Shown: piece by piece, positions 1 to 52,737 of the stretch | How positions within the stretch are numbered: the first letter of the stretch is position 1 | Layout of the letters: every line of letters begins with the position of its first letter | Source of the DNA: an uncultured Acholeplasmatales bacterium | GTDB lineage: Bacteria; Bacillota_I; Bacilli_A; Acholeplasmatales; Anaeroplasmataceae | Assembly (NCBI GenBank): GCA_944323055.1 | Contig: CALUQZ010000009.1 | Coordinates: forward strand, 1-52,737 | Direction of reading: 5' to 3' | Length of the DNA stretch: 52,737 nt | Notes under the pieces: model-generated | What the model saw: only the letters and a program-made list of their open reading frames with translations | What the model was told of the DNA's origin: nothing | Database searches by the model: none | Position numbers and translations under genes: made by a program

Positions 1-90
1 CCTTTAAATGAGCGTCAAAAGGTAAAATATGTGGTTACTGATATGAACAATTCATATCGGACAATTATTAAGCGTCACTTTTATAGATAA
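1..90 (+). pseudogene. ISL3-like transposase fragment (cut by left edge)
   Basis: Frame 1 is open from the first base to a TAA at 88-90 and encodes about 29 residues. The stretch VKYVVTDMNNSYRTIIKRHF resembles the catalytic-Asp region of ISL3-family transposases, where a VVxDM..Y...IK..F block normally leads into a FPNAxI.xDxFH segment. Here the reading frame stops right after the Phe, so the second catalytic region is missing and the element is broken. The upstream part lies outside the window. Short repeats that may be ISL3 end relics occur at 1670, 6321 and 7896. The family call rests on a very short stretch. Confidence 0.55.
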
Positions 91-109
91 ATTCGCTTTT
101 ATTTTTTAA

Positions 110-1513
110 CTAAAGTAAAAACACATCATAATTGTAAAAATAAGACTTAGCTAAACGGGAAAAGCGGTCATGAATATAATTCATTTTGTAATCATTAAAG
201 ATGGTTTTTAACTCATCAATTATATCTTCTCTAACGTCACCGTATAACAAAACTAAATATTTTTTAGTGACATTTATTTTACTAAGCTCTTCTTTAGCTT
301 GAATTAATCTAGCAAATTCCTTTTGATAATCAATGGCAACTAAATCATATTTGGCTGTAGCAAATTCTACTACACTATAAGTCATAGTATAATTCCCATT
401 AGTATAAATATTACCCGTTTTCTTAAAACCCGTTCTAAGAATATTATTATCGATATAATACTTAAGATTTGCCAAATATTTACTATAGGTAGTTTTAGCA
501 TTTAAAGGATGGTCATAATAAAAATTACAAATACTACCTTTAATATTTAAAATAAGTGGATCCTTATCTTCTAAGGCATCAATTAACCCATATAAATCAC
601 TTCTAATACTTATTTTCATGGCTTCATCATATATTATATAAAAAGGGGAATATTTACGACAAAAATCAAAGATTAAATCATAAGGTGCCTTAATATCAGC
701 TAGTAAACCATTACTGGTCTTTCTTAACTGATAATTTACAAAGACTTCATCAATAAATTCAATTGACCAGTCATAAATAATTCCTAAAGTAATTTGATAG
801 TCTAAATCAATTTTTGTATAGGGCATTTGATCAACCTTATCTAAAAGTTGAATATTTTTCATATATTTAATTTTTATTCCACAATAAGATAAAGGCCAGA
901 CTTTATCATAAGTCATTAAATAATACATGTTATACATATATTTTATGGCGAAAGGAATTACATAATAAGTTACCCTAACCGGCTTAAACTTGCCATTCTT
1001 ATTAAAAATTAAATATTCGTAGCTAATTGTGCGATGATTTCTAATAGCCTCATTTAAAATATTTAAGTTATTAATTAGATTATAATGTTCAGACTCTGCA
1101 TAAATTTTCCCTTGATATCTTTCATCTAATTTGAAATATTTTTCTTTTAGTCCTATTGACGTATCAATGGTCAAGAAATTATAAATGTGATTAGTCGTTG
1201 CCATGTCTAAAGTTTTTTCACTATTTAAAGCGTTAAATAAAACATTACGTTCATTTTCATCAATGATTCTTTTTTTGACATAATAACCTTTATTGTATTC
1301 ATGACCAATTTGAATATCTAATTCTAATTCCATTAAAGTATTTAAATAATCTAAAATTGTCTTATAGTCTAATTTGATACCAAATTCATTTAAAAGTTGT
1401 TCTCTAATATCTTGAACACGATAATAATCTAAACGGGCTGGGTTTTCTACCAGTAACCATAAAATATTAAACATAGCTCCTTTTTTAGCTATCGAAACTT
1501 TGGGTTTTTTCAT
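110..1513 (-). CDS. WYL-domain transcriptional regulator
   Basis: A 467-residue probable transcription factor. Residues about 10-80 look like a winged-helix/HTH DNA-binding region. Residues about 155-230 are a WYL domain: TISYEYLIFN, then the VTYYVIPFAI and YYLMTYDK strands. WYL domains usually bind ligands or nucleic acid and are common in regulators of phage defence, DNA damage and metabolism. The C-terminal 150 residues or so, ending in KSYFYNYDVFLL, extend past the usual WYL protein length of about 320, and I do not recognise them. The ATG is preceded by AGAGGAG 6 bases upstream, and a TTGCAA-17-TATAAT promoter lies at 1539-1567. It is monocistronic and sits between two transposase relics, so it may be part of an exchanged region. 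The target is unknown. Confidence 0.8.
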   Translation of the reverse strand: MKKPKVSIAKKGAMFNILWLLVENPARLDYYRVQDIREQLLNEFGIKLDYKTILDYLNTLMELELDIQIGHEYNKGYYVKKRIIDENERNVLFNALNSEKTLDMATTNHIYNFLTIDTSIGLKEKYFKLDERYQGKIYAESEHYNLINNLNILNEAIRNHRTISYEYLIFNKNGKFKPVRVTYYVIPFAIKYMYNMYYLMTYDKVWPLSYCGIKIKYMKNIQLLDKVDQMPYTKIDLDYQITLGIIYDWSIEFIDEVFVNYQLRKTSNGLLADIKAPYDLIFDFCRKYSPFYIIYDEAMKISIRSDLYGLIDALEDKDPLILNIKGSICNFYYDHPLNAKTTYSKYLANLKYYIDNNILRTGFKKTGNIYTNGNYTMTYSVVEFATAKYDLVAIDYQKEFARLIQAKEELSKINVTKKYLVLLYGDVREDIIDELKTIFNDYKMNYIHDRFSRLAKSYFYNYDVFLL

Positions 1514-1538
1514 ATGCTACTCCTCTAAATTTTTTAAA

Positions 1539-1590
1539 ATTATAACTTTATATTTAATTTTTTGCAATGGATATCCGGATTTTTCCAAAT
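1539..1590 (-). promoter_or_regulatory. Promoter and possible operator of the WYL regulator gene
   Basis: On the minus strand, -35 TTGCAA (1562-1567) and -10 TATAAT (1539-1544) are separated by exactly 17 bases, with AGAGGAG and the WYL ATG downstream. Just upstream, at 1568-1590, lies a GC-punctuated palindromic patch (GGATATCC overlapping ATCCGGAT, then a TTGGAAAAA tract on the minus strand). A related ATCCG-T-rich-TTCCAA patch recurs at about 1757-1776. Autoregulation by the WYL protein is an inference. Confidence 0.6.
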
Positions 1591-1624
1591 CTAGTTTGTT
1601 AAAATTTTAATGGGATGAGTTGAC

Positions 1625-1656
1625 AAGAGATTATGCTTACACAAGTATAATCTCTT
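1625..1656. repeat. Strong hairpin
   Basis: An inverted repeat with a 4-base loop: AAGAGATTATGCTT, loop ACAC, AAGTATAATCTCTT, with one G.T/mismatch in the stem. It is followed on the plus strand by a T-rich run and could be an intrinsic terminator or an IS end relic. A few bases downstream (1670-1685) is CTATAGATTATCTCTT, which recurs exactly at 6362-6377. Confidence 0.5.
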
Positions 1657-1689
1657 TATTTTTCCACACCTATAGATTATCTCTTGCTT

Positions 1690-2000
1690 AATTTTGTGTT
1701 ATTAAATCGCTCAACTTATATCTAACAATGGTATTAGTTTATATATTAATGCCGATAGAAATCCGTTTTTTTCCAATTTTAGTGTGCTATACTTTTATTA
1801 CAATAGGTATAATATTGTTATACATTAAATATTAAAACGCCTACTATAAATAAATCAAGTGAAAAATGAAAAAAATATAAAATTATTTATAGGGAGCGCA
1901 AAAAGGGCCTTTCACCTTTAATTTTTAAAAATTAGTTTATGGTGTTATAGAATAATCACCAGATTTGTAATATATCTTGATCTTTGAAAATTTTATATGG
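1690..2000. other. Gene-free stretch upstream of the IS110 relic
   Basis: I see no credible reading frame with a ribosome binding site here. It holds a second ATCCG/TTCCAA-like patch (about 1757-1776) and a perfect 16-base palindrome TAATTTTTAAAAATTA at 1919-1934. The part next to 2001 may be the 3' noncoding end of the IS110 element. Confidence 0.4.
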
Positions 2001-2684
2001 TTAATTTTGTGGAATAAAAAACGTCTTATTTTTAAGGAGAGAAAAAATAACTCTTATTAGTTTTTTGTCAATGTGACCAATCGCTACATAATGATGTTTT
2101 CCTTCTTGAATCTTCTTTTCATAATAAGCTTTAAATGTCTTATCCCATTTTCAAATACATGATGAAACTTGATGAATAGCCCATCTTAAGTATTTAGAAC
2201 CACGTTTAGATGGTTTGTTATTTGCTGATGCAAAATTACCAGACTCATAAACACTAGGATCTAAACATGCAAAAACTAGTAATTGATGAGGATTATTAAA
2301 ATTAATAATATCTCCTATTTCTGAAATAATCATTGCGCCTGTAATGATACCAACACCAGAAATAGATGTAATAATTGAACCATATTCAGTTTGCGTTAAC
2401 TTATGTTCAATTTGCATATTGTAAATTTCAATTTGGGATTGATAAAATCTTATCATATCAATGGTGTGCTTTAATTCAAAAGCTAAATAATCTTCAGATT
2501 GACCAATAGATGCCTTGGCTATTTCAATCAATTTACTTGCAGTAATGTTACTTTTATGATGAAGTATTTTATCTATGCTAGAGACATGAGCTTTGGCTGA
2601 TTTTTTAGAGAATACTTTACCTGTATCTCTCATGATAAAACAGTCGTGTTTATTAGAGGCCACGTCAATACCTACATAAATCAT
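2001..2684 (-). pseudogene. IS110-family transposase, internally deleted and with a nonsense codon
   Basis: The start is ATG at 2682-2684, preceded by GAAAGGA. Residues 1-20 (MIYVGIDVASNKHDCFIMRD) are the beginning of the IS110 DEDD catalytic domain. The frame then jumps to sequence typical of the region just before the Transposase_20 domain (SLELKHTI-like FELKHTIDMI), so roughly 150-190 residues, including most of the DEDD domain, are missing in frame. Residues about 105-165 match Transposase_20 (SISGVGIITGAMIISEIGD, NNKPSKRGSKYLRWAI). A TGA then interrupts the frame. Reading on gives KWDKTFKAYYEKKIQEGKHH and HIDKKLIRVIF up to a TAA at 2001-2003, the usual IS110 C-terminus. Relatives have Cys or a similar residue at the TGA position. 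The element is not functional. Confidence 0.85.
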
Positions 2685-2700
2685 AGTATCTTGTCCTTTC

Positions 2701-2900
2701 ATAATTAACACTGGTGCTATCCACAATTTTTAATCCACGTTACCTCGTTCTTGATATACCAGTCACTAACGTACTGTGACCTACTCATAACCATATAGAA
2801 TTAAAAACTGTAGCTATTACCTTTCTTAACCAGTCAAGAAATACTTGCTGTAAGGAGAAACATAAATAGTCTACAGTGTTATCCATAATATATTAACATG
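2701..2900 (-). mobile_element. IS110 noncoding end, possible bridge-RNA relic
   Basis: The sequence between the transposase start and about 2900 has no reading frame. It contains several small hairpins, for example GTCAC (2762-2766) with GTGAC (2776-2780). In IS110-group elements the long noncoding end upstream of the transposase encodes the bridge RNA that guides target and donor recognition. This stretch has the right position and length, but I could not identify target-binding or donor-binding loops, and the element boundary is undefined. Confidence 0.3.
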
Positions 2901-2988
2901 TATTCAACAATGCTTGAATATAAAATAGATGTTTATGTGTTAGCATCATTAAATAATTAATACAAATAGATTATACGAGGAGAAGTAT

Positions 2989-5900
2989 ATGAAAATTAAA
3001 AAAGTTTGTGGAATCTTATTGATCTTGTTATTATTCTTTTTAGTGTCTTGTAATGAATTAATAAATGACAAAAATGAGATAAATCGTTCTCAAGATCAGT
3101 TAGAATTACGGATGAATGATGGTCGTATTGAATGGCGTTTAAATGCTTCTGATGATTGGAAGATAGTTATTGATTCAGATGATTTCAAAGGAGAAGATGG
3201 TAGAGAAATCGAATTAGACGTTAATGCCGATTCTATCTTATGGCATTACAAGGGAGATTCTGACTGGATTACCTTAATGCCAATTGATAAATTAGTTGGC
3301 CAAAGCGGAAAATCTGCCTATGATATTGCCGTCTCTCTAGGATTTGTAGGGACTGCAGAAGAATGGCTTTCTTCTCTTAAGGGGACAAATGGTAGAGAAA
3401 TTGAACTAAATGTCACAGCTGATACAATTGATTGGCGCTATAAAGGTGATACAACTTGGACTACACTTTTACCACTAAGTACCGTTGCTGGTCAAAATGG
3501 AAAATCAGCCTATGAAATTGCTGTTTCTTTAGGTTTTATCGGTTCTGCCGAAGAATGGCTTGACTCCCTTAAAGGTAATGACGGCCTTTCAGCCTATGAA
3601 ATTTATCTAAAACACCACCCTGAATATAATAAGTCCGAAGAAGAATGGATTTATGAACTGGTAAATGGTGATTTATCAACTAAAGAAAGTTTTACTATAA
3701 CATTTATAACTGGCTTTAATGATATTGTTGTACCTAGTCAAATAGTAACAAAGGGCTCTGGAATTGTTGAGCCGGATATAGAATCTATTATAGGTTATGA
3801 CTTCATTGGTTGGTATTGCGATGATACCAAATGGTTGTTTGAAGGCTTCATTCCTACCAAAGATTTAACGTTAGTAGCTAAATGGGAAAAAACAAAGTAT
3901 AAGGTAACTCTTGAGCTAGATGGTGGTACAATCGATGGCGAAGAAACTATTTATTTCACTAACGGACAAGAAATTGAACTTCCAACTCCTACAAAAGATA
4001 ATTATATCTTTATGGGATGGTATATTGGAAATGAAGAATTTGATTATTCGACATATCCTTATTATGAAAATATTGAACTTCAAGCAAAATGGTACGACAC
4101 TACTAATACTATTGATGCAATAATTTTAACTGATTCCAAAACAGGTATAACTTATCGTCGACATGATTCAGCTAATTTACCTGATGGTACAGTACTTAAT
4201 TTTGGAGATGTTCTACCAACATGGAAGGAAATTGGAAATAAATTTAATGTTACATTTAATGATGAAGGTAACTACATAGCTAATACAAATGATTATTCTA
4301 TAGATCTTTGGAAATCTAATAATTACTATGGTGTTAATGGTAGAAATGTAGATTTAATAATGATCAATCAGCAAGTAAGTGAGTTAGCAAATAATGATAA
4401 ATTAATTGCTTTATCAGATTACTTAGATTTAATGCCAAATTATAAAAAATTTTTAGAGGAAAATCCTTCCATTGCTGCACAACTAAAACAAGCTGACGGA
4501 AAAATATACTCTACACCAATGTTCGATGGTTATAACTATATTGAAAAGACATTAATGTTGAATGCTGATTTTGTTACAAAACTTCTTGATTCTGATACAA
4601 CAAGCTTTGACACTGATACCATAATTGATAGTTATTATACAGAATTTTATCCTAATGTGAGTGGGGAAATTTTAACAGTTGTTAATAGTACACAATCTGG
4701 ATCAATTGATATAACTATTGGAGAAACCAAAGCTTCTTCTGCTATCACTGCTCAAGAAAGCTTAGGTGTTTTAAATGGTTATAATACTGCAACTGCGCTA
4801 AGAGATTATATAGATGAAGCTTATCGGTATAATGACGAATTAAAAACATTATATCCAAAGCGTTCTGATGTATTCTTATCAGCTAGTGCTTGTTACAACG
4901 TAGATGATTTGGTAGCTTTATTTAGAGCCGTTAAGACAAATCCAAAATTTTTAATAAATAAAAATACTATCAATGTCTTCTTTACTAGAAGTGGAATAGC
5001 TAATAGAGAAAAAGATTTAGCAGCTATTTCTGCCTTCTTTGGCGCCCGTGGTTTAGATAGTGAATGTGATAAGCTATATTTTGATAATGATGGTAATCTT
5101 CATGATGCTAGAATTGAAGAAACAACCTACAAAGCCTTCCAAAAAATTCAACAAATATACCAAGAAGGCTTAATAGTTGAAGACTTTGATAAAGGATATG
5201 GTGGCGTTGAGAGTAGTGAATGGCGCAAGAATTTGTTAGAGGAAGGTTCTGCGTTTGCTACTTATGACTATTTTAACTCTACTGCATACTATTGTAGGGG
5301 GGATAGTCTTACACCAAACCTAATTGCAACACTTCCTCCAGTTGTTAATTGGCAAGTCACTAATGCTCCAGATGGAACAAAATTAAACAATTTTTTCCAT
5401 TTTTCTGAAGCTAACCGTTCTGTCAAAATAAGTGGTTTTGCAATACCATATAATTATGATGCTGATTTAAAAACTCTTTTAGGAATACTTGATTTTATGT
5501 ATACTGATGAAGGCTCAGATTTACAAAATTATGGTCCAAATACTATTTATTATCGTTCAGCAGTAACAACTTATGACGAGGACACTGGTAAACGTATTTT
5601 AGATGATAGTATTATGACTGCCGTTGACTATTCATTTGTTAAAATATCTGACTATGTTTTGAATGAAATGAATAATCATAATCTTCAATGGAAAGAGTAT
5701 TATAATAAATTTGTTGGTTCATGCTTTGGAATTGGACATATACGTTCATTTGGATTAGAATATCAAACCATGACAGTTCCTATGCAAAATGGTTTAAATA
5801 ATATAAACTTGGCAATTAAATATAAAGCTATGTATTTAGCTAATAATGAAACAGAAAATATGGGAACATTCTTTGGCTCTGTACCTCTAACATTTGTCTT

Positions 5901-6123
5901 AACCAAAGATGAACAATCAAACATTGATAATTATTGTCAAAATATAATTAATCTATGGTCAGAAACTGGAAATAGTTGTGGTTATGTTGAGTTGTTAAAA
6001 AATGCAGATATGATATCAGATGAAGCTATTGCTAAAATACTTACTGAAGACAACATATATAATATAAATACCTATTATTTACCTGCTTACGAAAGAGCCT
6101 ACCAATGGTCAATTAGTTCATAA
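2989..6123 (+). CDS. Large mosaic lipoprotein: collagen-like-tail repeats, InlB-type B repeats, solute-binding domain
   Basis: A 1044-residue surface lipoprotein. Residues 1-21 are a signal peptide ending in the lipobox LVSC (Cys21). Residues about 37-228 hold repeats of two alternating blocks: a strand block (REIELxVxADxIxWxYKGDxxW) and a helix block (GKSAYxIAVSLGFxGxAEEWL). The first repeat lacks the helix half and the last lacks the strand half. Residues about 235-300 and 304-369 are two InlB B-type (Listeria-Bacteroides) repeats ending in AKWE and AKWY. Residues about 372-1044 resemble an extracellular solute-binding protein (DLIMINQQVSELANNDKLIALSDYL is cut here: key parts are VDLIMIN, LIALSDYLDLMPNY and KIYSTPMFDGYNYIEK). 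This suggests sugar or oligosaccharide capture on a surface stalk, but no permease genes are adjacent. GAGGAGA precedes the ATG by 5 bases. It is the only large plus-strand gene in the window. Confidence 0.75.
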   Translation: MKIKKVCGILLILLLFFLVSCNELINDKNEINRSQDQLELRMNDGRIEWRLNASDDWKIVIDSDDFKGEDGREIELDVNADSILWHYKGDSDWITLMPIDKLVGQSGKSAYDIAVSLGFVGTAEEWLSSLKGTNGREIELNVTADTIDWRYKGDTTWTTLLPLSTVAGQNGKSAYEIAVSLGFIGSAEEWLDSLKGNDGLSAYEIYLKHHPEYNKSEEEWIYELVNGDLSTKESFTITFITGFNDIVVPSQIVTKGSGIVEPDIESIIGYDFIGWYCDDTKWLFEGFIPTKDLTLVAKWEKTKYKVTLELDGGTIDGEETIYFTNGQEIELPTPTKDNYIFMGWYIGNEEFDYSTYPYYENIELQAKWYDTTNTIDAIILTDSKTGITYRRHDSANLPDGTVLNFGDVLPTWKEIGNKFNVTFNDEGNYIANTNDYSIDLWKSNNYYGVNGRNVDLIMINQQVSELANNDKLIALSDYLDLMPNYKKFLEENPSIAAQLKQADGKIYSTPMFDGYNYIEKTLMLNADFVTKLLDSDTTSFDTDTIIDSYYTEFYPNVSGEILTVVNSTQSGSIDITIGETKASSAITAQESLGVLNGYNTATALRDYIDEAYRYNDELKTLYPKRSDVFLSASACYNVDDLVALFRAVKTNPKFLINKNTINVFFTRSGIANREKDLAAISAFFGARGLDSECDKLYFDNDGNLHDARIEETTYKAFQKIQQIYQEGLIVEDFDKGYGGVESSEWRKNLLEEGSAFATYDYFNSTAYYCRGDSLTPNLIATLPPVVNWQVTNAPDGTKLNNFFHFSEANRSVKISGFAIPYNYDADLKTLLGILDFMYTDEGSDLQNYGPNTIYYRSAVTTYDEDTGKRILDDSIMTAVDYSFVKISDYVLNEMNNHNLQWKEYYNKFVGSCFGIGHIRSFGLEYQTMTVPMQNGLNNINLAIKYKAMYLANNETENMGTFFGSVPLTFVLTKDEQSNIDNYCQNIINLWSETGNSCGYVELLKNADMISDEAIAKILTEDNIYNINTYYLPAYERAYQWSISS

Positions 6124-6145
6124 AATTCCTGTTTAAAATTAATCA

Positions 6146-6205
6146 CATAATAAAAAGGGCATTACTAGTTTATCAAAATACTATTAGTAATGCTCTTTTA
6201 TTATG
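6146..6205 (+). terminator. Intrinsic terminator of the mosaic lipoprotein gene
   Basis: A long hairpin begins 22 bases after the stop: CATAATAAAAAGGGCATTAC pairs with GTAATGCTCTTTTATTATG. The outer A/T-rich arms make it work in both directions. Confidence 0.8.
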
Positions 6206-6320
6206 TAAGCGTCAAAAATGATACGTGAAAAGCCACTATTTCTAGGGGTTGATATATAACATTATATCTATAAGACCAAATAGTCATTATATGTTTTTAT
6301 AAACAGGCCTTAATTCTTTT

Positions 6321-6395
6321 ATCTATTCATTTTATGGTGTTTGCTATAAAATTAGGATGAACTATAGATTATCTCTTTTTTAAACTTTTAAAGTA
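6321..6395. repeat. Dispersed repeat, copy A
   Basis: It shares an exact 17-mer ATCTATTCATTTTATGG (6321-6337) and a later CTATAGATT..CTCTTTTTT..ACTTTTAAA core with copy B at 7896-7955. Its CTATAGATTATCTCTT (6362-6377) is also found at 1670-1685. Copies A and B lie just past the 3' ends of minus-strand genes. The CCATAAAATGAATAG motif (reverse complement) resembles the terminal regions of ISL3-type elements as I recall them, so these may be solo IS ends. The rest of the 6206-6468 gap shows no gene. Confidence 0.5.
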
Positions 6396-6468
6396 ACTTT
6401 TAAACCTATCAAAGAAATAGATTTAGTAATATAGACATTCAATTTATAATCAACTAACATATTACGTT

Positions 6469-7575
6469 TTACTCAGCAAATCCCAAGTCAGATATTTTTA
6501 GGCTTTCATATTCATAAGATAAATTATAACTTGTTATTCTAGTTGTACCTGAATTAGGAATTAAAATTCCTTTTTCTACCCATTCAATCATCCATTTAGA
6601 TATTGCCCTTGGTGTTACCTTAAATAATTCAGCCAGTTCTTTATTTTTAATTACTTTTTTTCTATTTTCTAAACAGTAACGTAATAAAGTTAAATCCTTT
6701 TTATTCAAACCTTTTAAAAGTTCATTAGATTGTTTTTTAGAAACCTCAAAAGCTTGTTCATAGACTTTCTCTGCATTGAGTGCCATTATCTTACAGAAAT
6801 ATTCTATCCATATTTCTAAATGAGGTGGATTTTCTCTCCCCATATAAAATAACGCCGGCAATCCCATTTGTATAGATTCATAATAGCCATTTAAATCAGA
6901 CATATAGTATTCTTCAAATGAATTAAATCCCTTAAAATCATATTTATGTTGCATTAAAACATATGTAGCTAATGCTCTAGAGGTTCTACCATTACCATCC
7001 GTAAATGGATGTATTGTTACGAGTGCATAATGCATAATTGCAGATAAAATTGGAGCTGGTAAATTTTGATTATTATAATACCAATTAATTAATTCATCCA
7101 TTAATGGTTCAATATCGTTGTATTCAGGTGGTATATATTCAGCTGCTTTAGTTACTGAATCATACACAGCAAACAATATTCCTGGTGGCATTTGTCCTCT
7201 TAACGGAATACGTATAAGTTTACTTTGTCTTTGAATAATATCATGCAATTTAAAAATGAATTCCTTATCAATTTTTGTATTCTTATCATTTTCCTCTTCC
7301 AAAAAAGTTAATGCATCCCAATAATTTTGAACTTCTTGTTCAGCAGTTAAACGCTTAAAATCATTCTTATTGGCAATAACCTTTTCTACCTGATTATAAG
7401 AAAGAACATTTCCTTCTATGCTTGTAGAGAAATGTGTTTTCTTTAACTTAGCTTCATACATTAACTTTTGTCTTTCCCTTGTAGGTAAGAATAAATAATC
7501 TAATGCTGTTTTATATTTTTCAATTTTTATTAAATAATTGACTAATTCATTTGTATATTTAAATTCTAATTTCAT
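6469..7575 (-). CDS. Fic-domain protein, class II, with C-terminal winged helix
   Basis: A 368-residue Fic enzyme, normally an AMP transferase acting on hydroxyl side chains of target proteins. The N-terminal inhibitory helix is visible as STSIEGN (Ser50-xxx-Glu54-Gly55), whose Glu would block productive ATP binding (class II). The catalytic loop HPFTDGNGR is intact at residues 189-197. Residues about 300-345 form a DNA-binding winged helix (KELAELFKVTPRAISKWMIEWV), typical of Fic proteins that regulate their own genes. GGAG lies 9 bases before the ATG. Repeated GTTCCTTA boxes cover the promoter. No antitoxin gene is adjacent, as expected when inhibition is built in. The target is unknown. 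Confidence 0.88.
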   Translation of the reverse strand: MKLEFKYTNELVNYLIKIEKYKTALDYLFLPTRERQKLMYEAKLKKTHFSTSIEGNVLSYNQVEKVIANKNDFKRLTAEQEVQNYWDALTFLEEENDKNTKIDKEFIFKLHDIIQRQSKLIRIPLRGQMPPGILFAVYDSVTKAAEYIPPEYNDIEPLMDELINWYYNNQNLPAPILSAIMHYALVTIHPFTDGNGRTSRALATYVLMQHKYDFKGFNSFEEYYMSDLNGYYESIQMGLPALFYMGRENPPHLEIWIEYFCKIMALNAEKVYEQAFEVSKKQSNELLKGLNKKDLTLLRYCLENRKKVIKNKELAELFKVTPRAISKWMIEWVEKGILIPNSGTTRITSYNLSYEYESLKISDLGFAE

Positions 7576-7593
7576 AATATCATCTCCGCATTT

Positions 7594-7650
7594 ATTATAA
7601 AAAAATAAGGAACAAAAATCAACATTTTCGTTCCTTATAAGTTCCTTATT
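7594..7650 (-). promoter_or_regulatory. Promoter of the Fic gene overlapped by GTTCCTTA operator boxes
   Basis: On the minus strand, -35 TTGATT (7617-7622) and -10 TATAAT (7594-7599) are 17 bases apart. GTTCCTTA occurs three times: in the spacer (7606-7613, read on the minus strand) and twice in inverted orientation upstream of the -35 (7630-7637 and 7641-7648, spaced 11 bases). This gives both an inverted and a direct arrangement, which fits cooperative binding by a repressor such as the winged helix of the Fic protein itself (inference). Confidence 0.65.
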
Positions 7651-7895
7651 TTCTACTATTTGTTCTCTTTTTTATAAACCATCCTTAATGAAATGTGAGA
7701 CATACAACGATTTTGAGACAACTACACGATATCAATTTGAATTCAAACCAAACTATCTCGTCATAAGTACATTTTTACAATAAGTTTACCTTTCATAATA
7801 ATGTAACTACTTAAAACGATAACACCATTGCTTTTATTATTTCAAAAATTGCCTCAAAAGATATTAATTTTCTTAGTCTAACTTATAATTACTCC

Positions 7896-7955
7896 ATCTA
7901 TTCATTTTATGGGATTCACTATAGATTGGCTCTTTTTTCAACTTTTAAAATCACT
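7896..7955. repeat. Dispersed repeat, copy B
   Basis: The second copy of the element at 6321-6395: exact ATCTATTCATTTTATGG (7896-7912) followed by CTATAGATTGGCTCTTTTTT (7919-7938). It ends inside the last codons of the methyltransferase gene. The remainder of the 7651-7950 gap shows no gene. Confidence 0.5.
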
Positions 7956-9288
7956 TTTTTTGTTCTAGCAATGTGACTGATTCAATATGACTTGTTCTTG
8001 GAAATAAATCAACTGGTGTCACTTCTACTACATCATATAAGTCTTTTAAATATAATATATCTCTAGCTAAAGTAGCTACATTACATGAAACATAAACTAT
8101 TTTAGGAATTTTAGTGCTTTTTATAACATCTAAAAAATGTTTGTCACACCCTTTACGAGGTGGATCAAATATAATAGCATCTACTTTTTCTTTTTTAACT
8201 ACTTCATTAATAACATCTTCACATTTACCATTTATAAATAAACTATTATTTATATTATTTCTTTTAGCATTATTTTTAGCATCTTCTACTGCACTTTCTA
8301 CTACTTCAATACCTATTACTTTTTTTACTTTATCAGCTATACTTAAGCTTATACTTCCCATACCACAATAAGCATCAATAATAGTATCTTCTTTAGTTGG
8401 GTTTAATAATCTTATCGCTTCTTCATATAAAAGTTCTGCCATCTGATTATTAACTTGTAAAAAAGTATTTGGTGAAACATTAAATTGATGGTCTAAAATA
8501 TCTTCACTGATTGTAGGATCTCCATGGATTAAAATATTATTATCACTTAATAAAACATTGTCATATCTTTCATTTACATTTAAATAAATAGATTTAATAT
8601 TAGGAATAGTTATTAACTTGTTAACTAAATTAGAGAAATTGTAATTACTAGTAGTAATTAAGACGACCATATAAGAATCATCTTTAGTCTTTCTACACAT
8701 TACGGCTCTAAATAGGCCTTTTTTGGTGGTCTCATCATAGATAGAAATATTATTTTCTTCTAAATAATTAACAACTATTTTTAAAATTTGATCTAATAAT
8801 TTTGGTTCAATTAAACAAGTCGTATTAGGAATAATGTTATGACTAGCTGCTTCATACATACCACATATTACTTTATTATCTATTTTAGAAAAAGGAACGA
8901 TAGCTTTATTGCGATAATAATAAATTTGATTATTTGATATTAAACTATTAAATTTAAAATCATGAATTTTGCTGACATGAATTAAGGTATTTTTAACTTT
9001 GTTACTTTTGATTTCTTTTTCTAATTCATAACTTAAATGTCTTAAATTACAGCCACCACATTTATCATATATTTTGCAATCAACTACTCTTCTATATTCA
9101 CTTTGCTTAATTATTTTAATTAATTTGGCTTGTATTAATTTTTTTAAAACTTTAGTTACTTCTATCTCACATAACTCACCTATGATAGCTCCTTTTATAA
9201 AGATAATCTTTTTATTATAGTAAGCTATACCTTGACCATCTTTATCCATATTTTCTATTAAAACTTCTAGTCTATCATTTACTTTCAT
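7951..9288 (-). CDS. rlmD: 23S rRNA (uracil-5-)-methyltransferase, RlmD/RlmCD family
   Basis: About 445 residues. It uses S-adenosylmethionine to make 5-methyluridine in RNA, most likely 23S rRNA. A TRAM domain occupies the first 60 residues or so. An Fe-S cluster motif follows (CKIYDKCGGCNLRHL). The Rossmann methyltransferase shows DAYCGMGSISL for SAM binding, DPPRKGC, and the catalytic-cysteine motif YVSCNVATLARD near the C-terminus. I chose ATG at 9286-9288 because AAAGAGG lies 6 bases upstream; an upstream in-frame start at 9321 would add 11 residues. With this start it overlaps the end of the serine dehydratase gene by 14 bases, so the two are co-transcribed. The exact uridine modified cannot be read from sequence. 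TrmFO-independent tRNA TrmA activity is an alternative. Confidence 0.85.
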   Translation of the reverse strand: MKVNDRLEVLIENMDKDGQGIAYYNKKIIFIKGAIIGELCEIEVTKVLKKLIQAKLIKIIKQSEYRRVVDCKIYDKCGGCNLRHLSYELEKEIKSNKVKNTLIHVSKIHDFKFNSLISNNQIYYYRNKAIVPFSKIDNKVICGMYEAASHNIIPNTTCLIEPKLLDQILKIVVNYLEENNISIYDETTKKGLFRAVMCRKTKDDSYMVVLITTSNYNFSNLVNKLITIPNIKSIYLNVNERYDNVLLSDNNILIHGDPTISEDILDHQFNVSPNTFLQVNNQMAELLYEEAIRLLNPTKEDTIIDAYCGMGSISLSIADKVKKVIGIEVVESAVEDAKNNAKRNNINNSLFINGKCEDVINEVVKKEKVDAIIFDPPRKGCDKHFLDVIKSTKIPKIVYVSCNVATLARDILYLKDLYDVVEVTPVDLFPRTSHIESVTLLEQKK

Positions 9289-10480
9289 CTTTAACCTCTT
9301 TATAGTTTTTCGCAAGCCCACCCTCTGATGTTTCTTTTAAACTGCGTGGTAATGAAAGACCAGTTTCAAGCATTGTCATAACTACAGTATCAAAACTAAT
9401 CTTAGCTTCTTTAGCATCTATATATAATGCTAAAATAGCTGAATCTAAAGCTCTTAAAGCCCCTAAGGCATTGCGTTCTATACATGGTATTTGTACATAA
9501 CCTTCAACCGGGTCACACGTTAATCCTAAATTATGTTCTAAGGCTATTTCAGCTGCCCTTTCAATATTTAAAAGTTCACCTTTTAAAATATAAGCTGCAT
9601 AAGCTGCTGCCATTGAAGTTGCCGTTCCTACTTCAGCTTGACACCCCGCATAAGCTCCTGATATTGAAGCATTATAAGATACAATATTACCAATAATACC
9701 TGCTACTTTTAGCCCATTAATTTCCTCTTTTAAAGTAGTGTTATATTTTTCTTTTAAATAAAACATAATAGCTGGTAATACGCCACAAGCCCCACAAGTA
9801 GGAGCCGTAACTACTAAACCACCACTAGCATTTTCTTCACTTACAGCATAAGCATAGGCCATTAATTTTCTTTTATCAAAATCATCACCTAATAACGACT
9901 CAGACTTAGAAAAATAAATATATCTTGCTTTTCTTTTAACTTTTAATTTTCCTGGTAAAACTCCTGATTTATTTAAGCCATTTTTAATATTACTATACAT
10001 AATTCCAATTACTTCTTTTAAGTAATTATCAATAGATTCATAAGAATCAACATAACTAACTAAATCTAAATTATTCTCTTTTAAATATTCTTTAATAGCT
10101 AAAAAAGAATTTTCTTTATAAACTTCTTTTACTTTTATCTCTTTTTCTCCCTCAGCTAAAATATTACCACCGCCAATAGAATAAAAAGTCATTTTGCCTA
10201 AAAACTTATCATCAAGATAACCTTCAATCATTAATGTGTTTGGGTGTTTAGTTTCTGTCTTATAATCAAAAAGAACTAAACAATTATCTAAAGTTTCCTT
10301 AATAATATAATCAGTTAAATGTCCTTTACCTGTTAAAGCTAGACTACCATATAAATGAACGATAAAACGATTAGCATTACTGTATTTAGCTTTAAATATT
10401 AAAGCAGCTTTTTTAGGCCCCATCGTATGACTTGATGATGGTCCATTACCTATTTTATATAATTCTTGTAATGAATACAT
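9275..10480 (-). CDS. sdaA: L-serine ammonia-lyase, single-chain, iron-sulfur dependent
   Basis: A 401-residue enzyme converting L-serine to pyruvate and ammonia. The N-terminal beta domain begins with the family signature GPSSSHTMGP, and the C-terminal alpha domain contains SGGLVVTAPTCGACGVLPA. Cysteines in the alpha domain (TCGAC, YAGCQAE, CDPVEG) supply the 4Fe-4S cluster ligands. Many Gram-positive bacteria split alpha and beta into two genes; here they are fused, with the beta part first. The ATG at 10478-10480 overlaps the uvrB stop (TAATG) with GGGGAG upstream, so uvrB, sdaA and rlmD form one transcript. The TGA stop is immediately followed by TAG. Confidence 0.9.
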   Translation of the reverse strand: MYSLQELYKIGNGPSSSHTMGPKKAALIFKAKYSNANRFIVHLYGSLALTGKGHLTDYIIKETLDNCLVLFDYKTETKHPNTLMIEGYLDDKFLGKMTFYSIGGGNILAEGEKEIKVKEVYKENSFLAIKEYLKENNLDLVSYVDSYESIDNYLKEVIGIMYSNIKNGLNKSGVLPGKLKVKRKARYIYFSKSESLLGDDFDKRKLMAYAYAVSEENASGGLVVTAPTCGACGVLPAIMFYLKEKYNTTLKEEINGLKVAGIIGNIVSYNASISGAYAGCQAEVGTATSMAAAYAAYILKGELLNIERAAEIALEHNLGLTCDPVEGYVQIPCIERNALGALRALDSAILALYIDAKEAKISFDTVVMTMLETGLSLPRSLKETSEGGLAKNYKEVKDESK

Positions 10481-12432
10481 TATATCTCCCCTTTAAGTTC
10501 CATAATAGCATCTCTAACTTGAGCAGCCATTTCAAAATTAAGTTCTTTAGCATATTGTGTCATTTCTTCTTCTAATTTAGCAATTAAATCAATCTTTTCC
10601 GCTTTAGTCATCTTCTTCTTAGCTTTTGTTTCTTCATTCATAGCTTTAATTTGAATCTTTTCTGGAATAGCTTTAACTATTGTTTTAGGAATAATATTAT
10701 GTTCTTTATTATATTCTTCTTGTATAGCTCTTCTTCTAGCTGTTTCTTCAATAGCTTCTTGCATTGAAGGAGAGATAGTATCAGCATACATTATAACCAT
10801 ACCACTTGCATTTCTAGCTGCTCTACCAATCGTTTGAATTAAACTTCTTTCGCTTCTTAAAAAGCCTTGTTTATCAGCATCTAATATACAGACTAAACTT
10901 ACTTCTGGTAAATCTAGGCCTTCTCTTAAAAGATTTATACCAACTAAAACATCATATTTTCCTAATCTTAAATCACGTAATATTTCAAGTCTCTCTAAAC
11001 TCTTTATTTTAGAATGAAGATATGCTACTTTAATATCTAACTTTTTTAAATATGCGGTTAAATCTTCACTCATTTTTATCGTTAAAGTCGTAATTAAAAC
11101 TCGTTCATTTTTCTTAGTTCTTTCAACTATTTCTGCATATATATCATCTACTTGACCATTTGTAGGTCGCACTTTAACAATTGGGTCTAAAAGTCCGGTA
11201 GGTCTAATTATTTGTTCAACTAGTGGATATTGTCTTTCAAATTCAGCTGGGGTTGCTGAAACAAATAGAGCATTTTTTATATGCTTATCAAATTCACTAA
11301 AAGTTAACGGTCTATTATCAAGAGCACTAGGTAACCTAAAACCATAATCGACAAGATTTTGTTTACGTGATCTATCGCCATTATACATACCTCTTACTTG
11401 TGGTAAAGTAACATGTGATTCATCAACAATCAATAAAAAATCATCTGGGAAAAAATCTAATAAAGTAGCTGGGGTTTCCCCTTCTTTTCTCAATGTTAAA
11501 TGTCTTGAATAATTTTCTACTCCCGGACAAGTACCAATTTCACTAAGCATTTCAATATCATAATTAGTTCTTTGTTCAATTCTTTCCGCTTCAAGAGGTT
11601 TATTTTCTCTTAAAAATTTATTTTTTTGAATAACTAATTCCGCTTTTATTCTTTTTATAGCTTCTTCTAATTTTTCTTTACTTGTCATAAATAAAGTAGC
11701 CGCAAAAATATTAACATATTGTACACTTTCAATGACTTGACTAGTCGTTACATCAAATAACTTTATTTTTTCAATCTCATCATCAAAAAATTCAATTCTA
11801 ATTCCATTTTTATGTTCAGAAGGTTGAATAATTTCAAGTACATCACCCTTCATTCTAAAAGTTCCTCTTTGAAAATCAAACTCATTTCTTGTGTATTGCA
11901 TCTCAATTAATTTAGCTAACAATTTTTTCCGGTTATAGCTTTCCCCAACTCTTAAACAAATCATTGATTTTTTATATTCTTCAGGGTCACCTATACCATA
12001 AATACATGAGACAGAGGCTATAACAATAACATCATCATAATCAATTAAAGCAGATGTTGCACTATGGCGCATCTCATCAATTTCTTCATTGATTTTAGCA
12101 TCTTTTTCTATATATGTATCTGATGAAGCTACATAGGCTTCTGGTTGATAATAATCATAATAAGATATAAAAAATTCAACATGATTATGTGGAAATAAAG
12201 CCTTTATTTCATTATATAATTGACCTGCTAAAGTCTTATTATGAGCTAAAATTAAAGTCTTTTTTCCAAACTCTTTGATAATATTAGCCATAGTAAAAGT
12301 TTTACCAGTTCCGGTTGCCCCTAGTAAAGTCATCCGATTAATGCCGTTAGAAAGATTATTAACAATTTCTTTAATAGCTTTAGGTTGGTCACCAGTTGGT
12401 TCATATGAAGATACTAAATCAAATACAGCCAT
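10480..12432 (-). CDS. uvrB: UvrABC excinuclease subunit B
   Basis: A 650-residue helicase-like damage-verification subunit of nucleotide excision repair. It shows the P-loop [12 protein letters not shown] (about residues 38-49), the damage-probing beta-hairpin region [10 protein letters not shown], the DESH Walker B box, helicase motif VI (QTIGRAARN), and a C-terminal UVR domain ([21 protein letters not shown]) that contacts UvrC. Length is normal. GAGAAAGGATAATC precedes the ATG. It is the first gene of the uvrB-sdaA-rlmD unit. uvrA is not adjacent. Confidence 0.97.
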
Positions 12433-12498
12433 AATGATTATCCTTTCTCAAATAGTTATCTATTTAGTAATTTTACCACAAAAACAGACATATAAAAA

Positions 12499-12524
12499 GA
12501 GTAAATAGACTTTGCTATTTACTC
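12499..12524 (-). terminator. Intrinsic terminator of the Na/Pi transporter gene
   Basis: The perfect hairpin GAGTAAATAG, loop ACTTTG, CTATTTACTC overlaps the stop codon at 12519. It is followed on the minus strand by TTTTTATATG. Confidence 0.85.
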
Positions 12525-14216
12525 AGTTTGAAAATTATTTTCTAAAGCCCTATTTTTACCAACAACTGTATCAGCAATATTCTTACAATGATCGCCAATT
12601 CTTTCTAAATTGACTAATAATTCATCATAATAATCTGAATTATCATATGAACACAAACCCATGCTGACACGATGGTTATGTCTTTCATGGAAGACATCAT
12701 GCATATCATCAACTTTAGATTCTGTTTCTTCAACTATATTAGCTAAATTACTATCCCAACTATTAATAGCTTTAACACTATTAGTTACCATAAGGTTAAC
12801 TTCATTAAACATTTGTTCTAAATCTTGCATACTATCAGTTGATAATTCAAGCTTTCTTTTATATCTATCAGTATAAAAACCACATATATTAGAACAATGG
12901 TCACCAATTCTTTCATAATCTTTAATAGTATCTAAATATTTACTAATTTTAGTCATTTCATCACTATGAATATGCTCTAAAGTGATATTAATTAAATAAT
13001 CATGAATTCTTTTATCAAAATTATCTAACATATTCTCATAAAATTCAGCATCTTTAGTCGCTGTATCTAAATTAGACTTAGAATATTCTAAAGTAAGAGT
13101 AAAATATTTATTGACGATTTCACCCATGTAGTTCATACATTTATCAATAAAAGTTAATGCTAAAGCTGGAGATTTCTTAATTAATGAATAATCTAGTAAT
13201 TCATCAAGCAATTTAGTTCCTTCTTCTTCAACGCTAGGGGTGCCCTTAACAATCTTACAAATGACTTTACAAATAGGCTTAATAAACCAAAATAATACAA
13301 ATGTAGTAACTATATTAAAGATAATGTGGGCAATTGCTAAAGTCATACTTGAGTTACCACCTAAAGCCTTATCAATTGGTTCAAGTAATAAAACAAAAGG
13401 ATACAATATAATCATAAACAAAATAGCACCTAAAATATTAAAGGTAGCGTGAAATAAAGCCGTACGTTTTGACTCACTGCCACCGCCAATAGAGGTTAAT
13501 ACTGCCGTAACAGTAGTACCTATATTAGCACCAATTAAAATAGGCACAGCTCCCATAAGAGTCATATTAGAAGCTCCAAACAAACCTTGTAAGATACCAA
13601 TTGAAGCAGATGATGATTGGATAATAGCTGTTATAACAATTCCGACTAACAAACCTATAATCGGATAGTCATTTAAAGCTGTAAATAAAGCTTCTGTTTG
13701 TGTTTTATAAGTTGACATTAAATAATTTAAACTACTATCCATTAATTGTAAGCCAAAAAATAACAAACCAAAACCTAAACAAACTCTACCGATATCTTTA
13801 ACTTTTCTTTTACTAATAAAAAATGTTAAAATAGCACCTATCCCCACAAAAAGTAAAGATATTTGCCCAATGTCAAAACCTATAATTAAAGCTGTAATAG
13901 TCGTACCGATATTAGCCCCCATAATAATACCTACCGCTTGAGCTAATGTCATAAGACCAGATCTAACAAGCCCAACTACTAAAGCAGTCGTACCTGAAGA
14001 TGATTGGATAATAGCTGTAAGGCCAGCTCCAACTAATATTCCTTTAAGTGGCGTATTAGTTGATTTTTCAATTATAATTTTAAGTTTCGAACCTGCTAAG
14101 TCTTTTAATGAATCCCCCATTAGATTAATTCCGTACAAGAAAATTCCAAGACCGCCTAACATCAACAAGATACATTCCCAAATATTTTGAGCTGCAATTG
14201 TCATTTCTAAAAACAT
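12519..14216 (-). CDS. Na+/phosphate symporter with C-terminal PhoU domain (NptA/YjbB type)
   Basis: A 565-residue membrane transporter. Residues about 15-320 carry the duplicated Na/Pi cotransporter core. Each half has a QSSS motif (AGLTAIIQSSSGTTALVV and ITAIIQSSSASIG) that forms the substrate site in the SLC34 family. Residues about 350-555 are a soluble, helical PhoU-like domain with two repeats containing IGDHCSNI and IGDHCKNI. The fusion is typical of bacterial NptA/YjbB proteins, which move phosphate, often outward. GAGGAG lies 6 bases before the first ATG. It is monocistronic with its own terminator. Confidence 0.9.
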   Translation of the reverse strand: MFLEMTIAAQNIWECILLMLGGLGIFLYGINLMGDSLKDLAGSKLKIIIEKSTNTPLKGILVGAGLTAIIQSSSGTTALVVGLVRSGLMTLAQAVGIIMGANIGTTITALIIGFDIGQISLLFVGIGAILTFFISKRKVKDIGRVCLGFGLLFFGLQLMDSSLNYLMSTYKTQTEALFTALNDYPIIGLLVGIVITAIIQSSSASIGILQGLFGASNMTLMGAVPILIGANIGTTVTAVLTSIGGGSESKRTALFHATFNILGAILFMIILYPFVLLLEPIDKALGGNSSMTLAIAHIIFNIVTTFVLFWFIKPICKVICKIVKGTPSVEEEGTKLLDELLDYSLIKKSPALALTFIDKCMNYMGEIVNKYFTLTLEYSKSNLDTATKDAEFYENMLDNFDKRIHDYLINITLEHIHSDEMTKISKYLDTIKDYERIGDHCSNICGFYTDRYKRKLELSTDSMQDLEQMFNEVNLMVTNSVKAINSWDSNLANIVEETESKVDDMHDVFHERHNHRVSMGLCSYDNSDYYDELLVNLERIGDHCKNIADTVVGKNRALENNFQTE

Positions 14217-14303
14217 TATTTACTCCTCAAATTTACAATTTTTACTTTTTTTACAAAGTTTACAATTAATTCTACTATATCTTTGCCTTAACTGCAACAA
14301 AAA

Positions 14304-14332
14304 AAAGAAGCTTAAATACCTAAAGCTTCTTT
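14304..14332 (-). terminator. Terminator of the rnhA operon
   Basis: The hairpin AAAGAAGCTT / AAGCTTCTTT overlaps the last codons and stop of rnhA (14312). It is followed on the minus strand by TTTTTTGTTGC. Confidence 0.8.
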
Positions 14333-14884
14333 AGCTAATTTATCAGCCAAATCATTATATAAATTATTAGTATGACTTTTAATTTTTATAAAATTAACTT
14401 TTATTTTATCTTTTATTTGCAAGACAAAATTTACATATAATTTAGCTATATCACTTAGAGCCTTCCATGAACCATTATACCATTTTTCAATCCCTAAATA
14501 GTCATAACAAATAGTTATTTCTTTAATATTATTATTTACACAATAATTTAAAATAAAAGCGGCTCCTTTAATTTCACCGGCCACATTATGATATTTAGAA
14601 AATTCATCTTTTAGATATTTCTTTTTAAAAGTATACTTAACTCCATCTTTTAATAAAACTCCACCAAAAGAATAATTTTCTGTTAACTTATCATAACTAC
14701 CATCAATATAACAAACTACTCCCTCTATATTATTTTCCTTTTCATCTAAATACATTTTAGCATCTTCATAAGTACTAAAACTCTTAAATATGGCTCCTTT
14801 ATAGCCTTTTATTTCCTTTTCACATTCTTCCCATGAATTGTAAATACCTGGATTATTGCCTTTTTTTACAACATAATATTTCAT
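14312..14884 (-). CDS. rnhA: Ribonuclease HI with N-terminal viroplasmin domain
   Basis: A 190-residue enzyme that cuts the RNA strand of RNA-DNA hybrids. Residues 1-47 are a caulimovirus-viroplasmin / RNase H1 hybrid-binding domain (YYVVKKGNNPGIYNSWEECE, FKSFSTYEDAKMYL). Residues about 55-190 are the RNase H fold with Asp61 (CYIDGS), Glu104 (GEIKGA), Asp128 (CYDYLG) and Asp181 (NDLAD) as the DEDD catalytic set, plus His171. The start ATG overlaps the mtnN stop (ATGA), so it is the last gene of ylmH-udk-mtnN-rnhA. Confidence 0.92.
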   Translation of the reverse strand: MKYYVVKKGNNPGIYNSWEECEKEIKGYKGAIFKSFSTYEDAKMYLDEKENNIEGVVCYIDGSYDKLTENYSFGGVLLKDGVKYTFKKKYLKDEFSKYHNVAGEIKGAAFILNYCVNNNIKEITICYDYLGIEKWYNGSWKALSDIAKLYVNFVLQIKDKIKVNFIKIKSHTNNLYNDLADKLAKEALGI

Positions 14885-15555
14885 AGTTCGCCTACTAAAT
14901 CTAATGTTATTAAACTTGATTTTAAAGCTATTTCATCTTCAAACTGCTCATAATCAGCTATTTGCGATTTAGCACCTACTATATCAGAAATATATCTAAT
15001 CACTAAAAAAGGAACATTAAAATGACTTGCTGTTTGGGCAATAGCTGTACTTTCCATTTCAAAACAAAATACTCCGTCTTTAGGTAATTGTCCTAAAGTT
15101 GTCACAAACTTATCACTAGTTAAAGCATGACAAATTTGATATTTATATCCCTTATTATTTAATATATTCTTAGCTTTATTTAATATAGTATCATTCACAT
15201 TATAGCCTAATTCTTCACCTGGTACTTGTCCAAATTGATAGCCAAATACAGTAGCATCAACATCACCATAATATAGACTATCAATTAGACATATGTCTCG
15301 CGTATTTAAAGGACTCATACCACCAGCAATACCAGTTGATATAATTAAGTCTACTCGATAATATATAATTAAAATTGAACTAGCAATACTAGCATTAACT
15401 TTACCAATCCCTGATTCTACTAAAAAAATTTCATTATTTTGATATTCTAATTGATAAAAAAGCAAGTTAGCTATTTTTTCATCTTTAATCTTTTTTGTAT
15501 GTTCTAAAATATGAGCTATTTCTTCTTTCATAGCTCCTATAATGCCTATTTTCAT
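14881..15555 (-). CDS. mtnN: 5'-methylthioadenosine/S-adenosylhomocysteine nucleosidase
   Basis: A 224-residue hydrolase that removes adenine from methylthioadenosine and S-adenosylhomocysteine, serving the methyl cycle and methionine salvage. The start MKIGIIGAMKEEI contains the catalytic region Glu. The family pattern VESGIGKVNASI and the purine/ribose signature FCFEMESTAIAQTA follow, then the general-acid Asp in RYISDIVG. Length is normal. Start and stop overlap its neighbours by 1-4 bases (TAATG with udk, ATGA with rnhA), so it is translationally coupled to both. Confidence 0.95.
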   Translation of the reverse strand: MKIGIIGAMKEEIAHILEHTKKIKDEKIANLLFYQLEYQNNEIFLVESGIGKVNASIASSILIIYYRVDLIISTGIAGGMSPLNTRDICLIDSLYYGDVDATVFGYQFGQVPGEELGYNVNDTILNKAKNILNNKGYKYQICHALTSDKFVTTLGQLPKDGVFCFEMESTAIAQTASHFNVPFLVIRYISDIVGAKSQIADYEQFEDEIALKSSLITLDLVGEL

Positions 15556-16181
15556 TATTTATTTCCTCTTAATATATCGTTAATACGACTTAATATTACT
15601 TCAAGTGCTACATCATGTGATTTATCATTAGGAATAATAATATCAGCATATCTTTTAGTAGGATTGACATAAGCTTCATGACTTGGTTTAACAGTTTCTA
15701 AATATTGTTTAATAACAAATTTACCTGTTCTACCTCTTTCAACCATATCTCTTTCAAGTCTTCTAATAAATCTAATGTCATCATCACACTCTACATAAAT
15801 TTTTAGGTTGGCTAAATCTCTTATTTTTTTATCATACAAAGCTAAAATGCCTTCTAGAATAATGACTTTTTTAGGTGAAATTAAAATATACTCATTTTCT
15901 TTTCTATTATGATTAACAAAATCATACACCGGTTCTTTTATATCCTTACCAGCTAATAATTCTTTAAGTTGAATATATAATAAATCCATATCAAAAGAAT
16001 CAGGATGGTCATAATTAGTTTGTTTCCTTTCATCCATTGATAAATTACTTTGATCATTATAATAATTATCTAGTGAAATGATTCCAACCTCATTAATATC
16101 TAATCTAGACATTAAATTTTTAACTACTGTAGTCTTACCACTAGCACTACCGCCAGCTACTATTATTAACATTGTTTCCAT
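15555..16181 (-). CDS. udk: Uridine kinase
   Basis: A 208-residue kinase that phosphorylates uridine and cytidine in pyrimidine salvage. The P-loop GGSASGKT is at residues 10-17. The family segments LDNYYNDQSNL, TNYDHPDSFD, YDFVNHNRK and RRLERDMVERGR, which form the nucleoside and phosphate site, are all present. The ATG at 16181 has AGGAGG 4 bases upstream. A second ATG three codons in would also be usable. It lies 8 bases after ylmH. Confidence 0.95.
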   Translation of the reverse strand: METMLIIVAGGSASGKTTVVKNLMSRLDINEVGIISLDNYYNDQSNLSMDERKQTNYDHPDSFDMDLLYIQLKELLAGKDIKEPVYDFVNHNRKENEYILISPKKVIILEGILALYDKKIRDLANLKIYVECDDDIRFIRRLERDMVERGRTGKFVIKQYLETVKPSHEAYVNPTKRYADIIIPNDKSHDVALEVILSRINDILRGNK

Positions 16182-16189
16182 ATGTCCTC

Positions 16190-16921
16190 CTAAACCGGTT
16201 TTTTAATTGTTAATATTAAATTACCACTTTTTGTCTTACCTAAAATATCGCCAATTAAAATACGACCCTTACCTCTAGTGCTAAGTAAACTATTGACTTT
16301 AACAATTTTACTAGGATTAACTATAACCTCATGATTTATTTTAACTAAACCATCTAATATTAACTCTTGAGCTTTTTTTCTGCCTAAATTATAAGCATTA
16401 GCTAAAATGTTGTCTATGCGCATACTAGCAATAAAGACAGTTTGTTCCGCGTATTTAACTTCATATGTTACATCTGCAAAATACTCCTCTATTTTAACAT
16501 TTTTATTGCCAATTTTAACTAAATTTTCTTTGATAAAAGGAGCCATTTTACTAGTAGTAAAAAAATATGATTGATTATTATAATTTATAATATCACCAAT
16601 TACTTCTCTTTTAAGACCTAAAGCTAAAATACTACCTAATATTTCTCTATGTCCTAAAGTAACATCTTCAAATGTATTAATTTGCATAGTTGATATCATA
16701 AAATCTTTGTTATTTGGTTGATTTAAACTTATTATAACTCTTTTATATTCACTGTTTAAATATCCACCATAAAAATAAACCTTTATATCTTCATTCTTTT
16801 TAAAACAACGTTTAATTATATCTTGTTGTTCTAAATTATAAAAAGGCAGTAATATATCTTTTTGATAGGCATCATATTTTAAATCATATATTCTATTTTT
16901 AAAGGCTTCTAATACATCCAT
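16190..16921 (-). CDS. ylmH: YlmH-like S4-domain RNA-binding protein
   Basis: About 243 residues. The N-terminal two-thirds match the YlmH fold (LPFYNLEQQDII, VIISLNQPN, LGHREILGSILALGLKREVIGDI). The C-terminal third is an S4 RNA-binding domain (MRIDNILANAYNLGRKKAQELI, VKINHEVI). YlmH binds 50S ribosomes and has been implicated in ribosome-associated quality control in Bacillus; in many genomes it lies near division genes, which are absent here. The ATG at 16919-16921 is preferred: an upstream GTG at 16930 overlaps the ribosome-binding AGGTG itself. It heads the ylmH-udk-mtnN-rnhA unit. Confidence 0.88.
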   Translation of the reverse strand: MDVLEAFKNRIYDLKYDAYQKDILLPFYNLEQQDIIKRCFKKNEDIKVYFYGGYLNSEYKRVIISLNQPNNKDFMISTMQINTFEDVTLGHREILGSILALGLKREVIGDIINYNNQSYFFTTSKMAPFIKENLVKIGNKNVKIEEYFADVTYEVKYAEQTVFIASMRIDNILANAYNLGRKKAQELILDGLVKINHEVIVNPSKIVKVNSLLSTRGKGRILIGDILGKTKSGNLILTIKKPV

Positions 16922-16948
16922 TTTAAACACCTAGACAATTATAATAAA

Positions 16949-16972
16949 ATTAGCTTGTTAATACAAGCTAAT
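16949..16972. terminator. Second hairpin between BI-1 and ylmH
   Basis: The perfect hairpin ATTAGCTTGT, loop TAAT, ACAAGCTAAT lies between the BI-1 terminator and ylmH. It may be a tandem terminator or the start of the ylmH leader. Confidence 0.5.
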
Positions 16973-16983
16973 TAAAGAAAAAA

Positions 16984-17007
16984 AGCGTTTATCTAATGAC
17001 AAACGCT
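16984..17007 (-). terminator. Intrinsic terminator of the BI-1 gene
   Basis: The stem AGCGTTT / AAACGCT is followed on the minus strand by an uninterrupted T7 run. It lies 5 bases past the BI-1 stop. Confidence 0.85.
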
Positions 17008-17012
17008 CTATG

Positions 17013-17753
17013 TTAGTTTCTATCACTATTTGCAAAAATAATTAATAGTAAATATAAAATTTGTAAATAAATATATACTAATGATACTATTAAACCAAGG
17101 GAAACAGACCATTCTGTTTGTTTAGTACAACCAGCCTCTACTATCATATTAGCTTCATCAAAATTAAAGATTAAAGTAAAAGCACCATAGATTAATAAGA
17201 AAGCTTCAATACCAATTAAAACACCAATATTCATTGAACCAAAATCAATAAATATACTAAATAATGAAACAAATAAAACTAATACTAAAGCACCTATTGA
17301 TAAAGCATATGCTAATTTACGAAATAATGAACCTTGTCTAAATACGCCTGTAGCATATAAAAGTAACATCACGCCAAAAATTAAAACTGTTGAGAAGGCT
17401 GCTATAGTACCGATACCTGGGAAGAAAACCTCACATATAGCACTAATAGTACCAATTAATAAGCCTTGGCATACACTATAAATAACACTACAATATTTAG
17501 CAGCTCTAGTTGACATTCTACCAATCATAGCGGCAAAAAAACCAACAAACATAGCTATCATTAAAGATATGTATAAAGAATTAACATTATTTAAATTAGG
17601 TAATGTTAAAGCAACTAAAACAGCAACTAAAGCTGTTACTAATAATAAAATACCAGTTTTTATAGCTATTCCTTTATAACTAGCAGCATCAACATCTTCA
17701 AAATGAGTAGTTCCAGTTTCTATATTTGCAAAAACAGGGTTTTGATTTCTCAT
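17013..17753 (-). CDS. Bax inhibitor-1/YccA family membrane protein
   Basis: A 246-residue, seven-span integral membrane protein. Residues 1-30 are cytosolic (NIETGTTHFEDVDAASYKGI), then hydrophobic segments follow to the C-terminus. The family-like segments VCQGLLIGTISAICE and NFDEANMIVEAGCTKQTEWSVSLGL are present; the latter is the typical BI-1 region after the sixth span. Bacterial members are thought to be pH-sensitive calcium leak channels or to act with FtsH; the role here is not known. AAAGGAGG precedes the ATG. A TTTACA-17-TATAAT promoter and its own terminator make it monocistronic. Confidence 0.85.
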   Translation of the reverse strand: MRNQNPVFANIETGTTHFEDVDAASYKGIAIKTGILLLVTALVAVLVALTLPNLNNVNSLYISLMIAMFVGFFAAMIGRMSTRAAKYCSVIYSVCQGLLIGTISAICEVFFPGIGTIAAFSTVLIFGVMLLLYATGVFRQGSLFRKLAYALSIGALVLVLFVSLFSIFIDFGSMNIGVLIGIEAFLLIYGAFTLIFNFDEANMIVEAGCTKQTEWSVSLGLIVSLVYIYLQILYLLLIIFANSDRN

Positions 17754-17778
17754 CTAAAGACCTCCTTTTCTTAATGAT

Positions 17779-17807
17779 ATTATAGTTTTTTTTCTTATCT
17801 ATGTAAA
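17779..17807 (-). promoter_or_regulatory. Promoter of the BI-1 gene
   Basis: -35 TTTACA (17802-17807) and -10 TATAAT (17779-17784) with a 17-base spacer on the minus strand, 26 bases upstream of the ATG. Confidence 0.6.
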
Positions 17808-17847
17808 TATGTTAAATATATTTTACATAATTTCCCATAATAACTAA

Positions 17848-20800
17848 TTAATTTACAAATAAGTTATATTCTTCTTCCTCTTCTTTTTCAGCTAAATCAC
17901 CAAAAACATGCATAAGCTCAAAATCATGGAAAAGCGATTGATTAATTTTAGTTCTTTTTAATACATCTTCTTTAGAAGTAAATGGTTTTTCATTTCGTTT
18001 ATTAACTATATCGATTGCTACTGAGGTACCTAAACCATCAACTGCAGCAAAAGGAATTCTTAAACCACCATCTTCAATTTTAAATTCAGTAGCTTCTGAT
18101 AGATTGATGTCTAGTGGTAAAAATTTAATATTTCTTGCTAACATTTCAAGAGCTACTGATAAAGATGTTAACAAATCATCATCTCTTGCTGTTTTATCAT
18201 CTTTATTATTAATTTCACTAATCATTGCTTTTATAGCTAGTTTACCACCTAGATATGCTTTAACAGAATGTAATTTAGCTCTAGTAGAAAACCAAGCTGA
18301 ATAAAACAATTCTGGTGAATAAACTTTAAACCAAGCAATTCTTAAAGCCATTAAAATATAGGCTGTCGCATGAGCTTTCGGGAACATGTATTGAATTTGT
18401 TCACATGACCAAATATACCAATTAGGAACTTTCTTTTCCAACATATATTCCTTGTATTTTAGCCATTTTTCTGGGTCTTTTTTAACTTTACCTTTACGGA
18501 CAAACTCCATTATTTCAAAAGCTTTTATCGGCTCTAGATTTTGATATAGCAAATAAACCATAATATCATCACGACATCCGATAACATCACTAAAAGGAAT
18601 TTTTCCAAACTCTGTTTTACCAAGTACTAAATCCTGTGAATTGCCATTCCAAACCCCTGTACCATGTGATAAACCTGATATTTTTACTAATTCAGCAAAT
18701 GTTTTAGGCATTGTTTCTGATAATAATTTACGTACAAAGTTTGTCCCTAATTCTGGTACTGCAAAAGAAGCTACTATTGAATCTATATCTTCTGGTTTTA
18801 CTCCTATAACATCTGTACAAGAAAATAACCTATAAACATTTTTATCATCAACCGGGATATCTTGTGGGCTAGAAAATGGATATTTATCTTGATGTAAATG
18901 AACATAATCCATCAAATATTTAATCATTGTCGGATCATCATGACCTAATATATCTAGTTTTAATAAGTTGTTTTCAAAACTATGATAATCATAATGAGTT
19001 GTGCGCCATTCATTTTCTGTATTATCAGCCGGATATTGAATAGGCGTTACATCAAAGATATCAACGTAATGAGGCACAACAATTATGCCTCCTGGATGTT
19101 GACCGGTTGAACGTCTAACGTTTACAAGTTTAGTAGATAACCTATCAATTTCACAGGAACGCAAATTAATATGCTTTCTTTCACAATATCCTTTTACATA
19201 ACCAAAAGCATTTTTCTCAGCTAATTTTGAAATTGTTCCACCTCTAAAGGCATTTTCATTTCCCATAAATTCTCTAACAAATGCATGGGCCTTACTTTGA
19301 TAATCACCACTAAAATTTAAATCAATATCTGGTACTTTATCCCCGTTAAAACCTAAGAATGTTTCAAAAGGAATATCATGACCATCCTTAACTAATTTGG
19401 TATGGCAATGTGGGCAGTAAGCTTCTGGTAGATCGTAACCACTTTCAACGCTTTGTAAAACTTCATAAAAATCCTTATCATCACTAGTCATACCATATTC
19501 TTTTTGTTCATCTTCATTCATCTTAAAGACTTGAAATTTACAATTAGGACAACGATAATGAGGCGCTAACGGATTAATTTCTGTAATATGCATCATAGTA
19601 GCTACTAAAGATGAGCCGACACTACCTCTTGAACCTACTAAATAACCATCACTTAATGATTTAGTAACTAACAAGTGACTCATATAATATACAGAGGAAT
19701 AGCCATTAGAAATAATGGAATTTAATTCTCTCTCTAATCTCTTTTTAACAATTGGGTGCGGATTTTCTCCATAATATTTTAAAACATTCTCATTAACAAT
19801 TCGTTTTAATTCAGCATTAATACTTGGAATATGTAATGAGCTATCCTTAAATTCATCATCTCTAGGTGCATACATTTCTTTTGGGAAAGGTCTAACTTTT
19901 TCAATAGAATCAGCTATTAAATTAGTATTTGTAACAACTATTTGATAGGCTTGACTTTCTTCTAAAAAATTAAACTCTTCAAGCATTTCATCAGTCGTTC
20001 TAATATGCATTAAAGGTGAATTGTTATATCTATTTAATCTATGATATTTGCCACCTATTTGCGGTGAACCAATTAAGATATCCCGATATTTTTTATCAGT
20101 CTTTTTAATATAATGACAATCAGATGTAGCTACAACGATTTTTCCTAATTCATTTGCCGCTTTTAAAATCTTTTTAATTGCAGCTAAAACAGCTTCATGA
20201 CCATTAGTTATATCATCATCTAAATGACTATAAGCTAATGGAGGTTGTACTTCTATATAATCATAATATGTCATTAATTCTTTTAATTTATCATAATCAC
20301 CATTTAATGCTTCTTCAAAAATTTCACCATTGACACAACCTGAACCTACTAAAATTCCTTCTCTATAATTTGATAAAACACTTTTTAATAACCTTGGTTC
20401 TTCAGCACAGTGAACAGTTAAGGCATCAGATAAAAGCTTATACATATTTTTAAGCCCTATTTGAGTTTTAACTAACATATTAATATGTTTTGGGATGACA
20501 TATTTATATAATACATCAGGAACTATTTGATTAATATCTTTGTAATTATCTACGCCTTTATTAAAAATTTCTTGTAACATTAAAACAAAACATTCAGCTG
20601 TAACTCTAGTATCATCAATAGCTCTATGGTGATGAAGTTGTTTAACTTTATAATATTTAGCTAATTCTTCTAGGTTAAATCTTTTAACATCTGAATAATG
20701 TAAAGACCTAAATAAATTTAAAGTATCAATAATTGGATAATCTTTATAATCTAAATTAAGTCTTTTAATATTAGCATAAATCATACCTGTATCAAATGAT

Positions 20801-22287
20801 GCATTATGAGCTACTAAAATACTATCACCAACAAAATCTAAGAATTCTGGTAAGATTTCTGCAATCGTTCTAGCATCTTTAACATCATCATTACTAATAG
20901 ATGTAAGTTCAGTAATCCGTTCTGAAATAAGCATTTCTGGATTAACAAAAGTCTCAAAACTAGCTATCTCACCATTTATGTCATATTTAGTAGCAGCAAT
21001 CTCAATAATTCTATCATTATCTTGACTAAAACCGGTTGTTTCTAAGTCAAATATAACATAAGTAGTCTCTTTTAAACTAATATCTCTATTAGTAAAAGCT
21101 ATTTTTAGATTATCATCATTAATATAATTTAACTCAAGACCAAAAATAGGCTTAATATCTTCATATTTATCCATTATATGAGCTACTTCAGGAATTGAAT
21201 ATACTCCATCATGATCAGTTATAGCAAGGGCTTTATGTCCCCATTTACTTACAGTTTCATAATAATCAGATGCAGTAGCTATACCATCTAAAGCACTCAT
21301 TTTAGTATGGGCATGTAATTCAACTCTCTTAACTTTCGCCTCATCTTTAATTTCTTCTTCTTTTTTCATTCCTAGTAGTTCAACTTTACTAGCCATAATT
21401 ATTACATTTCTAGCATAAGGATCATATTCCGCTTTACCGAGTACTCTAATTTGGTAATTAGGAACTAAACTATTATAAACCTTAATTTCGTCTTCGCCTC
21501 TCAACCATTTTTTAACAATAATAGAATCCGTATCATCTGTCATTTTGATTTGGGCTAAAGTAGAATTAGTAAATTGTTTTATTTCAACATCAAAAATATA
21601 ACCTTCAATTAAATATATAGTTATACCTTTAGTATTAGCATAAATAGCTAAATCATTAGATGTTTGTGGTATATCTTTAATAGCTGTTATTTCATTTACT
21701 TTATACGCTTTGAAATTTTTGCTATCATTTAATATCTTTTGATTATTTTGTAAAATTTTAGCCTCTTCATTCATTTTTCTTAACTCTTCTTTTTGTGTCT
21801 GTTCTAAAGCTTCTAATTCAGCATTAATACTTCTATTTGGATCTTGTTCAAAATCAATTGTTACATTTAACCCATATTTTTTAAATTCATTTTCAATATC
21901 AATTGCCACACTAGAAATACCAACTGCATCTTGTTCAATCATATATGTAAAAGTATAGTCTTGATAAGTTGGTTTATTATTAACTAAAAATTGAAAACGA
22001 GGTAAATTACTAGCTAATTCATTTACTATATTAATTAAATACTCTCTTAAATCTTCTTCTGGTAATGTTTTATTTTCATAAACAATATCTAAATTAATTT
22101 TGATATTATCACCTTTAAAATAATTTAAAAGTGATTCTTTAAATTTAATGTAATTATTATATTTTAAAGGTCTATTAAATTTAAAAACAACATCAAGTTC
22201 TTTCCTAATTTTATCATAAACAACCTTGTTAATCTCATATGAATTAGTACTATCATTTAAAATTTCATCTAAAAAGCCTAAATTCAT
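17848..22287 (-). CDS. polC: DNA polymerase III alpha subunit, PolC type
   Basis: A 1479-residue replicative polymerase with built-in proofreading. Order: N-terminal domain (1-200), OB fold (about 205-300), PHP domain (VELHAHTKMSALDGIA, ALAITDHDGV), an inserted DnaQ-like 3'-5' exonuclease (VIFDLETTGFSQ, VAHNASFDTGM, HHRAIDDTRVTAE), the second PHP part, then the polymerase palm with the catalytic PDIDLNFSGD. The PolC zinc site CPNC...CPHCH is just before the palm. The C-terminus has the HhH and fingers regions. Length is normal (about 1440-1470). The start has GGAGGGGG upstream and overlaps the DUF1189 stop (ATGA). Confidence 0.98.
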   Translation of the reverse strand: MNLGFLDEILNDSTNSYEINKVVYDKIRKELDVVFKFNRPLKYNNYIKFKESLLNYFKGDNIKINLDIVYENKTLPEEDLREYLINIVNELASNLPRFQFLVNNKPTYQDYTFTYMIEQDAVGISSVAIDIENEFKKYGLNVTIDFEQDPNRSINAELEALEQTQKEELRKMNEEAKILQNNQKILNDSKNFKAYKVNEITAIKDIPQTSNDLAIYANTKGITIYLIEGYIFDVEIKQFTNSTLAQIKMTDDTDSIIVKKWLRGEDEIKVYNSLVPNYQIRVLGKAEYDPYARNVIIMASKVELLGMKKEEEIKDEAKVKRVELHAHTKMSALDGIATASDYYETVSKWGHKALAITDHDGVYSIPEVAHIMDKYEDIKPIFGLELNYINDDNLKIAFTNRDISLKETTYVIFDLETTGFSQDNDRIIEIAATKYDINGEIASFETFVNPEMLISERITELTSISNDDVKDARTIAEILPEFLDFVGDSILVAHNASFDTGMIYANIKRLNLDYKDYPIIDTLNLFRSLHYSDVKRFNLEELAKYYKVKQLHHHRAIDDTRVTAECFVLMLQEIFNKGVDNYKDINQIVPDVLYKYVIPKHINMLVKTQIGLKNMYKLLSDALTVHCAEEPRLLKSVLSNYREGILVGSGCVNGEIFEEALNGDYDKLKELMTYYDYIEVQPPLAYSHLDDDITNGHEAVLAAIKKILKAANELGKIVVATSDCHYIKKTDKKYRDILIGSPQIGGKYHRLNRYNNSPLMHIRTTDEMLEEFNFLEESQAYQIVVTNTNLIADSIEKVRPFPKEMYAPRDDEFKDSSLHIPSINAELKRIVNENVLKYYGENPHPIVKKRLERELNSIISNGYSSVYYMSHLLVTKSLSDGYLVGSRGSVGSSLVATMMHITEINPLAPHYRCPNCKFQVFKMNEDEQKEYGMTSDDKDFYEVLQSVESGYDLPEAYCPHCHTKLVKDGHDIPFETFLGFNGDKVPDIDLNFSGDYQSKAHAFVREFMGNENAFRGGTISKLAEKNAFGYVKGYCERKHINLRSCEIDRLSTKLVNVRRSTGQHPGGIIVVPHYVDIFDVTPIQYPADNTENEWRTTHYDYHSFENNLLKLDILGHDDPTMIKYLMDYVHLHQDKYPFSSPQDIPVDDKNVYRLFSCTDVIGVKPEDIDSIVASFAVPELGTNFVRKLLSETMPKTFAELVKISGLSHGTGVWNGNSQDLVLGKTEFGKIPFSDVIGCRDDIMVYLLYQNLEPIKAFEIMEFVRKGKVKKDPEKWLKYKEYMLEKKVPNWYIWSCEQIQYMFPKAHATAYILMALRIAWFKVYSPELFYSAWFSTRAKLHSVKAYLGGKLAIKAMISEINNKDDKTARDDDLLTSLSVALEMLARNIKFLPLDINLSEATEFKIEDGGLRIPFAAVDGLGTSVAIDIVNKRNEKPFTSKEDVLKRTKINQSLFHDFELMHVFGDLAEKEEEEEYNLFVN

Positions 22288-23069
22288 TTTGCCCCCTCCA
22301 CTTTAACTATACTTCTTATAGCAATGAAAAAATACAATACACTTAAAAACATTCCTAAATAACTTAAAAAACTAAAATTAAATAAAATGCTAGCTAAATT
22401 AAAAAATAAATAAGGTATTAATGCATGCAATAATAAAATAAACCGTAATTTACCACGAATTGATGGATTTACATTAAAGGCTAATAAAAAAGTAACTAGT
22501 AAAATAACACAAGATAAAAACAATAAATTAAAAGTTTCAACAACTGTATTAACAGCTAATAAAACCGGACTAATAACAGTAAATGGCAAGGAAATAAAGG
22601 AAGTTAAATTCATATAATCAATGTTAGTTGTATCTTTATTGATAGTAAAATCTCTAATGATAAATTCATTATAGTTAGCTTCTGTTAAAAAAGTTGTTCC
22701 TACATAAATAGATACACTATTAGTATTATACATAAAGTAAATATTATTAGCTTCATTCTTACTTGGATCATTAAAAAAACTATAAACAATATAATTACTT
22801 CCACTTAAAAAAGCATAACTTCTACTATCACCACTTAATGTGTTATCTTTAAATGCTAGATTAACTTCTTTATCATTAACAATAGTATTAATAATAGAAT
22901 TTCTATCATATAAAGATAAATCTTGACTCATATAGTAAACACCTAAATAAGCTAAAGCATTTAAGATTATAAATATCCCTAATAAAACCCAAATCTTCCA
23001 CATCTTTTCGATGATAAATTTACCCATAAAACGGGGATGTAATAAACAAATTCTAATTCTTTCTAGCAT
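22284..23069 (-). CDS. DUF1189-like membrane protein
   Basis: A 261-residue protein that resembles the DUF1189 family of Firmicutes. The N-terminus (MLERIRICLLHPRFMGKFI) is amphipathic and followed by one membrane span (WVLLGIFIILNALAYLGVYY), a predicted extracytoplasmic domain of about 110 residues, and four hydrophobic spans in the second half. Function is unknown. The start at 23069 has GGAGGT 5 bases upstream; an in-frame ATG at 23096 has none. It is translationally coupled to polC (ATGA) and begins 14 bases after the LeuRS-like gene, so the three form one transcript. Confidence 0.65.
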   Translation of the reverse strand: MLERIRICLLHPRFMGKFIIEKMWKIWVLLGIFIILNALAYLGVYYMSQDLSLYDRNSIINTIVNDKEVNLAFKDNTLSGDSRSYAFLSGSNYIVYSFFNDPSKNEANNIYFMYNTNSVSIYVGTTFLTEANYNEFIIRDFTINKDTTNIDYMNLTSFISLPFTVISPVLLAVNTVVETFNLLFLSCVILLVTFLLAFNVNPSIRGKLRFILLLHALIPYLFFNLASILFNFSFLSYLGMFLSVLYFFIAIRSIVKVEGAK

Positions 23070-23083
23070 TTTATACCTCCATT

Positions 23084-25048
23084 TTACAATGGCCAAACAG
23101 CATCAACAGCTAATTGTTTAGCATGTATTTCTTCATAATTTATATCTTCAGCTAAACAAGGACATACTATACTAATTAAAGTTAATAATGTTATACCTTG
23201 TTTTTTAGTTAAAGTTTCATTAAGCAAATAATTATTGATAAACTCTTCTAAATAAGTAATATACTTAGTCAAATCTAAGCTGACTAAAGCATCATATAAT
23301 TTATTTTGTAATTGATATAAAGGAAATTCTAAATTGTAATTAGATGCTAAAAAACCTCTTTTATAAATAGCTTTTATTCTATTTATAAACTGTTTATAAG
23401 CAAATATTTTATTTTCCGAAAAATATAAAGGTTCATCAATTTTAGTAGAAAAATAATATAATCTCAACGCATCAGCTCCATAAGCAGCAATTATATCATT
23501 TACTTTTATACAATTATTATTACTACGTTTAATATTATTACCATATTCATCATAAACAGGGGCAGCCATAATTATTTCTGCTTGTTTTAATAACTCTAAG
23601 TTCTCTTCTTTTTCTATTATCGAAATAAAAATAATAGGTAATAATAAATTATTGACTAAATCATTTTTATTTACAATAATACATAAATTATTATACCATT
23701 TCTTAATATCTTTAATTACATCTTGACTCAAAATTTCAGTATCTTGAAATTTAGTATATAAAACTGGTAATAATAATTCTATACCTTTTAAAAAGTGATG
23801 ATTAATTGTAAAATCTAACAATTTAACAATTGGCAAATCTTTTTCATTATTCATTTTGATTTGACCGTTCTTATTATAATATAAAGGAATTTGTTTTTCT
23901 AATAATATTAAATTATTATTTTTTAAAGCTAATGGAAAAATAGCTCCATATTTATCTAAACTACTAATTAATATTTCTTTTTTAGCATATGTTTGATAGC
24001 TTGTAGCAATCCCTTCTTCTTTAAAAGTTTCTACTATTTTAAGACGAGCTTCTTCTTTAGTTAAACCATTTAAAAAATCGCTATTAATTAAATATGAACC
24101 ATCATAAATATCTATTACATCTAATCCTAATTCTAAGATTACCTCTTTATCTTCTATACTAAATAATGGTTTAATAGCCATATCATAGCTATCACCTATA
24201 AAAATAGGGATTTGTTTTCCAGTTAAAGGATTAGTTGAATAATTACCTGTAAATAAATATTTTTTATGTTTATGAATTAAATAATTTTCAACCGCAAAGA
24301 TTTCTCTAGGGCTTATATATTCTAAAATATCTACATAATTAGGATTAATAATAATAGCTGTAAGGCTGGCTAATTCTTCTGGTTTAGTTAATTTAATTTT
24401 AAATTCTTTTTTATTAGTTGTCATTAGCGTAATAACTAAACTAGTATAAGCTTTCAATTTATTTAATAAATATTCTTTATCATTTTCTGTTAAATTTAGT
24501 TCTGCTAAATGTTTTGTTATATTATCTAAATAGTTAGAAAAATCTAAAACTAATACTTTTTCATTCACTAAATCATGTCCGTTAGTCAAACTAATTTCAT
24601 CATATAGTTTATTTTCTTCTTTATAAATATGATAATCTTTATATTTTATAGCGCCTTTATTAAATAGATAAACAACAAATTTTTCTATTAAAGTCATTAT
24701 ATCTAATTCATTATTACAAATTAATTTATTTTTCGGATAACCTATATTTAATTTTGCTAATTCTGTTAAATAAGCTTCTAGTAAATCTTGATTTTTATTT
24801 AAATGATTACCAGTTAAAAAAGAACTATAAGATTGTGTATCAAAACCAATTGTATTTATGACATTTAAACCTTTAAAACGATAATATCTAGCTAAACTAT
24901 CAGCATATAAGTATGGTCTAAAATCAGCATGTAAAAAGCCTAAATGATTTGGTTTTATAAAATTAGTTGTCACTAATTGGTTCTTTTTTAAAACATTATT
25001 TTCAACTTCAAAATAGTTGTTTTTTTGCCATGTTTTATACCAATCCAT
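23084..25048 (-). CDS. Leucyl-tRNA synthetase paralogue with degenerate active site
   Basis: A 654-residue class I synthetase-like protein that aligns along its length to LeuRS: KTWQKNNYFEVE at the N-terminus, LARYYRFKGLNVINTIGFD (LeuRS ARYxRMxGxNVLxPxGWD), an editing-domain-like block (NPLTGKQIPIFIGD, LINSDFLNGLTKEEA), ILISSLDKYGAIFPLAL (LeuRS LxSRQRYWGEPIPxx), VNDIIAAYGADALRLYYF, and CPCLAED...AVWPL. The catalytic motifs are gone: HIGH is HADF (residues 40-43), GWDAFGLPAE is GFDTQSYSSF, the editing VPAHDERD region is LFSIEDKE, and KMSKS is NIKRSN (505-510). It ends at the WP that in LeuRS precedes the C-terminal tRNA-binding domain. Aminoacylation is therefore unlikely, and another LeuRS must exist. 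The uninterrupted frame, normal AGGAGG and placement in the polC transcript suggest a retained function, perhaps binding or regulatory. Confidence 0.82.
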   Translation of the reverse strand: MDWYKTWQKNNYFEVENNVLKKNQLVTTNFIKPNHLGFLHADFRPYLYADSLARYYRFKGLNVINTIGFDTQSYSSFLTGNHLNKNQDLLEAYLTELAKLNIGYPKNKLICNNELDIMTLIEKFVVYLFNKGAIKYKDYHIYKEENKLYDEISLTNGHDLVNEKVLVLDFSNYLDNITKHLAELNLTENDKEYLLNKLKAYTSLVITLMTTNKKEFKIKLTKPEELASLTAIIINPNYVDILEYISPREIFAVENYLIHKHKKYLFTGNYSTNPLTGKQIPIFIGDSYDMAIKPLFSIEDKEVILELGLDVIDIYDGSYLINSDFLNGLTKEEARLKIVETFKEEGIATSYQTYAKKEILISSLDKYGAIFPLALKNNNLILLEKQIPLYYNKNGQIKMNNEKDLPIVKLLDFTINHHFLKGIELLLPVLYTKFQDTEILSQDVIKDIKKWYNNLCIIVNKNDLVNNLLLPIIFISIIEKEENLELLKQAEIIMAAPVYDEYGNNIKRSNNNCIKVNDIIAAYGADALRLYYFSTKIDEPLYFSENKIFAYKQFINRIKAIYKRGFLASNYNLEFPLYQLQNKLYDALVSLDLTKYITYLEEFINNYLLNETLTKKQGITLLTLISIVCPCLAEDINYEEIHAKQLAVDAVWPL

Positions 25049-25072
25049 TAGAAAAAACCTCCTATTATGTAA

Positions 25073-25099
25073 AAAATACTGTGTCAAACACAGTATTTT
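25073..25099 (-). terminator. Terminator/attenuator between acpP and the LeuRS-like gene
   Basis: The perfect hairpin AAAATACTGTG / CACAGTATTTT lies 4 bases after the acpP stop and is followed on the minus strand by TTTTTT. It sits only about 13 bases upstream of the AGGAGG of the LeuRS-like gene, so the polC unit would depend on read-through unless it has its own promoter. Confidence 0.75.
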
Positions 25100-25102
25100 A
25101 TT

Positions 25103-25342
25103 TTACTTTTTAGATTTTTGTTCTATATAAGTAACTAAGTCACCAACTGTTTTAATATCTACTAATTCTTCATTAGGAATAGATATATTAAAACGTTCTT
25201 CTAATTCCATAATAATTTCTACTGCATCTAAGCTATCAGCACCTAAATCTTTACCAATTTCTGATTCAAGTGTAACTTTTTCAATGTCTACATTATCTAA
25301 GTTATTAGCAATCGCTTCTTTTACGCTTTCAAATACTGTCAT
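25103..25342 (-). CDS. acpP: Acyl carrier protein
   Basis: A 79-residue carrier of growing acyl chains. The phosphopantetheine attachment site is Ser37 in LGADSLDAVEIIMELEE, preceded by the usual helix 1 (VFESVKEAIANNL) and followed by helix 3-4 (IKTVGDLVTYIEQK). The start at 25342 has GGAGGAAT upstream; an in-frame start five codons earlier has none. A possible -10 TATACT lies about 20 bases upstream. No other fatty-acid genes are adjacent, but a lipid kinase precedes it. Confidence 0.95.
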   Translation of the reverse strand: MTVFESVKEAIANNLDNVDIEKVTLESEIGKDLGADSLDAVEIIMELEERFNISIPNEELVDIKTVGDLVTYIEQKSKK

Positions 25343-25397
25343 TTTATTCCTCCACAATCTAGTATAATTCTATCAAACTTTTAAATAAAAGTAAATA

Positions 25398-26225
25398 TTA
25401 TCGTGTTACTTCTAAACTCTTAACTTCATCTATTACTTCGCCATCAATTTGCAATAAATGATAATTAAAATTGAATTTAAATTTCTCACCTGTTAAAAAG
25501 TTAACATATTTTTTAGCAATTGTATGTTTACCTATAAATATAAGTGGGAAAATAGTTAATAATCTTTTAAATCCAACACTATGAATAACTACAAATTCTA
25601 GTTTATTATCTAATCTTTCTGATTTAGGGCTTATTTTCATTCCGCCCCCAAAGTATTTGCCGTTTTGAACTACAAAAAACCAAACTTTATGATAATGATA
25701 TACTTTACCATCTACTTCAACATCAATATCAAAAGGTTTAAATCTAAAGAAAGCTTTAAATGCAATCTTAAAATAAGATTCTTTTTTACCTATCAAAAAA
25801 TTATCTGCTTGTTTTTTACAAGTTAAGGCATCAATTCCAATACCTAAACCATTAAGAAAATAATGATTAGTACCGTTTATATTTGCCTTAGGCAAATTTT
25901 TTACTAAATTAGTAATCTCAAAAAACTTACCTTTATTACCTCTAGCAAAATCATTTCCTCTACCAGAACGATACATATAAATTTTATTGTTTAGCGAATT
26001 AAAAACGTCATTATTTACAATTTGATGTAAAGTTCCATCCCCGCCAAAAATGACTAAGATGTCTTCAGCTTTTAAATCTGCAACTAAAGCTTGGTAATCA
26101 TTATCTTCTAAAAGATTAATCATCTTAGTTTGATAACCTTTTTTTAGAAGTTTTTTATTAAATTTAAAACTTGTTTTTAAAGCTTTCCCGGCATTAGACA
26201 TTGGGTTATAGAGAATGAAAAACAT
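25398..26225 (-). CDS. Diacylglycerol/lipid kinase family protein
   Basis: A 275-residue soluble kinase of the DagK/YegS/BmrU family. The nucleotide-binding loop FGGDGTLHQIV is at residues 60-70. NP at residues 8-9 (YNPMSNAGK), SGRGNDFARG and NGLGIGIDA are further family marks, and the C-terminal beta domain (FKFNFNYHLLQIDGEVI) ends the protein. In Gram-positive bacteria such kinases recycle diacylglycerol released from lipoteichoic acid synthesis. It starts 20 bases after the P-type ATPase with AGGGGGAAT upstream, so it is in the riboswitch-controlled transcript. Confidence 0.88.
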   Translation of the reverse strand: MFFILYNPMSNAGKALKTSFKFNKKLLKKGYQTKMINLLEDNDYQALVADLKAEDILVIFGGDGTLHQIVNNDVFNSLNNKIYMYRSGRGNDFARGNKGKFFEITNLVKNLPKANINGTNHYFLNGLGIGIDALTCKKQADNFLIGKKESYFKIAFKAFFRFKPFDIDVEVDGKVYHYHKVWFFVVQNGKYFGGGMKISPKSERLDNKLEFVVIHSVGFKRLLTIFPLIFIGKHTIAKKYVNFLTGEKFKFNFNYHLLQIDGEVIDEVKSLEVTR

Positions 26226-26245
26226 TTTATTCCCCCTAATTAAGA

Positions 26246-28903
26246 TTAATGTTTTTGAATTTGTCTTTTAATTAATTTATAAATTTCCATAAACACAATT
26301 GTTGATATAGCTAAAGCAAAACAAATACCTAATTCAGCTATTGATAATGGTGTAAGTTGGAATACAACATTATTTAAACCTGGAATGTATAATACGGCTA
26401 ATTGTAAAACAATACCAATTATAAAGGCGATATTTAAAGCCTTGTTTTTAAACGTTTCTTTAGTAAATATTGTATTATCTGATTTAACATTATAAGCATG
26501 GAATAATTCAGCTGTAGCTAATGTCATAAAAGCCATAGTATGACCATGAATATTTGAATTGTCTACATCAAATATAAACTCACCAATTAAGAAAGCAGCT
26601 AAAGTAATTAAACCAATAAATAAACCTTCAAAGAAAATATTATAACCAATATGGCCAGCAAAGAAACTTTCTTTTTTCGGTCTTGGCTTATCTTGCATTA
26701 CTTTTTCTTCTGGATCTTCCATACCTAAACCAAAGGCTGGTAAACTATCAGTAATTAAGTTAACCCACAATAATTGAACTGCTAAAAGTGGTGTGCCAAT
26801 TGGAGTGAACATACCAATTATAGTAGCGATAAATATTGTAATAACCTCACCAATATTACTTGATAATAAGAATCTAATACATTTCTTAATATTAGCATAA
26901 ATTCCTCTACCTTGTTTAACTGCTTCAACAATAGTTGAGAAATTATCATCTGTTAAAATCATATCTGCCGCTTGTTTAGAAACATCAGTACCAGTAATAC
27001 CCATAGCACAACCGATATCTGCCCGTTTTAAAGCTGGAGCATCATTAACACCATCACCAGTCATTGCGACAACCATATCATTCTTTTGCCATGCATCTAC
27101 TATCCTAACTTTATCTTTAGGAGCAACACGAGCAAATACGCGGTAATCATCAATAGTTTGAGCTAAAGTTTCATCATCAATTTTATCTAATTCTTGGCTT
27201 GTTATAGCCTTTTTACCTTCTTCTAAGATACCTAAATCACGAGCTATAGCTTCAGCAGTTGTAATATGGTCACCAGTAATCATAACTGTTCTAATACCTG
27301 CTTCTTTAGCTACCTTAATACTATCTCTAACCTCAGGTCTAGCTGGGTCAATCATACCAACAAGCCCAACAAAAGTCATATCTTTTTCTAATTCTTCTTT
27401 AGCTGGTAATGCTTTAAATTCTTTTGTAGCTAAAGCAAGAACTCTTAAGGCATTGTTAGCCATTTCTTCATTCTTTTCACGAGCATTATTAATAACACTT
27501 AAATTATTATTAGATAAATTTAAGACAATATCAGGAGCACCTTTAGTGATAGCTACAAACTTACCATCTTCTTCAATGACTGTTGTCATCATTTTTCTTT
27601 CACTATCAAAAGGCAAATCTAAAACTCTTTTTATCTTTGTAATATCAGTACCAACGTTATTATTAACATCGAGTAAAGCTAATTCTGTTGGGTCCCCAAT
27701 TCTCTTATCACCTTCAATTTTTGCATCACAACAAATTGCAAAATATGAAAGCATCTTAGCTTCACTATTAGTTATATCTTTTATGTCTTTTAATTCACTT
27801 TGATATAATTTTACAACTGTCATCTTATTTTGTGTTAATGTTCCTGTTTTATCTGAACAAATAACATTAGTTGAACCTAAAGTTTCAACAGCCGGTAATT
27901 TTTTAACAATAGCATTATGTTTAACCATCTTTTGTACACCAATTGATAATACAATTGTTACAACTGCAGCTAAACCTTCAGGAATTGCCGCAACAGCTAA
28001 AGCAACTGCTTCTTTAAAGCTACCAAGCCAAATATCAGCAACATCTTGATTGCCATTCATATAGCCACTACATACTTCAAGAATAAATACAACAGCACAA
28101 ATAGCTAAACATAAAATACCAATGATTTTACCTACTACAGCTAATTTATTTTGTAAAGGTGTAGATTCCTTTTTAGCAGTTTGAAGCATAGAAGCAATCT
28201 TACCGATTTCTGTATTCATACCAGTAGCTAAAACCACCGCCTTAGCCTTACCATTTGTCGCAAATGTAGATGAAAAAATCATATTTTTTTGATCACCAAG
28301 AGGTAAATCACCAGCAGGTAAATCTTTATTATTTTTACTTACCGGTAATGATTCACCTGTTAAACTTGATTCATCTACTTTTAATTCAGTTGATTCAATG
28401 ATACGACAATCAGCTGGAATAAAATCACCAGCTTCTACATAAACGATATCACCAACAACTACGTCTTTTGAAGGAATAACTTCAATTTGTCCATTTCTTA
28501 AAACGCGGCAATTAGGTTGACTCATTTTCTTTAAAGCCTCAAGTGATTTTTCTGCTTTATTTTCTTGGAAAACACCTAAAACAGCATTTAATATTACAAC
28601 AACTAAAATAATTATTGTTTCAATCCAATCTTCTTGAGCTACGCTTCCCTCAACAATAGCACTTATAATAATTGGTACTATCGCCGCAATAATTAAGATG
28701 ACAATTAAAACATCTTTAAATTGTTCTAAAAATTTAACAATTAAAGGTGTTTTTTTGCCTTCTTCTAATTCATTAACCCCATATTTTTCGCGATTTTTAG
28801 CAACTTGTTCAGAGGTTAATCCTTGAAATTCATTAACTTCATGTTTTTCTAACACCGCTTTAAGCGTATTAGCCTCGTTAATGTTTTTGTTTTCTTGTTC
28901 CAT
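26246..28903 (-). CDS. P2A-type Ca2+/Mn2+-transporting ATPase
   Basis: An 885-residue SERCA/PMR1-like cation pump. It shows an N-terminal cation-ATPase domain (LTSEQVAKNREKYGVNEL), an actuator TGES motif (SSLTGESLPV), a TM4 ion site (AVAAIPEGLAAVV), the phosphorylated Asp in CSDKTGTLTQNKM, the nucleotide-binding KGAPD, MITGDH and TGDGVNDAPALKRADIG, and TM6 LLWVNLITDSLPA with Asn and Asp ligands. The set fits a calcium pump, but the upstream yybP-ykoY riboswitch senses Mn2+, and several Gram-positive pumps under this switch export Mn2+. My preferred reading is a manganese (and possibly calcium) exporter. AAAGGAG precedes the ATG. Confidence 0.92.
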   Translation of the reverse strand: MEQENKNINEANTLKAVLEKHEVNEFQGLTSEQVAKNREKYGVNELEEGKKTPLIVKFLEQFKDVLIVILIIAAIVPIIISAIVEGSVAQEDWIETIIILVVVILNAVLGVFQENKAEKSLEALKKMSQPNCRVLRNGQIEVIPSKDVVVGDIVYVEAGDFIPADCRIIESTELKVDESSLTGESLPVSKNNKDLPAGDLPLGDQKNMIFSSTFATNGKAKAVVLATGMNTEIGKIASMLQTAKKESTPLQNKLAVVGKIIGILCLAICAVVFILEVCSGYMNGNQDVADIWLGSFKEAVALAVAAIPEGLAAVVTIVLSIGVQKMVKHNAIVKKLPAVETLGSTNVICSDKTGTLTQNKMTVVKLYQSELKDIKDITNSEAKMLSYFAICCDAKIEGDKRIGDPTELALLDVNNNVGTDITKIKRVLDLPFDSERKMMTTVIEEDGKFVAITKGAPDIVLNLSNNNLSVINNAREKNEEMANNALRVLALATKEFKALPAKEELEKDMTFVGLVGMIDPARPEVRDSIKVAKEAGIRTVMITGDHITTAEAIARDLGILEEGKKAITSQELDKIDDETLAQTIDDYRVFARVAPKDKVRIVDAWQKNDMVVAMTGDGVNDAPALKRADIGCAMGITGTDVSKQAADMILTDDNFSTIVEAVKQGRGIYANIKKCIRFLLSSNIGEVITIFIATIIGMFTPIGTPLLAVQLLWVNLITDSLPAFGLGMEDPEEKVMQDKPRPKKESFFAGHIGYNIFFEGLFIGLITLAAFLIGEFIFDVDNSNIHGHTMAFMTLATAELFHAYNVKSDNTIFTKETFKNKALNIAFIIGIVLQLAVLYIPGLNNVVFQLTPLSIAELGICFALAISTIVFMEIYKLIKRQIQKH

Positions 28904-28920
28904 TTTAATCTCCTTTTCTT

Positions 28921-29047
28921 TTAAAAAAAGACCATTATTCTAGTAAGAATAAAGGTCTTGCTAATCAAATGATCATTATATCCGGATTAAAAATCGTGAT
29001 GTCGAATATAATTACTTTTTTTAAAAGTAAAGCTACTCCCCTTTAAA
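28921..29047 (-). promoter_or_regulatory. yybP-ykoY (Mn2+) riboswitch with intrinsic terminator
   Basis: The minus strand reads AAAGGGGAGTAGC (29032-29044) at the 5' side and AGCAAGACCTTT (about 28951-28962) at the 3' side, the two most conserved blocks of the yybP-ykoY aptamer, with CGACATCACGA and TAATCCGGATA between them. AAAGG can pair with CCTTT to form P1. The same AAGACC can instead pair with GGTCTT (28928-28959) to make a terminator followed by T7, so ligand binding would favour read-through (ON switch). The ATPase ribosome site follows directly. A perfect promoter lies upstream at about 29075-29103. Confidence 0.88.
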
Positions 29048-29061
29048 ATAAGGTCTTAAAT

Positions 29062-29146
29062 TTTAACAACTAGATTATATTAAATTTAAGATTTATAGTC
29101 AAGTTTGATTTACTTTTTAATAACAGGGAATCACTTTTATTCTAAT
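29062..29146 (-). repeat. Direct repeat copy C1, carrying the riboswitch promoter
   Basis: A 38-base block (29080-29117) is identical to 31398-31435, with similarity extending about 20-25 bases on both sides. On the minus strand C1 contains TTGACT and TATAAT separated by 17 bases, the promoter for the Mn riboswitch and ATPase. Copy C2 keeps the TTGACT but has lost three bases at the -10. The two copies bracket the lipoprotein/subtilase pair. Confidence 0.75.
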
Positions 29147-29155
29147 TAATAAAGT

Positions 29156-29800
29156 CTACGACATATTATAAAATGCAATAGCTATTTTACTTATCTCATC
29201 TTCTGTTACAAATCCGTTATTATAAGCATCTATTAATGGATAACACACTTTATCTTTAAAGTATAAAATACTTCTTCCATCGCTATAATATATACTTACA
29301 TTACCATAAGTCTCTGTTCTAGACGCTTGACCATAATTTCCTGTCAAACTATAAACTAGACAACCATTATAAATGCCACAATATTCATCAACAGATGCTT
29401 TTTCTATACTTTCAACCTCAACACGCGGATAATATAACAAACTATAAAAAGCATTTATTGAAGTAAAAAATTCATCTATACTACAATCAACTTTTAAGCC
29501 GTTTTTTAACTTGACATAAATAGTTGTTCCTGGTTCTAATTTTTCATTATTATAAGGTATTGTAAAATCTTCATCATAAAATAAACTAACATTTCCGCCA
29601 TAAAACCACGGCACATCATCAGTTGTAATAACCTCTTTATAAGCTCCGGTTAATACTAATGTCCCAAAATCATAATTTATATTAGTATTACTATTTAATG
29701 CCTCGTATTTCACATATTCGTGATAAAACTTCTCTTCTTCTTTTTTACAAGCTGTTAAAGAACATAATAGTATTAAGAATATTAGAATAATCTTCTTCAT
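29156..29800 (-). CDS. Small lipoprotein partner of the subtilase
   Basis: A 214-residue lipoprotein of unknown function. The signal peptide ends in the lipobox LTAC (Cys18), followed by a short Lys/Glu linker and a domain of about 180 residues rich in Tyr, Val and aromatic strands (FGTLVLTGAY, CLVYSLTGNYGQ, NVSIYYSDGRSILYF). I do not recognise the domain. It starts 23 bases after the subtilase stop with GGAGG upstream, so the pair is one operon. The first codons and the bases before them are nearly identical to those of the subtilase gene. It could be a substrate, an inhibitor or an immunity-like protein for the protease; this is inference. Confidence 0.7.
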   Translation of the reverse strand: MKKIILIFLILLCSLTACKKEEEKFYHEYVKYEALNSNTNINYDFGTLVLTGAYKEVITTDDVPWFYGGNVSLFYDEDFTIPYNNEKLEPGTTIYVKLKNGLKVDCSIDEFFTSINAFYSLLYYPRVEVESIEKASVDEYCGIYNGCLVYSLTGNYGQASRTETYGNVSIYYSDGRSILYFKDKVCYPLIDAYNNGFVTEDEISKIAIAFYNMS

Positions 29801-29823
29801 ATATAAAAATCCTCCACATCATA

Positions 29824-31140
29824 CTAAAGTTTAGTAGTTATAGCTGTCCTAGCATTAAGTCGACCACCATACTTACAATAACCATTTAATGAATCAACTT
29901 TATCGACACTTATACATATTATAGTTTTTAAATCTTCTACGGTTAAATTAGGTTTACAACCCCAAATTAGCGCTGCTGTAGCTGTAACATATGGCACTGC
30001 ATAAGAAGTTCCACTATCGTATATATACTTATCATTAGGTAATGCACAATATATACCTACACCCGGAGCAAAAATATCAACATAATTTTCACTATAATTT
30101 GAATCACTCCATTTACTATCATTTTGATCACTAGCTCCTACTATTATAACATTATCTAAATTATAGGCAGCCGGATAAACTTTTTTCAAATCCATATTTA
30201 TTCCATCATTTCCTGCGGAAGCTACAATTAAACCATTAAAATTCATCATTGCTTGCTTAACAGCCTCACTATATTCAAATCCCCTAATAGAATAATTAAT
30301 CAATTTTAATCCAATTTCAGAAGCATAATTAATAGAAGCCGCTAACGCACTCGCTTCATAATGATTTATTAATGATGCTTCGGCTCTTATTGAAACTAAT
30401 TTGACATTTTGCGCTGCACCAACAAAACCTAAAAAATTATTATCTTTTGCTGCTATAATGCTAGATACCATTGTACCATGACCAGTCGTATCTTGAAGAG
30501 GGTTTTCTTTGCCATATCCAGTAGCAAAGCTTTTACTATTATTCCAATCCACCATGTACTTTAAATCTTCGTGATACCCATCAATTCCAGAATCTATAAT
30601 TCCAACTGGCACTTCATAGCAATCAGTTGCTATATCCCACGCAAGCGGAAAATCGCAAAGTTCAAATCCGTATTGTTGTTCGCTAACATAATCGTTTCCT
30701 GGAATAAACTGAGAGCGTTGTGATATTTTGCTCGTTTTTGATATATCGTCATTTGTAACTTCTTTAACACTATTTTCAATTATATAATTAGGTTCCGCTG
30801 AAAATATATCATCACGCTGTAATAATTTTTCTATAATATAATTTAAATCATATAAATTACAACTTTTAAAAGTTAATTTATATATTTGTCTAAAACTTTC
30901 ATCTTCAAAAGATGGATTATACGCAGATGTCAATGATGATACTTCTATACAATTTAAATCTTCAAAATCTTCTAACGTATACTTGTGATTTGAATATTCA
31001 TAATTTATCACTACTAAAACTTCATTCGCATTAGCTGTGACACCTTTAATGTTTTGAAACTCATCTTTTTCAAATGTAGTAAAACTCAACATAAGAAATC
31101 CCAATAAAATAGTTGAGCATAATAGTAAAATCTTCTTCAT
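29824..31140 (-). CDS. Secreted S8 (subtilisin) serine protease
   Basis: A 438-residue exported protease. Residues 1-23 are a signal peptide without a lipobox. Residues about 40-125 look like an I9-type propeptide (VLVVINYEYSNH...IFSAEPNYIIE). The catalytic domain has Asp183 (VGIIDSGIDG), His221 (TGHGTMVSSIIA), oxyanion Asn311 (SAGNDG) and Ser379 (SGTSYAVPYVTA). All three catalytic residues are intact. There is no C-terminal anchor. I prefer ATG at 31138-31140; a TTG four codons upstream lies within the likely leader. The TTGAAA-17-TATAAT promoter puts transcription start about 20 bases before this ATG. The ribosome site (AAGAAG) is weak. Confidence 0.88.
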   Translation of the reverse strand: MKKILLLCSTILLGFLMLSFTTFEKDEFQNIKGVTANANEVLVVINYEYSNHKYTLEDFEDLNCIEVSSLTSAYNPSFEDESFRQIYKLTFKSCNLYDLNYIIEKLLQRDDIFSAEPNYIIENSVKEVTNDDISKTSKISQRSQFIPGNDYVSEQQYGFELCDFPLAWDIATDCYEVPVGIIDSGIDGYHEDLKYMVDWNNSKSFATGYGKENPLQDTTGHGTMVSSIIAAKDNNFLGFVGAAQNVKLVSIRAEASLINHYEASALAASINYASEIGLKLINYSIRGFEYSEAVKQAMMNFNGLIVASAGNDGINMDLKKVYPAAYNLDNVIIVGASDQNDSKWSDSNYSENYVDIFAPGVGIYCALPNDKYIYDSGTSYAVPYVTATAALIWGCKPNLTVEDLKTIICISVDKVDSLNGYCKYGGRLNARTAITTKL

Positions 31141-31166
31141 ATATAATTTCAACTTCTTACGATGTT

Positions 31167-31195
31167 ATTATAGTAAAATATAAAAGCGTTTTCAA
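31167..31195 (-). promoter_or_regulatory. Promoter of the subtilase-lipoprotein operon
   Basis: -35 TTGAAA (31190-31195) and -10 TATAAT (31167-31172) with a 17-base spacer on the minus strand. The rest of 31196-31385 shows no gene or clear structure. Confidence 0.6.
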
Positions 31196-31385
31196 TACAC
31201 TTTTTATAAAATTGTATTATTCTAAAAAAGAATATAAAATAGTAAATGAGCTACCTCGGGATATAAGAATAGCAAAAAATTCGAGAAATTATATCGAGTT
31301 TTCATGCTACAAATTTAAAATTATAAAACCCTAATTTTTTGCCTTAGTTAAGACCAAATTATGGTTTTCTTTTAATTGAACTGTT

Positions 31386-31466
31386 GAAAACTAGATTTTA
31401 AATTTAAGATTTATAGTCAAGTTTGATTTACTTTTAATAAAGGGGGATCGCTTTTATTTTATATTG
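31386..31466 (-). repeat. Direct repeat copy C2
   Basis: Matches C1 (29062-29146), with 38 identical bases at 31398-31435 and related flanks (CTAGATT on one side, GATCGCTTTTATT versus AATCACTTTTATT on the other). It lies between the subtilase operon and the second Fic gene. The -10 present in C1 is missing, so this copy is probably not an active promoter. Confidence 0.75.
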
Positions 31467-31496
31467 ATTATATATAACATTTTAATGATTTTTTTA

Positions 31497-32345
31497 CTAT
31501 TTAATATCATTAATATAATTTGAAAAAGTTTTAATCCATAAGTCAGATGAACGAAGTTCACATTCAGCAAGTAACTTAGCCATTTTCTCGGTCTTACTTT
31601 CCAATCGTATACTATAGCGCACTTTATCATCGTAAGCTCTTAGTGCAGCATAGTAGCGACTTCGTTCCTCATATAAAATATCTATAGGTAAAAGTCCCTG
31701 TGAAATCAGCTCATATGTTAGTAACAAACGACCTGTCCTACCATTACCATCTGTAAATGGATGAATACGCTCAAATTCAATATGATGTTCTGCCAGACTA
31801 TGAAAGAGTTTTGCCCACGAGATATTTTCCTGTGCCATTAAATCTTTATTCTTTTGCCAATCAGACCTAACTTTTTGGACATATTCTTTCATTTTACAAG
31901 GAACTTCCTGCGGTGAACAAGGCGTATAAACTACACGAAATAAATCTCCGATATAATTTTGTATTGTCCGGTATTTTCCGGCCTCTTCTGCGCCGTATTC
32001 TACTAATGAATGAAGATGTTTTATAAAATCTTCACTTATTTCTACTTTTTGATTTAAAGCTTCATATAAAAAGTCAAAACCTTTTTTATAACCTATTATA
32101 TCCTCATGTTCTAAAAAAGAACGTAAACTTGAAGTTATTCCTTTCTCTAGTAAAAGTTTTGTTTCATCATAAGTAAAAGTATTACCCTCAATGGCATTAC
32201 TGTTATATGTAGTACTAATTGAAAACTCATTGCGAAAATATGTAACCCCTGTAGTTGGCAAAGGGCGCATTGTCTTAATTTTTTTATAATTTAAATCAAG
32301 ACGTAATGTAATGTCATTAAAATTCAAATTAGACAACTCGTTCAT
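31497..32345 (-). CDS. Fic-domain protein, class II
   Basis: A 282-residue Fic enzyme. The inhibitory motif is SNAIEGN (Ser49-xxx-Glu53-Gly54), N-terminal to the Fic core, and the catalytic loop HPFTDGNGR is intact at residues 195-203, followed by TGRLLLTYELI. The flap region FRVVYTPCSPQEVPCKM fits target docking. It lacks the C-terminal winged helix of the Fic at 6469 and is not its close copy. AGAGGTGG precedes the ATG. The gene stands alone. An AMP-transferase is likely; the target is unknown. Confidence 0.88.
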   Translation of the reverse strand: MNELSNLNFNDITLRLDLNYKKIKTMRPLPTTGVTYFRNEFSISTTYNSNAIEGNTFTYDETKLLLEKGITSSLRSFLEHEDIIGYKKGFDFLYEALNQKVEISEDFIKHLHSLVEYGAEEAGKYRTIQNYIGDLFRVVYTPCSPQEVPCKMKEYVQKVRSDWQKNKDLMAQENISWAKLFHSLAEHHIEFERIHPFTDGNGRTGRLLLTYELISQGLLPIDILYEERSRYYAALRAYDDKVRYSIRLESKTEKMAKLLAECELRSSDLWIKTFSNYINDIK

Positions 32346-32385
32346 TGTACCACCTCTTCATAAATTAAATATAATATAATAAGAT

Positions 32386-32415
32386 AGTAAACACAAGGCT
32401 TTCCTTGTGTTTACT
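32386..32415 (-). terminator. Terminator of the pyk-HEPN-like operon
   Basis: A perfect 13-bp hairpin: AGTAAACACAAGG and CCTTGTGTTTACT around a CTTT loop. It overlaps the stop of the HEPN-like gene at 32414. Confidence 0.85.
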
Positions 32416-33481
32416 ACTTCTTAAAATTTTTAATTGGTAAGGCATATGCATAAACTAAATCTGAATAGCCTAAATCACTTAATTTAGCTAATATATCTAA
32501 ATAATAAGTAACTGTTTTATTATTTTTGGCTCTACGCATAAATTTATTTAATGTTTCATTAAAGAATGGGTGACTCATATCACATAAATAAACTCTTTCA
32601 TTATATAAATCTAAATTTTTACGTAAAAAGCGATAAGTTAGTTTAATGGTATCACCATGACTAGTCTTATTGAGAACTTTAGCTGTTATAATATTATATA
32701 ATTTAGCTAATTGTAAATAGATGACATCTTCCTTTAAATCCTTATTAATTTCAATATGTTTAAATTTAGCTATTTCTTTAATTAAACTATAACGCCAAAC
32801 AAATCTATTTTTAATTTCTTTATTGTTATATTTTTCAATATAATCATTATATATAATATCTAGATCATTTAGATAATTAGGATAAGGATATCTTTTAATT
32901 AGATTATTAATTAATAAAATTAAATGAGAATTACCTAAAGTTTGATTAGAAATATTTAATAGACTTTTTAATAAAGAATTAGTTTCTTCATAATAAGCTG
33001 TAACTAAAGGAATTAATTCTACTTCTTTTTTAATTATCTCTTTATCTTTACATATTAAATAAGTGAACGTCGTATTAGTCATACTATTTTTATCTAATAT
33101 ACAATAAGCAGCTTCTTGTTGACGTGTATTTCTATTAGCCGGATGACCGACTACATCATTTCTTATGTGTTTTAAGTTACGTAAGTCTTTATTTTGATTG
33201 ATATTTATAAACTTTTTACTGCCACTAATTAAATAAGCTAATTCATAAAGTCCATCAATTGAAACAAATAAGCTTTGTAAAAAGCCATATAAATGCATTA
33301 AACGAGCAGATAAATCATTTTCTTTATTCATAATACTAGCAAAGTATTTTTGAACTTCATTAGTTATTTCAAGAGCAGCTAAAGCACCGACAACGGCATA
33401 ATTCTTTTTAGTTAAATAAGCCTTAATATTAAATTTTTCTATTAAATATTCATTTTCTTCTACATACTTTTCTAAAGTCAT
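32414..33481 (-). CDS. Unrecognised protein with HEPN-like RxxxxxH motif
   Basis: A 355-residue protein, predicted mostly helical, with no signal peptide or membrane span. I do not recognise the family. Residues about 60-115 are helix-rich and end in LKHIRNDVVGHPANR, where Arg107-Asn-Asp...His113 fits the RN-x4-H type motif of HEPN RNases or HEPN-like substrate-binding folds. The later part (FVWRYSLIKEIAKFKHIEI, YLQLAKLYNIIT) has no motif I can name. It starts 7 bases after pyk and shares its terminator, so it is co-transcribed with pyruvate kinase, an unexpected partner. The HEPN idea is tentative. Confidence 0.6.
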   Translation of the reverse strand: MTLEKYVEENEYLIEKFNIKAYLTKKNYAVVGALAALEITNEVQKYFASIMNKENDLSARLMHLYGFLQSLFVSIDGLYELAYLISGSKKFININQNKDLRNLKHIRNDVVGHPANRNTRQQEAAYCILDKNSMTNTTFTYLICKDKEIIKKEVELIPLVTAYYEETNSLLKSLLNISNQTLGNSHLILLINNLIKRYPYPNYLNDLDIIYNDYIEKYNNKEIKNRFVWRYSLIKEIAKFKHIEINKDLKEDVIYLQLAKLYNIITAKVLNKTSHGDTIKLTYRFLRKNLDLYNERVYLCDMSHPFFNETLNKFMRRAKNNKTVTYYLDILAKLSDLGYSDLVYAYALPIKNFKK

Positions 33482-33488
33482 AAAATAC

Positions 33489-34907
33489 CTAGATTATATG
33501 AAGTTTAAAAGTATCAGTGCCATAATCACCTATTTTTGAACCACCGGTGATGATGACTTTATCACCTTTTTTAACTAAACCGGTATCAATAGCTTTAGAA
33601 ATAGCATAAGATAATAATTCATCAGTTGAGTTTTTAGATTCACCATAAATAGGATATACATTCCAAGCTAAATTTAATTGCCTACATGCTTTTTCATTAA
33701 CACAAATAGCAATAATCGGACATTGAGGACGATAAGCAGCTAAATTAAAGGCTGTAACGCCATTAATTGTTACACAAATAATAGCTTTAGCATCAATTTG
33801 ATAAGCACTATTAACAGCCGCATTACAAATAGCACTATTAAAACTATCCCCTAAATTTAAAGCATTCTTATGATATCTTTCTTTCCAATTGATATTTGCT
33901 TCTGTTGATTCAGCTATTTCAGCCATAGCCGTAACAGACTCTAAAGGGTATTTGCCGGCTGCTGATTCACCTGATAACATTATAGCCGTCGTTCTATCAT
34001 AAATAGCATTAGCCACATCACTAACTTCCGCTCTTGTAGGACGTGGATTTTGTTGCATCGAATCTAACATTTGAGTTGCGGTAACTACAATTTTACCAGC
34101 TCTATAACATTTTGAAATAATTTCTTTTTGAATACCTGGTAATATCTTAAATGGTACTTCAACACCCATATCACCACGAGCTACCATTACCCCATCAGAA
34201 GCCTCGATTATTTCATCCATTTTACTAATACCTTCTGTATTTTCAATTTTAGAAATAATTTTTATTTTCTTAGATGTATCATATTTATCTAATAGTTCTC
34301 TTAAAGCATAAACATCTTCTTTTCTTCTCACAAAAGAAGCTGCAATATAATCTATACATTCTTCAATACCAAAGATAATATCGCTTCTATCTACTTCTGA
34401 AATATATGGCATATCAATAATAACATTAGGGATATTAATACTTTTATGATTAGATAAAGGACCATCATTTAAAACTTTAGTTACAATATTACGGCCTTCT
34501 ATTTTTTCTACTTCAAAACTAATTTTTCCATCATCAGCTAAAATCTTATCACCTTTATGTAAAAAATCAGCTAAATTAGGGTAAGTAAGTCCACAAATAG
34601 TTTCATCACCAATTAAATCTTTATCAGGAGAAAAAGTAAATAAATCTCCCGCTTTTAAAGTTATTTTACCATTTTTAAAATCTCTTATTCTAATTTCCGG
34701 CCCTTTAGTATCAAGTAAAATAGGTAGAGGAATACCTAATTCTTCTCTAATTCTCTTAACTCTATCCATTCTTACTTTTTGTTCAGCATGAGTACCGTGT
34801 GAAAAATTTAGTCTAGCACAATCAAGGCCATGCTCAATCATTTTCTTTAACATTTCATCGCTGTCACAAGCAGGACCTAAAGTACAAATAATTTTTGTCT
34901 TACGCAT
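33489..34907 (-). CDS. pyk: Pyruvate kinase
   Basis: A 472-residue glycolytic enzyme making pyruvate and ATP from phosphoenolpyruvate and ADP. It begins with MRKTKIICTLGPAC and has LNFSHGTHAEQ, the B domain (residues about 70-165), the Lys/metal site segment IISKIENTEGI, VARGDMGVEVP, the signature TATQMLDSMQQNPRPTRAEV, and the C-terminal regulatory domain. There is no extra C-terminal PEP-utiliser domain. The start at 34907 has AGAGGTG 6 bases upstream; an earlier in-frame start three codons upstream is less well placed. Confidence 0.97.
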   Translation of the reverse strand: MRKTKIICTLGPACDSDEMLKKMIEHGLDCARLNFSHGTHAEQKVRMDRVKRIREELGIPLPILLDTKGPEIRIRDFKNGKITLKAGDLFTFSPDKDLIGDETICGLTYPNLADFLHKGDKILADDGKISFEVEKIEGRNIVTKVLNDGPLSNHKSINIPNVIIDMPYISEVDRSDIIFGIEECIDYIAASFVRRKEDVYALRELLDKYDTSKKIKIISKIENTEGISKMDEIIEASDGVMVARGDMGVEVPFKILPGIQKEIISKCYRAGKIVVTATQMLDSMQQNPRPTRAEVSDVANAIYDRTTAIMLSGESAAGKYPLESVTAMAEIAESTEANINWKERYHKNALNLGDSFNSAICNAAVNSAYQIDAKAIICVTINGVTAFNLAAYRPQCPIIAICVNEKACRQLNLAWNVYPIYGESKNSTDELLSYAISKAIDTGLVKKGDKVIITGGSKIGDYGTDTFKLHII

Positions 34908-35009
34908 CAAAAGCACCTCTTTTTTTATCTTAGATTTTCTAACATAATGATACTACATTTTCCCTAAAATAAAAAGCCTTTCATTTTAGAAAAAGGAAAA
35001 AATATCAAG

Positions 35010-35037
35010 TTGAAAAATAGTTAGAAAATGATATAAT
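35010..35037 (+). promoter_or_regulatory. Promoter of tRNA-Thr
   Basis: TTGAAA (35010-35015), a 16-base spacer and TATAAT (35032-35037), 8 bases before the tRNA. Confidence 0.65.
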
Positions 35038-35045
35038 TTACATAC

Positions 35046-35120
35046 GCCGCAATAGCACAGTGGTAGTGCAACGCTCTCGTAAAGCGGAGGTCGTAGGTTC
35101 AAATCCTATTTGCGGCACCA
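35046..35120 (+). tRNA. tRNA-Thr (anticodon CGT)
   Basis: A 75-base cloverleaf: acceptor GCCGCAA with TTGCGGC, D-loop with AGTGGTA, anticodon loop CTCGTAA giving anticodon CGT, T arm GTAGG-TTCAAAT-CCTAT, and an encoded ACCA end. The top pair of the anticodon stem is a mismatch. It reads codon ACG. It stands alone on the plus strand with its own promoter and is followed by T6. Confidence 0.95.
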
Positions 35121-35149
35121 TTTTTTAATAATTTAGTGAAAATATAAAT

Positions 35150-35193
35150 AAATGGCTATAAAACATACACTAAAATATGTCTTATAGCCATTT
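35150..35193. terminator. Bidirectional terminator between tRNA-Thr and trxA
   Basis: AAATGGCTATAA pairs with TTATAGCCATTT, with an inner ACATA/TATGT pairing. T-rich flanks on both strands serve tRNA-Thr (plus) and trxA (minus). Confidence 0.8.
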
Positions 35194-35197
35194 TTAT

Positions 35198-35497
35198 CTA
35201 TTTTAAAAGATTTAATAAATTTTGTTTAGGTTGATAGCCTACTGTTCTAGCTACCTCTTTACCATTTTCAAAAACGATTATTGTAGGAATACTACTAACA
35301 TTATATAATGCAGCTAATTCTTCTTCCTCATCAACATTAACTTTACCAACTTGATTAGGAACTTCCTTTGCTATTTCTTCAATAATAGGTCCTAACATAC
35401 GACATGGACCACACCATGGTGCCCAAAAATCTACTAATGTTTTAGTAGAACTACTAACTACATCATTAAAATTTTCTTTTGTTAATTTTAACTCCAT
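35198..35497 (-). CDS. trxA: Thioredoxin
   Basis: A 99-residue dithiol reductant. The redox site WCGPC is at residues 28-32 (FWAPWCGPCRMLGPI), and the cis-Pro segment VSSIPTIIVF and GYQPKQNLLNLL complete the fold. Length is normal. A GGAGGAAG ribosome site precedes the ATG. It is monocistronic with a downstream terminator; no reductase gene is adjacent. Confidence 0.96.
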   Translation of the reverse strand: MELKLTKENFNDVVSSSTKTLVDFWAPWCGPCRMLGPIIEEIAKEVPNQVGKVNVDEEEELAALYNVSSIPTIIVFENGKEVARTVGYQPKQNLLNLLK

Positions 35498-35562
35498 TTT
35501 TTCTTCCTCCTTAATTCTAGCTTCATTATACCTAAATTAAGATAGCTTGTCTAAAGTTTTGC

Positions 35563-36915
<1,353 letters not shown>

Positions 36916-36979
36916 CTATATATAATAATAATTTTTTGATCCTTTTTCAAGATTTTTTAAAAAATTTTAATAATACCTA

Positions 36980-37008
36980 TTGACAGCGCTTTCATCTTTA
37001 TGTATAAT
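36980..37008 (+). promoter_or_regulatory. Consensus promoter of the orphan RNA
   Basis: TTGACA (36980-36985), 17 bases, TATAAT (37003-37008): a perfect sigma-A promoter on the plus strand with no protein gene downstream. Predicted transcription start is about 37015. Confidence 0.85.
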
Positions 37009-37014
37009 AAAGGC

Positions 37015-37286
37015 GTAAAGAGGGATACATTAAGTTAACTTCTAAAAAATAAGTTAGAAAAAGAATTTAAATAGAAAAAATTTAAGTATTATCTTAAATA
37101 GTTTAAAGGGAATTTCTAATTTATAGAAGTTAGACTTATTGTAAATAAATAGGTCAGTCAAAAGAATAGTAAAGAGATATGTAAAGAAATATGATTTAAC
37201 TTTTAGAAAAAAGAACTACTATTAATTGACGACAAAAAAAGAAGAAGTTGTTAACTTTTTAAATGACAACTTCTTCTTTTTATTTT
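37015..37286 (+). ncRNA. Candidate orphan structured small RNA (about 270 nt)
   Basis: The transcript runs from the perfect promoter to a strong terminator (AAGAAGAAGTTGT / ACAACTTCTTCTT then T-rich, about 37239-37281). No reading frame with a ribosome site is present. Two long helical domains can be drawn. Domain 1 is a rod: TAACTTCTA (37036-37044) with TAGAAGTTA (37124-37132), TTAGAAA (37054) with TTTCTAA (37113), and ATTTAAG (37080) with CTTAAAT (37093) around TATTAT. Domain 2: GTCAA (37157) with TTGAC (37226), and AATAGT (37165) with ACTATT (37218). A rod with internal bubbles recalls 6S RNA, but the length and sequence do not let me assign a family. Confidence 0.7.
37239..37286. terminator. 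Bidirectional terminator of the orphan RNA and the third Fic gene
   Basis: The hairpin AAGAAGAAGTTGT / ACAACTTCTTCTT is flanked by A7 upstream and T-rich sequence downstream. It serves the plus-strand RNA and the minus-strand Fic gene, whose stop is at 37285. Confidence 0.8.
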
Positions 37287-37890
37287 ATATTAATTCACTA
37301 GCTGTATAAGTATTATATCCTTCATAATAATAGCTATTATCTATACCCTTCATATAAATCTCTCTATTATTTATATCTGTAGACAAGGCATTATTCAATA
37401 TGTCTTTAATCTCCTTATCTCTAATAGGACTACGCTCCATAGCTAATAAATAATCTTCTTTATCAACCTTTGACCAATCAACAACCTTACCTATCTCTAC
37501 TTTAAGCATTAAATCTAGCCAGATCCGCATACTTCTTCCATTTCCTTCCCTAAATGGATGAGCTATATTCATCTCTACATATTTTTCTACTATTTCAGCA
37601 AATGTAGTTTGCGGCATAGCTTCAATTTTTTTTAAGGCTTCTGGCAAATACATCGCTGACGCAAATCTAAAATTTCCTTTTGCTAAATTTACATCTCTTA
37701 TTTGACCAGCAAATTCATAAATATCTGCAAATAGATATTTATGAATAAAAGCTAATGTGTTAAATGTTCCTGGTTTTAATGTATCTAGATAACCTTGTTC
37801 AAATAATTGAACAGCTTTTATTTTACTTGTTTTTTCGTGAATATTAACTAATAAAGCTGGATTAGTGATTCCTAATTTATTTTTTAACAT
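37285..37890 (-). CDS. Fic-domain protein, class III (C-terminal inhibitory helix)
   Basis: A 201-residue Fic enzyme. The catalytic loop is HPFREGNGR (residues 111-119), with Glu in place of Asp. The inhibitory motif is at the C-terminus: SYYYEGY, Ser186-xxx-Glu190-Gly191-Tyr192, the arrangement known from Neisseria NmFic, in which a Tyr in this helix is self-AMPylated to release inhibition. The N-terminal part (TFNTLAFIHKYLFADIYEFAGQIRDVNLAKG) is the usual Fic/Doc beginning. NmFic-type proteins target DNA gyrase; that target here is inference. There is no neighbouring antitoxin. It shares its terminator with the orphan RNA. Confidence 0.88.
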   Translation of the reverse strand: MLKNKLGITNPALLVNIHEKTSKIKAVQLFEQGYLDTLKPGTFNTLAFIHKYLFADIYEFAGQIRDVNLAKGNFRFASAMYLPEALKKIEAMPQTTFAEIVEKYVEMNIAHPFREGNGRSMRIWLDLMLKVEIGKVVDWSKVDKEDYLLAMERSPIRDKEIKDILNNALSTDINNREIYMKGIDNSYYYEGYNTYTASELI

Positions 37891-38025
37891 TTCAAATATC
37901 CTTTTATATAATCTATCTAATTAATTCTATTTTCATATAACAATTACATATATTAAATATGTTTTGTTATCTAAGTACTTTTAAAGTATAACACAAAAAA
38001 TTAAGCAAAAAAGAAAGAAGTTGGA

Positions 38026-38060
38026 GACTGCTGAAAAAGTCAGTATTTTTAAGCAGTCTC
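38026..38060 (-). terminator. Terminator of the small frameshifted ORF
   Basis: GAGACTGCT pairs with AGCAGTCTC, with an inner AAAAA/TTTTT pairing. It is followed on the minus strand by a TTCTTTCTTTTTT tract. Confidence 0.7.
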
Positions 38061-38099
38061 TTAATAAAATAGCTTTTTTACTATTATTTAATAACAAAA

Positions 38100-38208
38100 C
38101 TAAACTTTCTTCGTAATATCTTCAACATTAATTTCTTGTAGAGGTTTTTCTTTAGTTTCAATTATTTTTGTTTTGTAAAGCTTTATCTTTTTTATTTAAA
38201 TGTTCCAT
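38100..38208 (-). pseudogene. Small ORF (about 35 residues) with a frameshift
   Basis: ATG at 38206-38208 follows an unusually strong AAAGGGGGTAAC site. The frame reads MEHLNKKDKALQNKNN and stops, but a single-base shift in the A-rich stretch near codons 12-15 opens KIIETKEKPLQEINVEDITKKV to a TAG at 38100-38102. A terminator hairpin follows at 38026. It is either a decayed small gene or a programmed frameshift. I do not recognise the product, which would be charged and soluble. Nothing else is visible in 37891-38249. Confidence 0.45.
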
Positions 38209-38249
38209 AAGTTACCCCCTTTAATAAATATTATACTATTAAAGCTGTT

Positions 38250-39500
38250 TTAAAATAAATTTAAGATATCTATAGCTATTTTAAACAACTCATATTTATA
38301 ATTGGTTTTTGTACTTACTCTTAAATCATGTGTTTCTTTAGACAAATCATCACCAGCATAAATTAAAGCTCCATATTTAACTTTATAAAAATTAGTTAGG
38401 GCAATTAAACCAGCTTGTTCCATTTCAACTAACATTAAACCTTCTTTTTTCCTTAATTCAATTTTAGCTTTAGTTTCTCTATAAATAGCATCTATTGACC
38501 AAGTATTAGCTAAAGTATAATTAATATTATGTTCATTTAAATACTTAGTAATTATATTTAATACTTCTAAATTAGCTAAAACATACCTGCTAGCTTCACT
38601 ATAATGATAAGATAAACCTTCATCTCTTAATGCTTCTTTTATAACAAATAAATCGCCTCTATTACTATTAACTAAAACACCGGCTCCACCTATAAATAAT
38701 ATTTTTTTCAAACCTTGTCTTATTAAAAACTCTAAAATACTACCCATTAAAGGTTCTCCGACATACCCCTTTACTAAAAATATATCATTATTCATTTGAT
38801 AAATAGGTATATTATTGACTCCATTAATATAGCTTACTTCTTTTATTTTATTATCATTTAACAACTCATCAATAATATCATTAAAATAACATATTAATAA
38901 TTTACTATTATCATCAAATTTAATATTAAAATCTTCCTTACTTAAAAAAGTGTTAAAATCATGACTATATTCTAAAATAGGATTACTATTCAATATTAAA
39001 TCATCTAATCTTATTCTTAAATATATATTATTATCATCTCTATGATGAATATAGGCATTTAAAGATAATAAGACTTTTAAAGAATAAATATTATTGATAT
39101 TAGTTTGAAAATATAATTCCTTTTCTTTAACTAAGTTTTCTTCTTTAATCTTAGCTATTAATAACTCTAATCCTCTTTTTGCATATCCTTTATTTCTATA
39201 ATCTTTAGCAATTAAATAACCAATATGACCAGCTCCATTTATTAAACTTTCATTTAAATAATGTCTAAGTTTAAATAACCCGACAATATTATCTAAATCA
39301 TCATATAAAAAGTAATATGTGTTTTTTACTATATCTTTACTAACATAATCATCATTTAATAAAGAAGGAATATCTTTATTACAAAAATCAGAATATGAAT
39401 GATCATAATAATTATTAACAAACCCATTTTCACTAGGATTAGCTACTAAAAAATTATATTCTTTTAAACTATCTTCTTTATTTAATACTTTTAAATACAT
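38250..39500 (-). CDS. GNAT acetyltransferase - nucleoside phosphorylase fusion
   Basis: A 416-residue two-domain protein. Residues 1-165 are a GNAT N-acetyltransferase with an acetyl-CoA loop (AKDYRNKGYAKRGLELL) and the usual C-terminal strand (YSLKVLLSLNAYIHH). Residues about 170-416 resemble purine nucleoside/uridine phosphorylases: LFIGGAGVLVNSNRGDLFVIKEAL, SYHYSEASRYVLAN, VEMEQAGLIALT (substrate-ribose EME motif) and GALIYAGDD. The beta strand order and EMEQ support the NP-1 fold. I know of no common fusion of this kind. The acetyl acceptor and nucleoside are unknown. AGGTG lies 7 bases before the ATG, and a palindrome overlaps the region upstream. Confidence 0.8.
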   Translation of the reverse strand: MYLKVLNKEDSLKEYNFLVANPSENGFVNNYYDHSYSDFCNKDIPSLLNDDYVSKDIVKNTYYFLYDDLDNIVGLFKLRHYLNESLINGAGHIGYLIAKDYRNKGYAKRGLELLIAKIKEENLVKEKELYFQTNINNIYSLKVLLSLNAYIHHRDDNNIYLRIRLDDLILNSNPILEYSHDFNTFLSKEDFNIKFDDNSKLLICYFNDIIDELLNDNKIKEVSYINGVNNIPIYQMNNDIFLVKGYVGEPLMGSILEFLIRQGLKKILFIGGAGVLVNSNRGDLFVIKEALRDEGLSYHYSEASRYVLANLEVLNIITKYLNEHNINYTLANTWSIDAIYRETKAKIELRKKEGLMLVEMEQAGLIALTNFYKVKYGALIYAGDDLSKETHDLRVSTKTNYKYELFKIAIDILNLF

Positions 39501-39512
39501 AAATTGACACCT

Positions 39513-39543
39513 AGTATAATTAAATTGTACTTTTAATTATACT
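39513..39543 (-). promoter_or_regulatory. Palindrome upstream of the GNAT-phosphorylase gene
   Basis: The perfect 12-bp inverted repeat AGTATAATTAAA / TTTAATTATACT with a 7-base loop ends about 12 bases before the ATG. One arm contains TATAAT in promoter orientation (39536-39541, minus strand), but no good -35 is 16-18 bases upstream. An operator over a regulated promoter, or an RNA hairpin next to the ribosome site, are both possible. Confidence 0.5.
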
Positions 39544-39629
39544 AACTCCATTCCATAAGTGTTTTTATAGTTATGAGTACAACATAACTTATATATCATC
39601 ATTAAATGATGGTATAATTTAATGAAGCA

Positions 39630-39695
39630 CTGTAGTCTGTTTCATAATTTTCACCTACAGGTTCTAATTTAAATTAGTTCTCTGGTTAAAGTAGG
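39630..39695 (-). other. Structured intergenic element with mutually exclusive pairings
   Basis: On the plus strand CTGTAG (39630-39635) can pair with CTACAG (39655-39660), while the overlapping CCTAC (39654-39658) can pair with GTAGG (39691-39695), enclosing the palindrome CTAATTTAAATTAG (39664-39677). The two helices exclude one another. It lies after the MgtA-type gene and upstream of the GNAT-phosphorylase gene. It does not match any riboswitch consensus I recall, including the M-box and purine classes. Confidence 0.35.
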
Positions 39696-39718
39696 ATTTT
39701 CCCTAAATAGTCAATTTA

Positions 39719-42457
39719 TTATAATAATCTTTCATATTTCTTAATATATATTTTTTTACCTAATTGAGTTAGTATAAAATAAATTAATATCATTATACAA
39801 ACAAAACCTAAAAATATTATACTTAGTTCTCTCATACTAAAGAAACTATTAATTTGTGGTACATATACTATAAAGAAACCTATTAAGCAAGATACGGCAA
39901 TAGCTAAAGTAAGCGTAATACTAGGTCTTGATGAAATAAATGGAATCTTTTCAGTTCTTAAGAAGGCATAAACAACATTTTGCGTTATTAATGATTCTAA
40001 GAAAAAACCAGTTTGAAAAGTCATCATAAATATGTCTTTATCACACATTACACTATCATAACTACCACCCGCTACTTTAGGAGCTAAATAATAATATAAA
40101 AAGGCAAAAGTAGACATATCGACTAATGATGAGATAGGTCCAAACATAAACATAAAATGTTTAATTTGTTTAACTGAATAATTTAAAGGTTTTAAAATAA
40201 CTTCATTATCAACATTATCAAATGGTAAACATGTACAAGATATACTAGTAATAATATCTAACATGACAATATGTAAAGCTCGCATCGGAATAAAAGGAAT
40301 CCAGAAAGCTCCAATTACTTGTGATATCATGTTACCAAAATTTGATGAAGTTTGTCCTTTTAAATACTTCATCATATTAACATATGATTTTCTACCTTCA
40401 ATAATACCTTCTTCTAATACTTGTAGGTCACTTTCAGTTAAAATAATATCACAAGCTTCTTTAGCTATATCAGTAGCTTCTTTAAAAGATATACCTATAT
40501 CAGCTTTTTTAAGAGACGGGGCATCATTAATACCATCTCCCATAAACCCAACTGTATGTCCGTTTTCTTGTAAAATGCTTACAATCATATATTTATCATC
40601 TGGGGTTAGTTCAACAAAGGCATGGGCTTCTTCAACTAATTTCTTTAAAGTTGCTTCATCTTTATTTAAATCACTACCTTTAACTATTTTAGGATTTTTA
40701 ATATTCAAATTATTACATAAGCTAATAGTTGCTGGTAGAGAATCACCTGTTAAAATTTTAACTTTAACACCATACTCATTTAAGCCTTTTAATGCCTTAG
40801 CTGCGCTCTTTTTAACTGTATCTTCAAAACATAAAAAACCTGCAAACAGCATATCATTCTCATCATCTAGCGTAATAGTATCTTTATTTATGTCTTTAGC
40901 TAACACTAAGACAACTCTCATACCTTTACTTGCCATTTTAGTGGCTATTTGTCTAATTTTAGTTAAATGTTCTTCTTCTACTTTAACTATCTTATCTTCT
41001 AATTTAATACGACTTATTTTTGTTATACAAGTTTCTACTGAACCTTTAGTTATTAAGAAAGTTTTATCATCCTTATCTTTTAATAAAACACTTAATCTTT
41101 TACGATGAAAATCAAAAGGTAATTCATCTAATTTAGTTATGCCATGATTCATTTTATTATAATATTCTAAATTTAGCTTCATATGACTAATAATAGCATT
41201 ATCAATATTAGATCTAATGCCAGTTTGATAAAAAGAATTTAAGAAAGCTAATCTTAAAACACTTAAACTTTCTTTTTCATTAAAAGACATAAATTTAACT
41301 AAAGTTGAAGTATTCTCCGTTAATGTACCTGTTTTATCAGTACATAAAACATCCATCGCTCCTAAATTTTGAATAGAATTAATATCTTTAACAATAACTT
41401 TTTTACTAGCCATTTTACTAGCACCACGCGCTAGATTAGCAGCCACCTGCATCGGTAGTAAAGACGGGGTTAAACCAACTGCTACTGATATCGCAAAAAT
41501 AAAAGCACTTAACCATTGTCTAGCAGGATCACTACTATCTATAACAATACCACTAGCTGTTATTCTAATTCCAAAACCATCAACTAAAAACACTAATGGC
41601 ACCATAATAGCCATAAAAGTAACTAAAAGTCTCGTTATTTTATTAATCCCTTTTTCAAATGGAGTCTTCTCTTTCTTTTCTGTTACTTTTTTAGCTAAAC
41701 TACCAAAGATCGTATCATCACCAACACCAATGACAAGCCCAACCCCATAACCTGAAGTAACACTAGTACCACTAAAAGCTATATTAGATAAAGAAAATAT
41801 GTTAGAAACATTACTACTTTCATTACCTGCACTTTTTAAAATCAAATCAGATTCACCAGTTAATGTGCTTTCTGAAACATATAAATCTTTACTCTCAATA
41901 ATTCTAAGATCAGCAAAAACCATATCACCAGCACTTAAATATACGACATCACCAACAACGAGTTCACTATTAAAGATTTCTTTTTTCTCCCCATTTCTTA
42001 ATACTAATGTCGTATTTTCTGTCATCTTTTTTAAAGCATTACTAGATCTAATAGATTTAATCTTTTCTCTATAGGTAGTTATAGCAGATATTACTATTAT
42101 AACAACTAAGATGAGTGGAGTTACCCACCACGTCTTCTTATCATCAGCATCAGATAAAAATAAACTAATAATAGCATTAATAACCGCAACTACCCATAAA
42201 ACTAAACAAAACGGATTAACTAAAGCTTTAAATAAGATTTCCCACTTACTTTCTTCTCTACCTTTAGATATACTATTACTACCATATTCTTCTCTTCTCT
42301 TATTAATATCTTCTTCTTTTAATCCTACTTTAATGTCAATTGCTTCATCTTTTAAGATATCTTTAATATCTTTATTAGCTAAACTAATAATCTTATTAGA
42401 AATATCTTTTTTTAAACTAGTAGATTTAATATCTACTTTATTTTGTTTTCTTAACAT
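39719..42457 (-). CDS. mgtA: Mg2+-transporting P-type ATPase, MgtA/MgtB family
   Basis: A 912-residue P3B-type pump. It has an actuator loop (ESTLTGESDLIL), TM4 region ISVAVGLTPSLLPMQVAANLARGA, phosphorylation site CTDKTGTLTENTSTL, nucleotide domain (DELPFDFHRKRLSVLL, TKGSVE), hinge GFMGDGINDAPSLKKADIG, and the MgtA-typical TM5-TM6 region ending IITSISCTCLPFDNVDNE. The start at 42457 has AAGGAAG 7 bases upstream; in-frame starts further upstream (to 42535) lack a site and are not conserved-looking. I see no M-box riboswitch before it. It would import Mg2+. Confidence 0.92.
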   Translation of the reverse strand: MLRKQNKVDIKSTSLKKDISNKIISLANKDIKDILKDEAIDIKVGLKEEDINKRREEYGSNSISKGREESKWEILFKALVNPFCLVLWVVAVINAIISLFLSDADDKKTWWVTPLILVVIIVISAITTYREKIKSIRSSNALKKMTENTTLVLRNGEKKEIFNSELVVGDVVYLSAGDMVFADLRIIESKDLYVSESTLTGESDLILKSAGNESSNVSNIFSLSNIAFSGTSVTSGYGVGLVIGVGDDTIFGSLAKKVTEKKEKTPFEKGINKITRLLVTFMAIMVPLVFLVDGFGIRITASGIVIDSSDPARQWLSAFIFAISVAVGLTPSLLPMQVAANLARGASKMASKKVIVKDINSIQNLGAMDVLCTDKTGTLTENTSTLVKFMSFNEKESLSVLRLAFLNSFYQTGIRSNIDNAIISHMKLNLEYYNKMNHGITKLDELPFDFHRKRLSVLLKDKDDKTFLITKGSVETCITKISRIKLEDKIVKVEEEHLTKIRQIATKMASKGMRVVLVLAKDINKDTITLDDENDMLFAGFLCFEDTVKKSAAKALKGLNEYGVKVKILTGDSLPATISLCNNLNIKNPKIVKGSDLNKDEATLKKLVEEAHAFVELTPDDKYMIVSILQENGHTVGFMGDGINDAPSLKKADIGISFKEATDIAKEACDIILTESDLQVLEEGIIEGRKSYVNMMKYLKGQTSSNFGNMISQVIGAFWIPFIPMRALHIVMLDIITSISCTCLPFDNVDNEVILKPLNYSVKQIKHFMFMFGPISSLVDMSTFAFLYYYLAPKVAGGSYDSVMCDKDIFMMTFQTGFFLESLITQNVVYAFLRTEKIPFISSRPSITLTLAIAVSCLIGFFIVYVPQINSFFSMRELSIIFLGFVCIMILIYFILTQLGKKIYIKKYERLL

Positions 42458-42551
42458 ATTTTCACTTCCTTTCATTTTCTTGTGTCTCCACAAGTCATAA
42501 AAGGATACCATGAAAATTAATAAATGTCGATACAAAAATTAAAATAATTAT

Positions 42552-43178
42552 TCATTTATTATTTAAAATATAAAATAATCCTTTAAATAAACGATAATTA
42601 CTATCACTATAGTGATTCCCATCATTAAGTTCAAAATGGATATTATACTTGTCTTTTAAATCTAAATAAAACTTATTTGTAATATCAACCATATTACCAT
42701 ATTTTTTACTTATTTCTTTTTTACCTATTGATAAATAAATATTAATTAACCTAAGATCTAATGATTTAAAATAGCTTATAAAATTAGGGTACCATAAACT
42801 AGCTGAACAAGCTATAACTTTATTAAATAAACTAGACTTACTAACTAAATATAAAGCAAATAAACCAGCTAATGAATAGCCACAAGCTATTAAATTAGTA
42901 TACTTAAAATTAATAATTGTAGGTAATATATCTAATATTTTATTAACTAAAATATCTCCCTTACCTTTACTAATATCACTAGGCCATGGGGTAAGATCAT
43001 CATACCAATTAAAATTAGTTATATTTATTAACATAAAATTATTTATATTATTTTCTTTTAATTTCTTATATAAATACTTAACATTAACATCAAATAATAA
43101 AATAACATCTTTAATATTAGCTATATTATCATAATACCTAACTATATTTAAATTATTTATATTAAATTTATCTTTCAT
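42552..43178 (-). CDS. Alpha/beta-hydrolase esterase-like protein
   Basis: A 208-residue protein. The nucleophile elbow IACGYSLAGLFALY places Ser102 in GxSxxG, and a late NDGNHYSDSN supplies a plausible catalytic His; the arrangement recalls the esterase D / IroE-type hydrolases. It is shorter than typical esterases (about 250-300), mainly by lacking N-terminal strands. There is no signal peptide, so it is cytosolic. It starts 4 bases before the end of the helicase gene's transcript partner (gap of 4 bases), so the two are co-transcribed. The substrate is unknown. Confidence 0.65.
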   Translation of the reverse strand: MKDKFNINNLNIVRYYDNIANIKDVILLFDVNVKYLYKKLKENNINNFMLINITNFNWYDDLTPWPSDISKGKGDILVNKILDILPTIINFKYTNLIACGYSLAGLFALYLVSKSSLFNKVIACSASLWYPNFISYFKSLDLRLINIYLSIGKKEISKKYGNMVDITNKFYLDLKDKYNIHFELNDGNHYSDSNYRLFKGLFYILNNK

Positions 43179-43182
43179 TATC

Positions 43183-45960
43183 TCACTCTTTTAAATCTAA
43201 AGGTATTTCAAAATCAAAATGTAAATTATCAGGAACTTCATTATCTAAAACAATATCAAAAAGTAAAGTGTTACGTTTCATTCTTTTACCATTTTCTAAA
43301 CTCATAACATAAGATTCACGCACATTTGCAAACTTACCCGTACCAAAATAAGTAAATGGTAATGTTATACCATCTTCTTCATCTACTTTTCTAATAAATA
43401 AATGAACAATCTTAGTATCTAATAACTTTTTACCTATACTATTAGTTAATGTCGTATCATTTTCTGATTCCCATTCAAATATACCTTTATTTATAAATTT
43501 ATCTTTATAATTCATTCTTTCTTCTTTTGTCTTGTCTTTTTTTAAACCGACAAAACAATAAGTGATTTTATTAATAGTATCAAATTTAGTTCCCTTCATG
43601 AACATAGTTGATTTTTCTAATAATTCTTTCATTATTTGTTCTTTATAATAATTAGCATAAAGCTTAAAAGAAGTTGAAAAATCACCAAATTCAATTTCAT
43701 ATCTAGACATACCATAATTTAATAAATCTAATAAATATTCTTTAAATTCAATACTTATATTATCTATATTTAATTTATCATCAATAATTACTTTATCTCT
43801 TTTTAAAAAATATAAAGCATTATTTAAGGTATTAAGATTAACTCTATTATTAAAACCTACTATTTTAGATAAATCTAAAGATTCATTTAATACTTGATTA
43901 ATTATTAAATACTCATCTACTCTTGTTAAAGGTAAATAATCAGAAATTATATCTATTAATTTCTTTTCCTTCTCATTAAATAAAGGAATAGAATCTTCTT
44001 CTATTTTTTGTAAAAAAGAATAATAACTCATAGATTTTTTACCATTTATTTTAGCTTTCATAAAACGAATTAAATCAGGAGCTATATCAGAATTAAGATA
44101 ATCTATATGTTTAGGATACGATCTAAGTTTTAAATATTTTTTAAAATTATTATAATCACTTGTTAAAAACTTTTTTAGATTAAAATTAGTTTTATTTAAA
44201 TTATTAATAATTTCTTCTTTAGCTAAATTATCAATAACAATTTTAACTCCCGGAATATTTAAAGATGTAAAATCTGTTCTAACTAACTCTCTTAAATAGG
44301 CTTTTTCAATTCCACAATTAGTACCAAGTGAACCAAGAGCACTTGCAATTTGAACTGATCTATCGTAATTGTTACCTATAAAATCTAAAACTGTTAAATA
44401 CTCTTTACCTATTGTTTTTCTTAAACCTCTACCTAACTGTTGTAAGAAGATGGTTGGTGATTCTGTTGGACGTAAAAATAAAACCATATTAACTCTAGGG
44501 ATATCAACACCCTCATTTAAAATATCAACAGCACAAATAATTTCTAAAGAATTAGTGTCATCTTGTAAGTCTTTAAAAGCTTTAATCCTTTTTCCTAAAT
44601 CACTATCACCAGTTAAGGAAATAGCATCATAGCCTGACTCTATAAATTCTTCTGCCATTGTTTTAGCATGAGCAATATTTGTACAAAAAGCAATACATTT
44701 AAGTTTATCTAAAGGACGATGCTTTTCAATCTCACTTACGATAAAGTCCACATTATTTACTTTAGCTATTTCTTTAGCTATTATAGTTTTATTTTCAAAT
44801 GAATAATCAACTAATTGATCTCTAATCCCGTAATAATGAAATGGAACAACTAAATCATTAATAATAGCATCTCTAAGCCGTAATTCAAAAGGAACATTAG
44901 TGTCAAACATTGAAAAGACATCTTCATTATCTAACCTTTCTGGCGTAGCAGTTAATCCTAGTAAAAACTCTGGTTTAAAATAATCTATAATCTTTTTATA
45001 TGAACTTGCGACACTATGATGACATTCGTCAAAAACTATATAATCAAATTCATTAGGTAAAAATAAATCTAAATGTTTAGCTAACATTAGATTGCTGGCA
45101 AAAATAAAATCACAATTTAAGTTGTTTTCATCACCTGTATATAAGCCATAACTTCTTGATGCTGCAAAAACTTTGACAAAAGTATTCATAGCTTCTGTCA
45201 ATATGGCATCCCTATGCACGACAAATAACAATCGTTTAGCTCCAAAATTACGAGCATCAAAAGCTGCAAGATAGGTTTTCCCTGAACCTGTAGCGGCAAT
45301 AACTAAGCTTTTTCTAACTCCTAAATCTCTATATCTTCTTAATTCTTTTAATGCTTTTCTCTGCATTAAATTAGGTTTAACAACTAGACTATCAAAATCA
45401 ATATAATCCATATCCCATTTTTCAATGGCATATTCTAGTCTTATTTTATATTTTTCAATTAAGTCTTCATCTAATAATAACGTTTTATCCCATAAACAAT
45501 TAAATTCATTAAGACTATCATTATAAGCATTAAATTCATTTTTAGAACATAATGAAACATTCCATTCAATATTTTTAAGTAAAGCAAACCTAGTTATATT
45601 TGTAGATCCTACTACAAATTCAAAAAAATCATCATATATAAATATATAACCTTTAGAATGAAAACCATTATCACCAAATGATTCAAAATCTAAATGACAA
45701 GAAAAATTAGGATATTTTTTCATCCAATTATAAAAAGTTTCTAGTGAAGCTATATCAGTAAAGTTTTGATATGTTGATGTAATTAAATAACCTTTTACTC
45801 CTCTTTGTAAGGCTTCTTCTATTTCTTGTTCTATAAGAATTAAACCTGCCTTTTTTATAAAACTAACTGAAAAATAAAAAGCCTTACATTTATTAATAGA
45901 ATCTTTAATCTTATCTATAAATTTAATATCTGAATAATTTGTTAAAAATAGATTTTGCAT
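43183..45960 (-). CDS. PLD-nuclease / SF2 helicase / DUF3427 protein
   Basis: A 925-residue multidomain protein. Residues about 1-150 are a phospholipase-D-like domain with FHSKGYIFIYDD and GSTN (HxK..GSxN nuclease/hydrolase site). Residues about 190-560 are an SF2 helicase: P-loop IAATGSGKTYLAAF, DECHHS Walker B, LGLTATPERLD (motif III), and motif VI QQLGRGLRKTIG. The C-terminal 350 residues or so fit the DUF3427 region. Similar proteins occur near restriction and defence genes and are often called DEAD/DEAH helicases; the cellular role is unproven. The ribosome site is weak (AGGAG further upstream). It forms an operon with the esterase-like gene and follows the ADP-ribosylglycohydrolase by 67 bases. 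Confidence 0.85.
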   Translation of the reverse strand: MQNLFLTNYSDIKFIDKIKDSINKCKAFYFSVSFIKKAGLILIEQEIEEALQRGVKGYLITSTYQNFTDIASLETFYNWMKKYPNFSCHLDFESFGDNGFHSKGYIFIYDDFFEFVVGSTNITRFALLKNIEWNVSLCSKNEFNAYNDSLNEFNCLWDKTLLLDEDLIEKYKIRLEYAIEKWDMDYIDFDSLVVKPNLMQRKALKELRRYRDLGVRKSLVIAATGSGKTYLAAFDARNFGAKRLLFVVHRDAILTEAMNTFVKVFAASRSYGLYTGDENNLNCDFIFASNLMLAKHLDLFLPNEFDYIVFDECHHSVASSYKKIIDYFKPEFLLGLTATPERLDNEDVFSMFDTNVPFELRLRDAIINDLVVPFHYYGIRDQLVDYSFENKTIIAKEIAKVNNVDFIVSEIEKHRPLDKLKCIAFCTNIAHAKTMAEEFIESGYDAISLTGDSDLGKRIKAFKDLQDDTNSLEIICAVDILNEGVDIPRVNMVLFLRPTESPTIFLQQLGRGLRKTIGKEYLTVLDFIGNNYDRSVQIASALGSLGTNCGIEKAYLRELVRTDFTSLNIPGVKIVIDNLAKEEIINNLNKTNFNLKKFLTSDYNNFKKYLKLRSYPKHIDYLNSDIAPDLIRFMKAKINGKKSMSYYSFLQKIEEDSIPLFNEKEKKLIDIISDYLPLTRVDEYLIINQVLNESLDLSKIVGFNNRVNLNTLNNALYFLKRDKVIIDDKLNIDNISIEFKEYLLDLLNYGMSRYEIEFGDFSTSFKLYANYYKEQIMKELLEKSTMFMKGTKFDTINKITYCFVGLKKDKTKEERMNYKDKFINKGIFEWESENDTTLTNSIGKKLLDTKIVHLFIRKVDEEDGITLPFTYFGTGKFANVRESYVMSLENGKRMKRNTLLFDIVLDNEVPDNLHFDFEIPLDLKE

Positions 45961-46027
45961 TATACCAGCTCCTAATTAAATACAGTATACCAGATAAAAA
46001 AATTAATTTATAGGTTAATTTATAATA

Positions 46028-46807
46028 TTATTTATTATAATAGCCCTTATCAATAAACTCATTTATAATATCTAATAACTCTTTAGGAAAATATGTTAAT
46101 GCTTTATTTATTAAACTATTATCTATACCATAATAAGCTTCAGCAATCGAACATGCTATACAAGCAAGCGTATCACTATCACCACCAATAGAAATGGCTG
46201 TTCTTAAACAATCTTCAAAATCATTACTTATTAAAAAAACATAAATAGCTTGAGGAACTGTACCTTGACAGGTTACATCAAATGAATAGTTTTTTACTAA
46301 TTCTAAATAATTAAAGTCTAAATTATAATATTTACTAGCATATTCTTTAATGTCATTTTTAGATTTACCAAGTCTAGCATAGTAAATACTCATAGCAATA
46401 ACTTCTGCCCCTTTTATTCCCTCTAAATGATTATGTGTTACTTCAGTAATTTTTTTACTTAACTCTATAACTTCTTCTTCACTATTAGCTACATAAGCTA
46501 CCGGACTAATCCGCATGGCAGCCCCATTACCAAAACTGTTATACCCATCTCTTCTATCGCTATGTAACCATCTAAAAAAAGATGCGCCATAACCTACATT
46601 ATACTTCCTACCATAATATTTAAAATAATCAATTATTTTATTTTTATCATTATATACCTTATCCATTAAAACTTTAGCTACTGCTAAAGTCATTAAAGAA
46701 TCATCAGTAAATGTACATTCATTTGTAAATAAGATAAAATCTTTTGTTTTTATATTATTAAACTCAAAACGTGAACCGACAATATCACCTATTAAAGCAC
46801 CTAACAT
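46028..46807 (-). CDS. ADP-ribosylglycohydrolase family protein (DraG type)
   Basis: A 259-residue hydrolase predicted to remove ADP-ribose from proteins or nucleic acid. The metal-binding sites are visible: GDIVGSRFEF, TFTDDSLMTLAVA (Asp35, Asp36) and IGGDSDTLACIACSIAEAYYG near residue 210. Length is normal. AGGAGG lies 5 bases before the ATG. It precedes the PLD-helicase gene; no ADP-ribosyltransferase is visible in the window. Confidence 0.9.
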   Translation of the reverse strand: MLGALIGDIVGSRFEFNNIKTKDFILFTNECTFTDDSLMTLAVAKVLMDKVYNDKNKIIDYFKYYGRKYNVGYGASFFRWLHSDRRDGYNSFGNGAAMRISPVAYVANSEEEVIELSKKITEVTHNHLEGIKGAEVIAMSIYYARLGKSKNDIKEYASKYYNLDFNYLELVKNYSFDVTCQGTVPQAIYVFLISNDFEDCLRTAISIGGDSDTLACIACSIAEAYYGIDNSLINKALTYFPKELLDIINEFIDKGYYNK

Positions 46808-46829
46808 AAAATTCCTCCTAAATAAAAAA

Positions 46830-46847
46830 AGTAACCATAATGTTACT
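46830..46847 (-). terminator. Terminator of the zinc-ribbon gene cluster
   Basis: AGTAAC pairs with GTTACT and is followed on the minus strand by T7. It lies between the 46853 gene and the ADP-ribosylglycohydrolase gene. Confidence 0.6.
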
Positions 46848-46852
46848 TATAG

Positions 46853-47173
46853 TTACAAAAGAGATATACTAGCAGCAAATGCTATTAGCCATAAAATAAC
46901 AACTAATACAACCCACGCAATAGCTATACCAATACCTATCCAACATAGCTTTTGGTTTTCTTTTTGTTTATATGTACATAAACCAATAACACCAAAAATA
47001 ATCCCTAACAATACAAGAGCTGGAATAGCCGCAAAGACTATTGAAAGAATACCCCATACTTTTGTTTCTTCTGTTTGTTGACCTGCCTGTGGAATAGGTT
47101 TTTGGTTAGCCCCACATTCAGGACAATATAAAGAATTATCTGGTATTTCTTTACCACAATTTCTACAATACAT
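46853..47173 (-). CDS. Zinc-ribbon membrane protein, copy 1
   Basis: A 106-residue protein. An N-terminal zinc ribbon with Cys3, Cys6, Cys17 and Cys20 (CRNCGKEIPDNSLYCPECG) is followed by a short linker and two membrane spans (about residues 42-65 and 75-105). The hydrophobic half resembles DUF4190-type small membrane proteins. Function is unknown. It is the last of three tandem relatives; copy 2 lies 40 bases upstream. Confidence 0.7.
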   Translation of the reverse strand: MYCRNCGKEIPDNSLYCPECGANQKPIPQAGQQTEETKVWGILSIVFAAIPALVLLGIIFGVIGLCTYKQKENQKLCWIGIGIAIAWVVLVVILWLIAFAASISLL

Positions 47174-47213
47174 TTTTTATTTCCCTTCTTAAAGATAATT
47201 ACTTATAAATACT

Positions 47214-47498
47214 CTAAATTAAAATATATATAATCATCCAACAAATAAAAGCAACAATGCCTATTATGCACATTATTCTATTTTGTTTATTTTTAGATAA
47301 TACTAAACCTATAATACCAAATACTAACCCTAATACGCCACCTAGTAAACCAAATATTAAAGATAAAACACCAAAAACCTTTGTTCCTTCTTTTTTACTA
47401 GGTTCTACTGTCGTATTCATATCTTCTTGTTTAGCCCCGCATTCAGGACAATATAAGGAATTATCAGGTATTTCTCTACCACAATTTTTACAATACAT
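47214..47498 (-). CDS. Zinc-ribbon membrane protein, copy 2
   Basis: A 94-residue relative of copies 1 and 3 with the same four-Cys ribbon (CKNCGREIPDNSLYCPECG) and two membrane spans, the second being short (CIIGIVAFICWMIIYILI). The first 20 residues are almost identical to copy 1, while the membrane half is more diverged. The linker is longer and rich in Glu/Thr. Confidence 0.68.
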   Translation of the reverse strand: MYCKNCGREIPDNSLYCPECGAKQEDMNTTVEPSKKEGTKVFGVLSLIFGLLGGVLGLVFGIIGLVLSKNKQNRIMCIIGIVAFICWMIIYILI

Positions 47499-47595
47499 TT
47501 TTTATTCCCACTTCTTAAAGATAATTACTTATCAAATAGATTATAATATAAAAATGATTAGCTTTCTATAATTAAGTGAAAAATAATGAAAAAAT

Positions 47596-47943
47596 TTAAT
47601 GGTTATTTGCCCTCCATAAAGCTTCAAAAAAGGCGATTGTTCCCATATATATAACAAATAATAACAAAACTATATATATAATTAGCATAGCTATAAAAAG
47701 ACCTATACCAATCCAACATAATATCTTATTTTCTTTTTGTTGATATGTACATAAACCAACTATCGCAAAAACTAAACCGAAGACTAAAAAGCCTGGTACT
47801 AAATCAAAAATAATAGATAATATTCCCCATACCTTTGTTTCTTTATTATCATCTATTAGCTTATCATTAGTTTGACTAGCTCCACAATTATTACAATATA
47901 AAGAGTTATCTGCTAATTCTTTTCCACAATTTCTACAATACAT
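47596..47943 (-). CDS. Zinc-ribbon membrane protein, copy 3
   Basis: A 115-residue relative. Its ribbon is CRNCGKELADNSLYCNNCG, followed by VWGILSIIFDLVPGFLVFG and a second span, and a short Trp/Asn-rich tail not shared with the others. The VWGILSI segment and the YxQKENxxLCWIGIG loop are shared with copy 1, so copies 1 and 3 are closer to each other than to copy 2. It is the first gene of the tandem set. Confidence 0.68.
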   Translation of the reverse strand: MYCRNCGKELADNSLYCNNCGASQTNDKLIDDNKETKVWGILSIIFDLVPGFLVFGLVFAIVGLCTYQQKENKILCWIGIGLFIAMLIIYIVLLLFVIYMGTIAFFEALWRANNH

Positions 47944-48105
47944 AATATTATCCTCTTTTTCTAATAAAATGTAAAATAAGAACTATTTTAATCAATAAAA
48001 GTAGAAAATGAACTTCCAAAATCAGCCGATTTGTACATTCATATTTTAGCGCTAACACCCCACCAAATTTCTCTAGCAGGGCATAAATATATTACTTACT
48101 AAATG

Positions 48106-48705
48106 TTAGTCTTTCTTTTCTTTCTCAACAATTTCCCAATGGCTGTTTTTTGACGAACCAACGTATTTAATATTAGGATTGTTTTTTAAGATTCTAAAAA
48201 TTGTGCTCATTGATTTGCCTAATATAGTAGACATTTCTTTTCTTGTTATTTTAGGGTTGCCTTTAATTAATTCTATGATACTTTTTTGTAGTTCATCTTT
48301 TTGAAGTTCATTTTGAGATTCATTTTGAGGTTCAAAACCTAATCCGGTAGTATCTATAGGGTTTAGATTAGGAAGATTAACAATAAAACAGTGCTCCATA
48401 TTGAGAAGTTCAGCTTTTGAGGTAGATTTATTGTACGCACCAATAATTCTTGGTAACCCGCTACCATAATTTTCAATAAAACCTAACATGTGTAAAATTC
48501 GTACAACTCCTGGATTCCTAAATGATTGCTGACCAGCCAAAATTTCTTCCAAAGTATATTTGTATATGGAACCAGGATTAGAAATCCTACAATGCGTAGG
48601 GAAAAATTCAATTTTAATATTAGATGGAAAACTATAGTCAGCATGACAAATTGCATTCAAAATTGCTTCTCTCAAACTTTTACAGGATTTTTTCAAAAAA
48701 GTCAC
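48106..48705 (-). pseudogene. Truncated AlbA_2/HATPase_c_4 family protein
   Basis: A 199-residue C-terminal remnant of the same family as the gene at 48977. It begins abruptly at SLREAILNAICHADYS (the HATPase_c_4 start) and keeps SNPGSIYKYTLEEI, FIENYGSGLPRIIGAY, a Glu/Gln-rich linker and a winged helix (NPKITRKEMSTILGKSMSTIFRIL) ending in GSSKNSHWEIVEKEKKD. About 250 residues, including the AlbA_2 domain, are missing. The upstream sequence (48706-48760) has stop codons in the matching frame. It may still be translated, but it lacks the usual sensing domain. Confidence 0.7.
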
Positions 48706-48760
48706 TTATGTTCAATTTATGTTAAATTACCGCTATATTTTGCTAATTTTGGCACAAAAA

Positions 48761-48795
48761 AGGTTTTGATTTGCTATTTCTAGCGTATCAAACCT
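48761..48795 (-). terminator. Terminator of the intact AlbA_2 gene
   Basis: AGGTTTGATAC pairs imperfectly with a GATCAAAACCT-like arm and is followed on the minus strand by T6-7. The arm sequence is nearly the same as in the terminator at 50599. Confidence 0.7.
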
Positions 48796-48976
48796 ATGCT
48801 TTCTTTATGCCGTGGTTAATGTTATTCGATACTTTGCACACCCTTATACTCTTACACGACACCCCTAGAAAGCGCTCATTTTATCGATGTTTTTAATACT
48901 TGCAATCACGATCTTACTATTTGAGATGTAAAAGCCACCTAACTCTTATAAGCTGGATGACATTTAATGTTTTAAT

Positions 48977-50320
48977 TTAATCTTCTTTATCTTCTTCTAC
49001 GATTTCCCAATGCCCACCTTTATCAGGACCTACGCGTTTAATTTTCTTCTTCTCTTTTAAATTATTTAGAATCCTATAAACAGAAGTTGTTCCTATATGA
49101 AGTTTTAATGATAATTCTTTTCTCGTTATTTTAGGATTGAGTTTTAACTCCAAAATAATATCATTTTCCAGATTATTTTCTGCACCATTTTCTGCACCAT
49201 TTTCTGCACCAACATCACTAACTCGCATAGAAGCCATCACTTCTGCATCATATGGTATGGAAACATTTATATAGTTTTCTTCAATATCAAATACATTCTT
49301 ATCATAGTGCTTTAAAACTTCAGGCACTCCATAACCTGTTTGTTCGACATATTTTAAGTCAGATAAAACTCTCATTAGTTCTTTATTTCGAGGAGTACTT
49401 ATTCCTTTGAAGAACATTTCTTTGGTTTCACCCTCTGGTAATCCACCATGAGATATAACTTCAATATGATTAGAAAAAATATAAACAGCTGGCTCTACAA
49501 CAGACCAATCATTATGAGCAATAGCGTTTATAAACACTTCTCTTAAACTAGCCATATCCATGAGTCTTTTATCTACTCTTTGAGCACCAACAATTCTAGA
49601 TTTAGTAATATTTTCTGCTTCTAGCCTATTAATTACCCTATCTATAGCGACTAATAAACATTGGTAACCATACTCACTTTTTTCTAATAAAAACGACTTA
49701 TCTCCACCTTGAAATCTAGCTACTTTAATAGAAATTCTATTTTTATCAGATAAAAGTTCAGCAAGAAAGTTATATCTACCATCATCAGTTTTTAAATGAA
49801 GATTCTCTACCAAAGTTTCGTCGTTTAAATGATAGCCTTTGCTAGAATAATAAATCTTTAGTTGGTTAAAACTAAACTCTTTTTGACTACTTGGAGTTTC
49901 AACCATACTTAAATGTTTTGAATAAGTTTTTATAAATCTTCTTTCAATCTCTTCTTCACTCATAGGTGTTGAGGATGTTCCGTCTCTATAAAAACATCCA
50001 GTTGCACTTCTTCCCTCTTTCTTGATGTAATAAAGTTTGCTCCCTTTAGTCACTTTAACAACAATAATTGTTTTATCGTCTTCTAATAATGAACCTATTT
50101 CACATAATCCTTCAGTTGATGGAAGAATCTGATCACGAATGATGTCTCTTATTTCTCTCATCGTTTTATCGACGTTGGAAACACCTAGAACATCACCATT
50201 ATCATCAACGCCAATATAGATAGTTCCATCTCTCGTATTAAGAAAAGCAACGACTTCTTTTGCAAAGTCTTTCGTTAATGTTCTTTTAAGTTCTATAGTT
50301 TCAGATTCTTGAAATCTCAT
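48977..50320 (-). CDS. AlbA_2-domain / ATPase-like transcriptional regulator
   Basis: A 447-residue protein. Residues about 3-125 are an AlbA_2 (Schlafen-type) domain (ETIELKRTLTKDF, NTRDGTIYIGVDDNGDVLGV). Residues about 220-370 are a HATPase_c_4 region (SLREVFINAIAHNDWS, ISHGGLPEGET, VEQTGYGVPEVLKHY). A linker of three GAEN units follows, then a C-terminal winged helix (NPKITRKELSLKLHIGTTSVYRIL) ending in HWEIVEEDKED. Such proteins are labelled ATP-binding or RecG-like and are common in mobile regions; their function is not settled. I start at 50320, where AGGTG lies 10 bases upstream. Confidence 0.8.
   Translation of the reverse strand: MRFQESETIELKRTLTKDFAKEVVAFLNTRDGTIYIGVDDNGDVLGVSNVDKTMREIRDIIRDQILPSTEGLCEIGSLLEDDKTIIVVKVTKGSKLYYIKKEGRSATGCFYRDGTSSTPMSEEEIERRFIKTYSKHLSMVETPSSQKEFSFNQLKIYYSSKGYHLNDETLVENLHLKTDDGRYNFLAELLSDKNRISIKVARFQGGDKSFLLEKSEYGYQCLLVAIDRVINRLEAENITKSRIVGAQRVDKRLMDMASLREVFINAIAHNDWSVVEPAVYIFSNHIEVISHGGLPEGETKEMFFKGISTPRNKELMRVLSDLKYVEQTGYGVPEVLKHYDKNVFDIEENYINVSIPYDAEVMASMRVSDVGAENGAENGAENNLENDIILELKLNPKITRKELSLKLHIGTTSVYRILNNLKEKKKIKRVGPDKGGHWEIVEEDKED
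49175..49210. repeat. Three exact 12-bp tandem repeats in the coding region
   Basis: ATTTTCTGCACC is repeated three times, encoding the GAEN linker units. It can expand or contract without frame loss. The truncated paralogue has a different short repeat (TTCATTTTGAG) at the same place. Confidence 0.85.
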
Positions 50321-50332
50321 TATGAAAAACAC

Positions 50333-50598
50333 CTGCTTTCTTAGCTAGGTTAATTATAACCAAAAACAGGCCATTTTTCCATATCTTAGACAAATTTAAA
50401 AAGATAAAAAGACCAAGGAATTTACTCCCCAGCCTCTACTTTTATTTCTATACCCGATAAGAATATAAACATTTTTTTCATAGAAATGCTAAATAAAGAA
50501 AAAATCCTGACTCATTGTTGCGCTTTTAGCGGAAACCAGGATAAATGGATGCCTATTTAAGATAAAAAGGCCCTAAAAAGCCTATAAAAGACGTAAAA
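50333..50598. other. Gene-free stretch with one strong hairpin
   Basis: No reading frame. The hairpin ATCCTG (50504-50509) / CAGGAT (50537-50542) has an inner GCGCTTTTAGCG pairing. Further right is a run of short AAAAAGGC-type direct repeats (50563-50602). The purpose is not clear. Confidence 0.4.
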
Positions 50599-50632
50599 AG
50601 GCTTGATACCTTAATTTCATTGTATCAAACCT
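50599..50632 (-). terminator. Terminator of the DUF262/DUF1524 gene
   Basis: AGGTTTGATAC and GTATCAAGCCT around a 12-base loop, followed on the minus strand by T5. It is similar to the terminator at 48761. Confidence 0.75.
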
Positions 50633-50652
50633 ATGCTTCTTATATGTGTATA

Positions 50653-50712
50653 AACAACAAGTTTGATACAAAGCGGCTAAAATGCCATAGGTGTAACAAC
50701 AAGTTTGATACA
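50653..50712. repeat. Two exact 18-bp direct repeats, 42 bases apart
   Basis: AACAACAAGTTTGATACA occurs at 50653-50670 and 50695-50712. The GTTTGATAC part also recurs in inverted form in the adjacent terminator. It lies just past the stop of the DUF262/DUF1524 gene. Confidence 0.7.
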
Positions 50713-50728
50713 CTGGTGGAAGATAAAA

Positions 50729-52393
50729 CTATTTAGCTAACATATTTTTTGCCCAAGGGACAAATTTTTGTCTATGTTCTTCTCTCCACTCTTTGCACAA
50801 ATAATATTCTGAACCATTGATAATAATCTTATTTTGATAGTATCTACTTCTTCCAGAATTATCTCTTGTCTCGCTTTCACTTGATACAAGAATAGGTAAC
50901 CAACAGCCCAGTGATGAAGAGAATTCTCTATCTTTAAAATTGAATATATCATCATTGTCCAACTTATTGTTTTCTGCGAGATATTTAATAGTATTGCAAA
51001 CAAGTTCACCCATCTTAGTGACTCTAAAATATTTTTCATCAAACATATTCATAGGTTCATTTGACACTACTTCTACTACTTGAGCATTCTCATCTACATT
51101 TGTAAATCCTAGTGAGGCTAAAAACTTAGTCTTAATAATTTTATTTCTATTTTTAATAAATTCTAAATAGTAAGTTTGCAATGCATCAAAATCATTTTCG
51201 CTATAAGGCAAGTCCATAAACTCTAAATCTTCAGAAGTAGTAAAACTATACTTTTCTTCTATATCTTGCAAAGTGTTAATTGAATTATTTAGGTAGTCAG
51301 AATCTTGATAGAAATTTTTAGAACCTTTTGATCTATTTTCATACTCTGGTAAATAGCATAAATTTGCAATGTGGGAAATTGGCAATCCCCATCCATTAGC
51401 TTGTTTATTTAATGATTTCATTTGATCCTTAGTTGCTATATGTTCAACATCAAACTTGTCGATTGATAATTGATCCATTGCCGAAAAAGAAGTTACATAA
51501 ATTGTATTTAATATTACATAATCTAAATCAGAAGGATTTGGTACTTGTCTATTTTCGTGTCGTCCAATTTGAGATTCAGAATAAGCATCATATGCGGTTG
51601 AGAATTGTCCTGCTGATAATTCCTTAAAATATCTATTTTCAATATTGGCGGTATGAATCTTTCCAGTTCCACCTTCACCCCAATATTTAGTAATAATATC
51701 AAACACATAATATTTCCAAATATTTGCAGATAATTTTGCCTTAGATTCTTTCCATGTATCCAAAACTCTTAAATTATCATCATTCACTTCATATTTCTTT
51801 CTAAACGCAAAAGAGATGTAAGACATTATTTGATATTGAGAATGGAAAATTTTGCCATCGTCTTTTCTATTATTTCCTTTAAATTTAAGAATAGGCTCAA
51901 TGCATTTATTTACAAATTCAATTGACTCAAAAAGTGCCTTTTCTAATAAGTCAATTTTGTTCTCAAATCTTGCAATTATTTTGTGAACATCTTTGATTTG
52001 ACCATGAGAAGAATTGAAACAAGCATTCAATAGTTGGAATGCCACTGGGTTCGTTTCATCGTCTTTTAAATTCTTATAAAAACATAGTGATGTATATTTG
52101 TTTTGGATAAATTTAGATACGCCGAAAACATATTCAAAAGAATTCACATTTTTATTAATTCTCTTAGAGTCTCTATCATAATCCTTTATCGCATACTCGC
52201 TATCGTTCAACGTATCATATTTCTTTAAAATATAGTCGATAATACCATCGTTATTGATTTTAAATTCTTTTCTTGGCCACGAAGCGGCATATATTTCATA
52301 TTCTGTTAAAGCAACACCTTTAGAGTTAATACGTTCGAAAATTTCAGGTAAAGTGTTTTCTTCGCCAGTATAAACTATGGCAGGGATTGTCAT
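50729..52393 (-). CDS. DUF262/DUF1524 (GmrSD-like) protein, C-terminal part
   Basis: A 554-residue part of a predicted type IV-like restriction or nuclease protein. The start carries the end of the DUF262 domain (EIFERINSKGVALTEYEIYAASW). The middle is a long helical region. Residues about 315-365 carry the DUF1524 HNH-like nuclease (FDVEHIATKDQMKSL, SHIANLCYLPEYENRSKGS). The C-terminal 120 residues (SEYYLCKEWREEHRQKFVPWAK) look like an added DNA- or target-binding region. The TAA at 52403 lies three codons before this ATG and in the same frame, so this is the second half of a gene split by a nonsense codon. No ribosome site precedes the ATG. Confidence 0.8.
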   Translation of the reverse strand: MTIPAIVYTGEENTLPEIFERINSKGVALTEYEIYAASWPRKEFKINNDGIIDYILKKYDTLNDSEYAIKDYDRDSKRINKNVNSFEYVFGVSKFIQNKYTSLCFYKNLKDDETNPVAFQLLNACFNSSHGQIKDVHKIIARFENKIDLLEKALFESIEFVNKCIEPILKFKGNNRKDDGKIFHSQYQIMSYISFAFRKKYEVNDDNLRVLDTWKESKAKLSANIWKYYVFDIITKYWGEGGTGKIHTANIENRYFKELSAGQFSTAYDAYSESQIGRHENRQVPNPSDLDYVILNTIYVTSFSAMDQLSIDKFDVEHIATKDQMKSLNKQANGWGLPISHIANLCYLPEYENRSKGSKNFYQDSDYLNNSINTLQDIEEKYSFTTSEDLEFMDLPYSENDFDALQTYYLEFIKNRNKIIKTKFLASLGFTNVDENAQVVEVVSNEPMNMFDEKYFRVTKMGELVCNTIKYLAENNKLDNDDIFNFKDREFSSSLGCWLPILVSSESETRDNSGRSRYYQNKIIINGSEYYLCKEWREEHRQKFVPWAKNMLAK

Positions 52394-52402
52394 TGCACTT
52401 AA

Positions 52403-52737
52403 TTAATTGTAATTATCTTTTAATGCTTTAATGTCATCTTTTAATGCTTTGCCAAATTCAGATGATTTTGAGCCAAGAATAGGAAATTCGTCTAGCAATA
52501 AATTATACAATTCAAAAATTTCCATATCTTCGTATGTTTTCAAACTATGAACATATTCAATTATTACTGAATTAATTTTTTCAATTTGAGCTTCTCTTGA
52601 TCCACCAACAACAATAAGATCATAGACCTTGGACATAGATTCTTCTCTAATATCATTTATTGAGAAAAACTTTGAAGGATTAGACAAATATTCCCTCACG
52701 CATGATCCACGTTGTAATCCATCAATTAATGTGTATA
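52403..52737 (-). pseudogene. DUF262 (GmrS-like) N-terminal part, cut by right edge and by a TAA
   Basis: The frame is open from the right edge and reads YTLIDGLQRGSCVREYLSN, the DUF262 signature (IDGxQR with Leu for the usual Gln). It continues through SKVYDLIVVGG and IEKINSVIIEYVHSLKTY to a TAA at 52403-52405. The next codons (LSAMTIPAIVY) lie in the same frame in the downstream part, and a CAA-to-TAA change would explain the break. The true start lies beyond the window. An apparent GTG start at 52699 is internal. Confidence 0.75.

Follow-up and report, generated by a model that had tools for sequence, protein, structure and literature searches.

A LeuRS-like protein without the class I signature motifs, most likely a displaced native synthetase, is conserved behind acpP in a family of Acholeplasmatales

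Genes at the locus

The stretch of DNA analyzed here (the window) comprises 52,737 nucleotides of contig CALUQZ010000009.1 from an uncultured Acholeplasmatales bacterium (GCA_944323055.1). On its reverse strand, a gene for a LeuRS-like protein lies between acpP and a gene for a small membrane protein, which is followed by polC (Table 1). The LeuRS-like frame begins with an ATG at position 25048, preceded by the Shine-Dalgarno sequence AGGAGG, and runs for 654 codons with 0 stops; the chance of a random open frame of this length at 22% GC is approximately 3e-31. The protein matches TIGR00396 (leuS_bact) with an E-value of 3.6e-22 and 78.3 bits, which does not reach the curated cut-off of 548.4, and it matches PF00133 (E 1.1e-08) as a LeuRS-type sequence far under the curated cut-off. 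The initial annotation, which described an intact, LeuRS-like frame, was thus correct on this point. We refer to the gene and its counterparts as dead, as judged from their motifs (see below).

For comparison we used the window's own family (f1) and other families of the same order (f2, f3, f4, and f5, of which f3 and f5 are Acholeplasmataceae-type). The genomes are mostly metagenome assemblies, and the named relatives are MAGs labeled Acholeplasmatales or Anaeroplasmataceae. The TIGR00396 scores of other dead copies vary widely (438 bits in f2, and 68 and 115 bits for f1 loci L057 and L039, respectively), and a TIGR00396 search with the f4 copy gave no match.

Table 1. Genes and features at the LeuRS-like locus (positions in the window)
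Feature	Position	Strand	Remarks
acpP, acyl carrier protein	25103..25342	(-)	PF00550; directly upstream of the dead LeuRS gene
Terminator-like hairpin with U tract	25073..25099	(-)	Between acpP and the LeuRS-like gene
LeuRS-like protein gene	23084..25048	(-)	654 aa; catalytically dead by motifs; without C-terminal tail domain
HIGH-equivalent, residues 39-42 (LHAD)	24923..24934	(-)	Alignment
WDAFGLPAE-equivalent, residues 69-77 (FDTQSYSSF)	24818..24844	(-)	Alignment
CP1 (editing) domain, approximately residues 198-356	23981..24457	(-)	Boundaries approximate; aligned to E. coli 224-417
Thr-rich editing motif (TTRPDT equivalent), residues 220-225 (LTKPEE)	24374..24391	(-)	Alignment
TGNYSTNPLTG, residues 267-277	24218..24250	(-)	Among the family's most conserved stretches
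D300 (E. coli D345)	24149..24151	(-)	Retained in 46/46 dead copies, three families
SSLD at the RQRYWG loop, residues 362-365	23954..23965	(-)	Family-specific S363 (36/43) and D365 (37/43)
KMSKS-equivalent NIKRS, residues 505-509	23522..23536	(-)	Alignment
Small membrane protein gene	22284..23069	(-)	Stop overlaps polC start (ATGA)
polC, DNA polymerase III PolC-type	17848..22287	(-)	

The order acpP, LeuRS-like gene, small membrane protein gene, and polC is conserved, a point raised in the initial annotation. The membrane protein occurs family-wide at approximately 20-56% identity and is fast-evolving (dN/dS up to 0.24). It had been taken for a DUF1189 protein, an identity without Pfam support, as a Pfam search of 22284-23069 gave no match. 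Other genera have a radical SAM-like gene, encoded on the opposite strand (L042, 6852-7799; L039, 11603-12553), that separates the LeuRS-like gene from the membrane protein gene linked to polC; it is absent from this place in the window's genus.

The single transcript originally proposed is not borne out as written, because a terminator-like hairpin separates acpP from the LeuRS-like gene; the latter may plausibly be co-transcribed with the membrane protein gene and polC. Of the f1 loci and genera checked, nearly all have such a hairpin after acpP (the window, L033, L035-L050, L055-L060, and L068), with stems that are unrelated between genera, so that the architecture is conserved and the sequence is not. 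Hairpins also precede the intact leuS of f3 and f5. Given this hairpin, the dead gene is likely driven by read-through or by a promoter inside acpP and would be expressed below the level of acpP. An Rfam search of the region near acpP gave neither a leucine T-box nor any other RNA element at the gathering score.

Loss of the synthetic site

We assessed the motifs in a 92-row alignment of dead copies with E. coli LeuRS and 45 intact LeuRS sequences, and counted 43 f1 copies. At the HIGH site, the first His is gone in 43/43 of these and the second in 42/43. The loss of HIGH stated in the initial annotation therefore stands, but the residues given for it (HADF) do not, the aligned site being L39-H40-A41-D42. 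The loss of KMSKS and the replacement of the GWDAFGLP pocket were also correctly called, and align as NIKRS and FDTQSYS, respectively (WDAFGLP being replaced by FDTQSYS); each of the two KMSKS lysines is retained in only 7/43 f1 copies. In addition, RQRYWG is replaced by SLDKYG in the window protein, and the GGxEH motif is gone. The losses at HIGH, WDAFGLP, RQRYWG, GGxEH, and KMSKS hold throughout the 43 f1 copies, and the copies of all relatives show the same losses. Misalignment can be ruled out as the cause, given that the losses stand in the 92-row alignment and most motif residues are present in 45/45 intact LeuRS.

HIGH and KMSKS, which mark a functional LeuRS, are thus both missing from the dead copies. 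As far as sequence can tell, the non-catalytic reading of the initial annotation holds, and the dead protein would have lost all aminoacylation. Of the possible jobs named in the initial annotation, which include leucine or tRNA sensing and a place in a complex, leucine sensing through the synthetic site appears unlikely because all of its pocket motifs are gone.

Fold, editing domain, and tRNA contacts

An AF2 model of the window protein (pLDDT 89.6, pTM 0.87), built from an alignment of 30 family sequences only, has the whole LeuRS fold except for the C-terminal tail domain. Its best PDB matches are nearly all LeuRS (Z 30-36) and span the whole chain (residues 1-654). In the VIA structure comparison, Z was 36.4 to 5ah5 and 35.6 to 3ziu, the latter with an rmsd of 2.6 across 495 residues. 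The rmsd to full-length LeuRS is large (10-13 A), probably because the CP1 domain is positioned differently.

The tail domain that follows WPL has 0 residues in every dead copy vs. 70 in intact LeuRS. The f4 copy, the most shrunken at 517 aa, has also lost parts of the catalytic core; 163 CP1 residues and 120 helical-domain residues remain, and these are modeled mostly at pLDDT 80-93. CP1 and the helical domain are the core common to the dead copies of f1, f2, and f4.

The main rival to the binding or scaffold role proposed below is a tRNA-dependent regulator, in which the core and helical domain would bind tRNA-Leu (or another tRNA) so that the protein could monitor charging or protect the tRNA. 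It draws on the anticodon-type helical domain, which is present in all complete dead copies and is kept even in the shrunken f4 protein, and on earlier examples of duplicated LeuRS with tRNA binding but little or no charging activity (PMC9437257). However, the tail domain is gone from all copies, and conserved arginines of the tRNA-end and editing sites have been replaced, some with reversal of charge (in f1, R426 to D in 37/43, R424 to S in 36/43, and R344 to E or D in 24/43). The dead proteins are also more acidic (mean pI 4.98 vs. 5.73), although the window copy has a pI of 5.8. On balance, we consider such a regulator unlikely, but worth keeping in view.

The initial annotation had the editing motif HDERD replaced by IEDKE. 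In the alignment, this reading is shifted by two; the window protein has FSIED at HDxRD, so that four positions are indeed changed, but the loss is not complete, given that the second Asp (D345, here D300) is invariant. It is found in 43/43 f1 copies as well as in f2 and f4. The T252 position is E in the window copy and mostly Tyr in f1, and Thr occurs in 0/43 f1 copies and in 0/46 dead copies overall; T247, T248, M336, H341, and R344 are lost or nearly so. Thus, of T252 and D345, the two residues by which a LeuRS-type editing domain (PF13603) is recognized, only the second is present in f1. Could the domain nevertheless be a hydrolytic relic, which removes an amino acid from tRNA or another carrier in trans via its invariant Asp? 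The retention of D345 and the many invariant residues in CP1 would fit. We nevertheless think this improbable: Tyr places a bulkier side chain in the pocket, nearly all other editing residues are gone, and the active leuS has an editing site of its own. Moreover, the model suggests that D300 may simply have been retained to cap helix 301-306.

Distribution of the dead gene and its origin

The second copy that the initial annotation proposed to look for is present: a different contig of this genome carries an intact leuS (G000:C17:4438-6840). Its product includes the tail domain and falls among active LeuRS in the tree, which means that the organism still has an enzyme for leucine charging. The dead gene is present in 51/55 f1 genomes, and outside f1 we found copies in two f2 genomes and one f4 genome. 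Four f1 assemblies are without it: in G004, acpP was likewise not found; in G013, acpP stops at a contig edge; and in G138 and G148, the carrier-protein genes found are others only. (Another f1 genome, G011, has about five acyl carrier protein-like matches vs. one or two in others.) Nearly all of the 51 f1 genomes with a dead copy have an intact or contig-cut leuS. No intact leuS was detected in the assemblies of G031, G034, and G016, all of which carry the dead copy; these are likely, if not certainly, assembly gaps, although G031 and G034 are reported to be 95% and 99% complete, respectively. A contig search with the single protein found no relatives, and one with an alignment returned mostly intact LeuRS of other Bacillota. 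A class-wide search at E 1e-105 placed the family in f1 only; distant dead copies of the f2 and f4 type are not separable from intact LeuRS by score.

The position directly behind acpP is occupied by the dead gene in f1, f2, and f4, and by an intact leuS in f3 and f5 (6 loci). In a careful LeuRS tree, from which the f4 copy was left out owing to its long branch, the dead copies from f1 and f2 are united in a single clade, and this clade together with the f3/f5 leuS is separated from all other leuS with 100/99.8 support. An AU test rejected joining the dead clade to the active f1/f2 leuS (p-AU 0.009). It should be noted that the dead copies have very long branches and differing composition, so their placement may be partly pulled and the tree alone is insufficient; the shared position behind acpP provides independent support. 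The f2 copies are less diverged; in several domains, their identity to intact LeuRS averages 36-44%.

Among the active genes, the leuS of f1/f2 clusters with sequences from Erysipelotrichaceae and Clostridia, and that of f4 with Oscillospiraceae and Eubacteriaceae. The latter gene (L200, G038:C15) is of a Clostridia type, unlike that of f1/f2, so leuS was seemingly replaced more than once in the order, apparently by foreign genes of two kinds. As the PolC tree gave no resolved branching order for f1, f2, f4, and G013, inactivation may have happened once or several times.

The extra paralogue of the initial annotation thus gives way to a different history: judged by position and tree, the dead gene most likely represents the native, acpP-linked leuS, and the working copy would have arrived later from outside and displaced it. 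The direction of this replacement and transfer is inferred. Ordinary duplication of the active leuS within f1 could also put both copies into one genome, but is very improbable given the AU test and the position common to the native f3/f5 leuS.

The place directly behind acpP in three families might suggest a partnership between the dead protein and AcpP, in which the former could act, for instance, as an amino acid:carrier protein ligase-like protein (aaRS-like ligases of this kind exist; PMC9437257) or as an adaptor in lipid synthesis. However, the acpP-leuS order is ancestral and predates the decay, as the intact leuS of f3 and f5 shows, so the linkage is no sign of a shared job, and we rejected gene order as evidence for a partnership. 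Furthermore, no ATP-site motif remains and the hairpin stands between the two genes. We see little prospect for this explanation.

Selection on the dead gene

In seven close f1 genome pairs, the dN/dS of the dead gene is 0.043-0.147, compared with 0.029-0.069 for the active leuS and 0.029-0.085 for polC in the same pairs. The gene is thus under purifying selection, a check proposed at the outset. In one pair, differences per codon position number 34/22/112 and so fall mostly at third positions. The gene starts are conserved, with Shine-Dalgarno sites. There are 27 positions at which at least 80% of dead copies agree on a residue that is rare in intact LeuRS (e.g., D240, E249 [43/43], T276, S363, D365, F419, G422, P471, and Y596), which indicates new constraint and not only a remnant of the old one.

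Slow decay as a pseudogene is, in our view, scarcely credible. All of the catalytic motifs are gone, the dead gene usually evolves faster than the active leuS, the f2 pair is more relaxed (dN/dS 0.37), and the f4 copy is shortened. However, apart from the partial relaxation in f2, the relaxed selection, stops, and frameshifts of a pseudogene are not seen. Frames are open in almost every genome despite the 22% GC, the f1 ratios and the third-position excess show constraint, and the newly conserved residues and the high-confidence fold obtained from a family-only alignment do not fit decay.

Probable displacement of the synthetase and a probable second role

The reading that we favor, and hold to be somewhat better than an even bet, is that the native acpP-linked leuS was displaced by a leuS of other-Bacillota type and then kept, without catalysis, as a non-enzymatic protein. 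Under this proposal, the foreign leuS would have taken over tRNA-Leu charging, and the old LeuRS would have lost ATP, leucine, and tRNA-end binding (with HIGH, KMSKS, WDAFGLP, RQRYWG, and GGxEH) as well as its C-terminal tRNA-binding tail, while the full fold stayed. Selection would then have fixed new residues in CP1, the helical domain, and the loops of the former active site. A new job for the old protein is probable, and a non-catalytic binding or scaffold role appears most likely, in which CP1 and the helical bundle would be the working surfaces. That the family as a whole has co-opted its displaced LeuRS as a conserved and probably important protein without enzymatic function, with CP1 and the helical bundle as its binding module, is a proposition to which we give about equal odds either way.

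The dead gene is a LeuRS by fold and descent, and by its motifs it lacks what defines a working one. It resembles bacterial LeuS (TIGR00396) in its full fold, in its domain order (Rossmann core, CP1, helical anticodon-type domain), and in its place behind acpP, as in f3 and f5. It differs in being without the synthetic-site motifs and the tail, and in an editing site altered except at D345.

Dead synthetase-like proteins are already known as a broad class of aaRS-like proteins without aminoacylation. The present protein shares their fold, motif loss, and selective constraint, its loss of activity being read from the motifs, and a LeuRS with both class I motifs gone adds to the class. HisZ, the HisRS-like regulatory subunit of ATP phosphoribosyltransferase, has an aaRS fold without aminoacylation and binds a partner protein. 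The likeness to our case ends there, as HisZ has a class II fold and its partner is known. HisZ is among the aaRS-like proteins listed in a 2022 review (PMC9437257).

Closer by descent are the archaeal LeuRS duplicates, as far as they are summarized in that review. LeuRS-I of Sulfolobaceae (Weitzel 2020) cannot charge tRNA, still makes Leu-AMP, and binds tRNA-Leu; it is likewise a second LeuRS beside a working one, but the ATP and leucine motifs are gone only in the dead LeuRS described here, which is also the native gene. LeuRS2 of Halobacteria (Fang 2014), which binds tRNA-Leu, is again a duplicated LeuRS without an assigned role in the summary, but it still charges tRNA at a low level. Both have been proposed to sense charging or guard tRNA. 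The table of the review gives no paralogue function for LeuRS, and the LeuRS copies listed there are only those that still activate leucine or charge tRNA (PMC9437257). In a search of the open literature, with subscription papers largely outside it, we found no case of a displaced, non-catalytic LeuRS such as this.

The living genomes show the state before (intact leuS behind acpP in f3 and f5), a less diverged state (f2), and derived states (f1 and f4). This series makes it possible to ask why a displaced essential enzyme was kept, and whether a second function belonged to the LeuRS of this order from the outset. If our reading is true, a synthetase can lose its own reaction to a transferred gene and still stay, because its ancestor had, or gained, a second function.
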